Origin: Chryseobacterium tructae
GTDB lineage: Bacteria > Bacteroidota > Bacteroidia > Flavobacteriales > Weeksellaceae
Reading direction: 5' to 3'
DNA: 64,000 nt
Assembly: GCF_030409875.1 (NCBI RefSeq)
Contig: NZ_JAUFQR010000001.1
Location: 3,968,001 to 4,032,000 of the forward strand
Within the stretch, counting starts at the first letter, position 1. Each line of letters starts with the position of its first letter. Shown piece after piece: positions 1 through 64,000 of this stretch. A program made the position numbers and the translations under genes. Under the pieces are notes generated by a model. That model had not been told where the DNA came from. It searched no databases and saw only the letters and a program-made list of their open reading frames with translations.

Positions 1-1
1 C

Positions 2-3000
2 CTGCCAGCATTTTACTTTTCCAGTCCGCAGTCTGATTTTCTAGATTCACTTGTACTTACAGACTCTTACTATGTCTTATGTACGGGTGAAGTTAAGGAT
101 CCTTATAACGGAGAGCAACTTTCTAGAGGATTGAACTTCTACAGTGACTTTGATCCGCTAAACATCGTTGGCGTTTTTAATTCTGTTTTTAATAAATCGA
201 AAACATTCATTCTGAAAGGACAGATCCATATTCCTAACGATCAACAAAATATTCCGCCTGTCCCTAATCAAGAATTCCCTTGGGATATGTCTGATCCTGT
301 TCCGGGTATTAACTTAAGTGCAGACATAGGTATTGACATAGCCATTTCAGATAAACTAAAACTTACCAATACCAAGATAAGAATATACTCTCCCATCACC
401 AGTGAATGGCTGTTAAAAAACAATTCCTACCAACCGATAGCTTCCATTGAAGGAGAACTTGCTATACCTAGTTTAAATGTAAGTGTCACGGTAAATGCAT
501 ACTTAAATCCTGAGAAAAAAATCACCACTATCGTAGGCAGTTTTGATGGAGTATCTTTTAAAAATTTATTGGAGCTCACCGATCTAGCTAATGGAGATGG
601 CCTAGCACAGGTCTTACCTTCGGATATACAGAAAGGTATTAAAACCCTTGAAAAATTAACCCTTGAAAAAGCCAGTATTACTATTAAAAATGATTTGAGT
701 TCTTTGGGAATTACATCCATTTCTCTCGTTGTTGGATTACCTGGTCTCGCATGGTCTCCTATCGGCTCCTCTTTCATCGTATCTGATATTGATTCTGAGT
801 TCATTATCATTAATCCATTTCAGGCAGGACGAAATGTTTCTTTGGCACTGAAGGCAACTCTCACTGTAGCCAATGCCCCATTTTCTGTTCTTCTGCGAGC
901 CCCCAATTTTATGCTGACTGCAGAATTACAACATAACACCACCCTTTCACTCACTGACACTTTTAAAACCTATCTTCAGGATCTTCCGGCACCTCCCGAT
1001 CTCACTATAAATGACATGTCATTTTCCTCTGATCTATCACAAGGTTCATTTAACTTTGACATGACAATGGCCGATGATCCTGCATGGACATTAAGTGTTC
1101 CTAAACCACTAACCATTTTTGACGTCCGTGCAGAAGTTTCAAAAGGCACCGAAGCAAAAGCTGCTTTCTCAGGCTCTTTGGAGTTCGCAAAAATGTGATT
1201 TCTGTTTCCTACAATACTCCTGGAGATTTTATGATTCGTGGAGATTTTCCAAAGATCAATGTTACAGATCTTATCAGTGAACTCTGTGATAATACAATAA
1301 AATTCCCGAAGGGCTTCGACATTGAATTATTGGATTCTACTATTTTAATACAAAAAGTACAATCACAAGATACTTTTTTCTTTGCCACCCAGGTAGATAG
1401 CTATGGTGCTTTCTTATTTCAGGCTGTACGTGACAGCGGTAAAACAGGTCTTGCTTTTGGATTTCAATTGGGAAGTAAGGCATTAAGTTCTATCAACGGA
1501 CTTTCTATCCTTAAGCCTCTGGAAGATATATTCCAGCTCTCAGATCTTATGTTACTCGTGACCTCTGTAGATCCGAGTGCCATTACATTTCCTGATCTTG
1601 ATAAGTTTCAAAATCCATATATTAAAGCCAAAAAGATCTCTATTCCTTCACAAACAGGTAATAATAATGGATTTTACGCCTATGCCAATGTTGTATTTGG
1701 TTCCAATGGCGGACAGGGAACGCTTTCTAAATTATTCGGGCTTTCCGGTCAACTGGGAATGGTTTTATTTATAGGTGAAAACCCGGCTAAAAATGCTAAA
1801 TTCTTTATCAATCTTGATTTTAAAGGAAGTTCCGGGGTACTCAATGGCTGTACCATCAATGCTCAATTGGGTGCATTAATTGCAAACGGAGAACCGGGGC
1901 TATTTTTACTAGGTAATCTGACCACAAGCTTTGGATCACAAAAGGTAATTTTTACCCTTGAATTATTAATTGTTCCTAATGGGGCTTTTATTTCGGGTAC
2001 TTTACAGGGATCTACTCCTAGCTTCCACCTTACAGATTCATTGAGTATTACATTCAGCCAATTAGCACTTGAAGTGGGTATCGACTTAGAAGGAATTCCT
2101 AGTTTTGGATTTACCGGACAAATAGATACAAGTAATGGGTTTGATAGTTCTATTGCTGTATTTTTTGATTCAGCGGATCCGGCCAAATCGCTATTAGCGG
2201 GAGCGGTAAGTGATATCAGTTTATTTGATGTCGTTTCAGTATTTTCAAAAAACATACGTGAAGACTTACCGGGATGGCTTAAAGATATATTAAAAAGCAT
2301 TGCTGTTAAAGGGATGAATGCTTTTAGCATTGATAAAAGCTATTCTTCAGCATTGGATGATCTGGATTTAGAAAAGATCAGCTCAGCTTTTGCTGCACAC
2401 GGCATTACAGTTTCTAAAAACATACAGGAAAGTTTGTTGGTTGTCAATACCCGTGGTAGTATCTGGAGTTTGGCAATAATGGATAAAAATAATGGGATCA
2501 CTCATTATCAGTTGAAACTGAATGGAAACAAGATCGATGTAAATTTGGAAGCTCAATTATACCTTGCCCCTCAAAATACGGCAATAGGTAGTATTACGTT
2601 TCCACAAGGATTCAAAGCAATCGGAAATGTGAGTATTTTCGTCTTGCAATTGCAATCCAATACTGAGATTTTCCCTGACAAGGGTATTAAAATTAATGAA
2701 GAAGTCAATAGTATTAACTGGAATGTAGCCGGTATTGATCTCTTCAAGATTACCAGCGCAAGTGGCTCCGGAAATCCAGTTCTTTCCATGTCTACTTTTA
2801 CAGATAATACACAAAAGAATGATGATCTGAAAAACCCTCATTTCCTAATCGATGGAAAAGTAAGTTTCTTAGACATTAATGGGATTAGCATATATGTCAA
2901 CATCCGAAAAGAAGGAATTAATTTTGAAATAAAAGATAAATACTTTTTAGTAGATGTAGATGTACAAGGTAATTTTACAAAATTAGATGATTTCTCAGTA

Positions 3001-3855
3001 TCGGGATCTGCCGTTGTGGGCATTACTGAACTCAACCTGGGAGCAGCAGGAACAATACCTATCAATACAAATATTAAATCAAGCTTAGGTATTGCCGTAA
3101 CTACCATTTCTCAAAATTTAACGTTGAATGCCAATGCATCACTCACTGTAGAAATTCTGGGTGACTCCTTCAATTTAGTAGATGTAACCATCAGTATATC
3201 TCAGTCTTTCTTTAAAAGCTTACCGGATACGATTGGAAAACTCCTGATCGATGCAATCCTGAAAGAGCCTCTGAAATGGCTTAATTGGGTTAAAAATGGT
3301 TTAATAACTATTGCGGGTGACGTCGTACAGGTTTTAAAAGATATTTTCAAGGTTGTTTCCTGGAAAAATATCTGTGATCTGATGCAGCAGGTAGGTTATG
3401 CTTTTTCTGAAATTGTTAAAAGTATTGTTCATGTTTTTGGAATAGCAGCCACAGATGTATGGAATTATCTTATTTCGATCGCTGAAAATTGTGCAATAGA
3501 TGCAGTAAACCATTTAACAGGGTCTGCAAATCATTACACACTGTTTGAGTATTCTCAATCGTTCTTGAGTACCCTTGGAGGGACTGAGGATGCACAACGA
3601 TTATTATTCTTATACTACAACAATCAGGAAAGTCTACAAAACTCTCTTATGATCAATTCTGAAATCTGGAACGAATTTATTGCCCCAGACAATCAGAAAC
3701 TATTACAAATAAAGCCTGCAGAGACCACCATCATTTATTTAAACAAAATAAAAAGTGTTTCACCACATATGAGTAAGGATATTGATGAGGTCATCTCTAT
3801 TCTAGCGGAATATGAGCATTTGGAAGTGGATGTGTTTATCGAAAAACTAAATTAG
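2..3855 (+). CDS. Very large beta-rich protein of unknown function, 5'-partial, frameshift at about 1193
   Basis: The frame is open from the left window edge, so the gene starts upstream. It breaks at an AAAAA run (1189-1193) where a TGA appears, and the next frame continues from 1195 to 3855. One extra A gives one open frame of 1284 visible codons. The protein alternates beta-strand-like hydrophobic stretches with Gly/Ser/Asn/Thr-rich turns and has few Cys. The last 250 residues are more helical, with a Trp-rich amphipathic stretch near 3270-3480. I recognise no catalytic motif or named family and no membrane anchor in the visible part. It converges on the leftward T6SS cargo island. It could be a surface or structural protein or a large effector; the sequence does not decide. 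Confidence 0.75.
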
Positions 3856-3866
3856 TCATAGAAGAA

Positions 3867-3938
3867 TCATTTCTTCTCAGATTGAGAAAAAACAAAGGAA
3901 GATAACTGTAGTAGAACTAATAGTATAACTTTTTTCAA
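3867..3938 (-). pseudogene. Orphan signal-peptide stub
   Basis: Read from a TTG at 3938, the minus strand gives a short peptide with two Lys, a run of Leu/Val and an A-x-S-Q-like end (LKKVILLVLLQ...VFSQSEKK), then TGA. This is the shape of a flavobacterial signal peptide with no mature protein behind it. It lies between the large rightward gene and the leftward secreted-protein gene. It may be the 5' remnant of a lost secreted gene, or chance. Confidence 0.25.
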
Positions 3939-3954
3939 GACTGCATTCTTATAA

Positions 3955-4329
3955 TTATTCAGTTTTTTGTTCAAATTCTTTAAGAACAGTAAAATAATAT
4001 TTTCCTTTATTTTTTTGGAAATAAAGTTTATCACCAACAATGTTATTTCCAAGGAATGTTCGTTTGATGATCAGAGCATTTTTTTTACAACAATCCACGG
4101 TAACTTCTATAGGAACATGGTTCCAGTAATTAACCGTTTTTATGCTTACATCTTTACCGAGCCACTTATTTTCTTTTCTGTCTATGGAAACATAGGTACT
4201 GTCATCGGTAACTTTCTGATGCAGGACAATATTTACTCCTAATGCTTTGGTCCATATCTTTTTCTCCTGTGCTTTCATCAAAACACTCAATAAAATAAGA
4301 ACCAAAGTCATTTTTATTTTTATATTCAT
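3955..4329 (-). CDS. Small secreted protein of unknown function
   Basis: 124 residues. The N-terminus is a Sec signal peptide: Lys-rich start, a hydrophobic run VLILLSVLM, then a KAQ cleavage region. The mature part is basic, with a CC pair near residue 83, and has no motif I recognise. It starts 12 bp after the TPR protein gene ends and is probably the last gene of the leftward cargo operon. It could be an accessory or immunity protein; only the context suggests that. Confidence 0.65.
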   Translation of the reverse strand: MNIKIKMTLVLILLSVLMKAQEKKIWTKALGVNIVLHQKVTDDSTYVSIDRKENKWLGKDVSIKTVNYWNHVPIEVTVDCCKKNALIIKRTFLGNNIVGDKLYFQKNKGKYYFTVLKEFEQKTE

Positions 4330-4341
4330 TAAAAAGCTCTG

Positions 4342-5217
4342 TTATTTTATTCTTGTATAAACATATCCGGGAACTTTGCTTCTATCTTTTTTCTGAGTTA
4401 GGATTAAAGAAATATATTTTTTATAATATTCCTTTCCATTCTCTTTCTCCCCTGTATTCCAGTAACTGTCTGCTAAATTCAGATAAGCAACGGTTCTATT
4501 CGGGGATTTACTGATAATTTCCTTCAAAAGTTCAATAGCTCCAGTATAATTCCCATTATTTAAAAGAGCAAATGCGATATTATTGTAACTATCTACATTA
4601 CTTTGAGATAAGGAAAACTTCTTTTTAAAATCCAGCAATCCTGTTTTATTAAAACGTTCTGACAACACAGGATAGCTCAATAAATCTACATAAAGTTTTT
4701 TAAGATCCTTATATGGTTTTATGATTCCTTGATGATCAAAGAATGTCAAAGATTTAAAACCTTTAGAATCGATTTCCAAAGCTTCTGAATCTATATTTTT
4801 TAAGGGAAGATTAATATTTTTAGTAAGAATTTTAAAATTCTGATCTTCACATTCCTGACAAGGATTATAGAAATTAACATTTTTTATGTACCAATCTTTT
4901 TTATATAAAAGGTTTACAGCTCCATATAATCCGCGGTCACCTCCATAATGTATTGTGATCTCAGAAGGATTTGTATATCCTAGACTGGTATTTTTGAGAG
5001 CTGTAATCTCAGGTAATTCAAAACTACTGGTCTTTTTATTTCCAAAATGAACAGTAACAAGATTCTTTTCCAACACAACCTCATCCTGAAGATGATCAAG
5101 ATCCAGATCATAATAATTGGATTGTGCTGATAAAAAATTCAAGAAGAATAGGCAGGTAACTGATATTACTTTGAAGGCCTTATTTTTCAATTTTATCATC
5201 ATATTCATGAATTCCAA
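4342..5217 (-). CDS. Secreted TPR-containing protein
   Basis: 291 residues. A signal peptide (hydrophobic VTCLFFLNFLSAQ) ends near residue 32. The middle is a beta-rich domain with a CQEC pair near residue 120. Residues 210-275 hold two tetratricopeptide-like helix pairs, seen in NNIAFALLNNGNYTGAIELL and AYLNLADSYWNTGEKENGKE. TPRs mediate protein-protein contacts. The gene lies 26 bp downstream of the small secreted gene at 5244 and reads the same way, so it is probably part of the T6SS cargo operon. A role in binding an effector or its target in the periplasm is inference. Confidence 0.7.
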   Translation of the reverse strand: MEFMNMMIKLKNKAFKVISVTCLFFLNFLSAQSNYYDLDLDHLQDEVVLEKNLVTVHFGNKKTSSFELPEITALKNTSLGYTNPSEITIHYGGDRGLYGAVNLLYKKDWYIKNVNFYNPCQECEDQNFKILTKNINLPLKNIDSEALEIDSKGFKSLTFFDHQGIIKPYKDLKKLYVDLLSYPVLSERFNKTGLLDFKKKFSLSQSNVDSYNNIAFALLNNGNYTGAIELLKEIISKSPNRTVAYLNLADSYWNTGEKENGKEYYKKYISLILTQKKDRSKVPGYVYTRIK

Positions 5218-5243
5218 TTAATTACTTATTTTAAGACAGAGAA

Positions 5244-5678
5244 TTAAAAAATAATTTTCCCGTCATTAACCCATCTATTTTGCTTATTCCAGCTTCCTCC
5301 ACAATCTCCTTGCAATTCAGTCACCACTTTTCTTTTCGTAACATCAACAATCACACATAAATAATTCTCATACAATTTTTTACTCACACCGTCATCCACA
5401 TAACCTTTTGATATATAATCCAGTACAATGTACTTTTTATTAGGAGACATACTCAAGATCTGTCCACCTGAATAATTCTCATTGTCATATCCCTGTATTT
5501 TGTACTTCTTGCCTCCTTTTAAGATAAATGGTTTTTTATACATCTTAAATTCTTCATTATACTCACTAAAACCTAGCTTACAACTTTTCACTAAAGGAAT
5601 GAGTGGCAATTTATTTTTTGTTTGGGCCAGAATAGTCGTGGTAAATAATAATAGAAATATAATAATAGCTTTTCTCAT
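5244..5678 (-). CDS. Small secreted protein, candidate immunity protein for the muramidase-like toxin
   Basis: 144 residues with a clear Sec signal (AIIIFLLLFTTTILAQ) and a mature beta-rich domain. C99 and a CGG near residue 125 could form a disulfide. Its ATG overlaps the stop of the preceding toxin gene by 4 bp (5675-5678), so the two are translationally coupled. A small periplasmic protein coupled to a toxin that should act on peptidoglycan is the usual arrangement for a T6SS effector-immunity pair. I recognise no family; the immunity role is inferred from position. Confidence 0.65.
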   Translation of the reverse strand: MRKAIIIFLLLFTTTILAQTKNKLPLIPLVKSCKLGFSEYNEEFKMYKKPFILKGGKKYKIQGYDNENYSGGQILSMSPNKKYIVLDYISKGYVDDGVSKKLYENYLCVIVDVTKRKVVTELQGDCGGSWNKQNRWVNDGKIIF

Positions 5679-7063
5679 AATTTTGACTTTAAGTTTGTGT
5701 ATCTGCTACTTGCAGAAGTCATTGTATACTTTCCAGTGCCACGAAGCGGGCCATAAATTTCTAAAATTGCCTTTTCATATGTAGCATGATTTTCGTTCCA
5801 GTCTGCAGGGTTTTTAGATACCTTTTTATTGGCCGCAAAAAATTGATCAAGAGCATCTCTAAAACAATTTGAAACGTGTCCCGGTCTATTCACATCATGA
5901 TCCAAAACAGTAGCTTTTCCAAGTTTTGATTTTACAAAATCTTTGATATTATTGGTATAACCGGTAGGTTTTTTATTAATGGCAGCATGTAATCTTTTAA
6001 TAAAGTCAACGATCTGTCTTGCCTGAAAATCAGAATCTTTGCAGGCATTAATAAAAGGTTCTATAGGAGCACAGACCACCTTTTTTTTATTTTTAGCGGC
6101 AACAAATCCTTTTCTGATCAAAGTTTTTAAAGCACTTCCTGTTGTATCATTATAATATGCCTGATATTTCTTAATGGACGGTTTATTTTTTTGAGGAATT
6201 TCAATTTCTTTTACTTTCCATCCACAATTCTCAAAAAGATCTTTGAATTTATCGGGGAAATCCTGTTTAAACTCCCACATTTGTATAGGCAGCTCTCCAT
6301 ATCCTTCCGTTGTCATCGTTTTCTGCATGGCTCCAACAGTTAAAGCTTCACTATCATAAGATTGCACAGAATCCATATTTCCTTCATTTTCTGACATTGC
6401 CAAAATAATCTCTTTTTCCTCTGCTGTCACCTTTCCAGAAGAAACAAGTGTACTCCAATTCTTAAAAGATCCTAACTTCAGGGAGCCATCATACAATGGA
6501 CCGTATACCGATCCGTATTTAACACAAGTAACATCATTTCTATACTGAATTCCACATGTTTGTTTTTCGGGTACTGGCGCTCCTTTTGCCTCAATACTAT
6601 CCGGGTTATGAACCTGCCCGCTATCTGTAATTTTAATATCAACCTGCCCATAGGTACAAGGAATTGTACTTTGCTGCAACAATACGTGTTGTTCCTGAGA
6701 CTTATAGGTTCCTACTTTTTTCCATTCTCCTAATTTCATCACACTGGCACAAGGAAGTGCAGCATTAGGACTTTTAATACAGTTTCCTGTAAATACAAGA
6801 CTTTTAGGGTCTTTTTCTTTTACTGTTGCTGTTTTCTTTTCCTGAATGGTGGGGGTATTGTAATTTACCACCATTATTCCTTTGGGATTGGTACATAATG
6901 TACATTCCAAAGTCGCTGTATCAATGACAACTTTCAGGCCAGCCTCAGCCTTCTCTTTTTCGGCATCTGCTACACGTTTGTCATCCATCTTTTTCCTGTT
7001 ATCTGCTTTCTGCTGATCAGTTGTTGGAGCAGTATGATTCTCGCCGTTATTGGACTTACCCAT
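5675..7063 (-). CDS. PAAR-like (DUF4280-type) T6SS toxin with probable muramidase C-terminus
   Basis: 462 residues. Residues 1-45 are charged and helical. About 45-180 form a Cys-rich PAAR-like/DUF4280-type domain ending in SGQVHNPDSIEAKGAPVPE, which closely matches the same region of the zincin toxin at 8590. Residues 205-462 form a separate domain opening with SENEGNMDSVQSYDSEAL and then GAMQKT, an E-G-N...D-S...G-x-x-Q arrangement like lysozyme-fold peptidoglycan hydrolases, with the Glu as probable catalytic residue. The PAAR-like head would cap VgrG and carry the toxin. The gene overlaps its candidate immunity gene. The head assignment is fairly firm; the muramidase assignment is motif-based inference. 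Confidence 0.72.
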   Translation of the reverse strand: MGKSNNGENHTAPTTDQQKADNRKKMDDKRVADAEKEKAEAGLKVVIDTATLECTLCTNPKGIMVVNYNTPTIQEKKTATVKEKDPKSLVFTGNCIKSPNAALPCASVMKLGEWKKVGTYKSQEQHVLLQQSTIPCTYGQVDIKITDSGQVHNPDSIEAKGAPVPEKQTCGIQYRNDVTCVKYGSVYGPLYDGSLKLGSFKNWSTLVSSGKVTAEEKEIILAMSENEGNMDSVQSYDSEALTVGAMQKTMTTEGYGELPIQMWEFKQDFPDKFKDLFENCGWKVKEIEIPQKNKPSIKKYQAYYNDTTGSALKTLIRKGFVAAKNKKKVVCAPIEPFINACKDSDFQARQIVDFIKRLHAAINKKPTGYTNNIKDFVKSKLGKATVLDHDVNRPGHVSNCFRDALDQFFAANKKVSKNPADWNENHATYEKAILEIYGPLRGTGKYTMTSASSRYTNLKSKL

Positions 7064-7167
7064 AATAATGATGTTTTAAATGGAAATTGTGCTTCTTACT
7101 TTTATAAATCCTTATTCAAGCTGAGTCTTTTTGTGTACAAAGACTCTCTTGAACTCAGTAGACATTC

Positions 7168-7695
7168 TCACTTATTGCTTATAAGACTGTCATTTTTATA
7201 AATCACTTCCTTTATTGTATTTTGAGAATTTTCCAAATCATTGTATTTATAAATCTTCCAGACTCCATCTTTCTTTCCATTATTATAATTTCCTTCCTGA
7301 GATTTTTCTTTCCAATAGCCATCTTTCTTCGACTGTTTATTAAATTCTCCCTCACCATCAATTTTTTCAATAACTGTTTTACGAAAGATATATTTGCATT
7401 GATAGCATTGATCAATCCTGTTGATGTATTTGCCAATAGGTTGATCTCTTTTAAAATTACCGAATACGATGGTATCTGATTTTTCTATCAGAAGTATTTT
7501 CCCGTTTAATTCTCCTTTATACAAAGAATAGGAAAAGTTCATATTCGGAAAGATAAATTTTCCTGTCTTTTTTTGCCTGATATCGCCATAAAAAATATCC
7601 CCTTTGTAATCTACCTGTTGATATACAATAGGTTCACTTACACATGACACCATAAAAAGGAGTATAACGAGTTTATAAAAATTGGAATTCATCAT
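7168..7695 (-). CDS. Lipoprotein with MORN-like/YwqK-type repeats
   Basis: 175 residues. The signal ends in a lipobox (LFMVSC, Cys near residue 18), so an envelope lipoprotein. The C-terminal half has repeated strands of the form G-Y/V-W-K (DGYWKEKSQEGNYNNGKKDG, then VWKIY), as in MORN-variant/YwqK-type proteins. Some of these are annotated as antitoxins. It lies between the two PAAR-headed toxin genes, 104 bp upstream of the muramidase-like one. An immunity or accessory role is plausible but inferred. Confidence 0.65.
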   Translation of the reverse strand: MMNSNFYKLVILLFMVSCVSEPIVYQQVDYKGDIFYGDIRQKKTGKFIFPNMNFSYSLYKGELNGKILLIEKSDTIVFGNFKRDQPIGKYINRIDQCYQCKYIFRKTVIEKIDGEGEFNKQSKKDGYWKEKSQEGNYNNGKKDGVWKIYKYNDLENSQNTIKEVIYKNDSLISNK

Positions 7696-7707
7696 TTAAT
7701 TTTCTTA

Positions 7708-8034
7708 TTATTCATGTTGATAATAAAAGGTGGTTCCGGCAACAGAAGTATCTGGATATTCCATAATATTATCAATTGAACCCTTTTTGAACCTTATATT
7801 ATTATACAGATTAATCTTATTCTCCATTTCCTTTAAGCTGTCTTCATATTCCAGCTTTTCAGTCTTCAATTGGCTTTCTATCTCAGAAATTCTAGTTTCC
7901 CAATCTTTTTTATTTTTAACTTTTTCATTTCCAAAATCAAATGGATAACGCTCTGGTTTTCTTTATTTTAAGTCTTTTTTATAATTACCAATACGCTTTT
8001 CGAAATCTTCAAGGTAAATTTTCTGTTTTTTATT
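7708..8034 (-). pseudogene. Degenerate coding remnant in the immunity-gene region
   Basis: No intact ORF is present, but one minus-strand frame reads as convincing protein from 8034 to 7711. It gives YLEDFEKRIGNYKKDLK, an in-frame TAA at 7965-7963, then KPERYPFDFGNE and a charged coiled-coil-like stretch to a final TAA at 7710-7708. There is no start codon at the 5' end. The KPERYPFDF block resembles KPEDYHFDN in the lipoprotein just upstream, which suggests a decayed relative or a severed 3' end. Joining it to the upstream gene would need two added bases or one removed, plus removal of the TAA, so it differs from the single-A frameshifts elsewhere. Confidence 0.5.
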
Positions 8035-8584
8035 TTATGTTATCCTTTTGGGAATCTGGATTTTCAGGGTTAATTTTCTTTATGGTTTTTGGAAATTTAG
8101 AGTAATCTATTTTTTTTACTCTTTTCAATTCTGATGGAAACTCTATAGAAATTCGGTTCAAATTAGAATTATCAAAGTGATAATCTTCCGGCTTTTTGTT
8201 TTCCTTTCTATAGACATTGTTTTCTTTAAAATATCCCCCTAATAATTTAATATCAGTCTCTGATAAGAGTGTATAGTCAATTACTTTTTTTTGATTTTCA
8301 TCGGTATAGTAATAAAATTTTGAGGCTTTCCACAATGGAATGTAATCCAAATCACTTATTTTTTCTGTTTCAATATAGATAAAAGAGACAGGTTCTTTTT
8401 CTTTGTATACATAGCCATTATCGAAAGCTCTATAAATCGCTTTATCTTTATGTACCTCTAAAGTGCTATAGACATATTTAGAATTAATTTCTGATAAATT
8501 ATCGTTGTAATAATATTCATAATATTTTACAGAACTACATGATACTATTGTTAATAATAAAAATATAAAGAATATTTTTTTCAT
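8030..8584 (-). CDS. Small lipoprotein, candidate immunity protein for the zincin toxin
   Basis: 184 residues with a lipoprotein signal (FFIFLLLTIVSC, Cys16). The mature part is rich in Tyr, Lys and Glu and predicted mainly beta. No family recognised. It starts 5 bp after the zincin toxin gene ends and reads the same way, the usual place for a cognate immunity gene. The C-terminus (NPENPDSQKDNIK) runs straight into the degenerate remnant, so the true protein may be longer than shown. Confidence 0.65.
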   Translation of the reverse strand: MKKIFFIFLLLTIVSCSSVKYYEYYYNDNLSEINSKYVYSTLEVHKDKAIYRAFDNGYVYKEKEPVSFIYIETEKISDLDYIPLWKASKFYYYTDENQKKVIDYTLLSETDIKLLGGYFKENNVYRKENKKPEDYHFDNSNLNRISIEFPSELKRVKKIDYSKFPKTIKKINPENPDSQKDNIK

Positions 8585-8589
8585 CTTTT

Positions 8590-10974
8590 TTATTTTATTT
8601 CAATTAAATATTTCTTTGTTTTTCCAAGGTTAATCATATCTTGCCATTGCCATTGATAAAAAGATTTATATTGAAAATTGCTATTGAAAGTACCATCTGT
8701 TTTCTGCCTGTAATCCAAATAATTCTCTAGAGTTTCACTATTGGATCTAGAGTTAGAAAGCTCTTCATATGAATTTGCTTTTTTCCGTTCTTTTTTCAAC
8801 CTTTCTAATTCTTCTTCTTTTATTTTTAAATTTTCTTTTTCTCGTGATAGGGTCAACTCATTAGAGCTTATTTGAGACAACTCTTTTCCTTCAAGACTTA
8901 TCACATCATTTGTTATAAAATCTATGAAATTTGTTTCAAAATTTGTAAAAGAATATTTACTGGTAACCATTCCCTCTAAAGAGGTATATTTTTCATTAAG
9001 TAAAGTCAAGCCCTGTAAATCACTAATTGGAATATTATCTTTTTTAGAGATAGCTTCCAGCTTTTCTAAATTCCCAATATTCGGTTTTATGACGCTATTT
9101 ATTTCAATGGTTAAGCTTTCAATTTCGCTTTCATAGTCTTGTTTATATTTTTGTCCATCTTCTTTTACCTGATATTTCCCCATAACTTGTGCTTCAAAAG
9201 GATGTCTTAACCCGAAAGCATGACCTAGTTCATGTATAATCAAAGAAGCTGCATCTTTATCAGTAAGAGCAGAATTGAAAATTTGTGCAGTTCCAGAATT
9301 TATTAATGAAAATGCTTGTATTTCTTTTTCCGGAGATCCTGCTCCATGTATATCTTCTGTGTAAAAGAAATAGATTTTACCATTTTGGTCTAACTTGAAT
9401 GAGTTTGGATACAATCGATTATATTCTGCTTTTTCCTTTACAAAATCTTCATACAGAACTTTTATTTTTGGATCGTTCCAGATATTAGTTACTTTATGAT
9501 CCTCATGCATCTTTTTAGCTTTTTTCAAGTCACCGCTTTTATAACCATACTTATTATCAATATCTTTCAAAAGATTTTCAATATTTTTATTAAGTAACTC
9601 TTCTCGTCTTTGCTGATCTGCCTTACCAGAGTTATTCGCTTCATATCTACGTCCTATCAGTTCATCATATTTAAGTGCTTTCTGCTTACTTGTGGCTGAA
9701 TATTCCAAATATCGTTTTCCGTCAATATCATTGAATGAACTTTTAAATTCGCTTTCCAAAAAAGTCACTTGTTTTGTAGTAGCAGCTAATTCTCCAAAAA
9801 TATATGCTTGATTAAAAGAATTCTCATTAAATAATTGTACTATATTTTTTATTAAATCTACATGAGGAATATCTTTTGATTCAGTGCTTGCTACAGTGCC
9901 AAAAGTCACCTTAACGGGTTGTATAATCGTCTTATAAATGGTGTTTCTTTTTACGATAAGCTTTCCTAATTCCTGAGGCTGGCCTTTTGCTTTTGCTATA
10001 ACCATAACATCTTTATCCAATGCTCCCGTACATTCAATACTTATTTTTTGAGGAGTTCCTTTTACACTTAATTTTATAACACCAGGAGATATTCTGATGT
10101 TATCATCAGAACTCGTTAATTCAATTTCACCCTCATTGGTTTTACTTTTTACAGATGCCTCATTAGCCTTTATATATAAAAAGACCTTACTTTTTTTATT
10201 GTCTTTATTATGATCAGTATTTGGTGCCCAAATACTTAAATATGAACATAGATATTCTTTTTTATCACCATAGGTTTTCTCTTTAGGAGTAATGCCAGAT
10301 AACTTTTCATATTTAGAAGCTAATCCTTCAGCATAACTTTTTTTATCAAATCGATCAAAACCAAATTCCCCATTATACTGAGTATCTTCTTTTCCAAATT
10401 TTCCATTTGCATTTAATTGTGACCGGTAAAAATCAATACAAGCAACAAAAGTCTGTTCCAAAATAATGTTATCCGGAATCGGAGCTCCAATTGGCTCAAT
10501 ACTTTCAGGTATATTCACTTGTCCGGAATTTGAAAACTCCACATTCCCACTTTCCGGAGGTGTTCCCGGGATAGCTCCAACTCCCGGCATAAATGATTTC
10601 TTCAACAAAACTTCGTTATCCTGTACTTTTACACTTCCAACATTTTGCCATTCTGTAAGAGTATTTAAAACAAAACCATCCTCAAAGATAAAATTAAGAA
10701 CCTGTTTTTCTACTACCGTTCCGGTAAGTTTATCCTGTGTTGTGGGCACATCATTCAGTACTTTAAAGGTTCCCGAATGGGCATTGAATTTAATTTTTGC
10801 TCCATCTATGGCCAACAATAAACCTTCTTCTTTTTTATCCTTCTCTTCATTCTCAGCCCGTTTTTCCACCATCTTTTTACTGTTCTCCGCCTTCATTTGC
10901 TCATTATCCTGAGCAGGAGCCTGATTCTGAGTTTCAAGAGCATTTCCCTTTCCCTCATCTTTTAGCCTATCCAT
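8590..10974 (-). CDS. PAAR-like (DUF4280-type) T6SS toxin with metzincin-like protease domain
   Basis: 794 residues. Residues 1-60 are charged and helical. About 50-170 form the PAAR-like head ending in SGQVNIPESIEPIGAPIPD, homologous to the muramidase-like toxin's head. About 280-360 look like an Ig-like beta domain. Near residue 580 stands HELGHAFGLRH, a complete HExxHxxGxxH zinc site with the catalytic Glu, followed by MGKY (a possible Met-turn), so a metzincin-type metallopeptidase is likely. The tail (about 620-760) is coiled-coil rich. It should be delivered by the VgrG spike and cleave target-cell proteins. It overlaps the upstream gene by 13 bp and is followed by a lipoprotein of immunity type. 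Confidence 0.8.
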   Translation of the reverse strand: MDRLKDEGKGNALETQNQAPAQDNEQMKAENSKKMVEKRAENEEKDKKEEGLLLAIDGAKIKFNAHSGTFKVLNDVPTTQDKLTGTVVEKQVLNFIFEDGFVLNTLTEWQNVGSVKVQDNEVLLKKSFMPGVGAIPGTPPESGNVEFSNSGQVNIPESIEPIGAPIPDNIILEQTFVACIDFYRSQLNANGKFGKEDTQYNGEFGFDRFDKKSYAEGLASKYEKLSGITPKEKTYGDKKEYLCSYLSIWAPNTDHNKDNKKSKVFLYIKANEASVKSKTNEGEIELTSSDDNIRISPGVIKLSVKGTPQKISIECTGALDKDVMVIAKAKGQPQELGKLIVKRNTIYKTIIQPVKVTFGTVASTESKDIPHVDLIKNIVQLFNENSFNQAYIFGELAATTKQVTFLESEFKSSFNDIDGKRYLEYSATSKQKALKYDELIGRRYEANNSGKADQQRREELLNKNIENLLKDIDNKYGYKSGDLKKAKKMHEDHKVTNIWNDPKIKVLYEDFVKEKAEYNRLYPNSFKLDQNGKIYFFYTEDIHGAGSPEKEIQAFSLINSGTAQIFNSALTDKDAASLIIHELGHAFGLRHPFEAQVMGKYQVKEDGQKYKQDYESEIESLTIEINSVIKPNIGNLEKLEAISKKDNIPISDLQGLTLLNEKYTSLEGMVTSKYSFTNFETNFIDFITNDVISLEGKELSQISSNELTLSREKENLKIKEEELERLKKERKKANSYEELSNSRSNSETLENYLDYRQKTDGTFNSNFQYKSFYQWQWQDMINLGKTKKYLIEIK

Positions 10975-11666
10975 AATAATGAATGTTTTAAATGAGAATT
11001 TTGTTTTTTGATTTCTATAAAACCTTCTTCAAATTGATCTCCTTTGCAGACAAACATCCCTCTAAAATGATCAACATCTGATTCTTCCAGGTTTTCTGAT
11101 GACACTCTCAACGTCAATGTATTTCCGGCTTTTACAGGAGTCATAATTTCTGTAAACCCTTCGGCGGATTCTCTTTTCATTTTAGTATCAAATGAATTCA
11201 ATAAGCCATTAAAAAGTAATCCGAACATATTGTAACTTCCCAAAAAGTCTATCAACGTTCCCTCATCTTCCAGCAAATCACTGATCTGACTGAAATAATG
11301 ATCCACTGCTTCTCCTTTATGATTTTCAGATAAGTTGGCTAGGATTTTAGTCCATCTTAATCGTAAGAAGAGTACATTATCTACTGCCGTAATATTTCCT
11401 TCATCATCTACTCTACACTCTATTTCATCAAATAAATAGCTGATTTTTTTTAAAAACTGATCCGTAGTGCCATCTCCTTCAGAAAAATCAAAGTGAGTCA
11501 CCAGGACTTGAAAGTCATGCTGATCCTTTACTTTTCCATAATAATAGACCTCCACTTCCCTTACATAGCTTTTTTGCGTGGAATAAAACGGATTTTTTTG
11601 TTCTATAACAATGGTCTCCAAGCGATAGGTCTTTTGATCAAGATTTTGCAATACGTTTACGGCCAT
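10962..11666 (-). CDS. Unknown T6SS-linked protein, possible effector adaptor or chaperone
   Basis: 234 residues, acidic, without signal peptide or membrane segment, so cytoplasmic. No family recognised. Its 3' end overlaps the start of the PAAR-zincin toxin by 13 bp, and it starts 2 bp after the DUF2235 lipase gene ends. Tight coupling between two effectors and lack of a secretion signal suggest an adaptor or chaperone that loads cargo onto VgrG or PAAR, a role known in other T6SSs (DUF4123, DUF1795). It shows no obvious match to those families. Confidence 0.65.
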   Translation of the reverse strand: MAVNVLQNLDQKTYRLETIVIEQKNPFYSTQKSYVREVEVYYYGKVKDQHDFQVLVTHFDFSEGDGTTDQFLKKISYLFDEIECRVDDEGNITAVDNVLFLRLRWTKILANLSENHKGEAVDHYFSQISDLLEDEGTLIDFLGSYNMFGLLFNGLLNSFDTKMKRESAEGFTEIMTPVKAGNTLTLRVSSENLEESDVDHFRGMFVCKGDQFEEGFIEIKKQNSHLKHSLLWIG

Positions 11667-11668
11667 AC

Positions 11669-13489
11669 TTAATATATCCTTCTTTGATAATCATTATTGG
11701 GATCCATTCCCATCCAGTCTCTATTCGCTGACCAATGCAGGTATCCGTTTCTTAGGGTTCTCAATAGTTCCTGCCATCGTAGTCCTGTAACCTGAACTCC
11801 AGGGAGATTCGTGATCGGATTTCCATCCTTATCTTTACCTGTCGTTGGCTGCTCCAAAGCAGCTTGTGCATTAAATCTTTCTGCTTCTTTACCAAGATCT
11901 CCATCTTTGATGAATTGCCAAGGTTTCCCCTCTCCAAAGACATAATTTTCCAGATGTCTTTTTGCAGCTGGCAGATTCTCATCATTCTCAATAGAATAGG
12001 TAGTCTCTGTTTTTGTGATGATTTTATGATTATAATAATTGATTCCATGTTTTTCCATAAAATGAAGGGGAATATAGCTGTATTCTTTTCTCAGAAAACG
12101 GACTCCTCTTATTTTATGGTATTGGAAAATCCATAAATGGCTTTCTTTTTCTATACTGATCTGACCATCATGATACCAATGTCCATCTTTAATTTCCTGC
12201 ATTCTCTCCTGCAACCTTTTCAAAGCATTCCAGGAACTATAGGAGTTGAATCCTACACCGGGATGTTTATCTGCTACTTCAATCTCATCCACGATTTCGG
12301 TTCCATTTTCATAGGCCCCGCCGATATCACAGTGTACACCCGGAAAATCTTTCTCAACACTTCCCGGAAATCGGGTCAATGAAAAGTTCTCACGATGTTC
12401 ATCCATTGCTGTAAAATGAACAGCTTTGTAATAAGGCCCCGGGTTTTTGAGCTGAAGCTGCTCAACATCATCTCCAAAATTATTAGCAGATCCGAAAGTT
12501 GCATGCAATGGCCCACGATATCCTACTCTTTCAAATGCACCCATATCCCCGAATTCCTCATAAGAAGAAACGGTATCATAAACTCCGATGAAACGAACAT
12601 CCAGTTCCAATTCTTCCAATTCTTCCTCAGTAAGAACGTCTTTGCTTAGAAGATAATATCCTAAAAACCCAAATTTAGGAAGTTTGCCATCCACCAAATA
12701 GGCTGGGTTTACCTCAATTTTATCTTTATCTATCCAAATATCTTCATATTCGGCAATCAGCCCATCATTTCCATAAGACCGGCTTTCTCTGTATCCTGAA
12801 AACTTTCTGCTTTTCTTAATTTCAACATCCTTAGGCCTCTTATTTCCATTGATTTCATAGGAAAAATTTCTCGCTGCAGCAGCGCCGCGGCTGAATCCAA
12901 AAGTATCAATGGTAATTTTGCTGAGTACTTTTTCTGAAGAATGTAGTTTCTTGAGCGCATCAATTCTATCTGCAACCATTTCACAGCCTTTTCTCACTTT
13001 CCCTCTTACTCCGGTTTGTCCGGATCCATATTGAAATCCATCATCCACATCTCTGTGGCCATCCAATGTTCCTATCCCTTCAACATATACTCCATATTCG
13101 TCTCTTTGGGAGCATTTATACATTCTGGCTACATTGGTGTAATCATTACTGTAGCTATTGTCAACTCCTTTCTTATCTAGCCAGCCTCTATGGCTTGCTT
13201 TAAGAAAACGCACAGATTCTTCATCATCTTCAGAGATTTCTTTATTTTTTAATCCATCATATTTTTTTTCCTGTGCTTCAGTAGTTAATTTGATAGCCTT
13301 TTCTTTGGCTAGAATTTCATCTTTAGTATCAGTACTTTCAATCTTATTCTTTCCATCTCTGTATTTCTCCCGCATTTCAGTATTCTTGAGACTATTCAAA
13401 GTACCATCAAAGAAAACACCTATCTCCAAGTGTATTTCATCAATTGGAGGAGTAGAGTTTCCGGTATTATATACAAATGTTTTTCCCAT
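11669..13489 (-). CDS. DUF2235 (Tle1-like) T6SS lipase effector
   Basis: 606 residues from the ATG at 13489; a TTG two codons upstream is less likely. The N-terminus has the DUF2235 opening IGVFFDGTLNS. Near residue 205 stands TFGFSRGAAAARNF, the G-x-S-x-G nucleophile elbow with Ser. IGVYDTVSSYEEFG (about 305) supplies the probable acid, and HCDIGGAYENG (about 395) the His region. DUF2235 proteins of the Tle1 group are alpha/beta hydrolases that attack phospholipids of rival cells through the T6SS. Its place after VgrG and a DUF2931 lipoprotein fits. There is no PAAR head, so delivery would be through VgrG directly or an adaptor. Confidence 0.85.
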   Translation of the reverse strand: MGKTFVYNTGNSTPPIDEIHLEIGVFFDGTLNSLKNTEMREKYRDGKNKIESTDTKDEILAKEKAIKLTTEAQEKKYDGLKNKEISEDDEESVRFLKASHRGWLDKKGVDNSYSNDYTNVARMYKCSQRDEYGVYVEGIGTLDGHRDVDDGFQYGSGQTGVRGKVRKGCEMVADRIDALKKLHSSEKVLSKITIDTFGFSRGAAAARNFSYEINGNKRPKDVEIKKSRKFSGYRESRSYGNDGLIAEYEDIWIDKDKIEVNPAYLVDGKLPKFGFLGYYLLSKDVLTEEELEELELDVRFIGVYDTVSSYEEFGDMGAFERVGYRGPLHATFGSANNFGDDVEQLQLKNPGPYYKAVHFTAMDEHRENFSLTRFPGSVEKDFPGVHCDIGGAYENGTEIVDEIEVADKHPGVGFNSYSSWNALKRLQERMQEIKDGHWYHDGQISIEKESHLWIFQYHKIRGVRFLRKEYSYIPLHFMEKHGINYYNHKIITKTETTYSIENDENLPAAKRHLENYVFGEGKPWQFIKDGDLGKEAERFNAQAALEQPTTGKDKDGNPITNLPGVQVTGLRWQELLRTLRNGYLHWSANRDWMGMDPNNDYQRRIY

Positions 13490-13519
13490 AATCAATACTC
13501 AATTATAGTTCGATATGTA

Positions 13520-14616
13520 TTATTTCTTTCTGGATTTAAACATCTCCAGATTTTCTGTCTTAATAAAAGCTTCTTTACCATTTTCGCCTTTTAACAACAC
13601 TGTAAAAAAGCTATATGCTTCGTTTATTTTAATCACCAAACTGGCTTTCGTGGACTTCGGATCGTTTCCAAACACCTTCGAAAATGCCTCACTAGCTGAC
13701 TTTTCATTAAGTTTACAGCCTGCTCCATATCTTACATTCTCAGCATCCATTACAGAAAATGAAAAAGACAGGGGTATAGCCTTAAGTTCATTATCTCCAA
13801 GAGGTTTTTTAGTGAAATCTAACTGATCCATTTCGCCATTAATCATTATCATTCCTACATCTGTCAAAGGATTTAGCTGTCCTTTTTCAGGCAGTTCGAA
13901 AACGAGTTTCCAGTTATATCGAATTCTATAAGAGTCCCATAAACCAAAAGGAATAGGTTTCCCTTTATTTTCCTGTTGTACTTTTAGAGGAACAATTTTT
14001 TCACTGGTATGAATTTCCTTTAAGTAATCCTCTCTGAAAAAACGATTCTCATGGCTATCCAGCTTGGCAATCTCTGATTCAGGAATAGTTACTTTTTGCC
14101 TAAATACCTTCCTATTTCTTTCTGAACACCTACACCGGCCACCCATACCACTATCACTCCTCCAGGAGCCATTCCTATGCCTATTTTATTATAGTTTAAA
14201 TGTTTTATATTTCCGCTTCCATTACTTGCTTTAATGTCATATCCTTTACTGAAATACTCTTTTATTTTACCTGTGTCTACCTGAGTATCTATCATATAGA
14301 ATTGATTTTCCATATACGACATCCAGGTAAAATCAAGACGAGTAGGAATCCCTTTAAAACTATTCCCCATCCCATTATTGATGGTTCCCCAGGTATTTCC
14401 TCCCGGTGATAAACCAATGTCTAATCCTACCCATTCCCCGCCTTCACATTCTATTCCTCCTTTATATACCTCCATTGGATATCCTAAAGGAGCAGAAGTT
14501 CCCTCTGTCCACTCATATTTTGTCATTGTTGCTGTTTTTTTATGATCCTTTTTTTCCTGACATGAAATCTGGGTAAAAAATAAAAAGCTTAACAGATATT
14601 TTATTATTTTATTCAT
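13520..14616 (-). CDS. DUF2931-type lipoprotein, frameshift at about 14095
   Basis: Two overlapping frames form one gene. The 5' frame (from ATG 14616) has a lipoprotein signal ending ...TQISC and the block YEWTEGTSAPLGYPMEVYKG. It stops just after a run of five A on the coding strand (14093-14097). One extra A reads on as LGKKVTIPESE into the downstream frame, which holds IPFGLWDSYRIRYNWKL and ends at 13520. The repaired protein is about 365 residues, the usual DUF2931 length. It lies between vgrG and the DUF2235 lipase. DUF2931 lipoproteins often accompany T6SS lipases; a periplasmic immunity role is inference. Confidence 0.72.
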
Positions 14617-14667
14617 TATAGCCATCTTCTAATCTTCAATACCATGAAACCTATTTTCATGTGTTTT

Positions 14668-16526
14668 TTATCCTTTATTTACTTTAGCGTCAATCTTACC
14701 TAACATTTTAGCGACTCCCGAACTCTGTAACAAAATGTCTCCATTCTTCGCCTTATGGGTAGTTGTAGAAGTTGTTTCCTTCAAGTCACCTGTTACATTA
14801 ATCGTTTTATTTTCATTAACGGTCTGTTTATAATTTCTTGAAGTAAACTTATGATTATTGGTAATATTAATCGCATTATCATTTCCTACAGTGGTTTTCA
14901 TATCCTGTCCTACATTTATCGTAAGATTTTCTCCAGCATTGAATGTCATATTCTTTGGAGCAGTGACAGTAATATTTCCTCTTCCGTCCATGAAATAATT
15001 ATTTCCACTAGGATCAATAATCGTAACACTTCCTTCAGCATCATTCATCAAAACTCTGATCCCACTTCTGGTTTGGATTGATTTTAAATGATTGTCTACA
15101 CCGCCGCCCATGGCTGTTCCACCATGAAACATTCCGCCCATCACAAACGGCCGGTCGGGATGATTGTGCACAAAACCTACCATTACCTGGTCTCCAACCT
15201 CCGGTATGGCAACATATCCTCTGTTTTGGGTAATCTGATCGGTACCTCCTGCATCAGGAGCCATCATCCGGATGAAATTGGTGGTATCATGCAGCTGCCA
15301 GTCGAATCTTACAGTCACTCTTCCCTGTCCCAGCGGATCTGTATTGGATATTACGGTAGCAATCTGAGGTTCTGCAATGGGAACTGTAAAATCAGGAGTT
15401 GGAATATATCCTGTATCAGAGGCTATAGCTTCAAATCTGCCTTCATAACGTCCCAAAGTATCTACCTCATGAATAACTTCTGTGACCATTAGTTTGGTAA
15501 AATAAGATGTTTGATTGCTGTCTGTTTTCCTCATATTAATATCAGCAACACATCCCGGATACAGAAAAGGGATAGTGGTACCTCCTGAAACAGTAAAAAC
15601 ATCCACAGCTCTGCTGCCTGCTGTACTGGTTTGTGAGATAACTACGTCCATATCAGTAGCAGCCTTTATCGGAGCCACTTGTAATGATGGGGTTTTAAAA
15701 ATTTTATCATTATTCTGATAGGCTGTTTTCGCCAGATTTCCGACATGTTTAATAGGCGTTTCCCCAGAAGTGAGTTTAGCATTGGAACTGCTGTTATATC
15801 CGTAAAAACGAGGTTTGATGTGAACAGCCTTCATCTCTACACTAATATCTGAAACATTACTGCCATAGATCAGTTCTACGGCTTTATTCTGCGGGGGCAT
15901 ATTTCCGAAATGAAGGATTTCCCCGTCATAATAGAATTGTTCACCATAGGCTTCTGCCATTCTGCAAAGGTAATTGTAATGAGTTTCGTTGTATTGGGAA
16001 CTGTAAAGAATCTGAGCGGATGCCTTAGCATTCACTTTCACATCAAATTTGCTGTTTTCTATTCCCTGTTTGATAACATCAGTAGCAATAATTCCCATAT
16101 TCACAGGTTGATCACCTCCAAAACTTTGGGTATGTGGAGCAGCATCCAGAAGAATTGTAGGACTGTATCCTTTCAATACAATATTTCCAAGACTGTGATT
16201 TTCCTGGCTGAATCCTACTTTTGTAATGACTCCTACAAAAGTTCTTTCAGGGCTTCCCTCTACATCTTTATATTTAAAAACTACTGTTAAACGTTTTCCT
16301 AAAAACTGCTGGGCCTCTTCCAGATCATGGTTTTGTACCCCATCTAAGGTGTCATGTGCCAGTGTCAGTTCAAAGTTATGATGCTTCTTTACACTTTGCT
16401 GTAAGCGGAAGTGTTTGAAGTGTTTGATCATTTGCCTTCAATTACGATATCCAGCTTCACCACACGGTTGATTCCAGGAATATGATTCTCCGAAATCTTT
16501 TCGGAATTCGAGGTATTATTATTCAT
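14668..16526 (-). CDS. vgrG: VgrG/TssI spike protein, frameshift at about 16432
   Basis: T6SS spike protein. The ORF as it stands begins MIKHFKHFRLQQS at 16431, but the preceding frame from ATG 16526 encodes IPGINRVVKLDIVIEGK, the usual flavobacterial VgrG N-terminus, and runs into TGA at a coding-strand AAA (16431-16433). One extra A gives a 619-residue protein. About 30-330 is the gp27-like hub and about 370-470 the gp5-like OB fold (GQGRVTVRFDWQL, then GDQVMVGFVHNHPDRPFV). The C-terminal 110 residues are Asn/Thr-rich with repeating beta-helix strands, the needle. Toxin or lipase genes follow on the same strand. A terminator separates it from hcp. Confidence 0.9.
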
Positions 16527-16703
16527 ATTAATGTAAGGTGTTTGGAAGGCTTTTGTACTCAGAAAAAAATTCTAAAAACAATCTCCTTTATATAAAATTA
16601 TAAATTTTTTACGATATAAAATCTACTTTTATCCGATTTATTTTAATAATCACAGGAAATTAACGAGGATACTTTCCCTGATTTTGACGTATGTATCAGA
16701 GCC

Positions 16704-16741
16704 AAAAAAACAGAACAGTATCTATTGTACCATTCTGTTTT
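16704..16741 (-). terminator. Terminator after hcp
   Basis: On the minus strand the hairpin arms AAACAGAA and TTCTGTTT enclose an inner GGTA/TAC pairing and are followed by a run of T. It lies 33 bp past the hcp stop and 178 bp before the vgrG start, so the abundant tube protein is probably made from its own transcript. Confidence 0.7.
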
Positions 16742-16773
16742 ATATGTACTTGATTTTTTAAGACACCAGATTC

Positions 16774-17181
16774 TTACGCTGTAGGCCAAGCCCCATTGTA
16801 AGCAGAGTTCCCTAAATCAATTTGTTCTGCACTTACAACAAAAGTGATATACATACTGTTTTCATCTACTGCATCGAAGTCTACTTCGTGCTGGATTACG
16901 TATCCATTCTGCCACTTTAAAGTTGTTAATGTTCCTTCCTCGTGAGACTTGTTAAAAGTAACTTCTCCCACTGTAGGCTTGTACTTTCCGTTGAGTAAGC
17001 TCTCCAGAATGTCAGATTTTTCTGTAGCTTCTACTGTAATTTTGATAAGAGCGTTAGAAGGGTCTGATGCTACACGTCCAGATACATCTGTAGATCGTGC
17101 TACACTGTAGTTAAGTTTTAATAACTTTTGTCCTTCTCCGTTGTTGAATTTTAAAATACCTCTTGAATTTCTTTCTGCCAT
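16774..17181 (-). CDS. tssD: Hcp/TssD tube protein of subtype-iii T6SS
   Basis: 135 residues, compact and beta-rich, without signal peptide. It starts MAERNSRGILKFNNGEGQ and carries VTFNKSHEEGTLTTLKWQNG, which I recognise as the flavobacterial Hcp-like tube subunit (TssD). Hcp hexamers stack into the inner tube fired by the TssB/TssC sheath. It has its own -7 box and terminator and sits directly upstream of vgrG, so the expelled parts of the machine are grouped here, away from the sheath genes at 40-41.6 kb. Confidence 0.9.
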   Translation of the reverse strand: MAERNSRGILKFNNGEGQKLLKLNYSVARSTDVSGRVASDPSNALIKITVEATEKSDILESLLNGKYKPTVGEVTFNKSHEEGTLTTLKWQNGYVIQHEVDFDAVDENSMYITFVVSAEQIDLGNSAYNGAWPTA

Positions 17182-17231
17182 GATCGTAAATTTTAATCGT
17201 TAATATTGTGTGATTTGTTGTTTTATATCAC

Positions 17232-17239
17232 CAAATATA
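17232..17239 (-). promoter_or_regulatory. -7 promoter box of hcp
   Basis: TATATTTG on the minus strand matches the Bacteroidota -7 consensus TAnnTTTG and lies about 50 bp before the hcp ATG. No clear -33 box is seen. Confidence 0.6.
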
Positions 17240-17392
17240 GATCTAATTAATATAACAGAATAGTATTTATTTGGAAATCTGAAAAAGTGTAGTAATTCTA
17301 CGACTAACACTTGTTAGGTAAAATATAATCTGAAAATCATATACTTATAATTCCATAATCGCTTAAACACTGTACCAGAAACCTATTTCACA

Positions 17393-18088
17393 TCAAGATA
17401 CATTGACTCCAAAAACATGGCCTACCAATGCTGTAATTCCCATAGCTACCGTTTCCCAGAAACAGATTCTCAGGACAGCAATTTTAATACTGGAGCCTCC
17501 AGCTCTGGCAGAAATAGCGCCTAAGAGCATTAAGAATATCATAGAAAAACCATATTGGAAGTAAACCATTTGCTTGATAGGAGCTAAAAGAGAGACTGTA
17601 AATGGCAATAATGCTCCTACTGCAAATGATCCAAATGATGCAATGGCTGCCTGTAAAGGTTTTGCCTGGGTAATTTCATTGATGCCTAATTCATCACGGG
17701 CATGGGCTTCCAATGCATTATGTTCTGTAAGTTCAATAGCAACCTGCATCGCCGTTTCTTTTGTACAACCTCTTTTTTCGTATACCTTGGCCAGCTCCCG
17801 AAGCTCTATTTCCGGCATTTCTTCAAGCTCCCGTTGCTCCCGGATCAGATCTGCTTTTTCTGTATCTTCCTGTGAACTTACAGAAACGTATTCCCCGGCA
17901 GCCATAGACATTGCTCCTGCAATCATTCCTGCCAAAGCAGCTAAAATGATAATATGCCGCTCTGGCTCTGCTGCTGCAACTCCTATAACAATACTTGTGG
18001 TGGACAGCAATCCGTCGTTGGCTCCTAAAACGGCTGCCCGAAGCCAACCTACCCTGTTTACATAATGCTTTTCCAGTTGATGATGCAT
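17393..18088 (-). CDS. VIT1/CCC1-family transporter
   Basis: 231 residues. The N-terminus VGWLRAAVLGANDGLLSTTS is the VIT1/CCC1 signature in transmembrane segment 1, with the conserved Asp/Asn for cation binding. AGAMSMAAGEYVSVSSQ marks segment 2. A charged cytoplasmic loop follows (about 75-140, Glu-rich, the metal-binding region in VIT1), then three more hydrophobic segments. The family exports Fe2+ or Mn2+ from the cytoplasm, in plants into the vacuole. The gene stands alone and has no visible metal-responsive site. The exact metal cannot be told from sequence. Confidence 0.85.
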   Translation of the reverse strand: MHHQLEKHYVNRVGWLRAAVLGANDGLLSTTSIVIGVAAAEPERHIIILAALAGMIAGAMSMAAGEYVSVSSQEDTEKADLIREQRELEEMPEIELRELAKVYEKRGCTKETAMQVAIELTEHNALEAHARDELGINEITQAKPLQAAIASFGSFAVGALLPFTVSLLAPIKQMVYFQYGFSMIFLMLLGAISARAGGSSIKIAVLRICFWETVAMGITALVGHVFGVNVS

Positions 18089-18271
18089 ATTAAAATCTTC
18101 TATATTTGGTACTATTTTAATGATAAGCCTGGAGACAAAAGTTATAATAAGGAGGCTTTGTTCCTAATTTATTCGGAAATCTATGAATATTAACTTTAGC
18201 TGTGCTTGCTTTCTAAACTTAGCTTAAAGTTATAAATGTTTATTCAAGAATGATTTTAAATTATATGACTT

Positions 18272-19015
18272 TTATTGTGGGTAGAACCTCATCTGTTCAA
18301 AGCTATAATTGGGATTTGTTCTCAGTAAATCTATTAATGTCTTTAATTCTGATTCTTCCCAGCTTTTTTGAAACATTTCATCATGAATCAACATCACTAC
18401 ATTATTTTTGGTAAATGTTTTATCGGAAATACAAAGCTTCTGAACTGCTGTATACATATCATCGACTGTCTGAATAGGGGTACCATCAGCAGGACGATGC
18501 TGCCATTCTATATCCCACCCTACTACTTTGTAGCCTAATGCTGCTAACTGATCTGCTGTTTGTATTCCATTGGTAATATCATTCTTTGCTCTTCCACCCA
18601 GCCGCCATATATTTCTTCCCGGAAGGCGAACAATCTTATAAGGCAACTTCAATAAAGTCTGATTATATACAATATCCTGTACCGACTTATCTACATTATT
18701 ATAAAATGCCTCATAATGATCATTGGCGTGAGTAAAACTATGGTTGTATTCGTCAATATAAGGATTCTGATCATAATATTTGGCATAAGTATCCATCTGT
18801 TTATCTTTAATCACGTGTTCTCCAACCATAAAAACACTGATCTTAATTTTTTCCTTTAAAATAATATCATTGATATTTTCACTTCCATTGAGCGGGCCAT
18901 CATCAAATGTGAGATAGATATAGCATTTATTAGGTTGAGCGGGTATTTTTTGTGAATGCAAGGTATTGCTCAATAATAAAAATGTACTTGTAAAGTAAAT
19001 AAATAGTTTATTCAT
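18272..19015 (-). CDS. Secreted polysaccharide deacetylase (NodB-like)
   Basis: I choose ATG 19015, giving 247 residues, because MNKLFIYFTSTFLLLSN...SQ is a clean signal peptide; the frame is open 26 codons further upstream but without signal-like character. TFDDGP (catalytic base and metal Asp) is followed by HSFTH, the H-x3-H metal ligands. RLPGRNIWRLGG matches motif 3 and VMLIHDE motif 5. The enzyme should remove acetyl groups from N-acetylglucosamine polymers or peptidoglycan outside the inner membrane. It reads alone between the VIT gene and lgt. Confidence 0.8.
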   Translation of the reverse strand: MNKLFIYFTSTFLLLSNTLHSQKIPAQPNKCYIYLTFDDGPLNGSENINDIILKEKIKISVFMVGEHVIKDKQMDTYAKYYDQNPYIDEYNHSFTHANDHYEAFYNNVDKSVQDIVYNQTLLKLPYKIVRLPGRNIWRLGGRAKNDITNGIQTADQLAALGYKVVGWDIEWQHRPADGTPIQTVDDMYTAVQKLCISDKTFTKNNVVMLIHDEMFQKSWEESELKTLIDLLRTNPNYSFEQMRFYPQ

Positions 19016-19215
19016 ACAAATTAGTTTTTTACAAAGATAATAAGGACCATGAAATGAAAAACAATAGATTCTTGCGTCTGTTTTTGTCATCAAATATCAT
19101 AGACTTTTATGTATTAAGATTTCATGACAGACAACACAAATAAGCTTTAAGAGTTTAAAAATCAAACCATAAGACCATGTAAATCGGGTATTTTTATCAA
19201 AAAATCCTATTTTCC

Positions 19216-19223
19216 TATCTTTG
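19216..19223 (+). promoter_or_regulatory. -7 promoter box of lgt
   Basis: TATCTTTG, a full match to TAnnTTTG, 27 bp before the lgt ATG. A T-rich tract about 20 bp upstream may serve as -33 element. Confidence 0.65.
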
Positions 19224-19250
19224 CACTCGTAAAATACGATAACAATATCA

Positions 19251-20087
19251 ATGAGTTTATTATATATCAACTGGGATGTAAATCCTGAAATCGTCAATAT
19301 TTTAGGTGTTTCCGTTAAATACTACGGCCTGTTATTTCTTTCAGGGCTTGTTTTATGCTTTAATATTTTAAAAAGTATTTATAAAAAAGAAAATTTAAGT
19401 GTACAGGCGCATGATGCTCTATTTACCTATGCACTTATCGGAATATTAGCGGGTGCCAGATTAGGACATTGTATCTTTTATGATTTTGATTATTACTCCC
19501 AGCATCCACTAGAAATATTCTTGCCCATCCAGAGAGGACCGGATGGCGCTTATCACTTTACAGGTTTTGCAGGACTTGCAAGCCATGGAGGGGGAATTGG
19601 ACTGATGATTATGCTTCTGATCTATGCCAGAAAGTTTAAGATCCCATTAATGACTGTTTTGGATGCCATTGCCATCGTACTTCCACTGGGAGGCGTTTTT
19701 ATCAGGCTTGCTAATCTTATGAACTCGGAAATCATTGGAACTCCTACCAACGTTCCGTGGGCTTTTATATTCCGTCAGGTAGATCAACTTCCTAGACATC
19801 CTGCTCAGCTTTATGAGGCGATTTCTTATTTGATTATTTTCCTTCTTGTGTATCTTATTTACAAGAAAGATATCTTCAAAATCGGAAAAGGTTTTTACTT
19901 TGGAATCAGTATTCTATTAATCTTTATTATGAGAATTCTGATCGAATTTATAAAAGTAGATCAGGTAGAATTTGAACATGGAATGAGCTTAAATATGGGA
20001 CAACTTTTAAGTATCCCTTTTGTTCTTCTTGGACTTTTCTTTATCATCAAGAGTGTAATGGAAAAAGGAAAGATGAAAACTTTATAG
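19251..20087 (+). CDS. lgt: Prolipoprotein diacylglyceryl transferase
   Basis: 278 residues, multi-pass membrane protein. Lgt transfers diacylglycerol from phosphatidylglycerol to the lipobox Cys of prolipoproteins, the first step in making the many lipoproteins seen in this window. Recognisable parts are GARLGHCIFYD (segment 2-3), SHGGGIG with the conserved His (about 108), and the Lgt signature RLANLMNSEIIG (about 155) with the conserved Arg and Asn. HPAQLYEA lies near 190. It has its own promoter and a strong terminator, so it is monocistronic. Confidence 0.95.
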   Translation: MSLLYINWDVNPEIVNILGVSVKYYGLLFLSGLVLCFNILKSIYKKENLSVQAHDALFTYALIGILAGARLGHCIFYDFDYYSQHPLEIFLPIQRGPDGAYHFTGFAGLASHGGGIGLMIMLLIYARKFKIPLMTVLDAIAIVLPLGGVFIRLANLMNSEIIGTPTNVPWAFIFRQVDQLPRHPAQLYEAISYLIIFLLVYLIYKKDIFKIGKGFYFGISILLIFIMRILIEFIKVDQVEFEHGMSLNMGQLLSIPFVLLGLFFIIKSVMEKGKMKTL

Positions 20088-20109
20088 TTTTTCGAATTCT
20101 TTAATCAAT

Positions 20110-20151
20110 AAAAAACTCACTGAAAATTACTTTCAGTGAGTTTATTTTTTT
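20110..20151. terminator. Bidirectional terminator between lgt and the SDR gene
   Basis: A perfect 13-bp stem (AAACTCACTGAAA / TTTCAGTGAGTTT) with a 5-base loop, T-rich on the plus side and A-rich on the left. It serves convergent lgt and SDR transcripts. Confidence 0.85.
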
Positions 20152-20162
20152 ATAGTTTATGA

Positions 20163-20918
20163 TTATCTTGTCGTATAACCACCATTGGCAAAAATCGTCT
20201 GCCCTGTGATCCACCAGCCATCAGTGACAAGGAACTCTACTAAAGGAGCAATATCTTTAATATTGGTAAGTCCTCCCAATGCAGATGCTGATTTGTGATA
20301 AGCTACCGCATCATCCGTTTCCTGACCATAGAAGAAAGGAGTATCCATAGGACCAGGTGCAACAGCGGTTACAGAAACACCTCTGCCTCCAAATTCTTTA
20401 GATGCAGCTCTGGTAAAATGTTCTACTGGTGCCTTTGCCCCTGCATAAGTAGAATATAATCCTGTATAAGCAGCCAATAATGAAGTAACAATTGTACAGA
20501 TCTTACCATGATCATTTATTTTTTTACCCGCTTCCTGTAAAAAAAAGTAGGCTGATTTTGAATTGACATTGAACATGGTATCATATTCTTCTTCTGTAGT
20601 TTCTGAAAATGGCTTTTTCAGTACCATTCCTACAGTATTGATTGCAATATCCACTCCACCAAAACGGGAAATGGTTTCATCAAAAAACTTAGCAATATTA
20701 TCTACTTTGGTAAGATCTCCTTGAAAGAGGAATGCATCTGCTCCCAACGCTTGAACTTCTGCAAGAGTTTTTTCACTTTCAGCTCTGGAGCTTTCACTAT
20801 TATAGTGTATTGCCAGTTTTGCTCCTTTTGCAGCAAAATCTCTACTTAGTAATCCGCCAAGGTTTTTACCTCCTCCGGCTATTAAAACAACTTTTCCGTT
20901 TACATCTTGTGTTGACAT
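20163..20918 (-). CDS. Short-chain dehydrogenase/reductase
   Basis: 251 residues, the usual SDR length. The cofactor loop is IAGGGKNLGG, an SDR variant of TGxxxGxG with Lys-Asn in place of the common residues. GDLTK and INTVGM correspond to the adenine and NNAG motifs. The catalytic site is S (TSLLAAYTGLYS), then YAGAK with Tyr and Lys. WWITGQTIFANGG is the usual SDR end. NADP is likelier than NAD because no acidic residue follows strand 2 (IHYNSESSR). Substrate unknown. Similar flavobacterial proteins are labelled 3-oxoacyl-ACP reductase-like. Confidence 0.85.
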   Translation of the reverse strand: MSTQDVNGKVVLIAGGGKNLGGLLSRDFAAKGAKLAIHYNSESSRAESEKTLAEVQALGADAFLFQGDLTKVDNIAKFFDETISRFGGVDIAINTVGMVLKKPFSETTEEEYDTMFNVNSKSAYFFLQEAGKKINDHGKICTIVTSLLAAYTGLYSTYAGAKAPVEHFTRAASKEFGGRGVSVTAVAPGPMDTPFFYGQETDDAVAYHKSASALGGLTNIKDIAPLVEFLVTDGWWITGQTIFANGGYTTR

Positions 20919-21105
20919 TATTCTTATTTTTTAAAAGGTTAATGAAGCAAAGATGGATAATAAAAGTCATCTCAACATGGTGAATTTTTCGGAAATTCGT
21001 ATAAACTTTGAGACAAGATTCCGTTTTGGGCTTAAAAGGCTCGTAAAATATTTAAATTTTATATAAACAAATATTTTTACAATATCATATTATCTACCAG
21101 ACAGA

Positions 21106-21265
21106 TAGACTTTGAATACAGTTTACCATATTAAACATATGTTTACTTTTTCCAGCTTAAGTGAATTTTAGGCACAGCATTTGATGGTCTCCCACCCGTA
21201 TTAACAACACACCATTTCATTCTTAATATATTTTTTTAAATCCTCAGCTTACTGGGGATTTTTTG
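21106..21265 (+). ncRNA. Candidate small RNA ending in an orphan terminator
   Basis: A strong terminator (21236-21265: stem AATCCTCAG/CTGGGGATT, loop CTTA, then a T run) follows no plus-strand ORF of useful size. A near-consensus -7 box, TAGACTTTG (one base longer than TAnnTTTG), lies at 21106. A transcript from about 21121 would be about 145 nt. This is a prediction from promoter and terminator alone; I recognise no known RNA family. Confidence 0.35.
21236..21265 (+). terminator. Orphan terminator upstream of the cold-shock gene
   Basis: Nine-bp stem with one G-T wobble, four-base loop and six T. It follows no recognised gene and precedes the csp promoter, which it would shield from read-through. 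Confidence 0.7.
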
Positions 21266-21383
21266 TAAAAAAATATCCAATACTTCTTTATTCTTCTGTA
21301 TATAAGTGCATGCTGGCGAGTTTTTATAAAAACCATTTCTGATAATCAATCATTTAAAAACAGCTTTATTCATTTTATTATTG

Positions 21384-21391
21384 TATATTTG
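21384..21391 (+). promoter_or_regulatory. -7 promoter box of the cold-shock-domain gene
   Basis: TATATTTG matches TAnnTTTG. It lies 246 bp before the ATG, so the transcript would have a leader of about 240 nt, unusually long for this genome and reminiscent of cspA-type cold-responsive leaders. Confidence 0.55.
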
Positions 21392-21532
21392 CATATTATT
21401 AACCAAAGTCACTACTTTGTTTTCTGTGACGACTTAGAATATACGTATTCAGTCTTTGCTTTTTGAGCAGCCATATTTTTAACTTTTATTCTTCTACCCA
21501 GAACAATACTTGTCGGAATTTTAAAGCTCTGT

Positions 21533-21613
21533 ATGATTAGGAAACCCCACAACAGGAAACATCGACGGACTTTAAGGTCTAAGGCAGACCAGAGTGAACA
21601 ATACAATTTATAG
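21533..21613 (+). CDS. Possible 26-codon upstream ORF in the csp leader
   Basis: ATG 21533 to TAG 21613 encodes a strongly basic peptide (MIRKPHNRKHRRTLRSK...) and ends 23 bp before the csp start. No convincing ribosome binding site is seen. It may be a translated leader peptide or the chance reading of a structured leader. Low confidence. Confidence 0.25.
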   Translation: MIRKPHNRKHRRTLRSKADQSEQYNL

Positions 21614-21636
21614 AAACTAAATACTAAAAATAATTT

Positions 21637-22059
21637 ATGGCAGATTCTTTTTCTAAAAAGGAAAATTTCAAGAAAAAAATTCAAAAGCAAAAAGAAAAGG
21701 CGCTAAGACGCGAAGAACGTAAAACGAACAACAACAAAGGAGCGGAGGACGTATTCATGTATGTAGATGAATTCGGAAGGTTAACTTCTACTCCACCAGA
21801 ACAAAGACAGGAAGTAAATCTTGATGATATTCAATTAGGAGCTGCTCCTATTATTGAGGAAGATCCAAGAAAAACAGGAATTGTTACTTTCCTTAGTGAA
21901 AAAGGATATGGTTTCATTACTGAAGATAACAGTAAAGAAAATATCTTCTTCCACAATAACAACTGTGTAGAACCGGTAAAGAAAGGAAACAAAGTTTCTT
22001 TTGAAAAGGAAAAATCTCCAAAAGGATTTTCTGCAGTTGAGATTCAGATTGTAAAATAA
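21637..22059 (+). CDS. Cold-shock-domain protein with basic N-terminal extension
   Basis: 140 residues. Residues 1-40 are Lys/Arg/Glu-rich and probably helical. About 75-138 form a cold-shock domain: TGIVTFLSEKGYGFITED with RNP1-like KGYGFI, and NIFFHNNN in place of the usual VFVHxS. Such proteins bind single-stranded RNA or DNA and act as RNA chaperones. Three-Phe RNP2 (IFFH) and the acidic linker (about 50-72) fit a flavobacterial family rather than short CspA. Regulated probably through the long leader. Own terminator follows. Confidence 0.85.
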   Translation: MADSFSKKENFKKKIQKQKEKALRREERKTNNNKGAEDVFMYVDEFGRLTSTPPEQRQEVNLDDIQLGAAPIIEEDPRKTGIVTFLSEKGYGFITEDNSKENIFFHNNNCVEPVKKGNKVSFEKEKSPKGFSAVEIQIVK

Positions 22060-22082
22060 AGATACATTATCTTATACAAATA

Positions 22083-22107
22083 AAAGCCACCTTTTCAGGT
22101 GGCTTTC
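22083..22107 (+). terminator. Terminator after the cold-shock gene
   Basis: Stem AAAGCCACC/GGTGGCTTT with six-base loop, 24 bp after the stop. The T tract is short (TTTC-TTC). Confidence 0.75.
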
Positions 22108-22206
22108 TTCATACATCGTAAAAATAAAAATGTCCGGTTTATAAAACCGACAAAATATTTCTTATAGAAAAGTTTAGCGCTATAATTTTAAGCACAAGCT
22201 TTTAAA

Positions 22207-22238
22207 GAGAAGGCCACTTTCGTGATGAAGTGACCTTC
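22207..22238 (-). terminator. Possible terminator of the efflux operon
   Basis: Stem GAAGG-CACTT/AAGTG-CCTTC with one mismatch, 16 bp past the outer-membrane gene's stop. The T tract on the minus strand is weak. Confidence 0.4.
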
Positions 22239-22253
22239 ATTTACTCATCTTCC

Positions 22254-23696
22254 TTAATCCAACTTTCCTCCCAGCGCCTTGAATAACAGAACATTATTTC
22301 TGGTATTCTGATGCTGAAACTGCAATAGATCAAGTTCTGCTGTCAGCTTACTTTTCTGAGAGTTGATCAGTTCAAAATAATTGGCATATCCTGTCAGATA
22401 CAGATCATTGGAAACCTCAACTCCGCGATCCAGAAAACCTACTTCTTCTGATTTTAACTTTAATACCCTTTCATAGATTCTGGTCTGTTTCAAAATAGAT
22501 TGAAGCTCATTGAACGCGGTGGTAATACTCTTTTGATAATTTAGAAAAGCAATTTCCTGTTCTTTACTGGCTACTTTAAACTCATATTTCAGCTGACCTT
22601 TATTAAAAACAGGAACCATTAATCCACCTAACAACTGCCCAGCCAATGAGCTTGGCTTGAAAAGCGTTTCCACGGAAAAAGAATTCATCCCAATTCCAGC
22701 TCCTAGGTCAATCTTTGGATAGAAAGCAGCTCTTGCGGCTTTAGCATCTGCCTGTGAAGCTTCCAACACATAATAATTGGCAGCAACATCCGGTCTTGAA
22801 TGAATAACAGCTTCTACATTAATAGTCTTGTTTAAAACATCCATATTAGTAGGCATAAGTATTTTACCACGCTTTACTTCTCCACCATAGCTTCCCGTTA
22901 AAGTTGTAATCGCTTGCTCAACGGTAACAATCTCTACTTTGATATGTTCAATCTCTGCCAGCCAGTTGTTATTCTGTGCTTTGAACTGCTGCACGGCAAG
23001 CTCTGTAGCTTTTCCCACTTCACGTTGTGCCAGAACAATTTCAAAGGCTCTCTGCTGAAGGTTATAGTTCTTCTGATAGATGGCAAGGCGGTTGTCTAAG
23101 GTCACCAATTGATAGTACAAATTGGCAATATCGGTGAAGAGCTCAACCTGAAGTAATCTCAACCCTTCTGTAGAAGCCAAATACTTCTTTTGGGCTGCAA
23201 TTTTCTTATTTTTTAGTTTCCCCCAAGCATCAATTTCCCAGCTGCTTCTTGCTCCAAGCCAATAATTAGGGGTAAAATCACGGTTAATTTTCTGCTCATC
23301 CGTAATATTTGGAGAAAGATTCGTGTCATAGTTTCCTACTCCTTCCATGGTGTATTTTCCGTAACGGTTTCCGCTGGCTTCTGCTCCGACTTCAAGGGAA
23401 GGCAAAAGATCCATTTTCGAACGCTGCAGAAAGCTATTGGCAATCTCTACTCTTTGGTGCGCAATCTGAAAATCCGGATTAGCCTGTACTACTTTATCAA
23501 AAAGCTCCAATAAATGAATATCCGTAAAATAAGCTTTCAGATTAAGTTGCTGGAATTCTCCTGAACTGGAAGCTTTAGTTGGTATTTCCGGCAATGTCTG
23601 AGCTTTTTTGAGATCAGTTACCTTTGGAACAGCACATGATACTAAGCTTAAGGCAGCTACTCCAAACAATATATTTCTAGGATTTAATCTTTTCAT
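22254..23696 (-). CDS. Outer-membrane efflux lipoprotein (OprM/TolC family)
   Basis: 480 residues from the chosen ATG 23696. This start gives MKRLNPRNILFGVAALSLVSC with a lipobox, whereas the upstream open frame overlaps the pump gene. Two OEP repeats of long helices follow, with family features such as SWEIDAWGKL (about 155) and the second-repeat SRPDVAANYYVLEASQADAKAARAAFYPKI region (about 300-330). It forms the trimeric exit duct of the tripartite pump. It overlaps the pump gene's end by 20 bp and is last in the MFP-RND-OMF operon. Confidence 0.9.
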   Translation of the reverse strand: MKRLNPRNILFGVAALSLVSCAVPKVTDLKKAQTLPEIPTKASSSGEFQQLNLKAYFTDIHLLELFDKVVQANPDFQIAHQRVEIANSFLQRSKMDLLPSLEVGAEASGNRYGKYTMEGVGNYDTNLSPNITDEQKINRDFTPNYWLGARSSWEIDAWGKLKNKKIAAQKKYLASTEGLRLLQVELFTDIANLYYQLVTLDNRLAIYQKNYNLQQRAFEIVLAQREVGKATELAVQQFKAQNNNWLAEIEHIKVEIVTVEQAITTLTGSYGGEVKRGKILMPTNMDVLNKTINVEAVIHSRPDVAANYYVLEASQADAKAARAAFYPKIDLGAGIGMNSFSVETLFKPSSLAGQLLGGLMVPVFNKGQLKYEFKVASKEQEIAFLNYQKSITTAFNELQSILKQTRIYERVLKLKSEEVGFLDRGVEVSNDLYLTGYANYFELINSQKSKLTAELDLLQFQHQNTRNNVLLFKALGGKLD

Positions 23697-26600
23697 CTTT
23701 CTTCTTATTTTCAAGTTTTGCAAAGAATATATACAGTCCCGGAATGACAACCAATCCGAAAATAGTTCCAATCAGCATTCCTCCTGCCGCTGCGGTACCG
23801 ATAGAACGGTTACCAATGGCTCCGGCTCCTGATGCGATACACAACGGAATAAGTCCGGCTACAAAGGCAAAGGATGTCATCAGAATAGGTCTCAGACGTT
23901 GTCTTGCTCCTTCAATGGCTGCAGGAATAATGTCAAACCCTTGCTTGTTTCTGGCTACGGCAAATTCTACAATCAGAATAGCATTTTTAGCCAATAACCC
24001 GATCAGCATGACCAGAGCAACCTGTGCATAGATATTATTATCCAATCCTGCCAGTACCAATGCGATATAAGATCCGAAGATTCCCGTCGGAAGACTTAAT
24101 AACACAGGCATTGGAAGAAGGAAACTCTCATATTGAGCTGCTAATAAAAGGTATACGAATAACAGACAGATCAGGAAAATATACACCGTTTGGTTTCCTG
24201 ATAAAATTTCTTCTCTTGTCATTCCCGACCATTCAATGTCGAAACCTCTTGGAAGCACTTCTTTGGCTACACGCTCTACTGCGGCAATAGCATCTCCCGA
24301 GCTGTACCCTTCTGCGGGCTCTCCATTAATCATAGCTGACATATACATATTGTACCTTGTCAACACCTCCGGACCATACACTTTTTCAATGGTAATAAAT
24401 GTTGAAAAAGGAACCATTTCTCCTTTATCATTTTTAAGGTATAAATTCAGGATACTTTCAGGAGTATCTCTGTGTTCCGGACTTGCCTGAACCATTACTT
24501 TATACATTTGGCTGAAACGGATAAAATTGGTTGCATAGTAAGATCCCAGCATGGTTTGTAATGTAGACATTGCATTGTCTACAGACACTCCTTTCTTCGC
24601 TGCCATATCATAATCCACATGAATCATATATTGTGGGAAAGTAGCATCAAAACTGGTAAAGTTATTCTGCAGTTCAGGAGCTTCATTCAATTTTTTAACA
24701 AAATCTTTGGTGATTTTATCAGTGTTTTCGATGGTACCGCCTGTTCTGTCAAGCATACGTAATTCAAAACCACTTGTATTTCCGAATCCAGGAACAGTAG
24801 GTGGAGCAAAAATTTCAATCTGGGCATCTGCAATTCCTTTTGTTTTTTCTGAAAGCTCGGTGATCAGGTCATTGACTGAAATGGATCTTTCTTTCCAGTC
24901 TTTAAGGTTAATCATGGCCATTCCGTAGGATGAACCTGCAATTTCCGTTACAATACTGTATCCAGCAAGAGTAGTTACATTCTCTACACCTTTTATCTTT
25001 TTGGCAATAACCGTGACTTCATCCAATACTTTTTCTGTTCTTTCTACGGTTGCTCCCTGTGGAGTGGTTACACTTACATATACCATTCCCTGATCTTCCA
25101 TAGGAATAAATCCGGTTGGAAGGAACTTACTCGTTACAAAGGTTAATCCGATAAACAGGAACAGCAATCCAAAGTAACTGTAGTTCTGGTCGCGAATTTT
25201 GACAGAATACTTACATAACCATTAGTTAGTCTTTCAAAACCTGTATTGAAACTTTGAAAAGCCCGGTCAATGATGGTTTTCTTTTTATGATGATCATGAG
25301 GCTTTAAAATAATTGCACACAATGCCGGAGTAAGTGTCAATGCATTTACCCCTGAAATCACAATACTAATGGCCAACGTTAATGAAAACTGACGATAAAA
25401 TACTCCTACAGGACCATCCAGGAATGCTACAGGAATAAATACGGCAGACATTACAATAGTAATAGCAACTACGGCACCTGCAATTTCCTTAGTAGCACTG
25501 ATGGTTGCATCCATCGCATTCATCCCTTCTTCCATTTTTACATGGACGGCTTCAACGACGACAATTGCATTATCTACTACAATTCCAATTGCCAATACCA
25601 GCGCAAATAAAGTCAATAGATTTACGGAGAAATCCAGCATATTCATAAAGGCAAAAGTTCCTATTAATGCTACTGGAACTGCCAATACAGGAATCAACGT
25701 AGAGCGCCAGTCCTGAAGAAATATAAACACCACAATTCCTACTAGAATAAAAGCTTCGATAAGGGTTGTTAATACCGCGCTAATCGAGGCATCAAGAAAT
25801 CTGGAAACATCATAGGCCATATTATATTCCATTCCTGGTGGGAATGAGGTTCCTTTTAATTCTTCCATTTTAGCCTTTACACTTTCAATTACTTCAGAAG
25901 CATTGGATCCAGGACGTTGCTTCATCATAATAGATGCAGAAGGTCTTCCGTCTGTTTTGGAAACCATTCCGTAGTTCATTGCCCCGAATTCTACCTTAGC
26001 AATATCCTTAAGCTTTAAAATCGTTCCATCTACATCGGATCTGATCGGAATTTCTTCATATTGTTTAGGCTCAAAAAATTTCCCTTTATATTTAATGACA
26101 TACTGAAGCTGACTGGAAGTTTTTCCGGACGTTTCTCCTACTTTTCCAGGTGCTGCGGAAATATTTTGCTTTTGTAATGATGTAATCACTTCATCTGCTG
26201 AAATAGTATAGGCAGCCATCTTCTGCGGATCAAGCCACACTCTCATGGAGTATTCTTTCTGCCCCATGATTTCAGCACGTCCTACTCCATCAATACGTTT
26301 TAGTTCCTGAAGAACGTTAATATCCGTAAAGTTGTAGATGAACTGCTCATCCTGGCTTGGATCCGTACTCGTAATGTTAAGGTACATCAACATACTGTTC
26401 ACCTCCTTTTCTGTAGTTACTCCGGCACGGATTACCTCTTCGGGAAGTTCATCAAGAATGGTTGTTACCCTGTTCTGAACGTTTACCGCCGCTACATCGG
26501 GATCTGTTCCCACTTCAAAGAAAACCTGGATCAGGGTAAGCCCGTCATTGGAAGTTACCGTTGACATATAGGTCATTCCCGGAACCCCATTAATAGCTCG

Positions 26601-26798
26601 TTCTAGCGGAAGTGCAACAGCATTAGCTGATACTTCGGCATTGGCTCCTGTATATTTTGCTGTTACCGTTACTGAAGGCGGTACAATATCCGGGAACTGG
26701 GTAATCGGCATCTTTAATAACGCCATAATTCCCAGCAATACAAATAATATAGAAATAACCAACGAAAGAACCTTTCGTCTTATAAACATCTCTACCAT
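23677..26798 (-). CDS. RND (HAE1) multidrug efflux pump, frameshift at about 25211
   Basis: Two frames, 26798-25143 and 25167-23677, together make one HAE1 pump. At coding-strand AA (25211-25212) one extra A reads NGYVKYSVKIRDQNYSYFG straight into FGLLFLFIGLTFV. The repaired protein is 1040 residues, the normal length. Markers: MVEMFIRRKVLSLVIS start, FPDIVPPSVTVTAKYTGANA (porter entry), ALVLAIGIVVDNAIVVVEAV (segment 4 with the proton-relay Asp), PTGFIPMEDQG opening the second half, and segment 10 MLIGLLAKNAILIVEFA with the conserved Lys. Exports drugs using the proton gradient, between an MFP and an OMF gene. Confidence 0.9.
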
Positions 26799-26826
26799 AA
26801 TAAGTTGATTTAAAGATTATGAAAGG

Positions 26827-27915
26827 TTAAGACTTCTTTTTGATTTTAATAATATCACCATCCTTTAGGGACTGAGTACCTTCATAAATGATTAAATCTC
26901 CTCTTTTAAGACCATTTTCTACTATATAGGAATCCCTTAATGTAGTGGCGATCTTGATATTGGTCATTTTCACTTTATTCTGTTTATCCACTACAAAAAC
27001 GTAGGTTTTATCCTGAATAGAGAATGTAGATTTTTGTGGAATAAGAATAGCATTATCCTGATTTTCGGAAATGATCAGTTTTCCTGAAGTACCATGCTTG
27101 ATCAGATGGTCTGGGTTTGGGAAAAGTGCTTTATATCGGATAGATCCTGTCGTTCTGTCAATTTCACCTTCTGCTGTTTTTAATGCTCCATTAAATTGAT
27201 AATTAACACCATTAGGTAGTGTTAATTCAATTTTCTGATGTTGCCCTAGTTTATCATTAGCGAGAAGTTCAAAATAAAGGTTTTCCGGGATTGAAAAGTA
27301 GGCATACACCTCATTAAGCTGGGATAATGTTGTTAATAAAGTTCCATTTTCTACTAAACTCCCGTCTTTAAGAGGAATCACATCAATAACTCCATCGAAT
27401 GGGGCTGTAATTCTTGTAAAACTGATCTTCTGAAGTACGGTTCTTTTTTCAGCATCGGCAAAAGCATGTTTAGCCTGAGCGGATGAAAGCTTTGCCTTTA
27501 CCATTTCCAACTCGTTATTGGCTACAAACTTTTTAGCATGAAGGCTCTGGATCTGCTTTAATTCTACTTCAGCAATACGAACATCTGCCTGAGTTTGTTT
27601 CAAGGCTGCATTAGCCTTTAAAAGCTCCATTTGTAGCTCAGCATCATTGATCTTGAATAAAGGTTGCCCCTGATGAACAAATTGTCCTTCATTGACATAA
27701 ATGTGTTGAATAATTCCACCGATTCGGGAACGCATCTCCACATTTTTCTTAGCTTGAATATCCGTCACAAACTGATTGCTGACCAGAGTATCTTTTTCTT
27801 TGATTTCCAGTACAGGAACTTCTTTTTCTTTTTGATCGTTCTTTTTCGTGTCTTTACTGCATGACACTGCGAATAATATTGCAAAGCTGCAAATTATTAC
27901 ATTTTTAAAATACAT
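26827..27915 (-). CDS. RND membrane fusion protein (periplasmic adaptor)
   Basis: 362 residues, lipoprotein signal ending in FAVSC (Cys19). The lipoyl half-motif RSRIGGIIQHIYVNEGQFVH lies near residue 60, a helical hairpin at about 95-165, the second lipoyl half (FTRITAPFDGVIDVIP) near 170, then beta-barrel and membrane-proximal domains. It links the RND pump to the outer-membrane channel. First gene of the operon, 28 bp before the pump gene. A terminal Lys/Ile-rich tail (GDIIKIKKKS) closes the protein. Confidence 0.9.
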   Translation of the reverse strand: MYFKNVIICSFAILFAVSCSKDTKKNDQKEKEVPVLEIKEKDTLVSNQFVTDIQAKKNVEMRSRIGGIIQHIYVNEGQFVHQGQPLFKINDAELQMELLKANAALKQTQADVRIAEVELKQIQSLHAKKFVANNELEMVKAKLSSAQAKHAFADAEKRTVLQKISFTRITAPFDGVIDVIPLKDGSLVENGTLLTTLSQLNEVYAYFSIPENLYFELLANDKLGQHQKIELTLPNGVNYQFNGALKTAEGEIDRTTGSIRYKALFPNPDHLIKHGTSGKLIISENQDNAILIPQKSTFSIQDKTYVFVVDKQNKVKMTNIKIATTLRDSYIVENGLKRGDLIIYEGTQSLKDGDIIKIKKKS

Positions 27916-27974
27916 TTTTGAATGTTTAAGTTATAAAATTTTCGTTAAAATAAATTGAAATTCAATACCTTAAA

Positions 27975-28307
27975 CTAGTACAACTGGAGGAGATGGAGAA
28001 AGGACTTAACTCCACAAATAGTAGAAACGGCAATATCAGGAAGTACAATTTTCGGAGCAATTTTTAAAATTGCTGAAAAGTCCCCAACTGCCTGATCGTT
28101 TTTACGTCCTGAATGTTTTACAATTTTAGAAGCAGCAGGCAATGCATGCGTATTCATATCTGCTTCTTCATAAACATCCAGAAGATGAATATTATTTACA
28201 TGGGGAAGATGAGGTATATTCTGTAATGAATTTTCTACCCAATTCGAATTGAAAAGGGTAAAAACTAATAGGATATAGAAATAGAAAAACGACCTCAGAC
28301 CTGTCAT
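27975..28307 (-). CDS. Small protein of unknown function upstream of the efflux operon
   Basis: 110 residues. The start MTGLRSFFYFYILLVFTLF is a signal or anchor segment, and the rest is His/Asn-rich without a motif I know. It lies 59 bp upstream of the MFP gene, same strand, and could be first in that operon. The frame is clean, but homology cannot be judged here. Confidence 0.5.
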   Translation of the reverse strand: MTGLRSFFYFYILLVFTLFNSNWVENSLQNIPHLPHVNNIHLLDVYEEADMNTHALPAASKIVKHSGRKNDQAVGDFSAILKIAPKIVLPDIAVSTICGVKSFLHLLQLY

Positions 28308-28444
28308 GTCAATAGAATACTTAGTTTTTCAGTAAAAACGATAGTTCTGCAAAAATAGGAATTTTTGATGGAGTTCCTGCCCATAAACTGTTAAAAAAAC
28401 TTAAATAATACTGATGAAATCTCATTTTTTTGATGATGACATAG

Positions 28445-28462
28445 GGTATTGTAAACAATATC
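28445..28462. promoter_or_regulatory. Palindrome upstream of the efflux region
   Basis: GGTATTGT-AA-ACAATATC, an 18-bp inverted repeat with 7 of 8 pairs matching. It sits in the 304-bp gap 28308-28611, which otherwise shows nothing. A dimeric repressor operator for the efflux operon is possible; no regulator gene is adjacent. Confidence 0.35.
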
Positions 28463-28611
28463 ATTGTATTAAAAACAGTAATTGATGAGGTATTGGGACA
28501 TCATATTAATATCGTGTCCGAATAGGAAAGAGTAAAGTGAAGATTCTTTAAAACAATTAATGAGATTCTTCATTCGTCAGAACGACAAACGACATACAAT
28601 AAGTAAATTTT

Positions 28612-29064
28612 TTAAAATAACTTAGTGAGCACTCTGAAACGATAATCAAAGATGTATTCCAGTTTCTTTTTTACGAATAATGAATGAGCTATTTCACCTA
28701 AGAAACCCAAAGGAAGTTCATAATCTATAGTATCTTTCATCAATACACCTTCTTCATTAGGAATAAATTCATGATGATGGTTCCATAATTTGTAAGGCCC
28801 TTTTCTTTGAAAATCGATAAAGCTTTTCTGAAAATCGACATGGGTAATTTCGGTCTGCCATTTCATTTTAATCCCTAATAGCGGGGAAACATAATAATCA
28901 ATGAGCATTCCTTCATATATTTCATCATCTTCCATTTCTGTTAATACCGTAAACCCCATATCCTTCGGCGTAATTTCGGAAAGATTATTGGCTGAGGAAA
29001 AAAACTTCCACGCCGTTTCTATGTCACAGTTTAGTTGTTGCTCTCTGAAAAGCTTATGTTTCAT
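28612..29064 (-). CDS. SRPBCC-fold ligand-binding protein
   Basis: 150 residues. The START/Bet v1-like (SRPBCC) pattern is clear: LNCDIETAWKFFSSANNLSEITP at the start, MKWQTEITHVDFQKSFID in the middle, the WNHHHEFIP strand, and a long C-terminal helix. These proteins hold hydrophobic ligands in a helix-grip cavity; members of this group are labelled cell division inhibitor-like or polyketide cyclase-like. No catalytic residues can be assigned. It stands alone. Confidence 0.75.
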   Translation of the reverse strand: MKHKLFREQQLNCDIETAWKFFSSANNLSEITPKDMGFTVLTEMEDDEIYEGMLIDYYVSPLLGIKMKWQTEITHVDFQKSFIDFQRKGPYKLWNHHHEFIPNEEGVLMKDTIDYELPLGFLGEIAHSLFVKKKLEYIFDYRFRVLTKLF

Positions 29065-29156
29065 CTTACTTCTTTTTAATTATATCCCACATCAGAACAG
29101 GCTTTATTGAAATTTCTTCTCTTTATTACAAAAAAACAAAAAAATAGGTTTCATGC

Positions 29157-29840
29157 TTATTTATAATGATGGAAAATTCCAAAATCAGAAGGTGTCCAAA
29201 GTGCAGCCTTTTGCCCTGCAGCCTTCAATGCATTATTTGTCCAGGTATTGCAGGTATAAAGGAAGCTGTATGTTCCTTTTGCATCATAAAATGCATCATT
29301 ATCACCATATACTGCATTGGTAGGAATCAGCATGAACTTTCCGTTCTGATCTCTGTCGAATTTATCTTCTACAAATTTAACTAAACTAAGGTACTGGCTT
29401 CTGCTGATCATCATCATTTTGCAGTCTTCCCCTTCTTTCATTGCATAATAATAGGTAGTATGCATTGCTGAATCACTTAGCCAGAATGCGGCTTTTATTG
29501 CTGTTGAAAACTTCAGGTCAGCCCAAGTTGGAGTATCCAGATAAAAGCCTTTATCTCCCCATCCTATTCCGATATATTGATAATCTGTTTTCTTGGATTT
29601 TGTATCTGCAAAAGGAATCATAAGGCTCCAGTCTTTCAGGTCATTTTTTACTGGCATTACAATATCTGTGTGAACTCCATTGGTATAAATATAGATTGGG
29701 ATGTCTTTCTTTTCGCCATCATCTTTGGCAGAGACCGGAATAAAAGGGATCAGCAATCCCAGAAGAACATATATAATTACAATTCCCAGAATAACTCCTA
29801 CAATTTTCAACACGTATATTAATATGGTTTTCACAGTCAT
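29157..29840 (-). CDS. DUF2459/TIGR02117-family membrane-anchored protein
   Basis: 227 residues. One hydrophobic N-terminal anchor (about 5-32, IVGVILGIVIIYVLLGLLI). The family blocks follow: NGVHTDIVMP near 55, IGIGWGDKGFYLDTPTW near 95, and the C-terminal YTCNTWTNNALKAAG near 195. The conserved His of VHTD and the Cys of CNTW look like a His/Cys site, as in NlpC-like or urease-associated proteins, but the activity is not known. Stands alone; the active part faces the periplasm. Confidence 0.8.
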   Translation of the reverse strand: MTVKTILIYVLKIVGVILGIVIIYVLLGLLIPFIPVSAKDDGEKKDIPIYIYTNGVHTDIVMPVKNDLKDWSLMIPFADTKSKKTDYQYIGIGWGDKGFYLDTPTWADLKFSTAIKAAFWLSDSAMHTTYYYAMKEGEDCKMMMISRSQYLSLVKFVEDKFDRDQNGKFMLIPTNAVYGDNDAFYDAKGTYSFLYTCNTWTNNALKAAGQKAALWTPSDFGIFHHYK

Positions 29841-29933
29841 GTTTTTTGAATAAAATTTAATATATAGTTTTTCGTAAAAGTATTTGTTTTAATCGAAAAA
29901 AACGCTATATTTAGTTACGAAATATTCACAAAT

Positions 29934-30014
29934 ATGCGTAAAAATACCAAGTCACAAAAAAGATTTAAAGTAAGAGTAAAAACTGCTCCAAAAAGAGTAC
30001 AAAAAAAACGTTGA
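29934..30014 (+). CDS. 26-residue highly basic peptide gene
   Basis: ATG 29934 to TGA 30014 encodes MRKNTKSQKRFKVRVKTAPK plus VQKKR, with 14 Lys or Arg among 26 residues. It has the hallmarks of a real small gene: a near-consensus -7 box (TATATTTA at about 29906) 28 bp upstream and a strong terminator whose stem begins at the stop codon. No overlap with other genes. Composition resembles short ribosomal or nucleic-acid-binding peptides. I do not recognise it by name. Confidence 0.55.
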   Translation: MRKNTKSQKRFKVRVKTAPKRVQKKR

Positions 30015-30055
30015 TTTTCGGTGAGACTTTAATCTCATGAAAATCAATTTTTCTT
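30011..30055 (+). terminator. Terminator of the small basic peptide gene
   Basis: TTGATTTTC / GAAAATCAA outer stem (9 bp) and TGAGA/TCTCA inner stem around CTTTAA, then ATTTTTCTTTTT. The outer stem contains the stop codon. Confidence 0.85.
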
Positions 30056-30201
30056 TTTAGGAAAGGGTTTTTAGACAACTTATCCAGTTAAATCAAAACC
30101 TCTTTAGTGTGGAAAACCTAAGGAATGGTCGATTATCAGCTCTTGTTTGGAACTTTAAAAATTTCCAACGTAGGAATCGTCACCAAATATTTCAGCAAAA
30201 A

Positions 30202-31149
30202 TTAATCTGAAGATTGTTGTAAGAATTCAATATTTCTCTTCAGACCTGCAAATTTGGTTCTTTTTACGGGAGATTTTCTAAAGATCTCGGAAAAAATTTC
30301 CTGGGTAAGCTCTTTCCATTCTCCTTTTTTGAAGTTCTTTAGCGCTTCATTAGGCTTGAATCGGCTCTGCTGATGGGGTGCCGCAAAACGGTTCCAAGGG
30401 CAGACATCCTGGCATATATCACATCCAAACATCCAGTCTTCCATTTTATTTTTGAAATGATCCGGAATTTCATTTTTAAGTTCTATCGTGGCATAAGAAA
30501 TGCAACGGCTTCCATCAATGATCTTTTCCGAAACAATAGCGTCTGTAGGACATGCATCAATGCATTTTCTACAGGTTCCGCAATGATCTGTTGTTTCATG
30601 ATCCGCTATAAGTTCCAGATCGCAGATAATTTCTGCCAGAAAATAAAAGGATCCGTTTTGTTTGGTAATCAGATTAGCGTTCTTCCCTACCCAACCGATT
30701 CCTGATTTTCGAGCCCAGCTTCTTTCCAATACAGGTGCAGAATCTACAAAGACCCTGAATTCAAACTCTCCTATTTCTTCCTGTAATTCTGCAACCAACT
30801 CTCGGAGAATCTCTTTGATCACTTCATGGTAATCTTCGGCATAGGCATATTTTGAGATTTTAAAATTCTCCAGAATGGAAATTTTCTCTTCGGGGAAATA
30901 GTTATAAGAAAGTGAAATAACAGATTTAGAACCTTCTACCAGTAATCTTGGATCGAGTCTTTTATCAAAATGGTTCTCCATGTATTTCATTTCCCCATGG
31001 GAATTATTTTTCAACCATTTTTCAAGGTGTGCAGCATCTTCCTCCAAAAAGTCTGCTTTAGATATCCCACAACTCTGAAACCCAAAGCTTTTAGCCTTAG
31101 ACTTTATCAATTCGGAATATTTTTCAGCACCAGCGTTCATTAATTTCAC
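30202..31149 (-). CDS. queG: Epoxyqueuosine reductase
   Basis: 315 residues. QueG reduces epoxyqueuosine in tRNA to queuosine, using cobalamin and two [4Fe-4S] clusters. The ferredoxin-like Cys sets are visible: [16 protein letters not shown] near 195 and [12 protein letters not shown] near 245, with CISY between them. The cobalamin region includes [11 protein letters not shown] and the Asp in [12 protein letters not shown] (about 135). Start either 31149 or the ATG at 31140. A -7 box just 5 bp upstream suggests a leader of almost no length. Confidence 0.93.
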
Positions 31150-31153
31150 AGTG

Positions 31154-31161
31154 CAAAATTA
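31154..31161 (-). promoter_or_regulatory. -7 promoter box close to queG start
   Basis: TAATTTTG on the minus strand matches TAnnTTTG. With transcription starting about 6 bp downstream, the mRNA would begin at or next to the queG start codon. Confidence 0.45.
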
Positions 31162-31312
31162 AGATTATTTTATCAATCTTCCGATGAGTAGGTCTGTTTC
31201 ATGTTCAAGTTTAAAACCGTTTATTTTCTGAAAATTTATGCTTCCATTAAGATTTTTTTCAAAAAAAAATTACGTAATTTCGTCTATAATTTAATGTTTA
31301 AAACAAACAACT

Positions 31313-31612
31313 ATGTCTTTAATAGAAGTAATACAATCTGGAAACTATGAATTGATCGACGTTCGTGAGCCAATGGAGCTTGAAATGGACGGAAATATAG
31401 ATGGTGCCAAAAATATTCCACTGGGTGAAGTAGAAGACAGACAGGATGAGATCCTTTCTATCGAAAAACCGGTTATTTTATTCTGCAGAAGTGGAAACAG
31501 AAGCGGAAAAGCATTGGAATACCTTAACACTCAAGGATTAAAGAACGGTTATAACGGCGGAGGCTGGGCTGAGCTAAAAGCTGTTCTAGAAGCAAACAGA
31601 GGAACTTTTTAA
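31313..31612 (+). CDS. Single-domain rhodanese-like protein
   Basis: 99 residues. Starts MSLIEVIQSGNYELIDVREP, has IPLGEVEDR, and the active loop VILFCRSGNRSGKALEYL with the catalytic Cys near residue 65. Rhodaneses carry sulfane sulfur on this Cys; the six-residue loop CRSGNR is the usual sulfurtransferase size. Likely cytoplasmic because no signal is present. The terminator hairpin includes the last codons and the stop. Confidence 0.9.
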   Translation: MSLIEVIQSGNYELIDVREPMELEMDGNIDGAKNIPLGEVEDRQDEILSIEKPVILFCRSGNRSGKALEYLNTQGLKNGYNGGGWAELKAVLEANRGTF

Positions 31613-31627
31613 AAGTTCCTTTTTTTA
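31601..31627 (+). terminator. Terminator overlapping the rhodanese stop codon
   Basis: GGAACTTTT-T-AAAAGTTCC followed by at least seven T. The stop TAA (31610-31612) lies in the stem. Confidence 0.75.
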
Positions 31628-31639
31628 TATCCTATCACC

Positions 31640-32257
31640 ATGAATATTAAAGATCAATTTGAGCAACTTTGTTTACCTTTTACCAAAGATCAGAGTTTAA
31701 TTAACAACCTATGGAAGGAGATTGATACAAAATATACTGAAAAAGGCAGGCATTATCACAATCTTTTTCATCTTGAAAATATGTTCAGGGAACTTGAACT
31801 TATCAAAGATAAAATTTCTGATTTTACAGCCGTTTCTTTTTCCATCTTCTATCATGATATTGTTTATAATGCAAGTTCTAAATCTAATGAAGAAAAAAGT
31901 GCTTTAAAGGCTAAAGAAAAACTTTCTGAACTTGGTTTCCCTCAAAATCGTATAGAACATATTTATAAACAGATTCTGGCGACCCAATATCATCAAAAAT
32001 CTAAAGATGAAGACACCAATTATCTTTTGGATGCTGACCTATCCATTCTTGGGAAAGACCTTGAAACTTATCTTACTTATACAAGAATGATTAGAAAAGA
32101 ATATTCCATTTATCCTGATCTTCTTTATAAACCTGGCAGAAAAAAAGTTCTTAAGCATTTTCTGGAACTCGACAGTATCTTTAAGACTGAATATTTTAAA
32201 GAAAAGTATGAAATGCAAGCCAGAGCCAATATTGCGGCTGAAATTCAATTGCTATAA
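31640..32257 (+). CDS. HD-superfamily metal-dependent phosphohydrolase (COG4339 type)
   Basis: 205 residues. Metal ligands of the HD fold are seen as YHNLFHLENM (about 35-45), FYHDIVY (about 72, the His-Asp pair) and LLDADLSILG (about 132, a further Asp). LYKPGRKKVLKHFL is the usual C-terminal block. Proteins of this group are predicted phosphohydrolases without known substrate; databases sometimes give them a misleading receptor-subunit name. It starts 13 bp after the rhodanese terminator. Confidence 0.75.
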   Translation: MNIKDQFEQLCLPFTKDQSLINNLWKEIDTKYTEKGRHYHNLFHLENMFRELELIKDKISDFTAVSFSIFYHDIVYNASSKSNEEKSALKAKEKLSELGFPQNRIEHIYKQILATQYHQKSKDEDTNYLLDADLSILGKDLETYLTYTRMIRKEYSIYPDLLYKPGRKKVLKHFLELDSIFKTEYFKEKYEMQARANIAAEIQLL

Positions 32258-32270
32258 TTAAAAAACAAAA

Positions 32271-32292
32271 AGAGATGCAAAATTGCATCTCT
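32271..32292 (-). terminator. Hairpin after the HD gene
   Basis: GAGATGCAA / TTGCATCTC with short loop. The T-rich side (TTTTTGTTTTTT) is on the minus strand, so it would stop leftward transcripts best. The 300 bp from 32293 to 32593 hold nothing else I can support. Confidence 0.45.
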
Positions 32293-32593
32293 TCACACAT
32301 TCACATCAAACAAACCTTTAATGATTTATACCATTACTTTCGCTAAACCTATTTTTCAAAAATAACAATTTACATATCTCTAATAGGTGAAATTCATTGT
32401 GGATTTATTGTAATTTCAGGCTAGAATAAAGGCTTTGTGTATAGATTAATGTCATTCATGAGTTTCAACAAATCATCTATACTTTGTTTTCCTTAATGTT
32501 ATATTCTTAGGAAAATAATTGACCTTCTGCTTTTTCCTACTTAAATGCTTTTCAAGTGTACTGACTGATAATTGCATACATATTGTACAAAAA

Positions 32594-32623
32594 AAAGCAT
32601 CCTCATTTCAAATAGGATGCTTT
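32594..32623 (-). terminator. Terminator after the alpha/beta hydrolase
   Basis: AAAGCATCC / GGATGCTTT stem followed on the minus strand by eight T. It lies 11 bp past the stop. Confidence 0.8.
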
Positions 32624-32633
32624 ACTTTTTATT

Positions 32634-33401
32634 TTACAGTTTATTGATAAACTCTGAAACTTTTCCAAGAATTAAATCCGGAGATTCTTTATGTGGAGTA
32701 TGTCCAATTCCCGGAATGATATATTTTTCTGCAGTGCCACTTACCTGGGTTACCGTTTTATCTACCTGATCCAAAGTACCGTATTCATCAGCCTCTCCCT
32801 GAATAAACAAAAGGGGACAAATTATATCTTTCAAAAGATACTCGATGTTCCAGGTTCTGTAATCATCGCGAGTCCAGGTTTCTGTCCAGGCTTTGAATAA
32901 GGTTTCCACCTTATCTCCATGGTATTTGTGAAGACGTTCCGGCAGATTGGTAGTTTTGTAAGCTTCCCAGGCATCATAAACACCTTTTAAAGTGACTTCT
33001 TCAACAAAGATATGTCCAGCTTCACAAATGACCGCTTCCACCTTTTCAGGATATTTTGCAGCTGTAATTAAAGCAATTGTTCCTCCATCACTGTGTCCGA
33101 ATAAAATTGAATTGTCAATATTGAGCTCTTCTAACAACTCGTTTAGCAGATCTGCTTCCAATTCCATGTAATGTACAGGCCTTACATGGGTAGGCATCGG
33201 ATAAGATTTTCCATAGCCTAAGCGGTCATAAACAAGGACATTATATTGAGTTTCTTCTGCAAGCTTAGCAGGCAAGTCCCTCCAAAGCTGTACAGATCCC
33301 AGCGAGTCATGTAAAAAGACAATAGTTGGTTTATTTTCGAATGAATTGTAATATTCTGTATATAGTTTTTTTCCTTTTACATCGATGATTCTACTCTCCA
33401 T
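32634..33401 (-). CDS. Alpha/beta-hydrolase
   Basis: 255 residues. TIVFLHDSLGSVQLWRDLP holds the oxyanion-hole region, VLVYDRLGYGKS follows, and the nucleophile elbow is LFGHSDGGTIAL (Ser near residue 99). The acid is probably the Asp in FIQGEADEYG (about 203) and the base the His in IPGIGHTPHKESPD (about 232). Complete catalytic triad, no signal peptide, substrate unknown; the elbow HSDGG is common in carboxylesterases and C-C hydrolases. It lies 32 bp after the nitronate monooxygenase-like gene. Confidence 0.88.
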   Translation of the reverse strand: MESRIIDVKGKKLYTEYYNSFENKPTIVFLHDSLGSVQLWRDLPAKLAEETQYNVLVYDRLGYGKSYPMPTHVRPVHYMELEADLLNELLEELNIDNSILFGHSDGGTIALITAAKYPEKVEAVICEAGHIFVEEVTLKGVYDAWEAYKTTNLPERLHKYHGDKVETLFKAWTETWTRDDYRTWNIEYLLKDIICPLLFIQGEADEYGTLDQVDKTVTQVSGTAEKYIIPGIGHTPHKESPDLILGKVSEFINKL

Positions 33402-33433
33402 TAATTCAAATTATCATATTATATTCCTGCTTG

Positions 33434-34423
33434 TTAGAAAGAAGGCATTTTAATGTCTTCAAATTCGCTTAAAAGATGATTGAAAACAGTTTCCACCGGA
33501 AGGATATCATCAATCAAAGCTGAAACCTGCCCTATTTCAAGTTCACCGTCTTCCATATCACCTTCAAACATTCCACGCTTCGCTCTCGCTCTTCCTAATG
33601 ATTCAATTAGTGCTTCTTTATTTCTTCCCGCATGGTAGATATCTTCAAGTTCATTGAAGAATTTATTTTTAACCATTCTTACAGGAGCCAATTCTTTAAG
33701 TGTCAAATGAGTATCTCCTTCCTGAAGTTCTGTAATTTTCTTTTTCCAGTTCTCATGAGCGCTTGCTTCTGTAGTAGCAGCAAAACGCGATCCGATTTGT
33801 ACTCCATCAGCTCCAAGAATCATTGCGGCTTTCATCTGGGAACCTAAAGCAATTCCTCCAGCTGCAATTAATGGTTTTGAAATATGTTTTTTTACGTTGG
33901 GGATAAGACAGAATGTGGTAGTTTCATCTCTTCCGTTATGCCCTCCTGCTTCAAAGCCTTCAGCTACTATCGCATCCACTCCTGCATCTTCACATTTTAC
34001 GGCAAATTTGGTAGAAGAAACTACGTGAGCTACTTTGATCCCTTCTTTTTGTAGAGTTTCTGTATAAGTTTTCGGATTTCCTGCTGATGTAAACACAATT
34101 TTCACACCTTCCTCCATAATGATCTGGATGATTTCTTCAATATTAGGATATAACATAGGAACATTTACCCCAAAAGGTTTATCCGTAGCTTGTTTGCACT
34201 TCTGTATGTTTTCTCTGAGAATGTCAGGATACATGCTTCCTGCTCCTATTAATCCTAATCCTCCACAGTTGGAAACTGCAGATGCTAGCCTCCATCCGGA
34301 ATGCCAGATCATCCCAGCCTGGATAATCGGATATTTAATATTAAATAATTCTGAAATTCTATTTTGGTTGGCCTGCATATCATGCAGTTTTTTAGCCGCG
34401 TTGAAATCTATAAAATTGCCCAT
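33434..34423 (-). CDS. Nitronate monooxygenase-like FMN enzyme
   Basis: 329 residues. TIM-barrel FMN family (NMO/2-nitropropane dioxygenase, also FabK). FNIKYPIIQAGMIWHSG opens the barrel, GLGLIGAG is near 75, VAEGFEAGGHNGRDE (about 175) carries the conserved active His, and the FMN phosphate site is PLIAAGGIALGSQMKAAMILGADGVQIGSRF split over 205-235. NMOs oxidise alkyl nitronates; some relatives are enoyl-ACP reductases, which sequence alone cannot exclude. Followed by the hydrolase gene, possibly as an operon. Confidence 0.82.
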   Translation of the reverse strand: MGNFIDFNAAKKLHDMQANQNRISELFNIKYPIIQAGMIWHSGWRLASAVSNCGGLGLIGAGSMYPDILRENIQKCKQATDKPFGVNVPMLYPNIEEIIQIIMEEGVKIVFTSAGNPKTYTETLQKEGIKVAHVVSSTKFAVKCEDAGVDAIVAEGFEAGGHNGRDETTTFCLIPNVKKHISKPLIAAGGIALGSQMKAAMILGADGVQIGSRFAATTEASAHENWKKKITELQEGDTHLTLKELAPVRMVKNKFFNELEDIYHAGRNKEALIESLGRARAKRGMFEGDMEDGELEIGQVSALIDDILPVETVFNHLLSEFEDIKMPSF

Positions 34424-34501
34424 GCTGTAAAAATACTAAAAACAAAGCTTGCCAAGCCCTCTATCCCTTAAAAAACATTGACAAAGGCTACTTAAATAGT
34501 A

Positions 34502-35035
34502 TTATTTCTTATACTGTTCTAAAGCATTATCTATAATAAAGCTGATGTTTAAAAAATTCTGAATCAATTCATGTGTATTTTCCAATATATGATCTGGTTT
34601 CAAATCAACCCAGCCTTGCATTAATGTCAAAGGGCCATATTGAATATTTACATTAGGCCAATCTTTTTGATACTCCATAAATTCATTTCTAAAATCTTGT
34701 GCAAATTTTCTACTTGATAATCTGTAGTTTTTCAATTCCCTAAGCTTTAGAGCATGGATGTTATAATACATTCTTTCCTCCCGAATCGTAGTATCATTTA
34801 CCCATATAGAAAAGAAAATCCGGCCTACAGCATCTAACGGTGAATTCACATCTGAAGACCATTCCGGTTTATAAACTTTAAGAGCAACCGAGTCCAGAAT
34901 AGTCATAACAGATAATTTCAATCCATTATTTTCAAGTTTCTTCACGAGATCTTCTGTGATTGCTGAGTGAAATTCATTCAAATAAAAATCGTAATCCATC
35001 CTGATGGTTTTTGTAAAGGTATCAAATAATTTCAT
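34502..35035 (-). CDS. Conserved-looking cytoplasmic protein of unknown function
   Basis: 177 residues, no signal peptide or membrane segment, mixed alpha/beta, slightly acidic. Nothing in it matches a family I know. It stands alone between the surA terminator and the NMO gene. The frame is clean and coding composition matches the neighbours. Confidence 0.65.
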   Translation of the reverse strand: MKLFDTFTKTIRMDYDFYLNEFHSAITEDLVKKLENNGLKLSVMTILDSVALKVYKPEWSSDVNSPLDAVGRIFFSIWVNDTTIREERMYYNIHALKLRELKNYRLSSRKFAQDFRNEFMEYQKDWPNVNIQYGPLTLMQGWVDLKPDHILENTHELIQNFLNISFIIDNALEQYKK

Positions 35036-35116
35036 CCCAATATAGAAAAGCTAAGCATCTAATGGAAGCCCATATAAGGAATCATTTTGCATTTGCCTTC
35101 ACATTTTTTACAAAAA

Positions 35117-35143
35117 AAAACCTTCAGAAATTCTGAAGGTTTT
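35117..35143 (-). terminator. Terminator after the SurA-like gene
   Basis: AAAACCTTCAGAA / TTCTGAAGGTTTT, a 13-bp perfect stem with one-base loop (functionally larger), followed on the minus strand by nine T. Confidence 0.85.
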
Positions 35144-35147
35144 GATT

Positions 35148-36514
35148 TTATTTTTTGATTGATTCTTTCTTCCAGTTGGATTTGAAATTACAATTATCGT
35201 AACGCCCATCAATGGAGATGAAAGTAACTGGCAACTTGGAGTTGACAAATTTTTCAACCATTTCGTTTTTCTTTTTATTAAGAGCCATCTGTTTGATTCG
35301 GCTAAAGTCTGTTTCCAGAGTAATCTGGTGTGAAGGAATCACATCTTCAAGCTTAATGATTTTTACAGCTTTTCTTCTGTTGTCTTCATCATCAAAAGCA
35401 GAGGTAATGTCTCCTTTATTCAATCCTGCCAATTCGTAGCTGATTGTTCCAGGAATACTTTCTCTTTCAATTTTATCAGAACCATCGCCTCCAGGAATTA
35501 CTCCGGCATTGAATTTAGTTTTTTTATCATCTGAGAATTTGAATGCAGCATCCTTAAACGTCATCTTACCATCAATAATTAATCCTCTGATACTGTCTAA
35601 TTTTACTTTTGCAGTCTTAAGCTCTTCTTCTGTAGGTGTTGCTTTCAAAAGAATGTGTCTTGCATCGTATACTTTACCCGATCTCTTGATTAACTGAATA
35701 ATGTGGTATCCGAATTCAGATTCAATAGGATCTGAGATATCGTTTCCTGAAGGTTTAATGCTGCAGCTTCAAACGGCTTTACCATTTGTCCTTTGTTGAT
35801 ATTCTTATATAACCCTCCATTAGAAGCGGAACCTTCATCTTCAGAGTAAATTCTAGCCTGGCTTTCAAAAGTTTCTCCACCAAGAATATCTTGCTTAATC
35901 TTTTTCAATCTATTGATAAGATCTTGCTTATGCGCTTCCGTTAAGGTAGGATACATCATGATCTGAGCTAGGGTAACTTCGTCTTTTACCTGTGGCAGCT
36001 GCATTTTATACATATTGTAAAAATCAGTTACCTCATTAGGAGTAACGTCTGCTTTATCTGTAACTCTCTGATATTTTGCCTGTCCGTAATATTGATCCGT
36101 ATCGATTTTTTCGATAGCGTTTTTCATTTCGTAGGCATTTCTGAATTTATAAGCAGTTAATAATGCCTTTTCATCCGGAAATTGAGATAGCAACTGACGG
36201 TATTTTTGATTGGCCTGCTCTTTGATCGCAGCAGAACGGTTTTCAATTAACGTATCTTTTTTTGCTTCGTATACAAGAAGTTTGTTGCTGATAAGACTTT
36301 CAAGGAACTCACACTTGTCTGTGTTAGTAGCTCCCTGTTGTTTCCCATAATTCATCTGCTCGGTAACATCCGATTCCAAAACAATTTCATTTCCGATCAC
36401 AGCAGCAATACCATCCACTAAATCTCCCGGTTTTAGCTGGGCGTTCATCATATTAGAAGAAAATATCATGATGAAAATCCCAAGAAGATAAGTGATTTTT
36501 AGTTTATTTGTCAT
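35148..36514 (-). CDS. SurA-like periplasmic peptidyl-prolyl isomerase, frameshift at about 35744
   Basis: Signal peptide ends ...SNMMNAQ. Then a SurA_N-type helical domain (VDGIAAVIGNEIVLESDV) and two parvulin-like domains. The 5' frame fails after NLQE at coding-strand AAA (35743-35745). One extra A reads QENDISDPIESEFGYHIIQL, the expected parvulin strand, into RHILLKATPTEEELK and on to 35148. Repaired length 455, typical for SurA of Bacteroidota. It chaperones outer-membrane proteins in the periplasm. A gene of this importance being broken supports sequencing error. Promoter at 36535 and terminator at 35117 make it monocistronic. Confidence 0.87.
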
Positions 36515-36534
36515 TTTACTATTTTAACAAGTTG

Positions 36535-36542
36535 CAAATTTA
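36535..36542 (-). promoter_or_regulatory. -7 promoter box of the SurA-like gene
   Basis: TAAATTTG on the minus strand matches TAnnTTTG, 21 bp before the ATG. Confidence 0.6.
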
Positions 36543-36600
36543 GAATTCTTAACGAATTTTACTCAATTTTTTATTATAAATATTTCTTAAAAAGACTTAT

Positions 36601-37524
36601 TTACTGCAGTTCAACATCAAATGTCGTCAATTCTTTAAATTGTCTCAATCTGTTGAACATATCTGATTCCTGTACTTCCTGAATTCTTTCTGTTCCGAAT
36701 TTTTCTACAGTGAATGAAGCCATTGCAGATCCTACGATCAAAGCAGACTTCATGGTTTCGAAATCAATTCTTTCTTTTTTAGCAAGATAAGCGGCAAAAC
36801 CTCCCGCAAAAGTATCTCCTGCTCCTGTTGGATCGAAAACATCTTCTAATGGAAGTGCCGGAATAGCAAAAACTTTATTATCGTGGAAAAGTAAAGCTCC
36901 GTGCTCTCCTTTTTTGATGATAACATACTCAGGTCCCATTGTGTGGATCTTTTTAGCAGCTTTTACTAAAGAATATTCTCCAGAAAGTTGTCTTGCTTCT
37001 TCATCATTAATTGTGATTACATCTGTTTTTGCAATCATATCCATCAGAATATCCAACGCACAGTCCATCCAGAAGTTCATCGTATCAAGGATGACAAGCT
37101 TAGGACGGTTGTTCATTTTTTCCAACACGGATAACTGAACTCCAGGGTGTAGGTTTCCAAGTAATAAAATTTCGGCATCCTGCATAGAATCTGGGATCTT
37201 CGGATCAAAATTCTCCAATACGTTTACTTCTGTAGCCAAAGTATCTCTGGTGTTCAGATCATTGTGATATTTTCCAGACCAGAAGAATGTTTTTCCTTCT
37301 TTTACGATTTCAATTCCTTCGATGTTTACTTCTCTGTTTGTAAACATATCAAGGTGTTCCTGTGGAAAGTCTCCTCCTACTACAGAAACAATACCAGATT
37401 TAACGCCTAAAATAGATGAAGTGATCCCAATATAAGTAGCAGCTCCGCCTAAAATTTTGTCCGTTTTACCAAATGGTGTTTCAATTGCATCAAATGCAAC
37501 ACTTCCTACAACTAAAAGTTTCAT
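36601..37524 (-). CDS. PfkB-family carbohydrate/nucleoside kinase
   Basis: 307 residues. PfkB signature 1 is seen in KILGGAATYIG (about 24-34) and signature 2 in DVFDPTGAGDTFAGGFAAYL (about 222-240) with the catalytic Asp and the GAGD anion hole. N-terminal KLLVVGSVAFDAIETP is the usual family start. It phosphorylates a sugar or nucleoside with ATP; the substrate (adenosine, ribose or other) is not determined by these motifs. It lies 27 bp downstream of gldD on the same strand. Confidence 0.88.
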   Translation of the reverse strand: MKLLVVGSVAFDAIETPFGKTDKILGGAATYIGITSSILGVKSGIVSVVGGDFPQEHLDMFTNREVNIEGIEIVKEGKTFFWSGKYHNDLNTRDTLATEVNVLENFDPKIPDSMQDAEILLLGNLHPGVQLSVLEKMNNRPKLVILDTMNFWMDCALDILMDMIAKTDVITINDEEARQLSGEYSLVKAAKKIHTMGPEYVIIKKGEHGALLFHDNKVFAIPALPLEDVFDPTGAGDTFAGGFAAYLAKKERIDFETMKSALIVGSAMASFTVEKFGTERIQEVQESDMFNRLRQFKELTTFDVELQ

Positions 37525-37551
37525 ATATTTTTCAATGTATATTAAAAGTAA

Positions 37552-38109
37552 TTATTTTTTCCATTCAAAAGAATCCAGCAGGTGCTTCATATCGTTTTTG
37601 ATATAGTTCACTGCAGGAGCCAGAGAGTCCGGCTTCGGTCTCGTATTAAAGTATAAGTAACCAGTTACGAAATGTTTCGTACTGTCTGTAATGTAAAATT
37701 GAAGATTGGAAGCACTTTGCCCCTTCAGTTCATAGAAATTCCCGTATACTTTTTTTTCGGGATATTCAAAGGATTTTGTATCTATAGAACTGGCTTTAAT
37801 GGTATGTTCGTAAACCATCTTTTCAGCTTCCCTAATGTGTTCTGCAAAGTCATTTTGTATCGGGTAATAAGTAACGAAAACTTTTGCTTTCATTTGAGGA
37901 TAATTCAGATAATACCAGCAAGGTTTTTTAGCTGCTGTAATATTAGCAAAGTCCGAATACTCGAAAGTATAGGCACAGTTGTTTTCAAACTTCTGGTATT
38001 TCGGTGCTGGATATTCCAGACGCAGTTCTCCGTACGGTTTCGGAACCGGGTCTTTTCCACATGAAATTAAAAGCAGTGATACAAAAATAAATATGACTTT
38101 TTTTATCAT
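37552..38109 (-). CDS. gldD: Gliding motility lipoprotein GldD
   Basis: 185 residues from ATG 38109. Lipoprotein signal KKVIFIFVSLLLISC, then PKPYGELRLEYPAPKYQKF and later ANITAAKKPCWYYLNYPQMK, which I recognise as GldD. GldD is required for gliding in Flavobacterium johnsoniae and is kept in many non-gliding flavobacteria. The gene order mutY then gldD is typical of Bacteroidota (often with ssb between, absent here). Confidence 0.92.
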   Translation of the reverse strand: MIKKVIFIFVSLLLISCGKDPVPKPYGELRLEYPAPKYQKFENNCAYTFEYSDFANITAAKKPCWYYLNYPQMKAKVFVTYYPIQNDFAEHIREAEKMVYEHTIKASSIDTKSFEYPEKKVYGNFYELKGQSASNLQFYITDSTKHFVTGYLYFNTRPKPDSLAPAVNYIKNDMKHLLDSFEWKK

Positions 38110-38113
38110 TTTG

Positions 38114-38121
38114 CAAAAGTA
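38114..38121 (-). promoter_or_regulatory. -7 promoter box close to gldD start
   Basis: TACTTTTG on the minus strand matches TAnnTTTG but lies only 5 bp before the gldD ATG, as at queG. Either the mRNA is nearly leaderless or the match is chance and gldD is read from the mutY promoter. Confidence 0.4.
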
Positions 38122-38153
38122 CAAATTAGATTTCAGATTTCGGAAGACAAATT

Positions 38154-39188
38154 TCAGTCTTTCAATGAGTTTTGAATGTAATTTTCCAGAGGCTTTGGAA
38201 AGGATTTTTCATGGGAACCCTGAACGTCTGTAATCTGGTATTGATTTTCAGTGATAAAGCGATTCCATATCTCTTCTGAAGTCACCTCAACATTGAATAT
38301 TTCAATGCTTAAATTCTTGTGTGTCAGCTTATGAGTAATTGTTTTTGATCCTTTAATAAAAGGTTCCATTTCAGCAGAAATAGAGGTTGGAAACTCAAAT
38401 AATTTTTTCCAGATAAAATCTTCTTTTCTCTGACGGATCAGGAATTCTCCATTTCTGTGAACAAAATAATAGGTCAAAGCCAGATCTTCCGCCTTTACCT
38501 TTTTTGTTTTAACAGGATAATCGGGTATTTTCTGAAGGGAAAAAGCCAAGCAATCTTCATTAATCGGGCATTCACCGCAAAGTGGATTTTTGGGTTTACA
38601 GATTTCTGAACCGATATCCATCATAGCCTGATTGAAATCGCCCACGTTGTCAGGCATTATTAGAGCCGCTAATTCTGAGAAATAAACAAATGCCTTAGAG
38701 TTTGAAATATCAAAATCATCGGCAAAGAAACGGCTGAGAACCCTGTAAAAGTTCCCATCTACAGCCGGAATTCTTCCTCCAAAGCAAATGCTTGAAACCG
38801 CTGCTGCTGTATATTTCCCAATTCCTTTCAGTTTTAAAATTTCTTCGTACTGATTCGGAAATACACCATCATAATCATTCATGATCTGTTGGGCTGCTTT
38901 ATGGATATTGATCGCTCTTGAATAATAGCCTAAACCTTTCCAGTACAGTAACACTTCATTTTCCTCAGCGGTAGCCAAAGTTTTTACATCCGGAAATCTT
39001 TTAATGAAATTATTATAATGATTCAACCCCTGATTGATTCTTGTCTGCTGAAATACAATTTCACAGATCCAGATTTTATAGGGGTCTTTTGTCTGTCTGA
39101 AAGGCAGATCTCTTGCATTATTCCGATACCATTCCAAAAGCCTGTTTCCTACATGAAGGAATTCTGAGGCTGTAATATTCTTTTCCAA
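38154..39188 (-). CDS. mutY: A/G-specific adenine DNA glycosylase
   Basis: 344 residues. MutY removes adenine opposite 8-oxoguanine. The start RNARDLPFRQTKDPYKIWI matches the family, with the catalytic Glu in EIVFQQTR (about 44). HhH is LKGIGKYTAAAVSSICFG (about 113) and the catalytic Asp lies in PAVDGNFYRVLSR (about 138). The [4Fe-4S] Cys set is CKPKNPLCGECPINEDC (about 195-211). The C-terminal MutT-like domain holds FLIRQRKEDFIWKKLFEFP. Own -7 box at 39252. Confidence 0.95.
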   Translation of the reverse strand: MEKNITASEFLHVGNRLLEWYRNNARDLPFRQTKDPYKIWICEIVFQQTRINQGLNHYNNFIKRFPDVKTLATAEENEVLLYWKGLGYYSRAINIHKAAQQIMNDYDGVFPNQYEEILKLKGIGKYTAAAVSSICFGGRIPAVDGNFYRVLSRFFADDFDISNSKAFVYFSELAALIMPDNVGDFNQAMMDIGSEICKPKNPLCGECPINEDCLAFSLQKIPDYPVKTKKVKAEDLALTYYFVHRNGEFLIRQRKEDFIWKKLFEFPTSISAEMEPFIKGSKTITHKLTHKNLSIEIFNVEVTSEEIWNRFITENQYQITDVQGSHEKSFPKPLENYIQNSLKD

Positions 39189-39251
39189 AAACCAATCAAT
39201 TTAAGTCACTGAAGAGATGTTACTCCTTCATCCTGTATTATTTCAGGAACG

Positions 39252-39259
39252 CAAAGATA
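39252..39259 (-). promoter_or_regulatory. -7 promoter box of mutY
   Basis: TATCTTTG on the minus strand, full match to TAnnTTTG, 63 bp before the mutY ATG. It lies just inside the 3' boundary of the lipoprotein gene at 39268. Confidence 0.6.
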
Positions 39260-39267
39260 GGTTTATT

Positions 39268-39735
39268 TTATTTTTTCTTCACAGAATATACAGATGCTCC
39301 TCTCAGCCACTGATATTTCAGGTTTCTGTCTTTTGCTATAAAACGATATCCATCCAGTTTTTTCAGGTAAAGATACATGGAGTCTTCTTTCAGTTTTAAT
39401 TTGTAAGGAGATAGGAACATCATGGGCATTTCTAAAGTAGAATCTCTAACTGTTTTCAATACTTTTCCGGATCTTACTTTATAAAGGAAAAATGATTTTC
39501 CACGACCTTTGGAGCTGTCTGCCAGCTTTACATTTGAGCTTGCCAGTACCAATTCGCTGCCGTCAAAACATTCTTCTTCATCCATGATATACGCCTTACC
39601 TTGCTGACGTTCATCTGCAAAAAGATCTTCTTCATATTGACCTGGACTTTGGTATTTTTTTTCACAACTTACCAAAAGAGCCATCAATAATAGCGGCAAG
39701 CCAATGGCCAGTTTAATATTCATTTTAATATTCAT
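39268..39735 (-). CDS. Lipoprotein downstream of tssC, possible T6SS-iii lipoprotein
   Basis: 155 residues from ATG 39735. Signal LAIGLPLLLMALLVSC with lipobox Cys, then a mature domain without known motif, basic C-terminus (SVYSVKKK). It follows tssC on the same strand, but a strong hairpin terminator (39747-39783) fills the gap, ending only 12 bp before its start. Subtype-iii T6SSs include a lipoprotein (TssQ); position fits, but I cannot confirm homology. Read-through could set its level far below the sheath proteins. Confidence 0.6.
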   Translation of the reverse strand: MNIKMNIKLAIGLPLLLMALLVSCEKKYQSPGQYEEDLFADERQQGKAYIMDEEECFDGSELVLASSNVKLADSSKGRGKSFFLYKVRSGKVLKTVRDSTLEMPMMFLSPYKLKLKEDSMYLYLKKLDGYRFIAKDRNLKYQWLRGASVYSVKKK

Positions 39736-39746
39736 AGGTATTGGTA

Positions 39747-39783
39747 GAAAAAAACCGATGTAAAAAATGCATCGGTTTTTATT
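39747..39783 (-). terminator. Strong hairpin between tssC and the lipoprotein gene
   Basis: AAAACCGATG / CATCGGTTTT 10-bp stem with nine-base loop; on the minus strand eight T follow directly. It lies 18 bp past the tssC stop. Confidence 0.85.
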
Positions 39784-39800
39784 ATTTAAATAAGGTGTTA

Positions 39801-41161
39801 TTATTCCTGAGTGTATTGAGCATCCCATTCGTTACCATCATCTCCTTTGTGTCCGTCTAGTTTAATAACGAAACTTTTTGTAGGGAAATAAGGAGTCATA
39901 CGGATATCAAGCCATACTCTGTCTTTGTTTACTCTATCCTGCTCGAAACGAACAATCTTGAATTTCTCGATCAATTTATCCGGCCCTTTGATATTATCAA
40001 GGAACGTTACTATTTGTCTTCTCAAATCGTCTTCGTTTTTAGCATTCCAGTTTTCGAAAGCTCTTCTGTTTAAGAAGTCTAGTAATACTTTAGTTACATA
40101 GTCGAATACACGAACTACTGAATACGTCTGAAGACCAATGTTGTCTCCTGTAAATAATGTCTTCGCAGAGAAAGCCATAATTTACCATATTCGTTAACCA
40201 TTGGTACAAGACCCATTTTTTCCAACTGAGAAATTTCACTTTTCTTCAATTCGAATTTCACGGCATCTACTTCGTTGATATTACCGTGCTTTTTACCAGC
40301 TGCTACCTGAGACATAAGAGTCTTATGGATTTTTCCTGCTAATGAAGTGGAAGGTGGAAGTTCTACGTTTTCTTCTTCCCCTACTTCTTCAGCTTTTCCA
40401 CGACCTACTAGCCAGTTACACGTCATGATCACGTTACTTCTGTGAAGTTCACCACCTGTAAGGTTTGCAGAATGGAATAAATCTACAACGTCATCCGGCT
40501 TATCAAGGTTCGCAAAGTCTGTAACCATCATTACTTTGTTCTCGTTACAGATTTTAGCCCACTTTTCAATAACTTTATTAGATCCTAAGTATCCAGGGAT
40601 AGCAAGGAGTGAGTAGTTATCTCTAAGGTCTAAACGGTCGTAGTAATTTTTGAATTCTTCAGAAATAGCATCAATGAATAAAGGATTGTCTAAGTCTGAA
40701 ACCTGATCAAGGCTTGCGTTTACAATACTTACGTTATCCACTTTATCCAATTCTGTATTTTTGTAGAATTGAGCTACAGTTCTATAGTTGGTTTCCAACA
40801 TACGAACTGCGTCTAGTGTACTTTTTAGGTTTTTCTTTAAATTCTGATCAGCTTGTTGTGCTTTAGTTTTGCACGTATCAGCCATTTTATCTGCAGATTC
40901 ACTTCCTTCTAAAAGGCTTACCCAAAGGTTGATCTTCTGAAGAAGTTCTTTTCTTTCTTCTGATTTATTGTTATCGTTAAGGAAGATTTCTTTCCTTGCT
41001 TTTCTGGTTGGGTTCATATTGGCGATACCGTCTACAACGGATTCAACAAAGCCAAAACCTCCCATTTTATTGAGCTCTGCAAGCGGGTTCCCTTTCGGTT
41101 GCCCTGAGTGTTGCTGCTGCCCTTGTTGTTGGCTTTCTTGCGCCTGTAATTTGCTATCCAT
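39801..41161 (-). CDS. tssC: TssC sheath protein of subtype-iii T6SS, frameshift at about 40182
   Basis: Large contractile-sheath subunit. The 5' frame (41161-40115) contains YYDRLDLRDNYSLLAIPGYL, then MVTDFANLDKPDDVVDLF and VIMTCNWLVGRG. It loses frame after VNEYGK at coding-strand AAA (40181-40183). One extra A reads YGKIMAFSAKTLFTGDNIGL into the second frame, with YVTKVLLDFLNRRAFE and the C-terminal IRMTPYFPTKSFVIKLDGHK. Repaired length 453. The N-terminus is Gln-rich and flexible. It pairs with TssB, 20 bp upstream. The sheath contracts to fire the Hcp tube and VgrG spike encoded at 14.7-17.2 kb. Confidence 0.9.
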
Positions 41162-41181
41162 GATTTAATGTAAGTCTTTAA

Positions 41182-41628
41182 TTATTTTTCAAGTTCTTGT
41201 GCTACTTCTTTCAATACATCGATGAACGCCGCTCTAGTTTGGTCGTTCTCCAGCATATTACGAAGAATTTTATTGGTTTTTAACTGACGTACAATTTTAT
41301 TGTACTGCTCCTGTTCCATGCTCAGTTGCTGAAGATAATCAGATTTTTGAGTAAGGCTTTTAGGAGTAAAGTCTCCAAGATTCTGAAAACGGAATTCTTC
41401 ATCAACCACTCCTCCATCTTCTGTTTCGTGCTGTACTGCCACAGAAGGCTGGAAATGTTTGAAAACATCTTCCACGGTTTTTAATCCTGTTACAATTTCA
41501 GGGGTATAAGATTCGTCTGTTGTAAGCTGGCTTACTATCAGTGATTTATTTTCCTGTATTTCCTGAATAGCTTCATTAGCGTCTACTTTTACCTCGTTTC
41601 CGCCAACACCATAATTAAACATTGCCAT
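41182..41628 (-). CDS. tssB: TssB small sheath protein of subtype-iii T6SS
   Basis: 148 residues. Blocks I recognise are VSQLTTDESYTPEIVTGLKT, then VEDVFKHFQPSVAVQ and FRFQNLGDFTPKSLTQ, the sheath-handle region, followed by a long C-terminal helix that packs with TssC. No signal peptide; cytoplasmic. First gene of the tssB-tssC transcript. No consensus -7 box is evident upstream, in the 355-bp gap to the divergent gene. Confidence 0.9.
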   Translation of the reverse strand: MAMFNYGVGGNEVKVDANEAIQEIQENKSLIVSQLTTDESYTPEIVTGLKTVEDVFKHFQPSVAVQHETEDGGVVDEEFRFQNLGDFTPKSLTQKSDYLQQLSMEQEQYNKIVRQLKTNKILRNMLENDQTRAAFIDVLKEVAQELEK

Positions 41629-41750
41629 ATTATTATTATTTTGAGATTTACTATTTTGGTTTAGATCTGTATTTTAATAATTTACAAGTAAATTGAATTC
41701 AATACAAATCCAGAGTTTAAATTTAAAAAAAAACTGTAACATACAAAATT

Positions 41751-41783
41751 TTGTCAAGATTTTTCTTATCTATTTTAAATTTG
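41751..41783 (+). promoter_or_regulatory. Promoter for the rightward gene beside tssB
   Basis: TTG (41751) and TAAATTTG (41776-41783) with 22 bp between them match the Bacteroidota -33/-7 pair. It lies about 200 bp before the ATG at 41984. A 21-codon ORF (41816-41881) lies between and may be meaningless. Confidence 0.55.
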
Positions 41784-41983
41784 CGCCCATTTATTTAACA
41801 TAAAATCAAAGTCTTATGAAGTCACTAAGCTATGAAAAAATAAATAAAAACAAACCATGGAAAGATAAAATAAAATCCTGATCTCTTTTAGATTTATAAA
41901 AAATATCCAACACATATTAAAATAAGAATTCTTCTGATGTAAGGAAAAAATATTCATTATATTTAAGTAAAGTAAACAGAGTA

Positions 41984-43029
41984 ATGAAAGATGTAAAGAT
42001 TGCGTTTAGAAAACCAATATATCCTGTTTCGGAAGCATTAGAACAGTATTTGGAAAAACATAACAGAACGACCAAGATTCACTTCTTATATGAAGATCTG
42101 TTAAGGTTTAGTGACAGTATAAATATTCTGGATAAGGAAGGCAAAGATACTTTATGGCTCGGTGTCATGTACCCTGAATATGAGTTAAAGAAATAGAGGC
42201 TAATTTAAATAAGATATATACCCTTCTTCACTCTGATGGAGATGAGGCTACTTTACCGTACCTGGCAGTGGATACCATAGACTTTTGTACTTTCGGAAAT
42301 TCCAAACCTTTTCGAATTCGGGTAAGAAATATCCTGAATGATAATTATACTAATTTTTATATTAAGCAGGCCGATGCTTCCCGCATATATGGTCTGGAGC
42401 TTGAAGACTTGCTTTCTCCTAATCGAATTAATTTTCTGATTTATAAAAATACTTTAATAGAAGAACATATTTTAGGGATTCCCGGAGATGTATTTATTCA
42501 AAAACATATGCCCCATTGTACAGATTTGGAAAAGGCACAGATCTCTAAAGAATTTGTAAAATTCAATGAGCGTTGCCTTATTGGGTTATTGGGTGATATG
42601 CGCTCCTATAATTACGTCATTATCCCTATACACGATTTTGATCAGGTTATTTATAGAATTCGCCCCATTGATTTTGATCAGCAAAGTTACGAGGGGAATT
42701 TGAAGGTTTATCTTCCCCAATATTTCAAAGAAAACAATCCGATGGTTACAATGGTACTGGAAAGACTAAAGCCTAATTCTATAGAACAATATCGGAAGGA
42801 AGTACGTTCTCAAATTGTAAAAAGGGTAACCAGCAGTAAGAACAGATTTGATGAACTCATTTCTATTATGAAAAAAGAAGATCTTGCCCCGGAAGCCAAT
42901 GTTACAGAGCTAAAAACGGCATTGCAAAAACTCACCTATGATATCAATTTCAAATATTGCAAAACGATGGGAGATATTATAGAAACCGGAATAAAGTTTG
43001 TGATCCGGAATTACAAAAAGGCATATTAA
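41984..43029 (+). CDS. Unknown protein divergent from tssB, frameshift at about 42192
   Basis: The 5' frame (70 codons) ends at TAG just after coding-strand AAA (42191-42193). One extra A reads YELKKIEANLNKIYTLLHSD into the second frame, which reaches 43029; repaired length 348. Cytoplasmic, mixed alpha/beta, with IPGDVFIQKHMPHCTDLEK and YRIRPIDFDQQSYEG as conspicuous blocks. The RPIDFDQQ region recalls kinase-like or lipid-modified folds only vaguely. Its head-to-head position with tssBC makes a T6SS-linked role worth testing; nothing in the sequence proves it. Confidence 0.65.
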
Positions 43030-43030
43030 A

Positions 43031-43073
43031 AAAGAATCCATCTCACATTACATGGGGATGGATTCTTTCTTTT
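43031..43073. terminator. Bidirectional terminator
   Basis: AAAGAATCCATC / GATGGATTCTTT, 12-bp perfect stem, T-rich on the right and A-rich on the left. It serves the rightward unknown gene and the leftward M13 peptidase. Confidence 0.85.
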
Positions 43074-43093
43074 CTAACAATTTTTTGGTACTC

Positions 43094-45190
43094 TTACCAA
43101 ATTTTTATTCTCTCCTCAGGAGCTTTGTACATTTTATCTCCCGGTTTAATATCGAATGCTTTGATAAATGAATCCTGATTCACCAATGGCCCGAAAGCTC
43201 TGTACATTCCCGGAGAGTGCGGATCTGTTTTCACCTGGTTAATCATATATTCATTGGTTGCTTTTGTTCTCCAAACGGTAGCCCAGCTCATAAAGAATCT
43301 TTGATCCTGAGTAAATCCACTGATTTTTCCTGGGTTTCCTTTATCTTTAAGATACATCTGAAGGGCATCATAGGCTACAGCTACCCCACCTAGGTCTCCG
43401 ATATTTTCTCCACTTGTAAATTTACCATTCACAAAGCTTCCTTTTACAGGTTCATAAGCACTATATTGAGAGGCTAACTGACCTACTTTTGCGTCAAAGT
43501 TCTTACGATCAGCATCTGTCCACCAGTTATTAAGGTTACCATCACCGTCGAAACGAGAACCACTGTCATCAAAACCGTGAGATATCTCGTGACCAATTAC
43601 GGCTCCAATTCCACCAAAGTTTACTGCAGCATCTGCATTAGGGTTATAGAAAGGAGGCTGAAGGATTGCTGCCGGGAACACAATTTCGTTATTAGATCCG
43701 CTATAATAAGCATTTACCGTTTGCGGAGACATTCCCCATTCAGTTTTATCAACCGGCTTACCTACTTTATCAAGATTTCTTTGATACTGCCATGCCGATA
43801 CATTCTGTAAGTTAGCATATAATGATCCACCTTGTTTTGGAGATTCTACTTTTAATTGACTATAATCTTTCCATTTGTCCGGATATGCGATCTTCACTGT
43901 AAATTTGGATAATTTTTCCTGAGCTTTTACTTTGGTTTCAGGAGACATCCAGTCGATATTGGCAATATGGGTTTTGAATGATTTTAAAAGGTAATCAATA
44001 TAGGTTTCCATCTGCTGTTTTGCTTCCGGAGTAAAGTATTTGTCTACATATAATTTCCCAAATGCTTCTCCAAGAACTCCGTTCACAAGAGTTAAACCTC
44101 TTTTGTTCATAGGGCGTTGCTCTTTTTGCCCTTGTAAATCTTTTGCATAGAAATCAAATCTGATTTGCTCAAGGTTTTCATCCAGGTTACTAGCATTTCC
44201 ATTAATCAAATGGTATTTAAGGTAGTCTTTTAGTAATGGCAAGTTTTTCTGTGTGATGAACTGATCCATGTTCTGGTAGTATTTCAGCTCGCCAATGATC
44301 ACTCTATCTGTATTAACCCCTGCTTCTTTTAGATATTTTGCAAGGTCAACATTTTTTACTAACCCTGACAATTCCGAAACATTTTTAGGATTGTATCTTA
44401 AATTAGCATCTCTGTTTTGCTCCAATGTTAATAGATAGTTCGCCAATTGCTTTTCAAAGTCCACTACATTCTGTGCAGCCTGGCTTGAATTTTTATAACC
44501 TAAAACACCAAATAATTTTCCAACATAAGCCTGGTACTGGCCTAATGTCTTCGTATTGGCTTCGTTTACTTTCTGATAATAATCTCTTCCTAAACCAAGA
44601 TCCGGTCCACCAAGATATACCGCATTCATTTTAGAATTCTTCATATCGGCTCCGGCTCTCCATCCGTAAAAGGAGTTATCTCCTAATTTTGTAGCTTCTA
44701 AAAGATATTTCTGAAGATCATTAACACTTTTGATAGCCTCTATTTTTGCCAGATCTGTTTTGATAGGATTTAATCCATCTGCATTTCTTTTAGCAGTATC
44801 CATAAAAGAAGCATATAGACTTTGGATCTTCTGCCCTTCAGAACCTGCAGGATATGATTCAGTAAGAATTTTATTTAAAATATCCAATGAAGAGTCATCT
44901 ACATTTTCTCTCAAAGCATTGAAAGATCCCCAATTGGCTTTATCTGAAGGAATTTGAGTTGTTTTCACCCAATTTCCATTCACATAGCTAAAAAAGTCAT
45001 CCTGCGGACGGACACCTGTATCCATATAAGATAGATTGATCCCTTCCTCTTTTACTTCTTCTTTTGCCGGCGTTGCTACTGTTGCTTTAGCCTCTGTTTT
45101 TGTCTCTGTCCCTGCAGTCTTTGCTGCACCACACGAATTTAGCAATACTATACCCGAAAAGGCAAGTATACCAATATTTAGCTTTTTCAT
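43094..45190 (-). CDS. M13-family metallopeptidase, lipoprotein
   Basis: 698 residues. Lipoprotein signal NIGILAFSGIVLLNSC, then a neprilysin/PepO-type enzyme. DTGVRPQDDFFSYVNGNWVK opens the M13_N domain. NAYY and FPAAILQPPFYNP lie before the zinc site GHEISHGFDDSG (HExxH near 531) and GENIGDLGG supplies the third ligand Glu (about 594). The end EERIKIW is the family terminus. It cleaves oligopeptides at the envelope. A close paralogue lies 437 bp upstream; this copy is membrane-anchored, the other secreted. Confidence 0.93.
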   Translation of the reverse strand: MKKLNIGILAFSGIVLLNSCGAAKTAGTETKTEAKATVATPAKEEVKEEGINLSYMDTGVRPQDDFFSYVNGNWVKTTQIPSDKANWGSFNALRENVDDSSLDILNKILTESYPAGSEGQKIQSLYASFMDTAKRNADGLNPIKTDLAKIEAIKSVNDLQKYLLEATKLGDNSFYGWRAGADMKNSKMNAVYLGGPDLGLGRDYYQKVNEANTKTLGQYQAYVGKLFGVLGYKNSSQAAQNVVDFEKQLANYLLTLEQNRDANLRYNPKNVSELSGLVKNVDLAKYLKEAGVNTDRVIIGELKYYQNMDQFITQKNLPLLKDYLKYHLINGNASNLDENLEQIRFDFYAKDLQGQKEQRPMNKRGLTLVNGVLGEAFGKLYVDKYFTPEAKQQMETYIDYLLKSFKTHIANIDWMSPETKVKAQEKLSKFTVKIAYPDKWKDYSQLKVESPKQGGSLYANLQNVSAWQYQRNLDKVGKPVDKTEWGMSPQTVNAYYSGSNNEIVFPAAILQPPFYNPNADAAVNFGGIGAVIGHEISHGFDDSGSRFDGDGNLNNWWTDADRKNFDAKVGQLASQYSAYEPVKGSFVNGKFTSGENIGDLGGVAVAYDALQMYLKDKGNPGKISGFTQDQRFFMSWATVWRTKATNEYMINQVKTDPHSPGMYRAFGPLVNQDSFIKAFDIKPGDKMYKAPEERIKIW

Positions 45191-45222
45191 TGAAGATAAT
45201 TTTTGATTTTACACAAACTTAT

Positions 45223-45230
45223 CAAATATA
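45223..45230 (-). promoter_or_regulatory. -7 promoter box of the lipoprotein M13 peptidase
   Basis: TATATTTG on the minus strand, 32 bp before the ATG. The copy thus has its own promoter and is not read only from the upstream paralogue. Confidence 0.6.
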
Positions 45231-45332
45231 CAAACTTTAATGATATGTAATGGATATAATTATTCAATGGCGTTTTGAGGTATGTGGACAAGTTTTTAGT
45301 CTTGGGTAGAAATAGTGTAGGCAGGCCATCCC

Positions 45333-45490
45333 GTCAAAATTCAGAGAATTTTTGACACCCTTCCTGAGGAGGTAATAATGGCACTTCTTTACGGATTATG
45401 ATCTGATTGACTATTGTTCCATTTAGATGGTATGTTTTGGCTAAAGCCAATGGAAAAATTTAATCTATTTTGGATGGGCTAAAGCCCATC
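45333..45490. repeat. Cluster of intergenic palindromes between the M13 genes
   Basis: Three inverted repeats lie in the 436-bp gap: GTCAAAA/TTTTGAC around TTCAGAGAAT (45333-45356), TTGGCT-AA-AGCCAA (45437-45450) and GATGGGCT-AA-AGCCCATC (45473-45490). The two GGCTAAAGCC cores are shared and look like REP-type elements. They are too poor in T to be terminators. Confidence 0.6.
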
Positions 45491-45589
45491 TCTATTGATC
45501 TAGCTAAGCAAACATTGAAATTTCACCCACAATGTAATCTATAATATAATCCCTACAACCTGCTGCCTACAATCTGCTACCATCTAAAA

Positions 45590-45619
45590 AAACAAAAACC
45601 GCCCATTACTGAGCGGTTT
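45590..45619 (-). terminator. Terminator after the secreted M13 peptidase
   Basis: AAACCGC / GCGGTTT stem followed on the minus strand by TTTTGTTTTTT, 8 bp past the stop. Confidence 0.8.
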
Positions 45620-45626
45620 GTCTATT

Positions 45627-47684
45627 TTACCAGATTTTGATTCTGTCTTCCGGAGCTTTGTATAACTTGTCTCCTTTTTTCACGTCAAATGCTTTGTAGA
45701 ATGCATCAACGTTGATTAGCGGACCGAAACTTCTGAAGTAACCCGGAGAGTGCGGATCTGTCTTCACCTGATTGATCATATATTTTTCACTTGATAAAGT
45801 TCTCCAAACGGTTGCCCAGCTTAAGAAGAATCTCTGATCCTGAGTAAATCCACTGATTTTCCCTGGATTTCCTTTATCTTTCAAGTACATTTGAAGTGCA
45901 TCATAAGCAATGTTCACACCACCTAAGTCAGCGATATTTTCACCGTTTGTGAAAGTACCATTTACAAATGTTCCTTTTACAGGCTCATACTTATCATATT
46001 GAGAAGCTAGTGCTTTTGTTGCTTTTTCGAAGTTAGCTTTATCTTCCGGAGTCCACCAGTCTACTAAGTTCCCTTCAGCATCAAACTGAGCTCCTGAATC
46101 ATCGAATCCGTGGCTCATTTCGTGACCAATAACAGCACCAATTCCACCGAAGTTTACAGCAGCATCAGCTTTAGGATTGAAGAATGGCGGCTGAAGAATA
46201 GCAGCTGGGAAAACGATTTCGTTATATACTGGGTTATAGTAAGCATTTACAGTCTGTGGAGTCATTCCCCATTCTGTTTTATCAACCGGTTTTCCAATTT
46301 TAGCTAATTCTCTGTTATATTGCCACTCACCGATATTCTGAAGGTTTTTGTACAATGTACCTCCTTTCGATTCTGGAGTAATTTCTAATTTTGAATAGTC
46401 TTTCCATTTGTCAGGATAAGCTACTTTTACAGTGAATTTATTTAACTTCTGTAGTGCTTTTTCCTTAGTTGTAGAAGACATCCATGCCAGATTATTGATA
46501 TGAACTACGAAACTTTTCTTTAAATAGTCGATTAATTCAACCATTTGAGCTTTAGCTTCAGCAGGGAAGTATTTTTCAACATATAATTTACCGAAAGCTT
46601 CTCCAATATTTCTATTGATCAATTCAAATCCTCTCTTGTTTAAAGCTCTCTGCTCCTGTTGACCTCTTAGATATTTACCAAAGAAATCAAATTTCATATC
46701 TCCTAGTTTTTCACTTAGGTAAGAAGCACTTCCGTTGATCATGTGGAACTTCAGATAATCTTTAATTACCGGAAGATTCTGAGCATTCACTAATTTATCG
46801 AAGTTTTTATAATACCCTAGTTCACCGATGATTATTTTATCAGTATTTACTCCTACTTTTTTAAGGTAAGCCGGAAGATCTACTCCTTTTACCAAAGTAG
46901 AAAGTTCAGCCATTGTCTGAGGATTGTACTGAAGTGTATTGTCACGGCTTTGCTCGTTAGTCAGATATGTTTTTGCAATGCTTTTTTCATAGTCAACAAT
47001 CCCTTTTGCTGCAGCATCTGCATTTTTATATCCTAATTCTTTTAGCATTGAAGCTACATATTTCTGGTATTCAGCAATAGCTTCCGTATTCTTTTCATTT
47101 ACTTTCTGGTAGTAGTCTCTCCCTAATCCAAGAGAAGCTTCTCCTAAGTAAACCGCGTTCATGTTAGAGTTTTTCAGGTCAGCATATACTCCCCATCCGT
47201 AGAAGTTGTTTTCACCTTCTTTTGTTACAGATGCTAAATAATTCTGAAGATCAGCCATATTTTTGATGGCATCAATTTTATTTAGGTGATCCTGAATAGG
47301 CTTGATACCGTCAGCGTTTCTCTTCTGCATATTCATGTAAGAAGCATATAGATCCTGGATTTTTTTCCCTTCGCTTCCATCTGCAAACTTATCTTTCAAA
47401 AGAGAGTTCAGGATCGTCATGGAATTGTTATCCGTATCCTCTGCCAGTTTATTAAAGCTTCCCCAAGTCGGTTTATCGGATGGAATTTTCGCTGTTTTCA
47501 TCCAAGTTCCACTCACATAGTTATAAAAATCATCCTGTGGACGCACTGAAGTGTCCATTAAGCTAAGGTCTAAGCCTTTATCCGTATTGTTTACTGCTAC
47601 TTTAGCAGCTGTACCTTGTGCACTCATCGTATTTTGAGAGCAGATCCCTGCTATTAGAAACAAAGAAAGCGTTAGTTTTTTCAT
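45627..47684 (-). CDS. M13-family metallopeptidase, secreted
   Basis: 685 residues. Sec signal LTLSLFLIAGICSQNTMSAQ without lipobox. Same architecture as the neighbouring copy: DTSVRPQDDFYNYVSGTWMK, zinc site GHEMSHGFDDSG (about 520), ENIADLGG third-ligand block (about 582) and terminal EDRIKIW. The two proteins share long identical stretches, for example GNPGKISGFTQDQRFF, so they arose by tandem duplication. This copy should be free in the periplasm or exported while its partner is lipid-anchored. Confidence 0.93.
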   Translation of the reverse strand: MKKLTLSLFLIAGICSQNTMSAQGTAAKVAVNNTDKGLDLSLMDTSVRPQDDFYNYVSGTWMKTAKIPSDKPTWGSFNKLAEDTDNNSMTILNSLLKDKFADGSEGKKIQDLYASYMNMQKRNADGIKPIQDHLNKIDAIKNMADLQNYLASVTKEGENNFYGWGVYADLKNSNMNAVYLGEASLGLGRDYYQKVNEKNTEAIAEYQKYVASMLKELGYKNADAAAKGIVDYEKSIAKTYLTNEQSRDNTLQYNPQTMAELSTLVKGVDLPAYLKKVGVNTDKIIIGELGYYKNFDKLVNAQNLPVIKDYLKFHMINGSASYLSEKLGDMKFDFFGKYLRGQQEQRALNKRGFELINRNIGEAFGKLYVEKYFPAEAKAQMVELIDYLKKSFVVHINNLAWMSSTTKEKALQKLNKFTVKVAYPDKWKDYSKLEITPESKGGTLYKNLQNIGEWQYNRELAKIGKPVDKTEWGMTPQTVNAYYNPVYNEIVFPAAILQPPFFNPKADAAVNFGGIGAVIGHEMSHGFDDSGAQFDAEGNLVDWWTPEDKANFEKATKALASQYDKYEPVKGTFVNGTFTNGENIADLGGVNIAYDALQMYLKDKGNPGKISGFTQDQRFFLSWATVWRTLSSEKYMINQVKTDPHSPGYFRSFGPLINVDAFYKAFDVKKGDKLYKAPEDRIKIW

Positions 47685-47762
47685 TATGATAACAATTTTT
47701 ACAATATGTATGATTTATTTCTTATTTGTTACTTTTTTGTAAAATAATTTTTAATAAATGAT

Positions 47763-47904
47763 GGAAGCTGGAAGATTGGAGCTGGAGGTTATGAAAATCA
47801 TAAAGAAAACTACTCTATTTCTTTATATCTTTTAACAAAGTTTATTCGAACTCTCAGTAATAATACGACTAAAAGTAACTTTCAACCTCCAGCTTCCAGC
47901 CTCC
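47763..47904. repeat. Inverted repeat pair, possible small mobile remnant
   Basis: GCTGGAGGTT with GGAAGCTGGAAG at 47763-47790 faces AACCTCCAGCTTCCAGCC at 47884-47904, enclosing about 93 bp of A+T-rich DNA without an ORF. Size and ends fit a MITE-like or palindromic intergenic element; no flanking target duplication was recognised. Confidence 0.45.
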
Positions 47905-47906
47905 TT

Positions 47907-50900
47907 TTAAGATTCTGTTATCTCCTTTACATTTCCTGTACGTTTCAGGAATCCCCAGGATTGCATTTCGCCTTTCAATGCTTTTCTTAAACTTTTAAAT
48001 AATACAATATACATCAGCCATCGATATCCAAATCTTTGCGGAATGATATAGAGCAGATTCGTTAATTTCTCCCGTTGCATAATGAATGCAATCAAAGCCA
48101 GTGAGGCATCTACCAAAAGGAAAAGCAGATAATAATTAAATATCTTTCCTCCGTTTCCTGATAATAGTCCCAAGAACATAATCACGTCAGCCAATGGTGA
48201 AAAGAACGGGATAATATACTGGAACAATAAGATGTTCGGCATCGCCCAAAGTCCCAATCCTTTATATTTAGGATTAAGGAATGTTTGTCTTTGTTTCCAG
48301 AACATCTGCATAATTCCATAAGTCCAACGGAAACGTTGTTTCAAAAACTGTTTTACGGTTTCCGGAGCTTCTGTTACCGCAACAGCACTGTTTTCATTGG
48401 CAACGGTATAACCAGCTTTCAGGATTTTCACTGTAATATCACAATCTTCTGCCAGCGTATCGGAAGAATACCCACCTGCTTCAAGAATTACAGATCTCTT
48501 AAATGCTCCGATAGCTCCTGGAATTACAGTGATAGCATTGATGTTTGCATAAGCAAGTCTATCAAAATTCTGACTGGTTGTATATTCTATAGCCTGCCAT
48601 TTGGTTAGCCAGTTCACGGTATTTCCTACTTTCACATTTCCTGCTACTGCTGCGATTTTCTCTTCAGAACCTGCATTCAGAAATCTTGCGATCAGATATT
48701 TCACAGCATCTTGCTGCAACTTGGTATCGGCATCTATACAGACTACATATTCAGCATCTGTTTGTGAAATTCCAAAGTTTAGCGCGGTCGCCTTCCCCCC
48801 ATTTGTTTTGGTAAATATTTTTAACGCCGGATGATCCGGAAATGCTGCTTTAGCTTTTTCATAAGTGGAATCTTTACTTCCATCATCCACCATAATGATA
48901 GTAAAGTTCGGGTAGGTCTGCTTTAATAAATTATTTAAAGAAGAAACAATATTAACCTCTTCATTATAAGCAGGCACAATAATGGAAACCTTTGGATAGG
49001 ATTCTAAAATAGGAAACTCTCCAAGCTTTTTCTCTTTTTTTCTTTCTTTAAAAGCCCAGTACGCCATCAGGATCAATCTTATCAATCCTAGCACTATGAA
49101 AATCGTGAATAGAGCTACCAAAAAGTGACTGATTCCATAAATTGCAGTGGCCAATACCAAATTAAGCTGCATTACATAATAAGATTTTGTTTTCGGAACT
49201 TCCGGCATCAGTTCACTTTTGCTTTTATGCAGAATACTGGCTAGATTGGTAAAATGATATCCTTGTTTCTGAAGGGTAGGAATTAAGATCTTCAAAGCTT
49301 TTACGGTTTCTTCTCTCGTATCACCTCCGGCATCATGAAGCAGTATAATATTTCCTCTCTGTTGTTTGATTCCTGCCATTACACGTTTTACGATCTCATC
49401 AGCTTTTATTCCCGGCTGCCAATCTTCAGGATCTATATTTTCCCCAATATCAAGGTAGTTTTGCTGTCTTGCCAATGCCACTGGAATAATTTCTTCTGAA
49501 GTTGTTGGCTCAGAGTCTGCGTTATAAGGAGCACGGAAAAGAATTGTACTGTGTCCTGTTATACATTCTATCAGAAGTCTTGTCAGTTTCAGCTCAAGTA
49601 AAGCTCTTTGCGGGCTCACTTTCGCCACATTCTCATGGGTAAAGGTGTGATTTCCTATTTCATGGCCTTCACGGTAGATTCTTTTAACCAATGGTAAATT
49701 CTTTTCAGCATTTAAACCAACTAAAAAGAAGGCTGCAGGAACATGATATTTAGATAATATATCCAATACCTGAGGAGTGTACGTTTCATCTGGCCCATCA
49801 TCAAATGTCAATACAAGTTCTTTTTGCGGAGCACTTCCGTATTTTTTCACCTCATAAGAACTTGGATAAGTAATATAATTTTCATCCGTAATGATTTTCT
49901 CCTTCGGATCTATTTCCACTGCAATTTTCCCGTCATGAGGGGTATTCAAAACATCCAAAACTTCACCATCGCCGATATAATCTACCATGGTCTGTCCTTT
50001 TACATTCTCAAAGGTTTTTAAATTTAATTTAGAAAGTCCTGCAAATGTAAGATCCTTGTCATAGAAATTCCAGACTCTGCTGTCTTCACTTCCTAATCTC
50101 CAAAGGGCTGTTCCTGCTAATGGATATTCGGATGAAAAACGCATGGTATTAAAAATAGACGCTGCATCATTAAAAAATACAGTATGGGTATTATTTTTAG
50201 AATCCGTATAAGAATAATTGAGATTAAAGGTATTGTCATTAAAATCAATCACGGCTTTACTGGCACTGGCTTTGGTAATGGCCTGCATATAGGTAACCGA
50301 AGTATTATCATCCTTGTTGGAGCTCCAATCATAACCATATGCTCCCAGTCCAAGAATAATCTTGTGAGGAGAAGTTTGTTTAACAACTTTACCTGTTTGA
50401 GCTTCAATCCATTTCTGTGAAGAACCGGCCCTGCATCACTTCCTGCTGAATACTCATCATAAGCCATCAGTACAAAGTAATCTACATAAGGATCTAATCT
50501 TGGAATATTGTAATCATCATTATCCGTCATAATATCCATAGTCACCAATAACTGATTCTTTTTGAATGTTTCTGAAAGCTCTTTCATAAAAGCGATCAGG
50601 TTATCATCAGAATTCAGATTCATATCTTCAAAGTCGATATTGATTCCTTTGAAGTTATATTTTAAACATTGCTGAGTAATTTTTTGAATCAGGCCCGTTC
50701 TTTTTTTAGGATCATTCAACACTTTTGCCAATCCTTCTGAACGGAATTCTCTGTCTGAGTTATTACTCAACATCGGCATCGCGGCCACTCCGGTTCTCTT
50801 GATCACTTTATACCCTTCAGGGTCTACATTGGTTTTCAGATCTCCTGTTTTGGGATCAATAAAAAACCATTCCGGAAATACAAGATTGACATGTCTGATA

Positions 50901-51304
50901 TTTCGTTTCAAAGACATCAGAGACTGAGGATCCCATGCTACATAAAATGCAGATCGAATCCCACCCGGAAACTGAGCCCAGTTTCTGTTTTGATTTTTAT
51001 ATCTTTCTGCTCTTGCTTTTTGAATTTTGGCAAGATTGGTATGAATTGTTTTTTCGGAAATAAAACTTCTGAAGCCTTTGTATTCTTTAGAAATTTTATT
51101 CTCCTGAAGATAGGGTTTATTGGCTGTAATGACAGCTTTATAGTCTTCCTTAAAAGGAATTTTCGGACTTCTGTCCAGGGTCATCATCAGTCCTAAGGCC
51201 AAAAGAAGAAGTACCGCAACAAAAATAAAGATACGGCTTCCCCATTGTACTTTTTTCCAGCGTTTTTTGCTGTTGGTCTGAAAAATCTGTTTGGAATTTT
51301 CCAC
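47907..51304 (-). CDS. GH18 - polysaccharide deacetylase - GT2 fusion enzyme, frameshift at about 50423
   Basis: The 5' frame (51304-50249) and 3' frame (50288-47907) join if one A is added at coding-strand TT/AA near 50423: DEYSAGSDAGPV then SSQKWIEAQTGKVV. Repaired length 1132. One membrane anchor at about 20-45. About 60-360 is GH18-like with FKGINIDFEDMNL holding the catalytic Glu. About 400-600 is a NodB deacetylase (LTFDDGP, GNHTFTHENV, LFRAPYNAD). About 660-1100 is a GT2 synthase (VPAYNEE, VDDGSKDS, DADTK, EDCD, QRFRWTYG) with several C-terminal membrane segments. It probably builds, trims and deacetylates a beta-linked GlcNAc polymer. Confidence 0.88.
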
Positions 51305-51393
51305 GATTTTAAAATTTTAATGAATGATTTTCAAAAAGTGTGAAAAAGCACATTAAAATTAATTAAAAAAAAATTAAAAAAGAAGAACTTACA

Positions 51394-52644
51394 TTATGGA
51401 TTTATTAAAAGACCAACAAGATCCTGAATCACCTTCTGGGATACAAAATTCATAAAGTCTAATCGTTCCAGATGTGGCATATATAATTTCGAGGTAATCT
51501 CCTGATTATTGATGCGCATGGTGTAGAAAACTGTTCCTATATCTTTTCCATCCTCCCCTTTTCCAGGGCCGGCAACTCCGGTAGTAGAAAGGGAAATATT
51601 CGTTTCAAACAATTCCTGACATCCTTTTGCCATTTCCTGTGCTACCTGCTCACTGACTACGGTAAACTGATCCACCGTTTCCTTGGAAACATTCAGTATT
51701 TTTATTTTTTTTTCTGTGGCATAAGCTACTATTCCGCCTAAAAAGTATCTGGAACTTCCGCCCACTGATGTAATCATTTTTGCCAGTTCTCCTCCGGTAC
51801 AGCTCTCTGCCGTTGAAATGGTCAGCTTTCTTTCAGTAAGAATTTCTGCCAGGATATTTTCAATTTTATCTTCAGATACTGCAATTACATTATCCTTTAT
51901 CAGAGGAAGCAATTTTTGGATTTCGTCTTCGGTCTCTTGTTTCAAGGTTTCTTCATGGTCTCCAGAGGCTGTTATTCTTAGTTTCACCCTGGTTCCTACC
52001 GGAAGATAAGACAATGAAATATTTTCAGGAAGAGCAAGTTCCCAGTCTTCAATCGTATCTGCAAGAATACTTTCAGGAATACCTACTACAGAAACAATTC
52101 TTGAATGTATATAATTAAGATTAAATTTTTCCTGTAAATAAGGAATGATCTGATCTTTGATCAATGGTTTTACTTCATAGGGAACGCCAGGTAAGCTATA
52201 GCTTAATTTTCCATTCAGCTCCATCATCATGCAGGGTGCTGTACCGAAGTAGTTTTGAAAAACAATGGATTTTGTAGGAACAAAAGCCTGTTCTTTATTT
52301 CTTTCCAGAATATCCGCACGTCCACGTCTTTCCATATATCCTTTAAGATGATTAAAAGTTACCTCATCCAAGGCTATTTCGTCATTGAAAAACTCAGCAA
52401 GTGCTTTTTTAGTTTTATCATCCCTTGTTGGCCCCAGACCACCGGTGGTAATAATGAGATCTCCCAATTCAAAAGCTTGGCTTAATGTATTTTTAATGGT
52501 ATCAATTTCGTCTGAAATGGTAAAGATCTGTACAACCTTTATCCCGATATTTTTAAGTTCAGAGGCAATAAAATTGGAATTGGTATCTATCGTATTTCCG
52601 GAGAGGATTTCATCACCAATAGTGATCAGGACTGCTTTTTCCAT
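51394..52644 (-). CDS. cinA: CinA-family protein (NMN deamidase)
   Basis: 416 residues, full length. N-terminal MoCF_biosynth/COG1058 domain opens with AVLITIGDEILSGNTIDTNS and contains TTGGLGPTRDDKT and SLPGVPYE. The C-terminal CinA domain holds TISTAESCTGGELAKMITSVGGSS (split about 280-303) and VAGPGKGEDGKDIGTV, the NMN amidase site. It hydrolyses NMN amide in pyridine nucleotide recycling. Stands alone, convergent with nothing on its right. Confidence 0.93.
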   Translation of the reverse strand: MEKAVLITIGDEILSGNTIDTNSNFIASELKNIGIKVVQIFTISDEIDTIKNTLSQAFELGDLIITTGGLGPTRDDKTKKALAEFFNDEIALDEVTFNHLKGYMERRGRADILERNKEQAFVPTKSIVFQNYFGTAPCMMMELNGKLSYSLPGVPYEVKPLIKDQIIPYLQEKFNLNYIHSRIVSVVGIPESILADTIEDWELALPENISLSYLPVGTRVKLRITASGDHEETLKQETEDEIQKLLPLIKDNVIAVSEDKIENILAEILTERKLTISTAESCTGGELAKMITSVGGSSRYFLGGIVAYATEKKIKILNVSKETVDQFTVVSEQVAQEMAKGCQELFETNISLSTTGVAGPGKGEDGKDIGTVFYTMRINNQEITSKLYMPHLERLDFMNFVSQKVIQDLVGLLINP

Positions 52645-52721
52645 ATATCAGATTCTTGAAAAAAATTCTCCTGCAAATGACGGAAAAATATGCGGCTGTG
52701 GCAATATAAATTGATTTTTTC

Positions 52722-52729
52722 TATTTTTG
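52722..52729 (+). promoter_or_regulatory. -7 promoter box of the DUF7832-like gene
   Basis: TATTTTTG matches TAnnTTTG, 19 bp before the ATG. Confidence 0.6.
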
Positions 52730-52748
52730 AGGGAAATTAGTTAAAGTT

Positions 52749-53221
52749 ATGTCTAAATATGATGATGCCTCATGGCATTATGGTGGTGAATTTCCTGAAG
52801 GGCTTCCTCAAAAAAATGGAGCAACGCATACCGGTATGTTCCTGAACTGGTGTATCAATAATGATCTGATCTCTGATGAATTGAAGGAAGATAATGAAGA
52901 AGAAATAGAAAAATAAAGCGAAGAGAAATTACAGGTGCAGAATTTATCATGGATTCCTGTGATGGAAAATTCTCTGAATATGATCTAAACGATCTGGGAA
53001 ATAGCTTTGCAAAAGATTATTATGCAGACGATACCGATTTTGGAAACAGATACAGTTCATTTGCTGATGACTTCGTGAATCTTTTTGATGCTAAAGCAGA
53101 GGAAAACGACTATGAATATGAAACCTTCTACCATATTGAAGATACCTACGAAAATTATGATCTGATGAAACAGCTCATTGATTATCGTTTTGGAGAGTGG
53201 AAGGAATATATTAAAGGATAA
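52749..53221 (+). CDS. DUF7832-like acidic protein, frameshift at about 52911
   Basis: The 5' frame reads MSKYDDASWHYGGEFPEGLP and NGATHTGMFLNWCINNDL, then stops after EEEIEK at a run of five A (52909-52913). One extra A reads EIEKIKRREITGAEFIMD into the downstream frame, which ends at 53221. Repaired length 157. This matches my memory of a small acidic family (DUF7832) with a WHYGG...ATHTG block. No signal peptide; cytoplasmic. Function unknown. Convergent with the lipocalin gene across a shared terminator. Confidence 0.75.
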
Positions 53222-53232
53222 AAACTGAAGAG

Positions 53233-53272
53233 TAAAAAGGCAATTTTGCAACTTTGTGATATTGCCTTTTTA
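53233..53272. terminator. Bidirectional terminator
   Basis: AAAAAGGCAAT / ATTGCCTTTTT stem of 11 bp with a 16-base loop between convergent genes. Confidence 0.75.
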
Positions 53273-53278
53273 CCTTAC

Positions 53279-53821
53279 TTATTGATTATGCTTCACCCAG
53301 ATCAGTTTATCTGTATTATATCCAATTTTCTGGGCTTTTTCAATAAAACGTTGTCGGATACTTTCCGGAAGAGAAGTCGTTCGGGAGAGAATCCAAAGAT
53401 ATTTTAAACTGCTTCCTGCCACCAGAGCATATTGATAGTCTTCATCAATATCAATCACATTATATCCTGCCCAAATGGGTTTAAAGAAAGACACTTTCAA
53501 TCGAGCTTCGGTTTTATCTTTAACAAATTTGGCTTCACCAATGGATTCCTGCCAAAGTTTTTTGGTATAATCATACCCTTTGTTTTTAACATGAACCGTT
53601 CCATCCGGATTTTCGGAATATTCTGCGGTGACATTATCCATATTTTTCTCAAACCTATAATCGAATCGGGCAATTTCGTACCATCGTCCAAGATATTTTT
53701 TTACATCAAAATTCTGTACTGCTACAGCTCCTCTCGGAATTCCAACAGAATATGAATGAAAAGCAATATAGGCTAAAGCTCCCAACGAAACGGGAAGAAT
53801 AATTTTGTGAAGAGTTTTCAT
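53279..53821 (-). CDS. Bacterial lipocalin (Blc-like)
   Basis: 180 residues. N-terminal hydrophobic segment (ILPVSLGALAYIAF) without lipobox Cys, so a signal or anchor rather than the lipoprotein signal of E. coli Blc. The lipocalin signature is complete: YLGRWYEIARFDYRFEKNM (about 43-60), later YQYALVAGSSLKYLWILSRT (about 130-148), and the C-terminal Arg-x-rich helix. It binds lipids or other hydrophobic ligands in the envelope. Confidence 0.92.
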   Translation of the reverse strand: MKTLHKIILPVSLGALAYIAFHSYSVGIPRGAVAVQNFDVKKYLGRWYEIARFDYRFEKNMDNVTAEYSENPDGTVHVKNKGYDYTKKLWQESIGEAKFVKDKTEARLKVSFFKPIWAGYNVIDIDEDYQYALVAGSSLKYLWILSRTTSLPESIRQRFIEKAQKIGYNTDKLIWVKHNQ

Positions 53822-53894
53822 AACAATGTATTTTGTGTGGTTCTGAAGAAAACGTCAAAAATAGTGCCTTTGCGCTGTTAAGGAACGATAAATT

Positions 53895-54629
53895 CTAAGA
53901 AAAGACCTTCAGGAAATTATCTTTAAAACTTCCCGAAACTTCAATTTCAGTATCATCAGTAAGCATTACCGTTCCGCTTTTATGATAAGATTTCACAAAA
54001 GAGGTATTGATAATATGGGAACGGTGAACCCTCACAAAAGGACTTTCCAAAAGATCATCGAAATGTTTCAAAAACCGACAGACCATTTTCTTTGAACCAT
54101 CCGTAAGATATACCTGGGTAAAGTTTCCGTCGGCTTGAAGTCTTACAATATCTTCTGTTTTTACCACATCAAACCCTTGCAAGGTTGGAAGGATAAGTTG
54201 TTGCTTTTCAGGTTTTAACTTCAGGTTCTCCAGCAAAATTTTATTCCGGTTAAGTTCTTCCTTTTTCTCAATACTTTCAACCACCTTATTCACCGCCAGA
54301 ATCAGTTCCTGGATATCAATCGGTTTTAGAATATAGTAACTGGCCGACTTATTTAAAGCTTGTAAAGAGTATTGTGAAAATGCCGTAATGAAAATGGTTT
54401 CATAAGAAAAGTCTTTGGTAGCTTCCAGTACATCAAATGCGTTTCCGAAAGGCATTTCCACGTCTAAAAACACCAATTGAGGCTGTTTTTCTGCAATTAA
54501 AGGAACAGCTTCTTTAATATTTTCTGCTTCACCCAGAATTTCTACCTGCGGGCAATATTTGGTAAGATAGCTTCTCAATACTTCTCTTGCGATCAGTTCA
54601 TCATCTACGATTACAGCTTTAATTTTCAT
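53895..54629 (-). CDS. LytTR-type response regulator
   Basis: 244 residues. Receiver domain at 1-120: AVIVDDELIAREVL with the acidic pair, phospho-acceptor Asp in LVFLDVEMPFG (about 56), the Thr/Ser switch in ITAFSQ, and Lys in YYILKPID (about 104). LytTR DNA-binding domain at about 145-244 with VRLQADGNFTQVYLTDG and FVRVHRSHIIN. Such regulators bind two direct repeats about 21 bp apart, and such repeats occur upstream of the kinase, SIMPL and DUF4139 genes. Its partner is probably the TPR kinase at 56677. Own -7 box at 54650. Confidence 0.93.
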   Translation of the reverse strand: MKIKAVIVDDELIAREVLRSYLTKYCPQVEILGEAENIKEAVPLIAEKQPQLVFLDVEMPFGNAFDVLEATKDFSYETIFITAFSQYSLQALNKSASYYILKPIDIQELILAVNKVVESIEKKEELNRNKILLENLKLKPEKQQLILPTLQGFDVVKTEDIVRLQADGNFTQVYLTDGSKKMVCRFLKHFDDLLESPFVRVHRSHIINTSFVKSYHKSGTVMLTDDTEIEVSGSFKDNFLKVFS

Positions 54630-54649
54630 TGGAATTTGATATTAGATTG

Positions 54650-54657
54650 CAAAGATA
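54650..54657 (-). promoter_or_regulatory. -7 promoter box of the LytTR regulator
   Basis: TATCTTTG on the minus strand, 20 bp before the ATG. Confidence 0.65.
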
Positions 54658-54713
54658 AGTTTCAGATGCAAATTAGGAATATTTGACCATCTTTGCAATC
54701 TTCCTATAACAAC

Positions 54714-55130
54714 TTATAGCTTTTTCCATTTCCAGGCATACACGACGATCAATATCGTAATGATGCATTCTACGGCTGCAAGAAAAACATAAAATAGATA
54801 CCATTCTGAAAAGGATGAAATACCAATAAGCAGCATTACCACAGTAAAAAAAATTCCAAAAACAATATTGAGAATCCTGTTGATGACCGGTTTCAGGATA
54901 AGGGAAAGAAATACCATGACAGCAGGTATTGCCAATACTACCGCTGCCATTAATAAATTCAGTGGAGAATTCAATAAATTATGCCCGTCTACAAGCCCTT
55001 GGGTTTTCCCTGGAGTATACAACTCAAAATAATCCCCATATAAGTAACATAATGTAACAGAGCCCCAAAGACCAGCAAGTATAATTTTGACATTTACCGG
55101 AGTGTCTTCAAATTTAATAGAATTGTTCAT
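54714..55130 (-). CDS. Four-helix membrane protein (DUF6326-like)
   Basis: 138 residues with four hydrophobic segments (about 14-34, 54-78, 83-105, 110-132), a short Lys-rich tail (YAWKWKKL), no catalytic motif. Blocks like YLYGDYFELYTPGKTQGL resemble a family I recall as DUF6326, with moderate certainty. It starts 14 bp after the DUF4386-like gene, so they probably share a transcript. Confidence 0.65.
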   Translation of the reverse strand: MNNSIKFEDTPVNVKIILAGLWGSVTLCYLYGDYFELYTPGKTQGLVDGHNLLNSPLNLLMAAVVLAIPAVMVFLSLILKPVINRILNIVFGIFFTVVMLLIGISSFSEWYLFYVFLAAVECIITILIVVYAWKWKKL

Positions 55131-55144
55131 AAGACATATTAGTT

Positions 55145-55846
55145 TTAATGAATATTATTAATTGATTTATTCCTAACTCCTACAATCAACAACCACAGGC
55201 ACATTCCTATTTCCCCTATTGAAGCTGGCAGTGTTATATATCCTGATATGGCATAATCCTGAAAATCTGGAATCAGAATTCTACTAAAGACATTCATGAT
55301 ATAACCGAAGCAACCCAACATTAAAAAAACACCTAAAATTTTGGGTAAGAAACCTGATCTGTACACCAGATACCCCAATGGAAATAACCAAAGCCCCCAG
55401 AAAATCTGAACAATTAAAATTCCTTTATTATAATTGCTTAGCAGAAGCATTACCTGAGCCTGTAATTGTCTGGAATCAAATACTTTTAAATAATCCGCTC
55501 CCTCAACCAGGGTAAGTACAGAAAATTTATTTTGTAAATTAATCAATGAAATAGGAACACTTATTATGGCAAAAATCACCATCAATCTTGCTGCATTTTT
55601 ATTAGTTTCTTTTAGCAGCTGATACAAAGCTAAAGGGAGCAATGTAAAAGCAATATAACAAAGCATACTGCTTGCAATTCCCGACCTGAAAAGAAAATTG
55701 GATGAAGAAATATGATGAAAAGTAAGTCCCGGATCTTCTTTTACAATAAGTTGTGAGGGTACATACATTAGACTGTAAAAACCGGTTATGATGACAACAA
55801 GATAAATAAATCCTGCTAATCGGGCTGTTTTATTATTGATACTCAT
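55145..55846 (-). CDS. DUF4386-family membrane protein
   Basis: 233 residues with about six hydrophobic segments. The DUF4386 opening is NNKTARLAGFIYLVVIITGFYS split at 4-25, then LFRSGIASSMLCYIAF and the repeated LIVQIFWGLWLFPLGYLVYR block. Function unknown. It lies upstream of the small membrane gene at 54714 and after a secreted hypothetical protein, same strand. Confidence 0.8.
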   Translation of the reverse strand: MSINNKTARLAGFIYLVVIITGFYSLMYVPSQLIVKEDPGLTFHHISSSNFLFRSGIASSMLCYIAFTLLPLALYQLLKETNKNAARLMVIFAIISVPISLINLQNKFSVLTLVEGADYLKVFDSRQLQAQVMLLLSNYNKGILIVQIFWGLWLFPLGYLVYRSGFLPKILGVFLMLGCFGYIMNVFSRILIPDFQDYAISGYITLPASIGEIGMCLWLLIVGVRNKSINNIH

Positions 55847-55940
55847 CTGGTTAGTTTTTAAACTAATAAGACGAGGTTAATATAAATTTTGTTACAGTGA
55901 AAAGTAATTATAATTGTTTTAATAAAAGGAGGTTAGAAGA

Positions 55941-56666
55941 CTACTGATATTTTCCATTTTTGAATTTCAGTGTTTTATAGAATGTTTTTGAAGTTTCTTT
56001 TTCCTCACATTCTCCTTTCACTTCAGTATTGATGCTGGTTACAGAAATAGTCTTAATTTTAAGATCTGTGAAATTATTTGTTTTGGATGTATCCATCATG
56101 ATATAGGAATGGTCATCTTTAAATTCACCATTACATCGGGTATCCCACTCCCCTGTGGTTGAATCCATTTCAAACTGATCAAGAACTTTTTTAAAGGTTT
56201 TTCCTTCCGGATAATACATTGAAATGGTACCTGAAGCATACGGGTTGGGTCTGCTGCTTCCTACAAAATCTGCTTTTACTCCAAAGGCACGAATATTCGG
56301 ACTGATGTTGTATAGTCCGGTATCAATAGTAAAGCTTCTTAGGTTTACAGCGTCAGAATTTAGCTCCATAGGATCTAGATATTTGTTCTTTATCATTCCG
56401 TTGCTATCTGTAATTAAAATATAGTTCTTGACTGTAAAAACATAATCTTCTTCTTCCTGACTCACAATTACTGGAATAACTGCAATATAGGAGTCTTCAG
56501 CATTAGGCATTTTCTTTTCGATACAAAGCTCTTCTCTGATCTTGGTTTTATCCAATTTCAGGTTTTTAAGAATAGTTGTCAATCTGATACTGTCAATATC
56601 CTGGGCTGATACGATTCCGGAGAACAGGCAGATCATCAGTATGAATAGGGAATTTTTTTTTTTCAT
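55941..56666 (-). CDS. Secreted protein of unknown function
   Basis: 241 residues, signal peptide NSLFILMICLFSGIVSAQ, mature domain beta-rich with Cys at about 45, 182 and 220. No motif recognised. It starts 10 bp after the sensor kinase gene ends, so it is likely in the same transcript and may be an envelope component watched or controlled by that kinase; that is inference. Confidence 0.65.
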   Translation of the reverse strand: MKKKNSLFILMICLFSGIVSAQDIDSIRLTTILKNLKLDKTKIREELCIEKKMPNAEDSYIAVIPVIVSQEEEDYVFTVKNYILITDSNGMIKNKYLDPMELNSDAVNLRSFTIDTGLYNISPNIRAFGVKADFVGSSRPNPYASGTISMYYPEGKTFKKVLDQFEMDSTTGEWDTRCNGEFKDDHSYIMMDTSKTNNFTDLKIKTISVTSINTEVKGECEEKETSKTFYKTLKFKNGKYQ

Positions 56667-56676
56667 TGTATCATTT

Positions 56677-58458
56677 TTAAACCAGATTAATTTGAATAGT
56701 GACCAAAACCCCGCTATTGCTTTCTTTATCCTTTACAGAACAAGTTATATCTTTTTTATACAGATCATTCAGCAGCTTAATTCTTTCCAGCGTATTTTTC
56801 ATTCCTCTTCCCTCACGGGTTTTCTGGTGTTGGGTTTTCTGTTTTTTGCTTTCTTCTATTCCTATTCCGTTATCTTCAATGGTAATTCTTAGATCATGGC
56901 TATTTTTCTCAAAGCTTAATTTCAAAAGTCCTTTTTCTGATCTATAACGCAATCCATGCCAGATAGCATTTTCTAGAAACGGCTGTACAAGCATTCCGGG
57001 AATCTGTAGGCTTTGCATATTCAGGGATTCATCAACATTAATTTCGTAGTCAAACTTATCAGCAAAACGTGTTTTTTCAAGAGCAAGATAATTTTGGAGC
57101 AGATCCAATTCCTGCTGAAAAGGGATAAAATCATTGGTAGAGTTTTCCATCACGCCACGCATCAGTTTTGAAAACTTGGTAAGATACTGATTAGCCTCCA
57201 ATTCATTATTGGTCGCAATAAAGTGATTGACACTATTCAGGCTATTAAAAATAAAGTGAGGATTCATCTCCCGTCGAAGGGATTGAAGTGCGATCTTCTT
57301 ATTCTTGATCTGAACTTTTTTCAACGTTCTGAAAATGAAAATAACAAGACCTGTCAACAGGATCAAAGCACCTATTAACCCATAATTAAAAAGATTTTTC
57401 TTGCGGATAAGCTCGTCTTTCAGCTCTTTTTCCTTCTCCAGTTGTGATATTCTTTGTTCCGTATCTTCCAGGATCTTATTATCTACCAGACTTCTGTCTT
57501 TAGAAACTAAATTCGGAAGTTTTCCTAGAAAATCTCTATATAACTGAACTGAAGCATCAATATTTCCTGAAATAGCATACAGACTGTCCAGTCTCTTTAC
57601 ACTTTTCTGAGCTTCCAGCGTATGGCCTTTATCTAATGCAATTCCGTAGGCGTTTTTCAACAAATCCACGGCTTCTTTCGGATCATTTTTCTTGATGTAG
57701 ATATCTGCCAGTTCCTGAATCTGATTAACTTTCTCTTGTGAGTTATCTTTTACGAAATCTTCTTTTAAAACCTTCTTTTTAGCTTCAATAGCTTTATCAA
57801 AGTTCTTATTTTCAACATAAAGATCAGCAAGTTTCTGATTAATAGCCAAAGCTTGTTGTGGAGCTTCTTTTTTTGAAATTTTATAAGCGGCATTAAGGTT
57901 TTCCTCTGCTTTATAAATATCTTTCTGTCGTATATTCACGTCTGCCAATTGACTGTACCCTTCCGCTACATTGGCCTGTTCATTTTCTTTTTTGCTTATA
58001 TTAATATTATTCTGAATCGCTTCTGCCTGAACCTCCGGTGTAGGAGCTGAAAGTCTTGCTACATCATTAGAATTAACGGTTTTGCTTTTCTCACTATAAC
58101 TCATCTGCGCTGCCATACTGTAATTGCTGATGGCAGGCGTTATTTTATTTTGCTTTTCCTGTGACTGGGCTAATTTCCGGGTAACAGATTCCAGATTCTT
58201 TTTATCATTAAGTTTCTGATAAAGAGCTTTTGCTTTCACAAGATACTCTTCACTCTTCGCATAATTTCCTTGATTATAGTAATCGGAAGCCATGCCTACA
58301 TAAGTATCTGCAACGCCTTTATCATCATTCTTATCTACTGCCTTTTTCAGTTTTGCAGCAGACTTCACAGCTTGGGAAACCCTTGTAGTATCCTGTGCTG
58401 AAAAGTAATTTCCCACCATCAATATTGAAATGAACAGTATTTTAAAAGCTAATTTCAC
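56677..58458 (-). CDS. TPR-containing LytS-type sensor histidine kinase
   Basis: 593 residues from GTG 58458, chosen because VKLAFKILFISILMVGNYFS is a signal peptide and because the upstream TTG start would overlap the promoter repeats. About 35-330 is periplasmic TPR repeats. One membrane segment (YGLIGALILLTGLVIFIF) follows a coiled coil. The His_kinase block is LRREMNPHFIFNSLNSVNHF, with phospho-acceptor His, and the ATPase N box lies in QPFLENAIWHGLRYRS, with ITIEDNGIGI as G1 box. It probably phosphorylates the LytTR regulator at 53895. Confidence 0.88.
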   Translation of the reverse strand: MKLAFKILFISILMVGNYFSAQDTTRVSQAVKSAAKLKKAVDKNDDKGVADTYVGMASDYYNQGNYAKSEEYLVKAKALYQKLNDKKNLESVTRKLAQSQEKQNKITPAISNYSMAAQMSYSEKSKTVNSNDVARLSAPTPEVQAEAIQNNINISKKENEQANVAEGYSQLADVNIRQKDIYKAEENLNAAYKISKKEAPQQALAINQKLADLYVENKNFDKAIEAKKKVLKEDFVKDNSQEKVNQIQELADIYIKKNDPKEAVDLLKNAYGIALDKGHTLEAQKSVKRLDSLYAISGNIDASVQLYRDFLGKLPNLVSKDRSLVDNKILEDTEQRISQLEKEKELKDELIRKKNLFNYGLIGALILLTGLVIFIFRTLKKVQIKNKKIALQSLRREMNPHFIFNSLNSVNHFIATNNELEANQYLTKFSKLMRGVMENSTNDFIPFQQELDLLQNYLALEKTRFADKFDYEINVDESLNMQSLQIPGMLVQPFLENAIWHGLRYRSEKGLLKLSFEKNSHDLRITIEDNGIGIEESKKQKTQHQKTREGRGMKNTLERIKLLNDLYKKDITCSVKDKESNSGVLVTIQINLV

Positions 58459-58515
58459 GGATTTCAAATCTTTATTGCAAAGTAAGTAAAACTTTATCGA
58501 CCAGCTTCTATTCTT

Positions 58516-58544
58516 TACCAAGCCAAAACACTATTTCACCAAGT
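58516..58544. promoter_or_regulatory. Direct-repeat operator upstream of the sensor kinase
   Basis: TACCAAGC (58516) and CACCAAGT (58537), period 21 bp, the first copy degenerate. It lies 31 bp before a near-consensus -7 box (TTACTTTG, 58484-58477 on the minus strand). Same spacing as the two operators at 59170 and 60079; orientation relative to this gene is reversed. Confidence 0.5.
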
Positions 58545-58630
58545 TGTAGTCTAAAAGAGATTTCATCACAAATGAAACAATTCCATATCGTAGAAAGAAT
58601 ATATTTATAGTAATCAAAATAATGATTAGT

Positions 58631-59116
58631 CACAAAAGATTTAAACACTTAAGGGATTTTAAGGTAAAAGCATACTATATAAGAAGTACACATAAGTTTT
58701 TGAAAATCTTTGATTTTCATATACGCAAACATCTGCAAAATCTGAGAAATCTGCGAGAGAATAAAACTTCACAAGTTTTTTTAAGAAAATAGTCAACCAC
58801 AAAAGTCACAAAAGATTTGAACACTTAATGAACTTCAAGTTAAAACCATAATCCATAAGAAGTACACATAAGTTTTGAAAATCTTTGATTTTCATATATG
58901 CAAACATCTGCAAAATCTGAGAAATCTGCGAGAGAATAAAACTTCACAAGTTTTTTTAAGAAAATAGTCAACCACAAAAGTCACAAAAGATTTGAACACT
59001 TAATGAACTTCAAGTTAAAAGTACAATCCATAAGAAGTACGCATAAGTTTTTGAAAATCTTCGATTTTCATATACGCAAACATCTGCAAGATCTGAGAAA
59101 TCTACGAGAGAATCTA
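58631..59116 (+). repeat. Three tandem copies of a ~176-bp intergenic repeat
   Basis: Copies begin at CACAAAAGATTT at 58631, 58807 and 58982, so the period is 176 and 175 bp; the third stops near 59116. Within each copy are GAAAATCTTTGATTTTC (inverted) and a stretch CTGCAAAATCTGAGAAATCTG. Copies 2 and 3 are almost identical, copy 1 differs more. No ORF spans them. Confidence 0.85.
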
Positions 59117-59169
59117 ATCATCAGCAATATTATCGGAAATAATACAATTAAAACACAATTTGTAAAGCT

Positions 59170-59198
59170 CACCAAGTGAAAGTTCCATTTCACCAAGT
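59170..59198 (+). promoter_or_regulatory. LytTR-type direct-repeat operator of the SIMPL gene
   Basis: CACCAAGT at 59170 and again at 59191, period 21 bp. A -7-like TAATTTTAC (59226-59234) begins 28 bp after the second copy ends. This layout is repeated exactly at 60079-60143. Confidence 0.65.
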
Positions 59199-59264
59199 CT
59201 TCCGATTTTAAGATTCCAATCGAACTAATTTTACATCAGAATTTAAAAGTAAAAACAAGAAATT

Positions 59265-59939
59265 ATGAAATTGAAACATTTTTTATTAATCGGAATTTTA
59301 ACGCTGGGAAGTTTTGTAAACGCTCAGGAAATAAAGAAAAATGCAATTGAGGTAACGGGTGTTGCCGAAATGGAAGTAGAACCGGATGAAATCATCTTCA
59401 GCATCGGAATAAAAGCAGATAACAAAAATGATCTGGCGGACAATGAAAAGAAGATGTTTGATATTCTAAAGAATGCTGGTGTAAAGAACGAGGATATCAA
59501 ATTTAAATCGATGTACCAGAACATATACGCCAAAAACGGCAAATTTTCAAAGAACTATCAGTTTAAAACTAATGCAAAATCTAACCTGAGTAAAATCTTT
59601 GAAGATCTGAATCAGAAATGGGTAAGCAGCCTGAACATTGCGGAAGTAAAAAACACCAAGATTGCAGACTTTAGAAAAGCAGTAAAGATCAATGCTTTAA
59701 AAGCAGCAAAAGAAAAGGCTGATTATCTGTTGGAAAGTATGGGTAAAAAAGTGGGCAACGTCCTTGAAATCGTTGAAATTGAAGACTACACCAGCGACAC
59801 TGTTATGCCTGTTGCTTACAAAAGCAGAATGAGCAATGTACAAATGGAAATGGCAGATGCACCTGTAGATTTTTCATTTGACAATATTGAAAATATAAAG
59901 CTGAAATACAGTATCAAAACGAGATATGAAATCCTTTAA
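59265..59939 (+). CDS. Secreted SIMPL-domain (DUF541) protein
   Basis: 224 residues. Signal peptide LKHFLLIGILTLGSFVNAQ, then the SIMPL pattern: IEVTGVAEMEVEPDEIIFSI, a helix, and AVKINALKAAKEKADYLLES followed by GKKVGNVLEIVEIED. SIMPL proteins are envelope proteins of unclear biochemical role. It has its own LytTR-type operator and terminator and is followed by the DUF4139 gene under the same operator, so the two are probably co-regulated by the nearby two-component system. Confidence 0.88.
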   Translation: MKLKHFLLIGILTLGSFVNAQEIKKNAIEVTGVAEMEVEPDEIIFSIGIKADNKNDLADNEKKMFDILKNAGVKNEDIKFKSMYQNIYAKNGKFSKNYQFKTNAKSNLSKIFEDLNQKWVSSLNIAEVKNTKIADFRKAVKINALKAAKEKADYLLESMGKKVGNVLEIVEIEDYTSDTVMPVAYKSRMSNVQMEMADAPVDFSFDNIENIKLKYSIKTRYEIL

Positions 59940-59956
59940 AATAACAGATTTAAATA

Positions 59957-59986
59957 GAGGCTGCCACACTTTTGGCAGCCTTTTGC
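59957..59986 (+). terminator. Terminator after the SIMPL gene
   Basis: GGCTGCCA / TGGCAGCC stem, loop CACTT-like, then TTTTGCTTTTT. Confidence 0.85.
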
Positions 59987-60078
59987 TTTTTAATCATATA
60001 GGCTAGCATATACATTTATAAACTATTGCGAGTTATTTTATTCGTGAATTAGTGGCTAAAAATAAGAGTTTATCTACT

Positions 60079-60107
60079 CACCAAGTGAAAACCGCTCTTC
60101 ACCAAGT
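60079..60107 (+). promoter_or_regulatory. LytTR-type direct-repeat operator of the DUF4139 gene
   Basis: CACCAAGT at 60079 and 60100, period 21 bp, followed after 27 bp by TAATTTTAC (60135-60143), then ATAATTTAAAA. Spacing and promoter sequence match the SIMPL operator. Confidence 0.65.
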
Positions 60108-60166
60108 ATCCCCATTTTCAGGCTTTAATACAGGTAATTTTACTTCATAATTTAAAATAATAAACA

Positions 60167-61764
60167 ATGAAACGTTATCTTTTAATCACTCTATTTTCGG
60201 TAGTCTTTTTCAAGGCACAGGAAATCAAAAAAGAAATTGAGGTAAAGCAGGCTACTGTATTTCTGCAGGGAGCAAAGGTCTTTGGAAGTACAAACGTCAA
60301 TCTTCAGAAAGGAAGAAATACCATAAGAATTGTAAATCTTCCGAATGATCTGGATGAAATACGTATAAAATTAATCTTGAAAAGAACACCACACTTCTAT
60401 CGATCACTCCTCAAAATAATTTTTTGAAAGAAGATCAGCTTTCCGATGGTGAAAAAAAGCTGGATGATGAAAGAAAAAAACTTCAGAGACAGGTCAGCCT
60501 TTTGAATATTCAGGTTAAAAATCTTACGGGAGAACAGAATATCATTAATGATAATTTAAAGGTATCAGCCCATGATAAATCAACGCCTCAGGAACAACTG
60601 ATTAAGCTTACTGAATTTTATAGAAAAAGAATGCTGGAGATTGATAACCAGATCTTTCTATTAAATGAGCAGAAAATCACACTGGATGAAGGTATTGCCA
60701 AGCTTAATAAACAATCTGATGAAGAACAAACTCATAAAAACACGAATAGAAAAGAACTTTTACTTGAAATTCTTGCCGATAATGATACCAGCCTAAATCT
60801 AGGTGTTAGTTATATCGTTTCTAATGCAGGCTGGGTTCCGTCTTATGACCTTCGTGCCGAGTCTGTAAAGAAGCCTCTTGAAATGATTTATAAAGGAAAA
60901 ATCTATCAGAAAACCGGACAGGACTGGAAAAATATAAAACTGTTTGTTTCTACTTACAGACCATTATACAATCAGGATAGACCTATCCTTTCTCCGCTTT
61001 ATGTTGCAGAATATACGGCTCACAATGCCATGCTTGAAGTTGCTGATTATAAAGCGAAAAAAGAATCTGCATTGGTAAATGCTTATCAAATGAGACAGGA
61101 GATCGCTGCAAAACCTAGCCAGATCCCTATTGCATCTGTTTCTGACAGCCAAATGAATGTAATTTACGAGCTCAACTATACCCAAACTATTCTTAGTCAG
61201 GAAAAAGAACAATATGTGATCCTGGATAAAAAGCAAATTGATGCTACTTATAAATACCATACGGTTCCAAAGGTAAATAACCAGGTATTCCTGATGGCAT
61301 TTGTGAAAAACTGGCAGAACCTCAACCTTATTAATGGGGAAGCGAACATCTATTTTGAAGATAATTATATCGGAAAGACCAATATTACCAGTAACTATGT
61401 AAAGGATGAGTTCCCAATTTCTCTGGGAGTTGATGAAAGAATTACTGTGAAAAGAATCAAACTGGAGGATAAAGCTTCTCAAAAACCTATGAATTCTAAT
61501 AAATGGGAAACAGAATCTTACCAGATCAGTGTGCGAAACAATACCAAAGAAAGTATTGAACTTGAAGTGCTTGATCAGCTTCCTATCAGTGAAAACTCTA
61601 AAATTTCAGTGAGAGCAATAGACACTGGAAGCGGAAGCCTTGATGAGAAAACGGGAAGTATTCTTTGGAATAAAAAAATAGGTTCCGGAGGCTCTGAAAA
61701 GATCAGCTTCTCTTATGAAATAAAGTATCCTAAAGAGATGCAGATCCAATATTACAACAGATAA
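60167..61764 (+). CDS. Secreted DUF4139-domain protein, frameshift at about 60358
   Basis: Signal peptide RYLLITLFSVVFFKAQ. The 5' frame has EVKQATVFLQGAKVFGSTNV, the usual DUF4140-type N-terminal domain, and fails at coding-strand AAA (60357-60359). One extra A reads DLDENTYKINLEKNTTLLS into the second frame. About 85-190 is a long coiled coil; the DUF4139 domain follows with SYIVSNAGWVPSYDLRAES and IYQKTGQDWKNIKLFVST. Repaired length 532. Members are labelled mucoidy inhibitor-like. Probably a periplasmic or surface protein, co-regulated with SIMPL. Confidence 0.88.
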
Positions 61765-61769
61765 ATTTT

Positions 61770-61804
61770 TAAACCGATGGCTTACTTTAGCCATCGGTTT
61801 TTTT
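61770..61804 (+). terminator. Terminator after the DUF4139 gene
   Basis: AAACCGATGGC / GCCATCGGTTT, 11-bp perfect stem followed by TTTTTG. Confidence 0.85.
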
Positions 61805-61855
61805 GTAATCCAATAGTGTACTTATTTTTTTGAAAAATCTTCAATTTTCCTGTTA

Positions 61856-63060
61856 TCACCGTCCAAATTTAAAATAACGAGACAATGGATGTTTTTTACC
61901 TTTCATAAACCAGGAAGCCATTTCCATTCCTGTTACTGAAAAAGTAATTCCATTTCCACCAAAGCCCAACACAAAGTAAGAGTTTTTGAATTTTGCATGT
62001 TCACCGATGTAAGGAAGTCCGTCTTTTGTTTCACCAAAAGTTCCAGCCCATACAAAATCAGGATAGAAATGATAGTCGGGTTTTATCTTTTTTAAATTCT
62101 TTAGGATTTCATTTTCTTTTTTATCCAGAATAGCATCCCGTTTTTTAGCGTCATAAAAATCTTCATCACCACCGCCAATCAACATTCTACCATCATCAGT
62201 CGTTCGCATATACAGGTAAGGTTCGTCGGTATTCCAGACCAAGGTACTTGCTATATTTTTAAACTTATCCTTATCTACTTCAGAAACAACGGCATAAGTA
62301 CTTTTCAAATTCACAAAATTTTCCTTTAGTAAGTTTTTGCTTTCATACCCTATGCAATAGATTATTTTCTTTGTCCGGATCTTAAAACCGCTTTCTAATT
62401 GAGCTATATTGAAACCTTTATGATATTCTACTTCAGTCATTTCAGTTTTATCAAATATTTTCAATCCTTTCCTTACGTTATGTTTACATAGTTCATGTGC
62501 AAACTGAAAAGCATCAATACTTGCTCCTTGTTTTGAAAGGATACCTCCATATGTATTTTCAAATCCGAATTTCTGCAAGATCTGATCTGCCTTTAACCAT
62601 TTAACTTCAAATCCTGCCTTTTTTCTGGCTTCATATTCTTTATTCAGCCAATCTGCATCTTTCTTTTTCGAAGCAAAGTACAATGATTTTTTACGTTTAA
62701 ATCCAGCATTAGAATGTATTTTCTTTGTCAGCAATTCAAGCATATCAATAGACTCTGAGCATGCTTTATAGCTTGCAACAGCTCCTTTTTCTCCTATCTT
62801 TTCTATTAATTCATAGAGAGGAACATCTATTTCATATTGCAGCATTGAAGTAGTGGCTGAAGTACTCCCATTACAAAGCTCACGCTTATCAATCAAAATT
62901 GTATTGTATCCTTCTTTACCATTTGATGAGCAACAAGGCTTCCTGTAATTCCGCCCCCAATAATTAAAACATCACAGGTATCATCTGATTTTAAGGAAGG
63001 ATAAGTAGCAATCAGCCCGTTTTTTAAAAGCCAGAAAGGTTCATTTGATTTAAGATCCAT
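61856..63060 (-). CDS. FAD-dependent oxidoreductase (DAO family), frameshift at about 62916
   Basis: ATG 63060 opens a frame with CDVLIIGGGITGSLVAHQMV, the Rossmann GxGxxG dinucleotide site, which breaks at coding-strand AAA (62915-62917). One extra A reads MVKEGYNTILIDKRELCNGS into the second frame to 61856. Repaired length 401. Other DAO-family marks are ATTSMLQYEIDVPLYELIE, the substrate-loop YLYMRTTDDGRMLIGGGDEDF and the C-terminal second FAD block YFVLGFGGNGITFSVTGME. It oxidises an amine or amino acid with FAD; the substrate is unknown. Confidence 0.88.
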
Positions 63061-63175
63061 ATTGATATTTTACATTAAAAATAACAATATTTATACCTAT
63101 TTTAACAATTTATGACAAATTTATGGTGTAGTTATTGTTACTTTACTAAGTTCTAACCACCATAAAATATTCACT

Positions 63176-63556
63176 ATGATAACAATTATTCCAGAAGCTC
63201 CGGAGAATGTTGCGGCATTCAATGCAACGGGGGAAGTGACGAAAGAGGATTTTGAAAAATTGGTAATTCCACGTGTGAAAGAGAAAGTAGACCAATTTGG
63301 TGAGCTGAATTACCTATTATACCTGGATACTGATCTGGATAAGTTTACCATGGGTGCATGGCTTGAAGACCTACTGCTAGGGATCAAAAACCTCGCAAAA
63401 TGGAATCGCGCTGCCATTGTTACAGACAAAGAAGGGGTACAGAACTTTACAGACATTTTCAGCGTTCTGATGCCCGGAGAATTTAAATCCTTCCCAAAGG
63501 AAAATTTATACAATGCCCTTTACTGGTGCAAAAATGGTGATGAGGTTGAGGCCTAA
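63176..63556 (+). CDS. SpoIIAA-like (STAS/SEC14-related) protein
   Basis: 126 residues, no signal peptide. The SpoIIAA-like/PF11964 pattern is clear: FNATGEVTKEDFEKLVIPRV, then LNYLLYLDTDLDKFTMGAWL and WNRAAIVTDKEGVQNFTDIF, and a Pro-Gly turn before the C-terminal helix. Such proteins share the STAS/SEC14-like fold and are often found in stress-related contexts; biochemical role unknown. Terminator follows at 63576. Confidence 0.8.
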   Translation: MITIIPEAPENVAAFNATGEVTKEDFEKLVIPRVKEKVDQFGELNYLLYLDTDLDKFTMGAWLEDLLLGIKNLAKWNRAAIVTDKEGVQNFTDIFSVLMPGEFKSFPKENLYNALYWCKNGDEVEA

Positions 63557-63575
63557 TTATCCTTGCAACACATAA

Positions 63576-63608
63576 GAAAAGACTGTCTAAAAAGGCAGTC
63601 TTTTCCAT
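63576..63608 (+). terminator. Terminator after the SpoIIAA-like gene
   Basis: GAAAAGACTG / CAGTCTTTTC, 10-bp perfect stem with loop TCTAAAAAGG. Confidence 0.85.
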
Positions 63609-63697
63609 TATACACAAGTCATTATCAATACGATACGTAAAAATACCTAATTGCAAATTTGGTACATTCTACTGTAGTTATCTCCCAAAATGGTGAG

Positions 63698-63705
63698 TAC
63701 ATTTG
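63698..63705 (+). promoter_or_regulatory. -7 promoter box of the lectin gene
   Basis: TACATTTG, full match to TAnnTTTG, 27 bp before the ATG. Confidence 0.6.
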
Positions 63706-63732
63706 TAATACTAATCAACAAAAATTTACACC

Positions 63733-64000
63733 ATGTCAACATTCAAAACAAACATTATTGCAGGACCACTTTGGAGCAACGACGAAGCACAAAAATTAGG
63801 GCCACGTATTGCTGCTGCACACTTAGGAAAATTTACCGGACAATGGACTACCATTGTTGAAGGACAAATGAGCGTTATAGAAGTTGAATTGAATACCGAG
63901 CCTACCGGCAGTACGGAATATACTTTAAACGTTTTGGCTGGTCCAATCTGGAGCGACGAAGATGCTAAAGCAATTTGCCCTTCCATTTGTGCTTCTTACG
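63733..64000 (+). CDS. MVL-type mannan-binding lectin, 3'-partial
   Basis: 89 codons before the window ends. Two tandem repeats of about 53 residues are visible: IIAGPLWSNDEAQKLGPRIA with TGQWTTIVEGQMSVIEVEL, and VLAGPIWSDEDAKAICPSIC beginning the second. This is the layout of MVL, the mannan-binding lectin of the cyanobacterium Microcystis viridis (about 113 residues, two repeats). Each repeat binds a Man/GlcNAc core of high-mannose glycans. No signal peptide; cytoplasmic or released by other means. Rare in Bacteroidota as far as I know. Confidence 0.9.
   Translation, partial: MSTFKTNIIAGPLWSNDEAQKLGPRIAAAHLGKFTGQWTTIVEGQMSVIEVELNTEPTGSTEYTLNVLAGPIWSDEDAKAICPSICASY

Follow-up and report, generated by a model that had tools for sequence, protein, structure and literature searches.

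The locus considered here places a LytTR response regulator, a TPR sensor histidine kinase and genes for SIMPL and DUF4139 proteins close to three pairs of short direct repeats, and the question it raises is whether these repeats are the operator through which the regulator controls the neighbouring genes. LytTR regulators are abundant in Bacteroidota. A literature search found no Bacteroidota LytTR protein with a described operator or regulon, no description of a module joining LytTR regulator, kinase and a SIMPL/DUF4139 operator, and no paper treating DUF4139 together with a two-component system. The sequence comparisons set out below make it very probable that these repeats serve the LytTR regulator encoded at 53895 as its operator, within an autoregulated module that would activate the SIMPL, DUF4139 and/or VWA and kinase genes.

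Repeats and genes of the locus

The window analysed is a 64-kb stretch of the Chryseobacterium tructae genome, and its relevant features are as follows.

53895..54629, minus strand: LytTR response regulator, the proposed binder, with Pfam Response_reg and LytTR domains
56677..58458, minus strand: TPR sensor histidine kinase (PF06580 and HATPase_c), inferred start GTG 58458
58478..58485, minus strand: predicted kinase -7 box TTACTTTG, TAnnTTTG-like with one mismatch, 30 bp from the operator
58516..58544, plus strand: candidate operator copy 1, two mismatches, inverted relative to the kinase downstream, matrix score 41.5 bits
58628..59113, no strand assigned: the kinase-SIMPL gap, occupied by repeats of roughly 175 bp
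59170..59198, plus strand: candidate operator copy 2, ahead of SIMPL and without mismatch, matrix score 49.5 bits
59226..59234, plus strand: predicted -7 region of the SIMPL promoter, TAATTTTAC, which 70 of the 74 SIMPL-type sites carry at +27
59265..59939, plus strand: SIMPL (DUF541) protein, 82 bits, signal-peptide-like N terminus
60079..60107, plus strand: candidate operator copy 3, ahead of the DUF4139 gene and without mismatch, matrix score 42.9 bits
60135..60143, plus strand: predicted -7 region of the DUF4139 promoter, TAATTTTAC, at +27 in 61 of 63 sites of this type
60167..60427, plus strand: DUF4140/DUF4139 (MuiA family) gene, first piece, the frame being broken in the C. tructae genome
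60424..61764, plus strand: DUF4140/DUF4139 gene, second piece, in another frame

The identification of the gene at 53895 as a LytTR regulator holds, since both of its Pfam domains score over the cut-off (PF00072, 59.3 bits; PF04397, 45 bits); its best NCBIfam models are BtsR and LytR, with scores far under their cut-offs. Among the best 60 of 92 matches in a PDB sequence search, similarity was mostly to receiver domains and nothing concerned DNA binding. The kinase scores 76.7 bits against PF06580 (cut-off 25.2), and the 12 Pfam families found in it comprise TPR and TPR-like families, His_kinase and HATPase_c. Its start in the open reading frame listing, TTG 58521, falls within operator copy 1, and GTG 58458 appears the more likely start. 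The second DUF4139 piece matches DUF4139 with 165 bits and TIGR02231 with 224.6 bits (cut-off 112.6). In some relatives a second SIMPL gene lies in the kinase-SIMPL gap, and the wider regulon predicted for relatives adds this protein and a VWA protein; relatives of neither were found in the window by tblastn (E up to 1e-3). The membership originally proposed for the regulon, namely kinase, SIMPL and DUF4139, fits the candidate sites before each of these genes.

Exact copies of CACCAAGT-N13-CACCAAGT, with the 21-bp period originally described, occur twice in the window, at 59170/59191 and 60079/60100, whilst 100 dinucleotide shuffles of the window gave no match. The third, weaker pair at 58516/58537 is likewise present upstream of the kinase, with its box at 30 bp; it runs in the same direction as the two exact pairs and is hence inverted relative to the kinase, a point that the original prediction did not mention. 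A search of the whole genome (5.63 Mb), which had been named as a check, did not reveal random scatter: 31 places match with three mismatches or fewer, and those with two or fewer are the three window copies alone. The remaining 28 all carry exactly three mismatches and are background, because a reversed control pattern gives 34 places in all; a wide regulon in the C. tructae genome was rejected, three-mismatch matches being no commoner than the control. At two mismatches or fewer the control gives two matches in this genome and therefore the letters alone would not single out the weak copy, which is distinguished by its conservation and by its distance of 0.65 kb from an exact copy.

Promoter phasing and conservation in Chryseobacterium

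The box reported to follow each exact pair after 27 bp was recovered as TAATTTTAC, which begins at precisely this distance in both cases (59226 and 60135). With the -7 box placed at -12 to -5, operator copy 2 is predicted to lie at about -68 to -40. Across 1.58 Mb made up of 80 named Chryseobacterium loci, 218 sites were found with two mismatches or fewer, against none on the opposite strand, and a LytTR orthologue lies near the sites in most of these loci. The site upstream of SIMPL is present in 80/80 loci, and TAATTTTAC stands at exactly +27 in 131 of the 137 SIMPL-type and downstream sites. The spacing between operator and -7 box is nearly invariant. Some sites ahead of a second SIMPL gene carry a TAAGTTTG-like box in place of TAATTTTAC; sites of other position occur in 5/80 loci, none with TAATTTTAC at +27. 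The -33 consensus is TTTG, and a TTTG-like -33 element is absent from the spacer consensus.

This arrangement bears on whether the sites would serve activation or repression. The LytTR protein might bind them as a repressor, phosphorylation relieving or setting the repression; LytTR-type regulators are capable of repression, PlnD being termed a repressor on the same repeats as PlnC in the available part of the source. However, the sites keep a constant distance of 27 bp to the -7 box and do not overlap it, the -33 element is missing, and fixed phasing such as that seen here is more typical of activators; repression is thus unlikely, and activation is the preferred reading.

The kinase-side copy requires separate consideration. 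It is present in 76 of the 77 loci with a detected kinase; the remaining locus also has a site nearby (L123, position 8944), where the kinase match falls into several pieces and its N-terminal piece stops 76 bp from the site. A search of the kinase strand at offsets of 29-31 bp, allowing one mismatch to TAnnTTTG, found such a box at 29-30 bp in 76/76 kinase-type sites. The copy could instead be the promoter relic of a lost target, such as the second SIMPL gene, with the kinase not controlled at all: it is directed towards the target side, and at 13 of the 76 kinase-type sites the first long reading frame to follow is that of a second SIMPL gene. This is quite unlikely, since the kinase-strand box is universal whereas only 8/76 sites have an intact TAATTTTAC towards the target, and since the copy is kept at two loci where no target gene follows (L241 and L243). 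A single operator is common to divergent kinase and SIMPL genes in six Chryseobacterium loci, and the ancestral layout was probably of this kind, one operator between kinase and target genes serving both, whence the inversion of the kinase copy. The best reading of the sequences is a non-canonical direct repeat able to serve two divergent promoters.

The genes and sites also travel together. In 8 of 148 Chryseobacterium genomes LytTR, kinase, SIMPL and sites are lost together, according to match totals whose positions were only partly checked, although this co-loss does not single out LytTR by itself because the genes are linked. In two genomes the kinase-LytTR pair and the targets have been separated, by 2.0 Mb on the contig in one (G142) and by 0.2 Mb in the other (G053), and a site is found at both ends in each.

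Flavobacterium and the identity of the binding protein

Presence and absence were compared in 80 of 299 Flavobacterium genomes, comprising 40 of the 62 with a LytTR orthologue and 40 of the 237 without one (no match at E <= 1e-80). A variant site lies beside the orthologue in 39/40 of the former, three of which (G442, G450 and G315) had served to draw the pattern, whilst a match occurs in 4/40 of the latter, five of which are less than 90% complete (Fisher 9e-17). A matrix built from Chryseobacterium alone found sites of at least 20 bits between kinase and target in all 15 Flavobacterium loci fetched, and all 21 of its matches there have TAnnTTTG or TAnnTTTA at exactly +27. When spacings of 17-26 were searched blind in 20 loci, 21 was best outright in 10 and tied best in four; another spacing was favoured in six, in five of which the matrix finds 21-bp sites. 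Elsewhere, matrix matches are weak at L273 (16.0 bits) and L274 (13.7 bits), no site was found by the matrix at L276 and L277, and none was found at L238, which keeps kinase and LytTR. In the kinase-VWA gap of L240 the repeat is altered and its period is still 21 bp.

These observations also address whether the repeats are instead bound by a different DNA-binding protein with its gene elsewhere, the LytTR pair being a mere passenger of the cluster. Binding by LytTR is itself predicted, and one genome (G658) has a good-looking site and no LytTR orthologue. Against this, sites and LytTR come and go together in Flavobacterium, the kinase-LytTR pair retains a site once separated from the targets, direct repeats at such spacing are the usual LytTR layout, and the altered repeat of L240 accompanies a LytTR protein that is 64% identical; an unrelated binder is therefore very unlikely. 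Simple local duplication without function, suggested by the 75% identity of the 91-bp regions upstream of SIMPL and DUF4139, was rejected as scarcely credible, given that half-sites and spacing are conserved in three families despite drift of spacer and flanks.

The original prediction of a LytTR regulon with a direct-repeat operator is accordingly strengthened by the spacing, the unlinked pieces and the presence/absence pattern in a second family, the repeat unit itself appearing to lie off the general LytTR consensus. In the available text of one study, the LytTR and histidine kinase genes FJOH_RS09515/RS09520 of F. johnsoniae were mutated, in either gene, in all five co-evolved lines (PMC10197871). 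They may be the pair of the present module; the reported base positions show no obvious fit to the 248/249-residue orthologues.

Proposed circuit and relation to known LytTR systems

In the circuit that we infer, the TPR kinase would sense a signal beyond the membrane, a placement suggested by its signal-peptide-like start and the one hydrophobic segment between its TPR and kinase parts, and would phosphorylate the LytTR regulator. The regulator would then bind a head-to-tail pair of half-sites spaced by two helical turns, and aid sigma-A RNA polymerase at a promoter with its -7 box at the fixed distance. The targets would be exported SIMPL proteins, together with the DUF4139 (MuiA-like) protein, the VWA protein or both, and also the kinase, giving positive feedback. 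A further reading, somewhat more likely than not, is an undescribed envelope-signalling module of at least three Flavobacteriales families, in which an asymmetric operator drives both directions (27 and 29-30 bp) and so ties kinase feedback to target expression, and in which operator and regulator have co-changed in some lineages, as at L240. The analysis yields a predicted operator, the phasing of its promoters and a handful of candidate targets for one signalling system, and links widely conserved, unexplained exported proteins (SIMPL, MuiA/DUF4139 and VWA) to a single sensor. An operator active in both orientations would, if true, be of mechanistic interest for LytTR activators.

The module appears to be a LytTR two-component system, a kind already known: it has a regulator with receiver and LytTR DNA-binding domains, a PF06580 histidine kinase as partner, whose gene adjoins or lies close to that of LytTR in relatives, and direct repeats about 21 bp apart ahead of predicted target promoters. 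BtsSR/YpdAB and LytSR likewise combine such a regulator with a PF06580 kinase, although targets and operator sequence differ here. The LytS sensor has multiple membrane spans, whereas the sensor part of the present kinase is composed of TPRs. The general LytTR consensus is [TA][AC][CA]GTTN[AG][TG]; the mismatch total over both copies is two or fewer in 28 of the 218 sites and three in 133, compared with two or fewer in 1126 of 5000 random perfect 21-bp repeats. As a description of the repeat unit the canonical consensus was rejected, the fit being no better than that of random 21-bp-periodic sequence. Because repeats vary from one LytTR system to the next, this consensus does not define the group firmly. 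The AgrA repeat sequence is also different from the repeats here. According to the available part of a review, LytTR Regulatory Systems differ in the sequence of their repeats, whose length, spacing and position stay the same (PMC6193735). In the portion of another paper available, AgrA of Staphylococcus aureus is described as a dimer bound to a pair of direct repeats, the promoters that follow having suboptimal core spacing (PMC4227749); the resemblance lies in two direct repeats upstream of a promoter, predicted in the present case, whilst phylum and promoter type differ. HdrRM and BrsRM of Streptococcus mutans are described, in the same available part of the review, as autoregulated systems with direct repeats usually 12 bp apart, just upstream of -35 (PMC6193735). 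Their regulators pair with an inhibitory membrane protein, whereas the partner here is a histidine kinase with a His_kinase domain.

The repeat and the gene module in the window

A sequence search of the window recovered the two exact copies of the 21-bp-period direct repeat (at 59170, before the SIMPL gene, and at 60079, before the DUF4139 gene) and the weaker third copy (58516, on the kinase side) at the positions originally predicted, and TAATTTTAC begins 27 bp past each exact copy, as had also been proposed. The weak pair is indeed present upstream of the kinase gene, where it is inverted relative to that gene, an orientation that the original prediction did not mention. Across the whole genome (5.63 Mb) the repeat pattern is matched at 31 places with up to three mismatches. 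A random distribution of the motif over the genome, the outcome that would speak against a regulon, was checked: only three places have two mismatches or fewer, and all three are confined to the window. The remaining 28 are at background level, a reversed control pattern giving 34. As this control also yields two matches at up to two mismatches in the same genome, the weak copy was judged on its place and conservation and not on its letters alone.

The LytTR protein is composed of a receiver and a LytTR domain, and the kinase of TPR, His_kinase and HATPase domains; these genes are followed by the SIMPL gene and then by a DUF4140/DUF4139 gene. Three further features belong to this region:

55941-56666, gene between the kinase and LytTR genes, with a PA3715 family domain (NCBIfam, 210 bits)
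58628-59113, series of repeats between the kinase and SIMPL genes, each about 175 bp long and 64-97% alike
60167-61764, DUF4140/DUF4139 (MuiA family) gene, here divided between two reading frames

A related open frame, with a median of 533 residues, lies behind the same site as the broken DUF4139 gene in 42 relatives' loci. A tblastn search of the window (E up to 1e-3) found no relative of SIMPL2 (a second SIMPL-domain protein of some relatives) or of the VWA-domain protein. The kinase and LytTR genes are parted in the window by the PA3715-family gene together with DUF4386 and DUF6326 genes, unlike several relatives in which they are adjacent, and the 175-bp repeats occupy a spot that holds another gene in some relatives.

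Co-occurrence of site and regulator

Among 148 Chryseobacterium genomes, 144 contain a site match with at most two mismatches and 142 a LytTR protein match at E <= 1e-40. An orthologue-quality LytTR match was not seen in ten genomes, six having none and four having one near 1e-45, and in G063 the match lies in two pieces; these 11 genomes were searched for the site, the kinase (E <= 1e-80) and SIMPL (E <= 1e-20). Kinase, SIMPL and clustered sites were not found in eight of the 11 (G045, G051, G073, G087, G099, G103, G109 and G134), four of which gave zero site matches, while G045, G087, G099 and G134 have one to three scattered matches each, all with two mismatches except one in G099 with a single mismatch. 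G056 and G123, also without an orthologue-quality LytTR match, carry exact sites and match the kinase in part, the match of G056 ending at the start of its contig.

Presence and absence were also compared in Flavobacterium, using a looser site pattern and 40 genomes each with and without a LytTR orthologue. With the orthologue, 39/40 genomes match at up to two mismatches and 36/40 at up to one; without it, the counts are 4/40 and 1/40, respectively (Fisher 9e-17). In each of the 39 matching genomes, comparison of positions by eye places at least one match no more than about 4 kb from the LytTR gene, and two of these genomes have one additional match elsewhere. In G705, the sole miss, TTCACCAAGT is paired with TTTACCCTTT at a distance of 21 bp, and TAAGTTTG comes 27 bp further on. 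G658, which lacks the orthologue, has a single-mismatch site (locus L286, 8896; 34.5 bits) ahead of a series of genes whose products look exported.

The site is also retained where the module is split. One contig of G142 has the kinase and LytTR genes at 0.59 Mb and the genes for SIMPL, SIMPL2 and VWA at 2.60 Mb, and on a single contig of G053 a distance of 0.2 Mb separates the kinase-LytTR part from the target part; both genomes keep sites at both parts.

Position, predicted targets and divergence of the site

In 80 loci named Chryseobacterium (1.58 Mb), a site lies 50-170 bp before SIMPL in every locus and within 200 bp of the aligned kinase start in 76 of the 77 with a kinase found; in the remaining one, L123, the kinase match is in pieces and the site is 76 bp from the N-terminal piece. 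All 218 sites are on one strand. TAATTTTAC stands exactly 27 bp past 70/74 SIMPL-type and 61/63 downstream sites, and at this distance from none of the five sites of other position in these loci. At all 76 kinase-type sites, the kinase strand has a box resembling TAnnTTTG, with no more than one mismatch, at a distance of 29-30 bp, and in six loci one single site stands between back-to-back kinase and SIMPL genes.

The 63 downstream sites, which lie beyond SIMPL, precede DUF4139 in 42 cases and a VWA gene in 20, where VWA replaces DUF4139 behind the operator and -7 box (L097, L100, L105 and others). The VWA gene directly behind the operator gives the impression that an operon has lost its first gene by deletion downstream of the promoter. 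In other species, SIMPL2, with about 305-321 residues, is encoded behind sites in the kinase-SIMPL gap.

Outside the genus but within the family, L236, L237 and L239 (LytTR 88%, 78% and 72% identical) have one site before SIMPL2 and one before the downstream target, the second L237 site having three mismatches. No site was found in L238 (77%), where only kinase and LytTR are present, nor was the motif found in L240 (64%). Between the divergent kinase and VWA genes of L240 (7427-7761), with LytTR nearby, GAATGGGTAAA forms a perfect 21-bp direct repeat; this altered operator beside a 64% identical LytTR suggests, from sequence, that regulator and operator may have changed together.

All 15 Flavobacterium loci fetched have LytTR and kinase divergent to a VWA gene, with SIMPL2 in between in six and DUF4139 further along in 11. 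The Chryseobacterium matrix finds sites of at least 20 bits in all 15, and the -7 box is at exactly +27 at all 21 matrix sites. The matrix gives 35 bits for L275, from a third family, weak scores for L273 (16.0) and L274 (13.7), and no match in L276 or L277, despite which L277 has a related 21-bp repeat. When the best repeat spacing from 17 to 26 was sought blindly in 20 loci, made up of L240 and 19 from a set of 20 (L274, which has no target, being omitted), 21 was outright best in ten and tied in four (L267, L268, L269 and L276), and another spacing was best in six.

Proposed regulation and known LytTR systems

In F. psychrophilum, the sigma-A box has been mapped as TAnnTTTG at -12 to -5 (PMC9723704), and the operator would therefore span about -68 to -40. 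The regulator would be expected to activate its targets, and the kinase gene may itself be under positive feedback from it. No description of the operator was found in the titles and opening lines of abstracts listed from mostly open-access literature on LytTR, its binding sites and its regulons in Chryseobacterium, Flavobacterium, Bacteroidetes and Flavobacteriia, or on DUF541 and von Willebrand proteins. In F. johnsoniae co-evolved with Burkholderia thailandensis, every one of five lines was mutated in a LytTR or a histidine kinase gene (PMC10197871, Table 2), and these two genes carry consecutive locus numbers in that source; the pair might represent the same module. The predicted arrangement resembles that of the LytTR activators AgrA and HdrR (PMC4227749 and PMC6193735) in that the direct repeats are spaced by two helical turns and lie upstream of the core promoter, in fixed phase with the -7 box.
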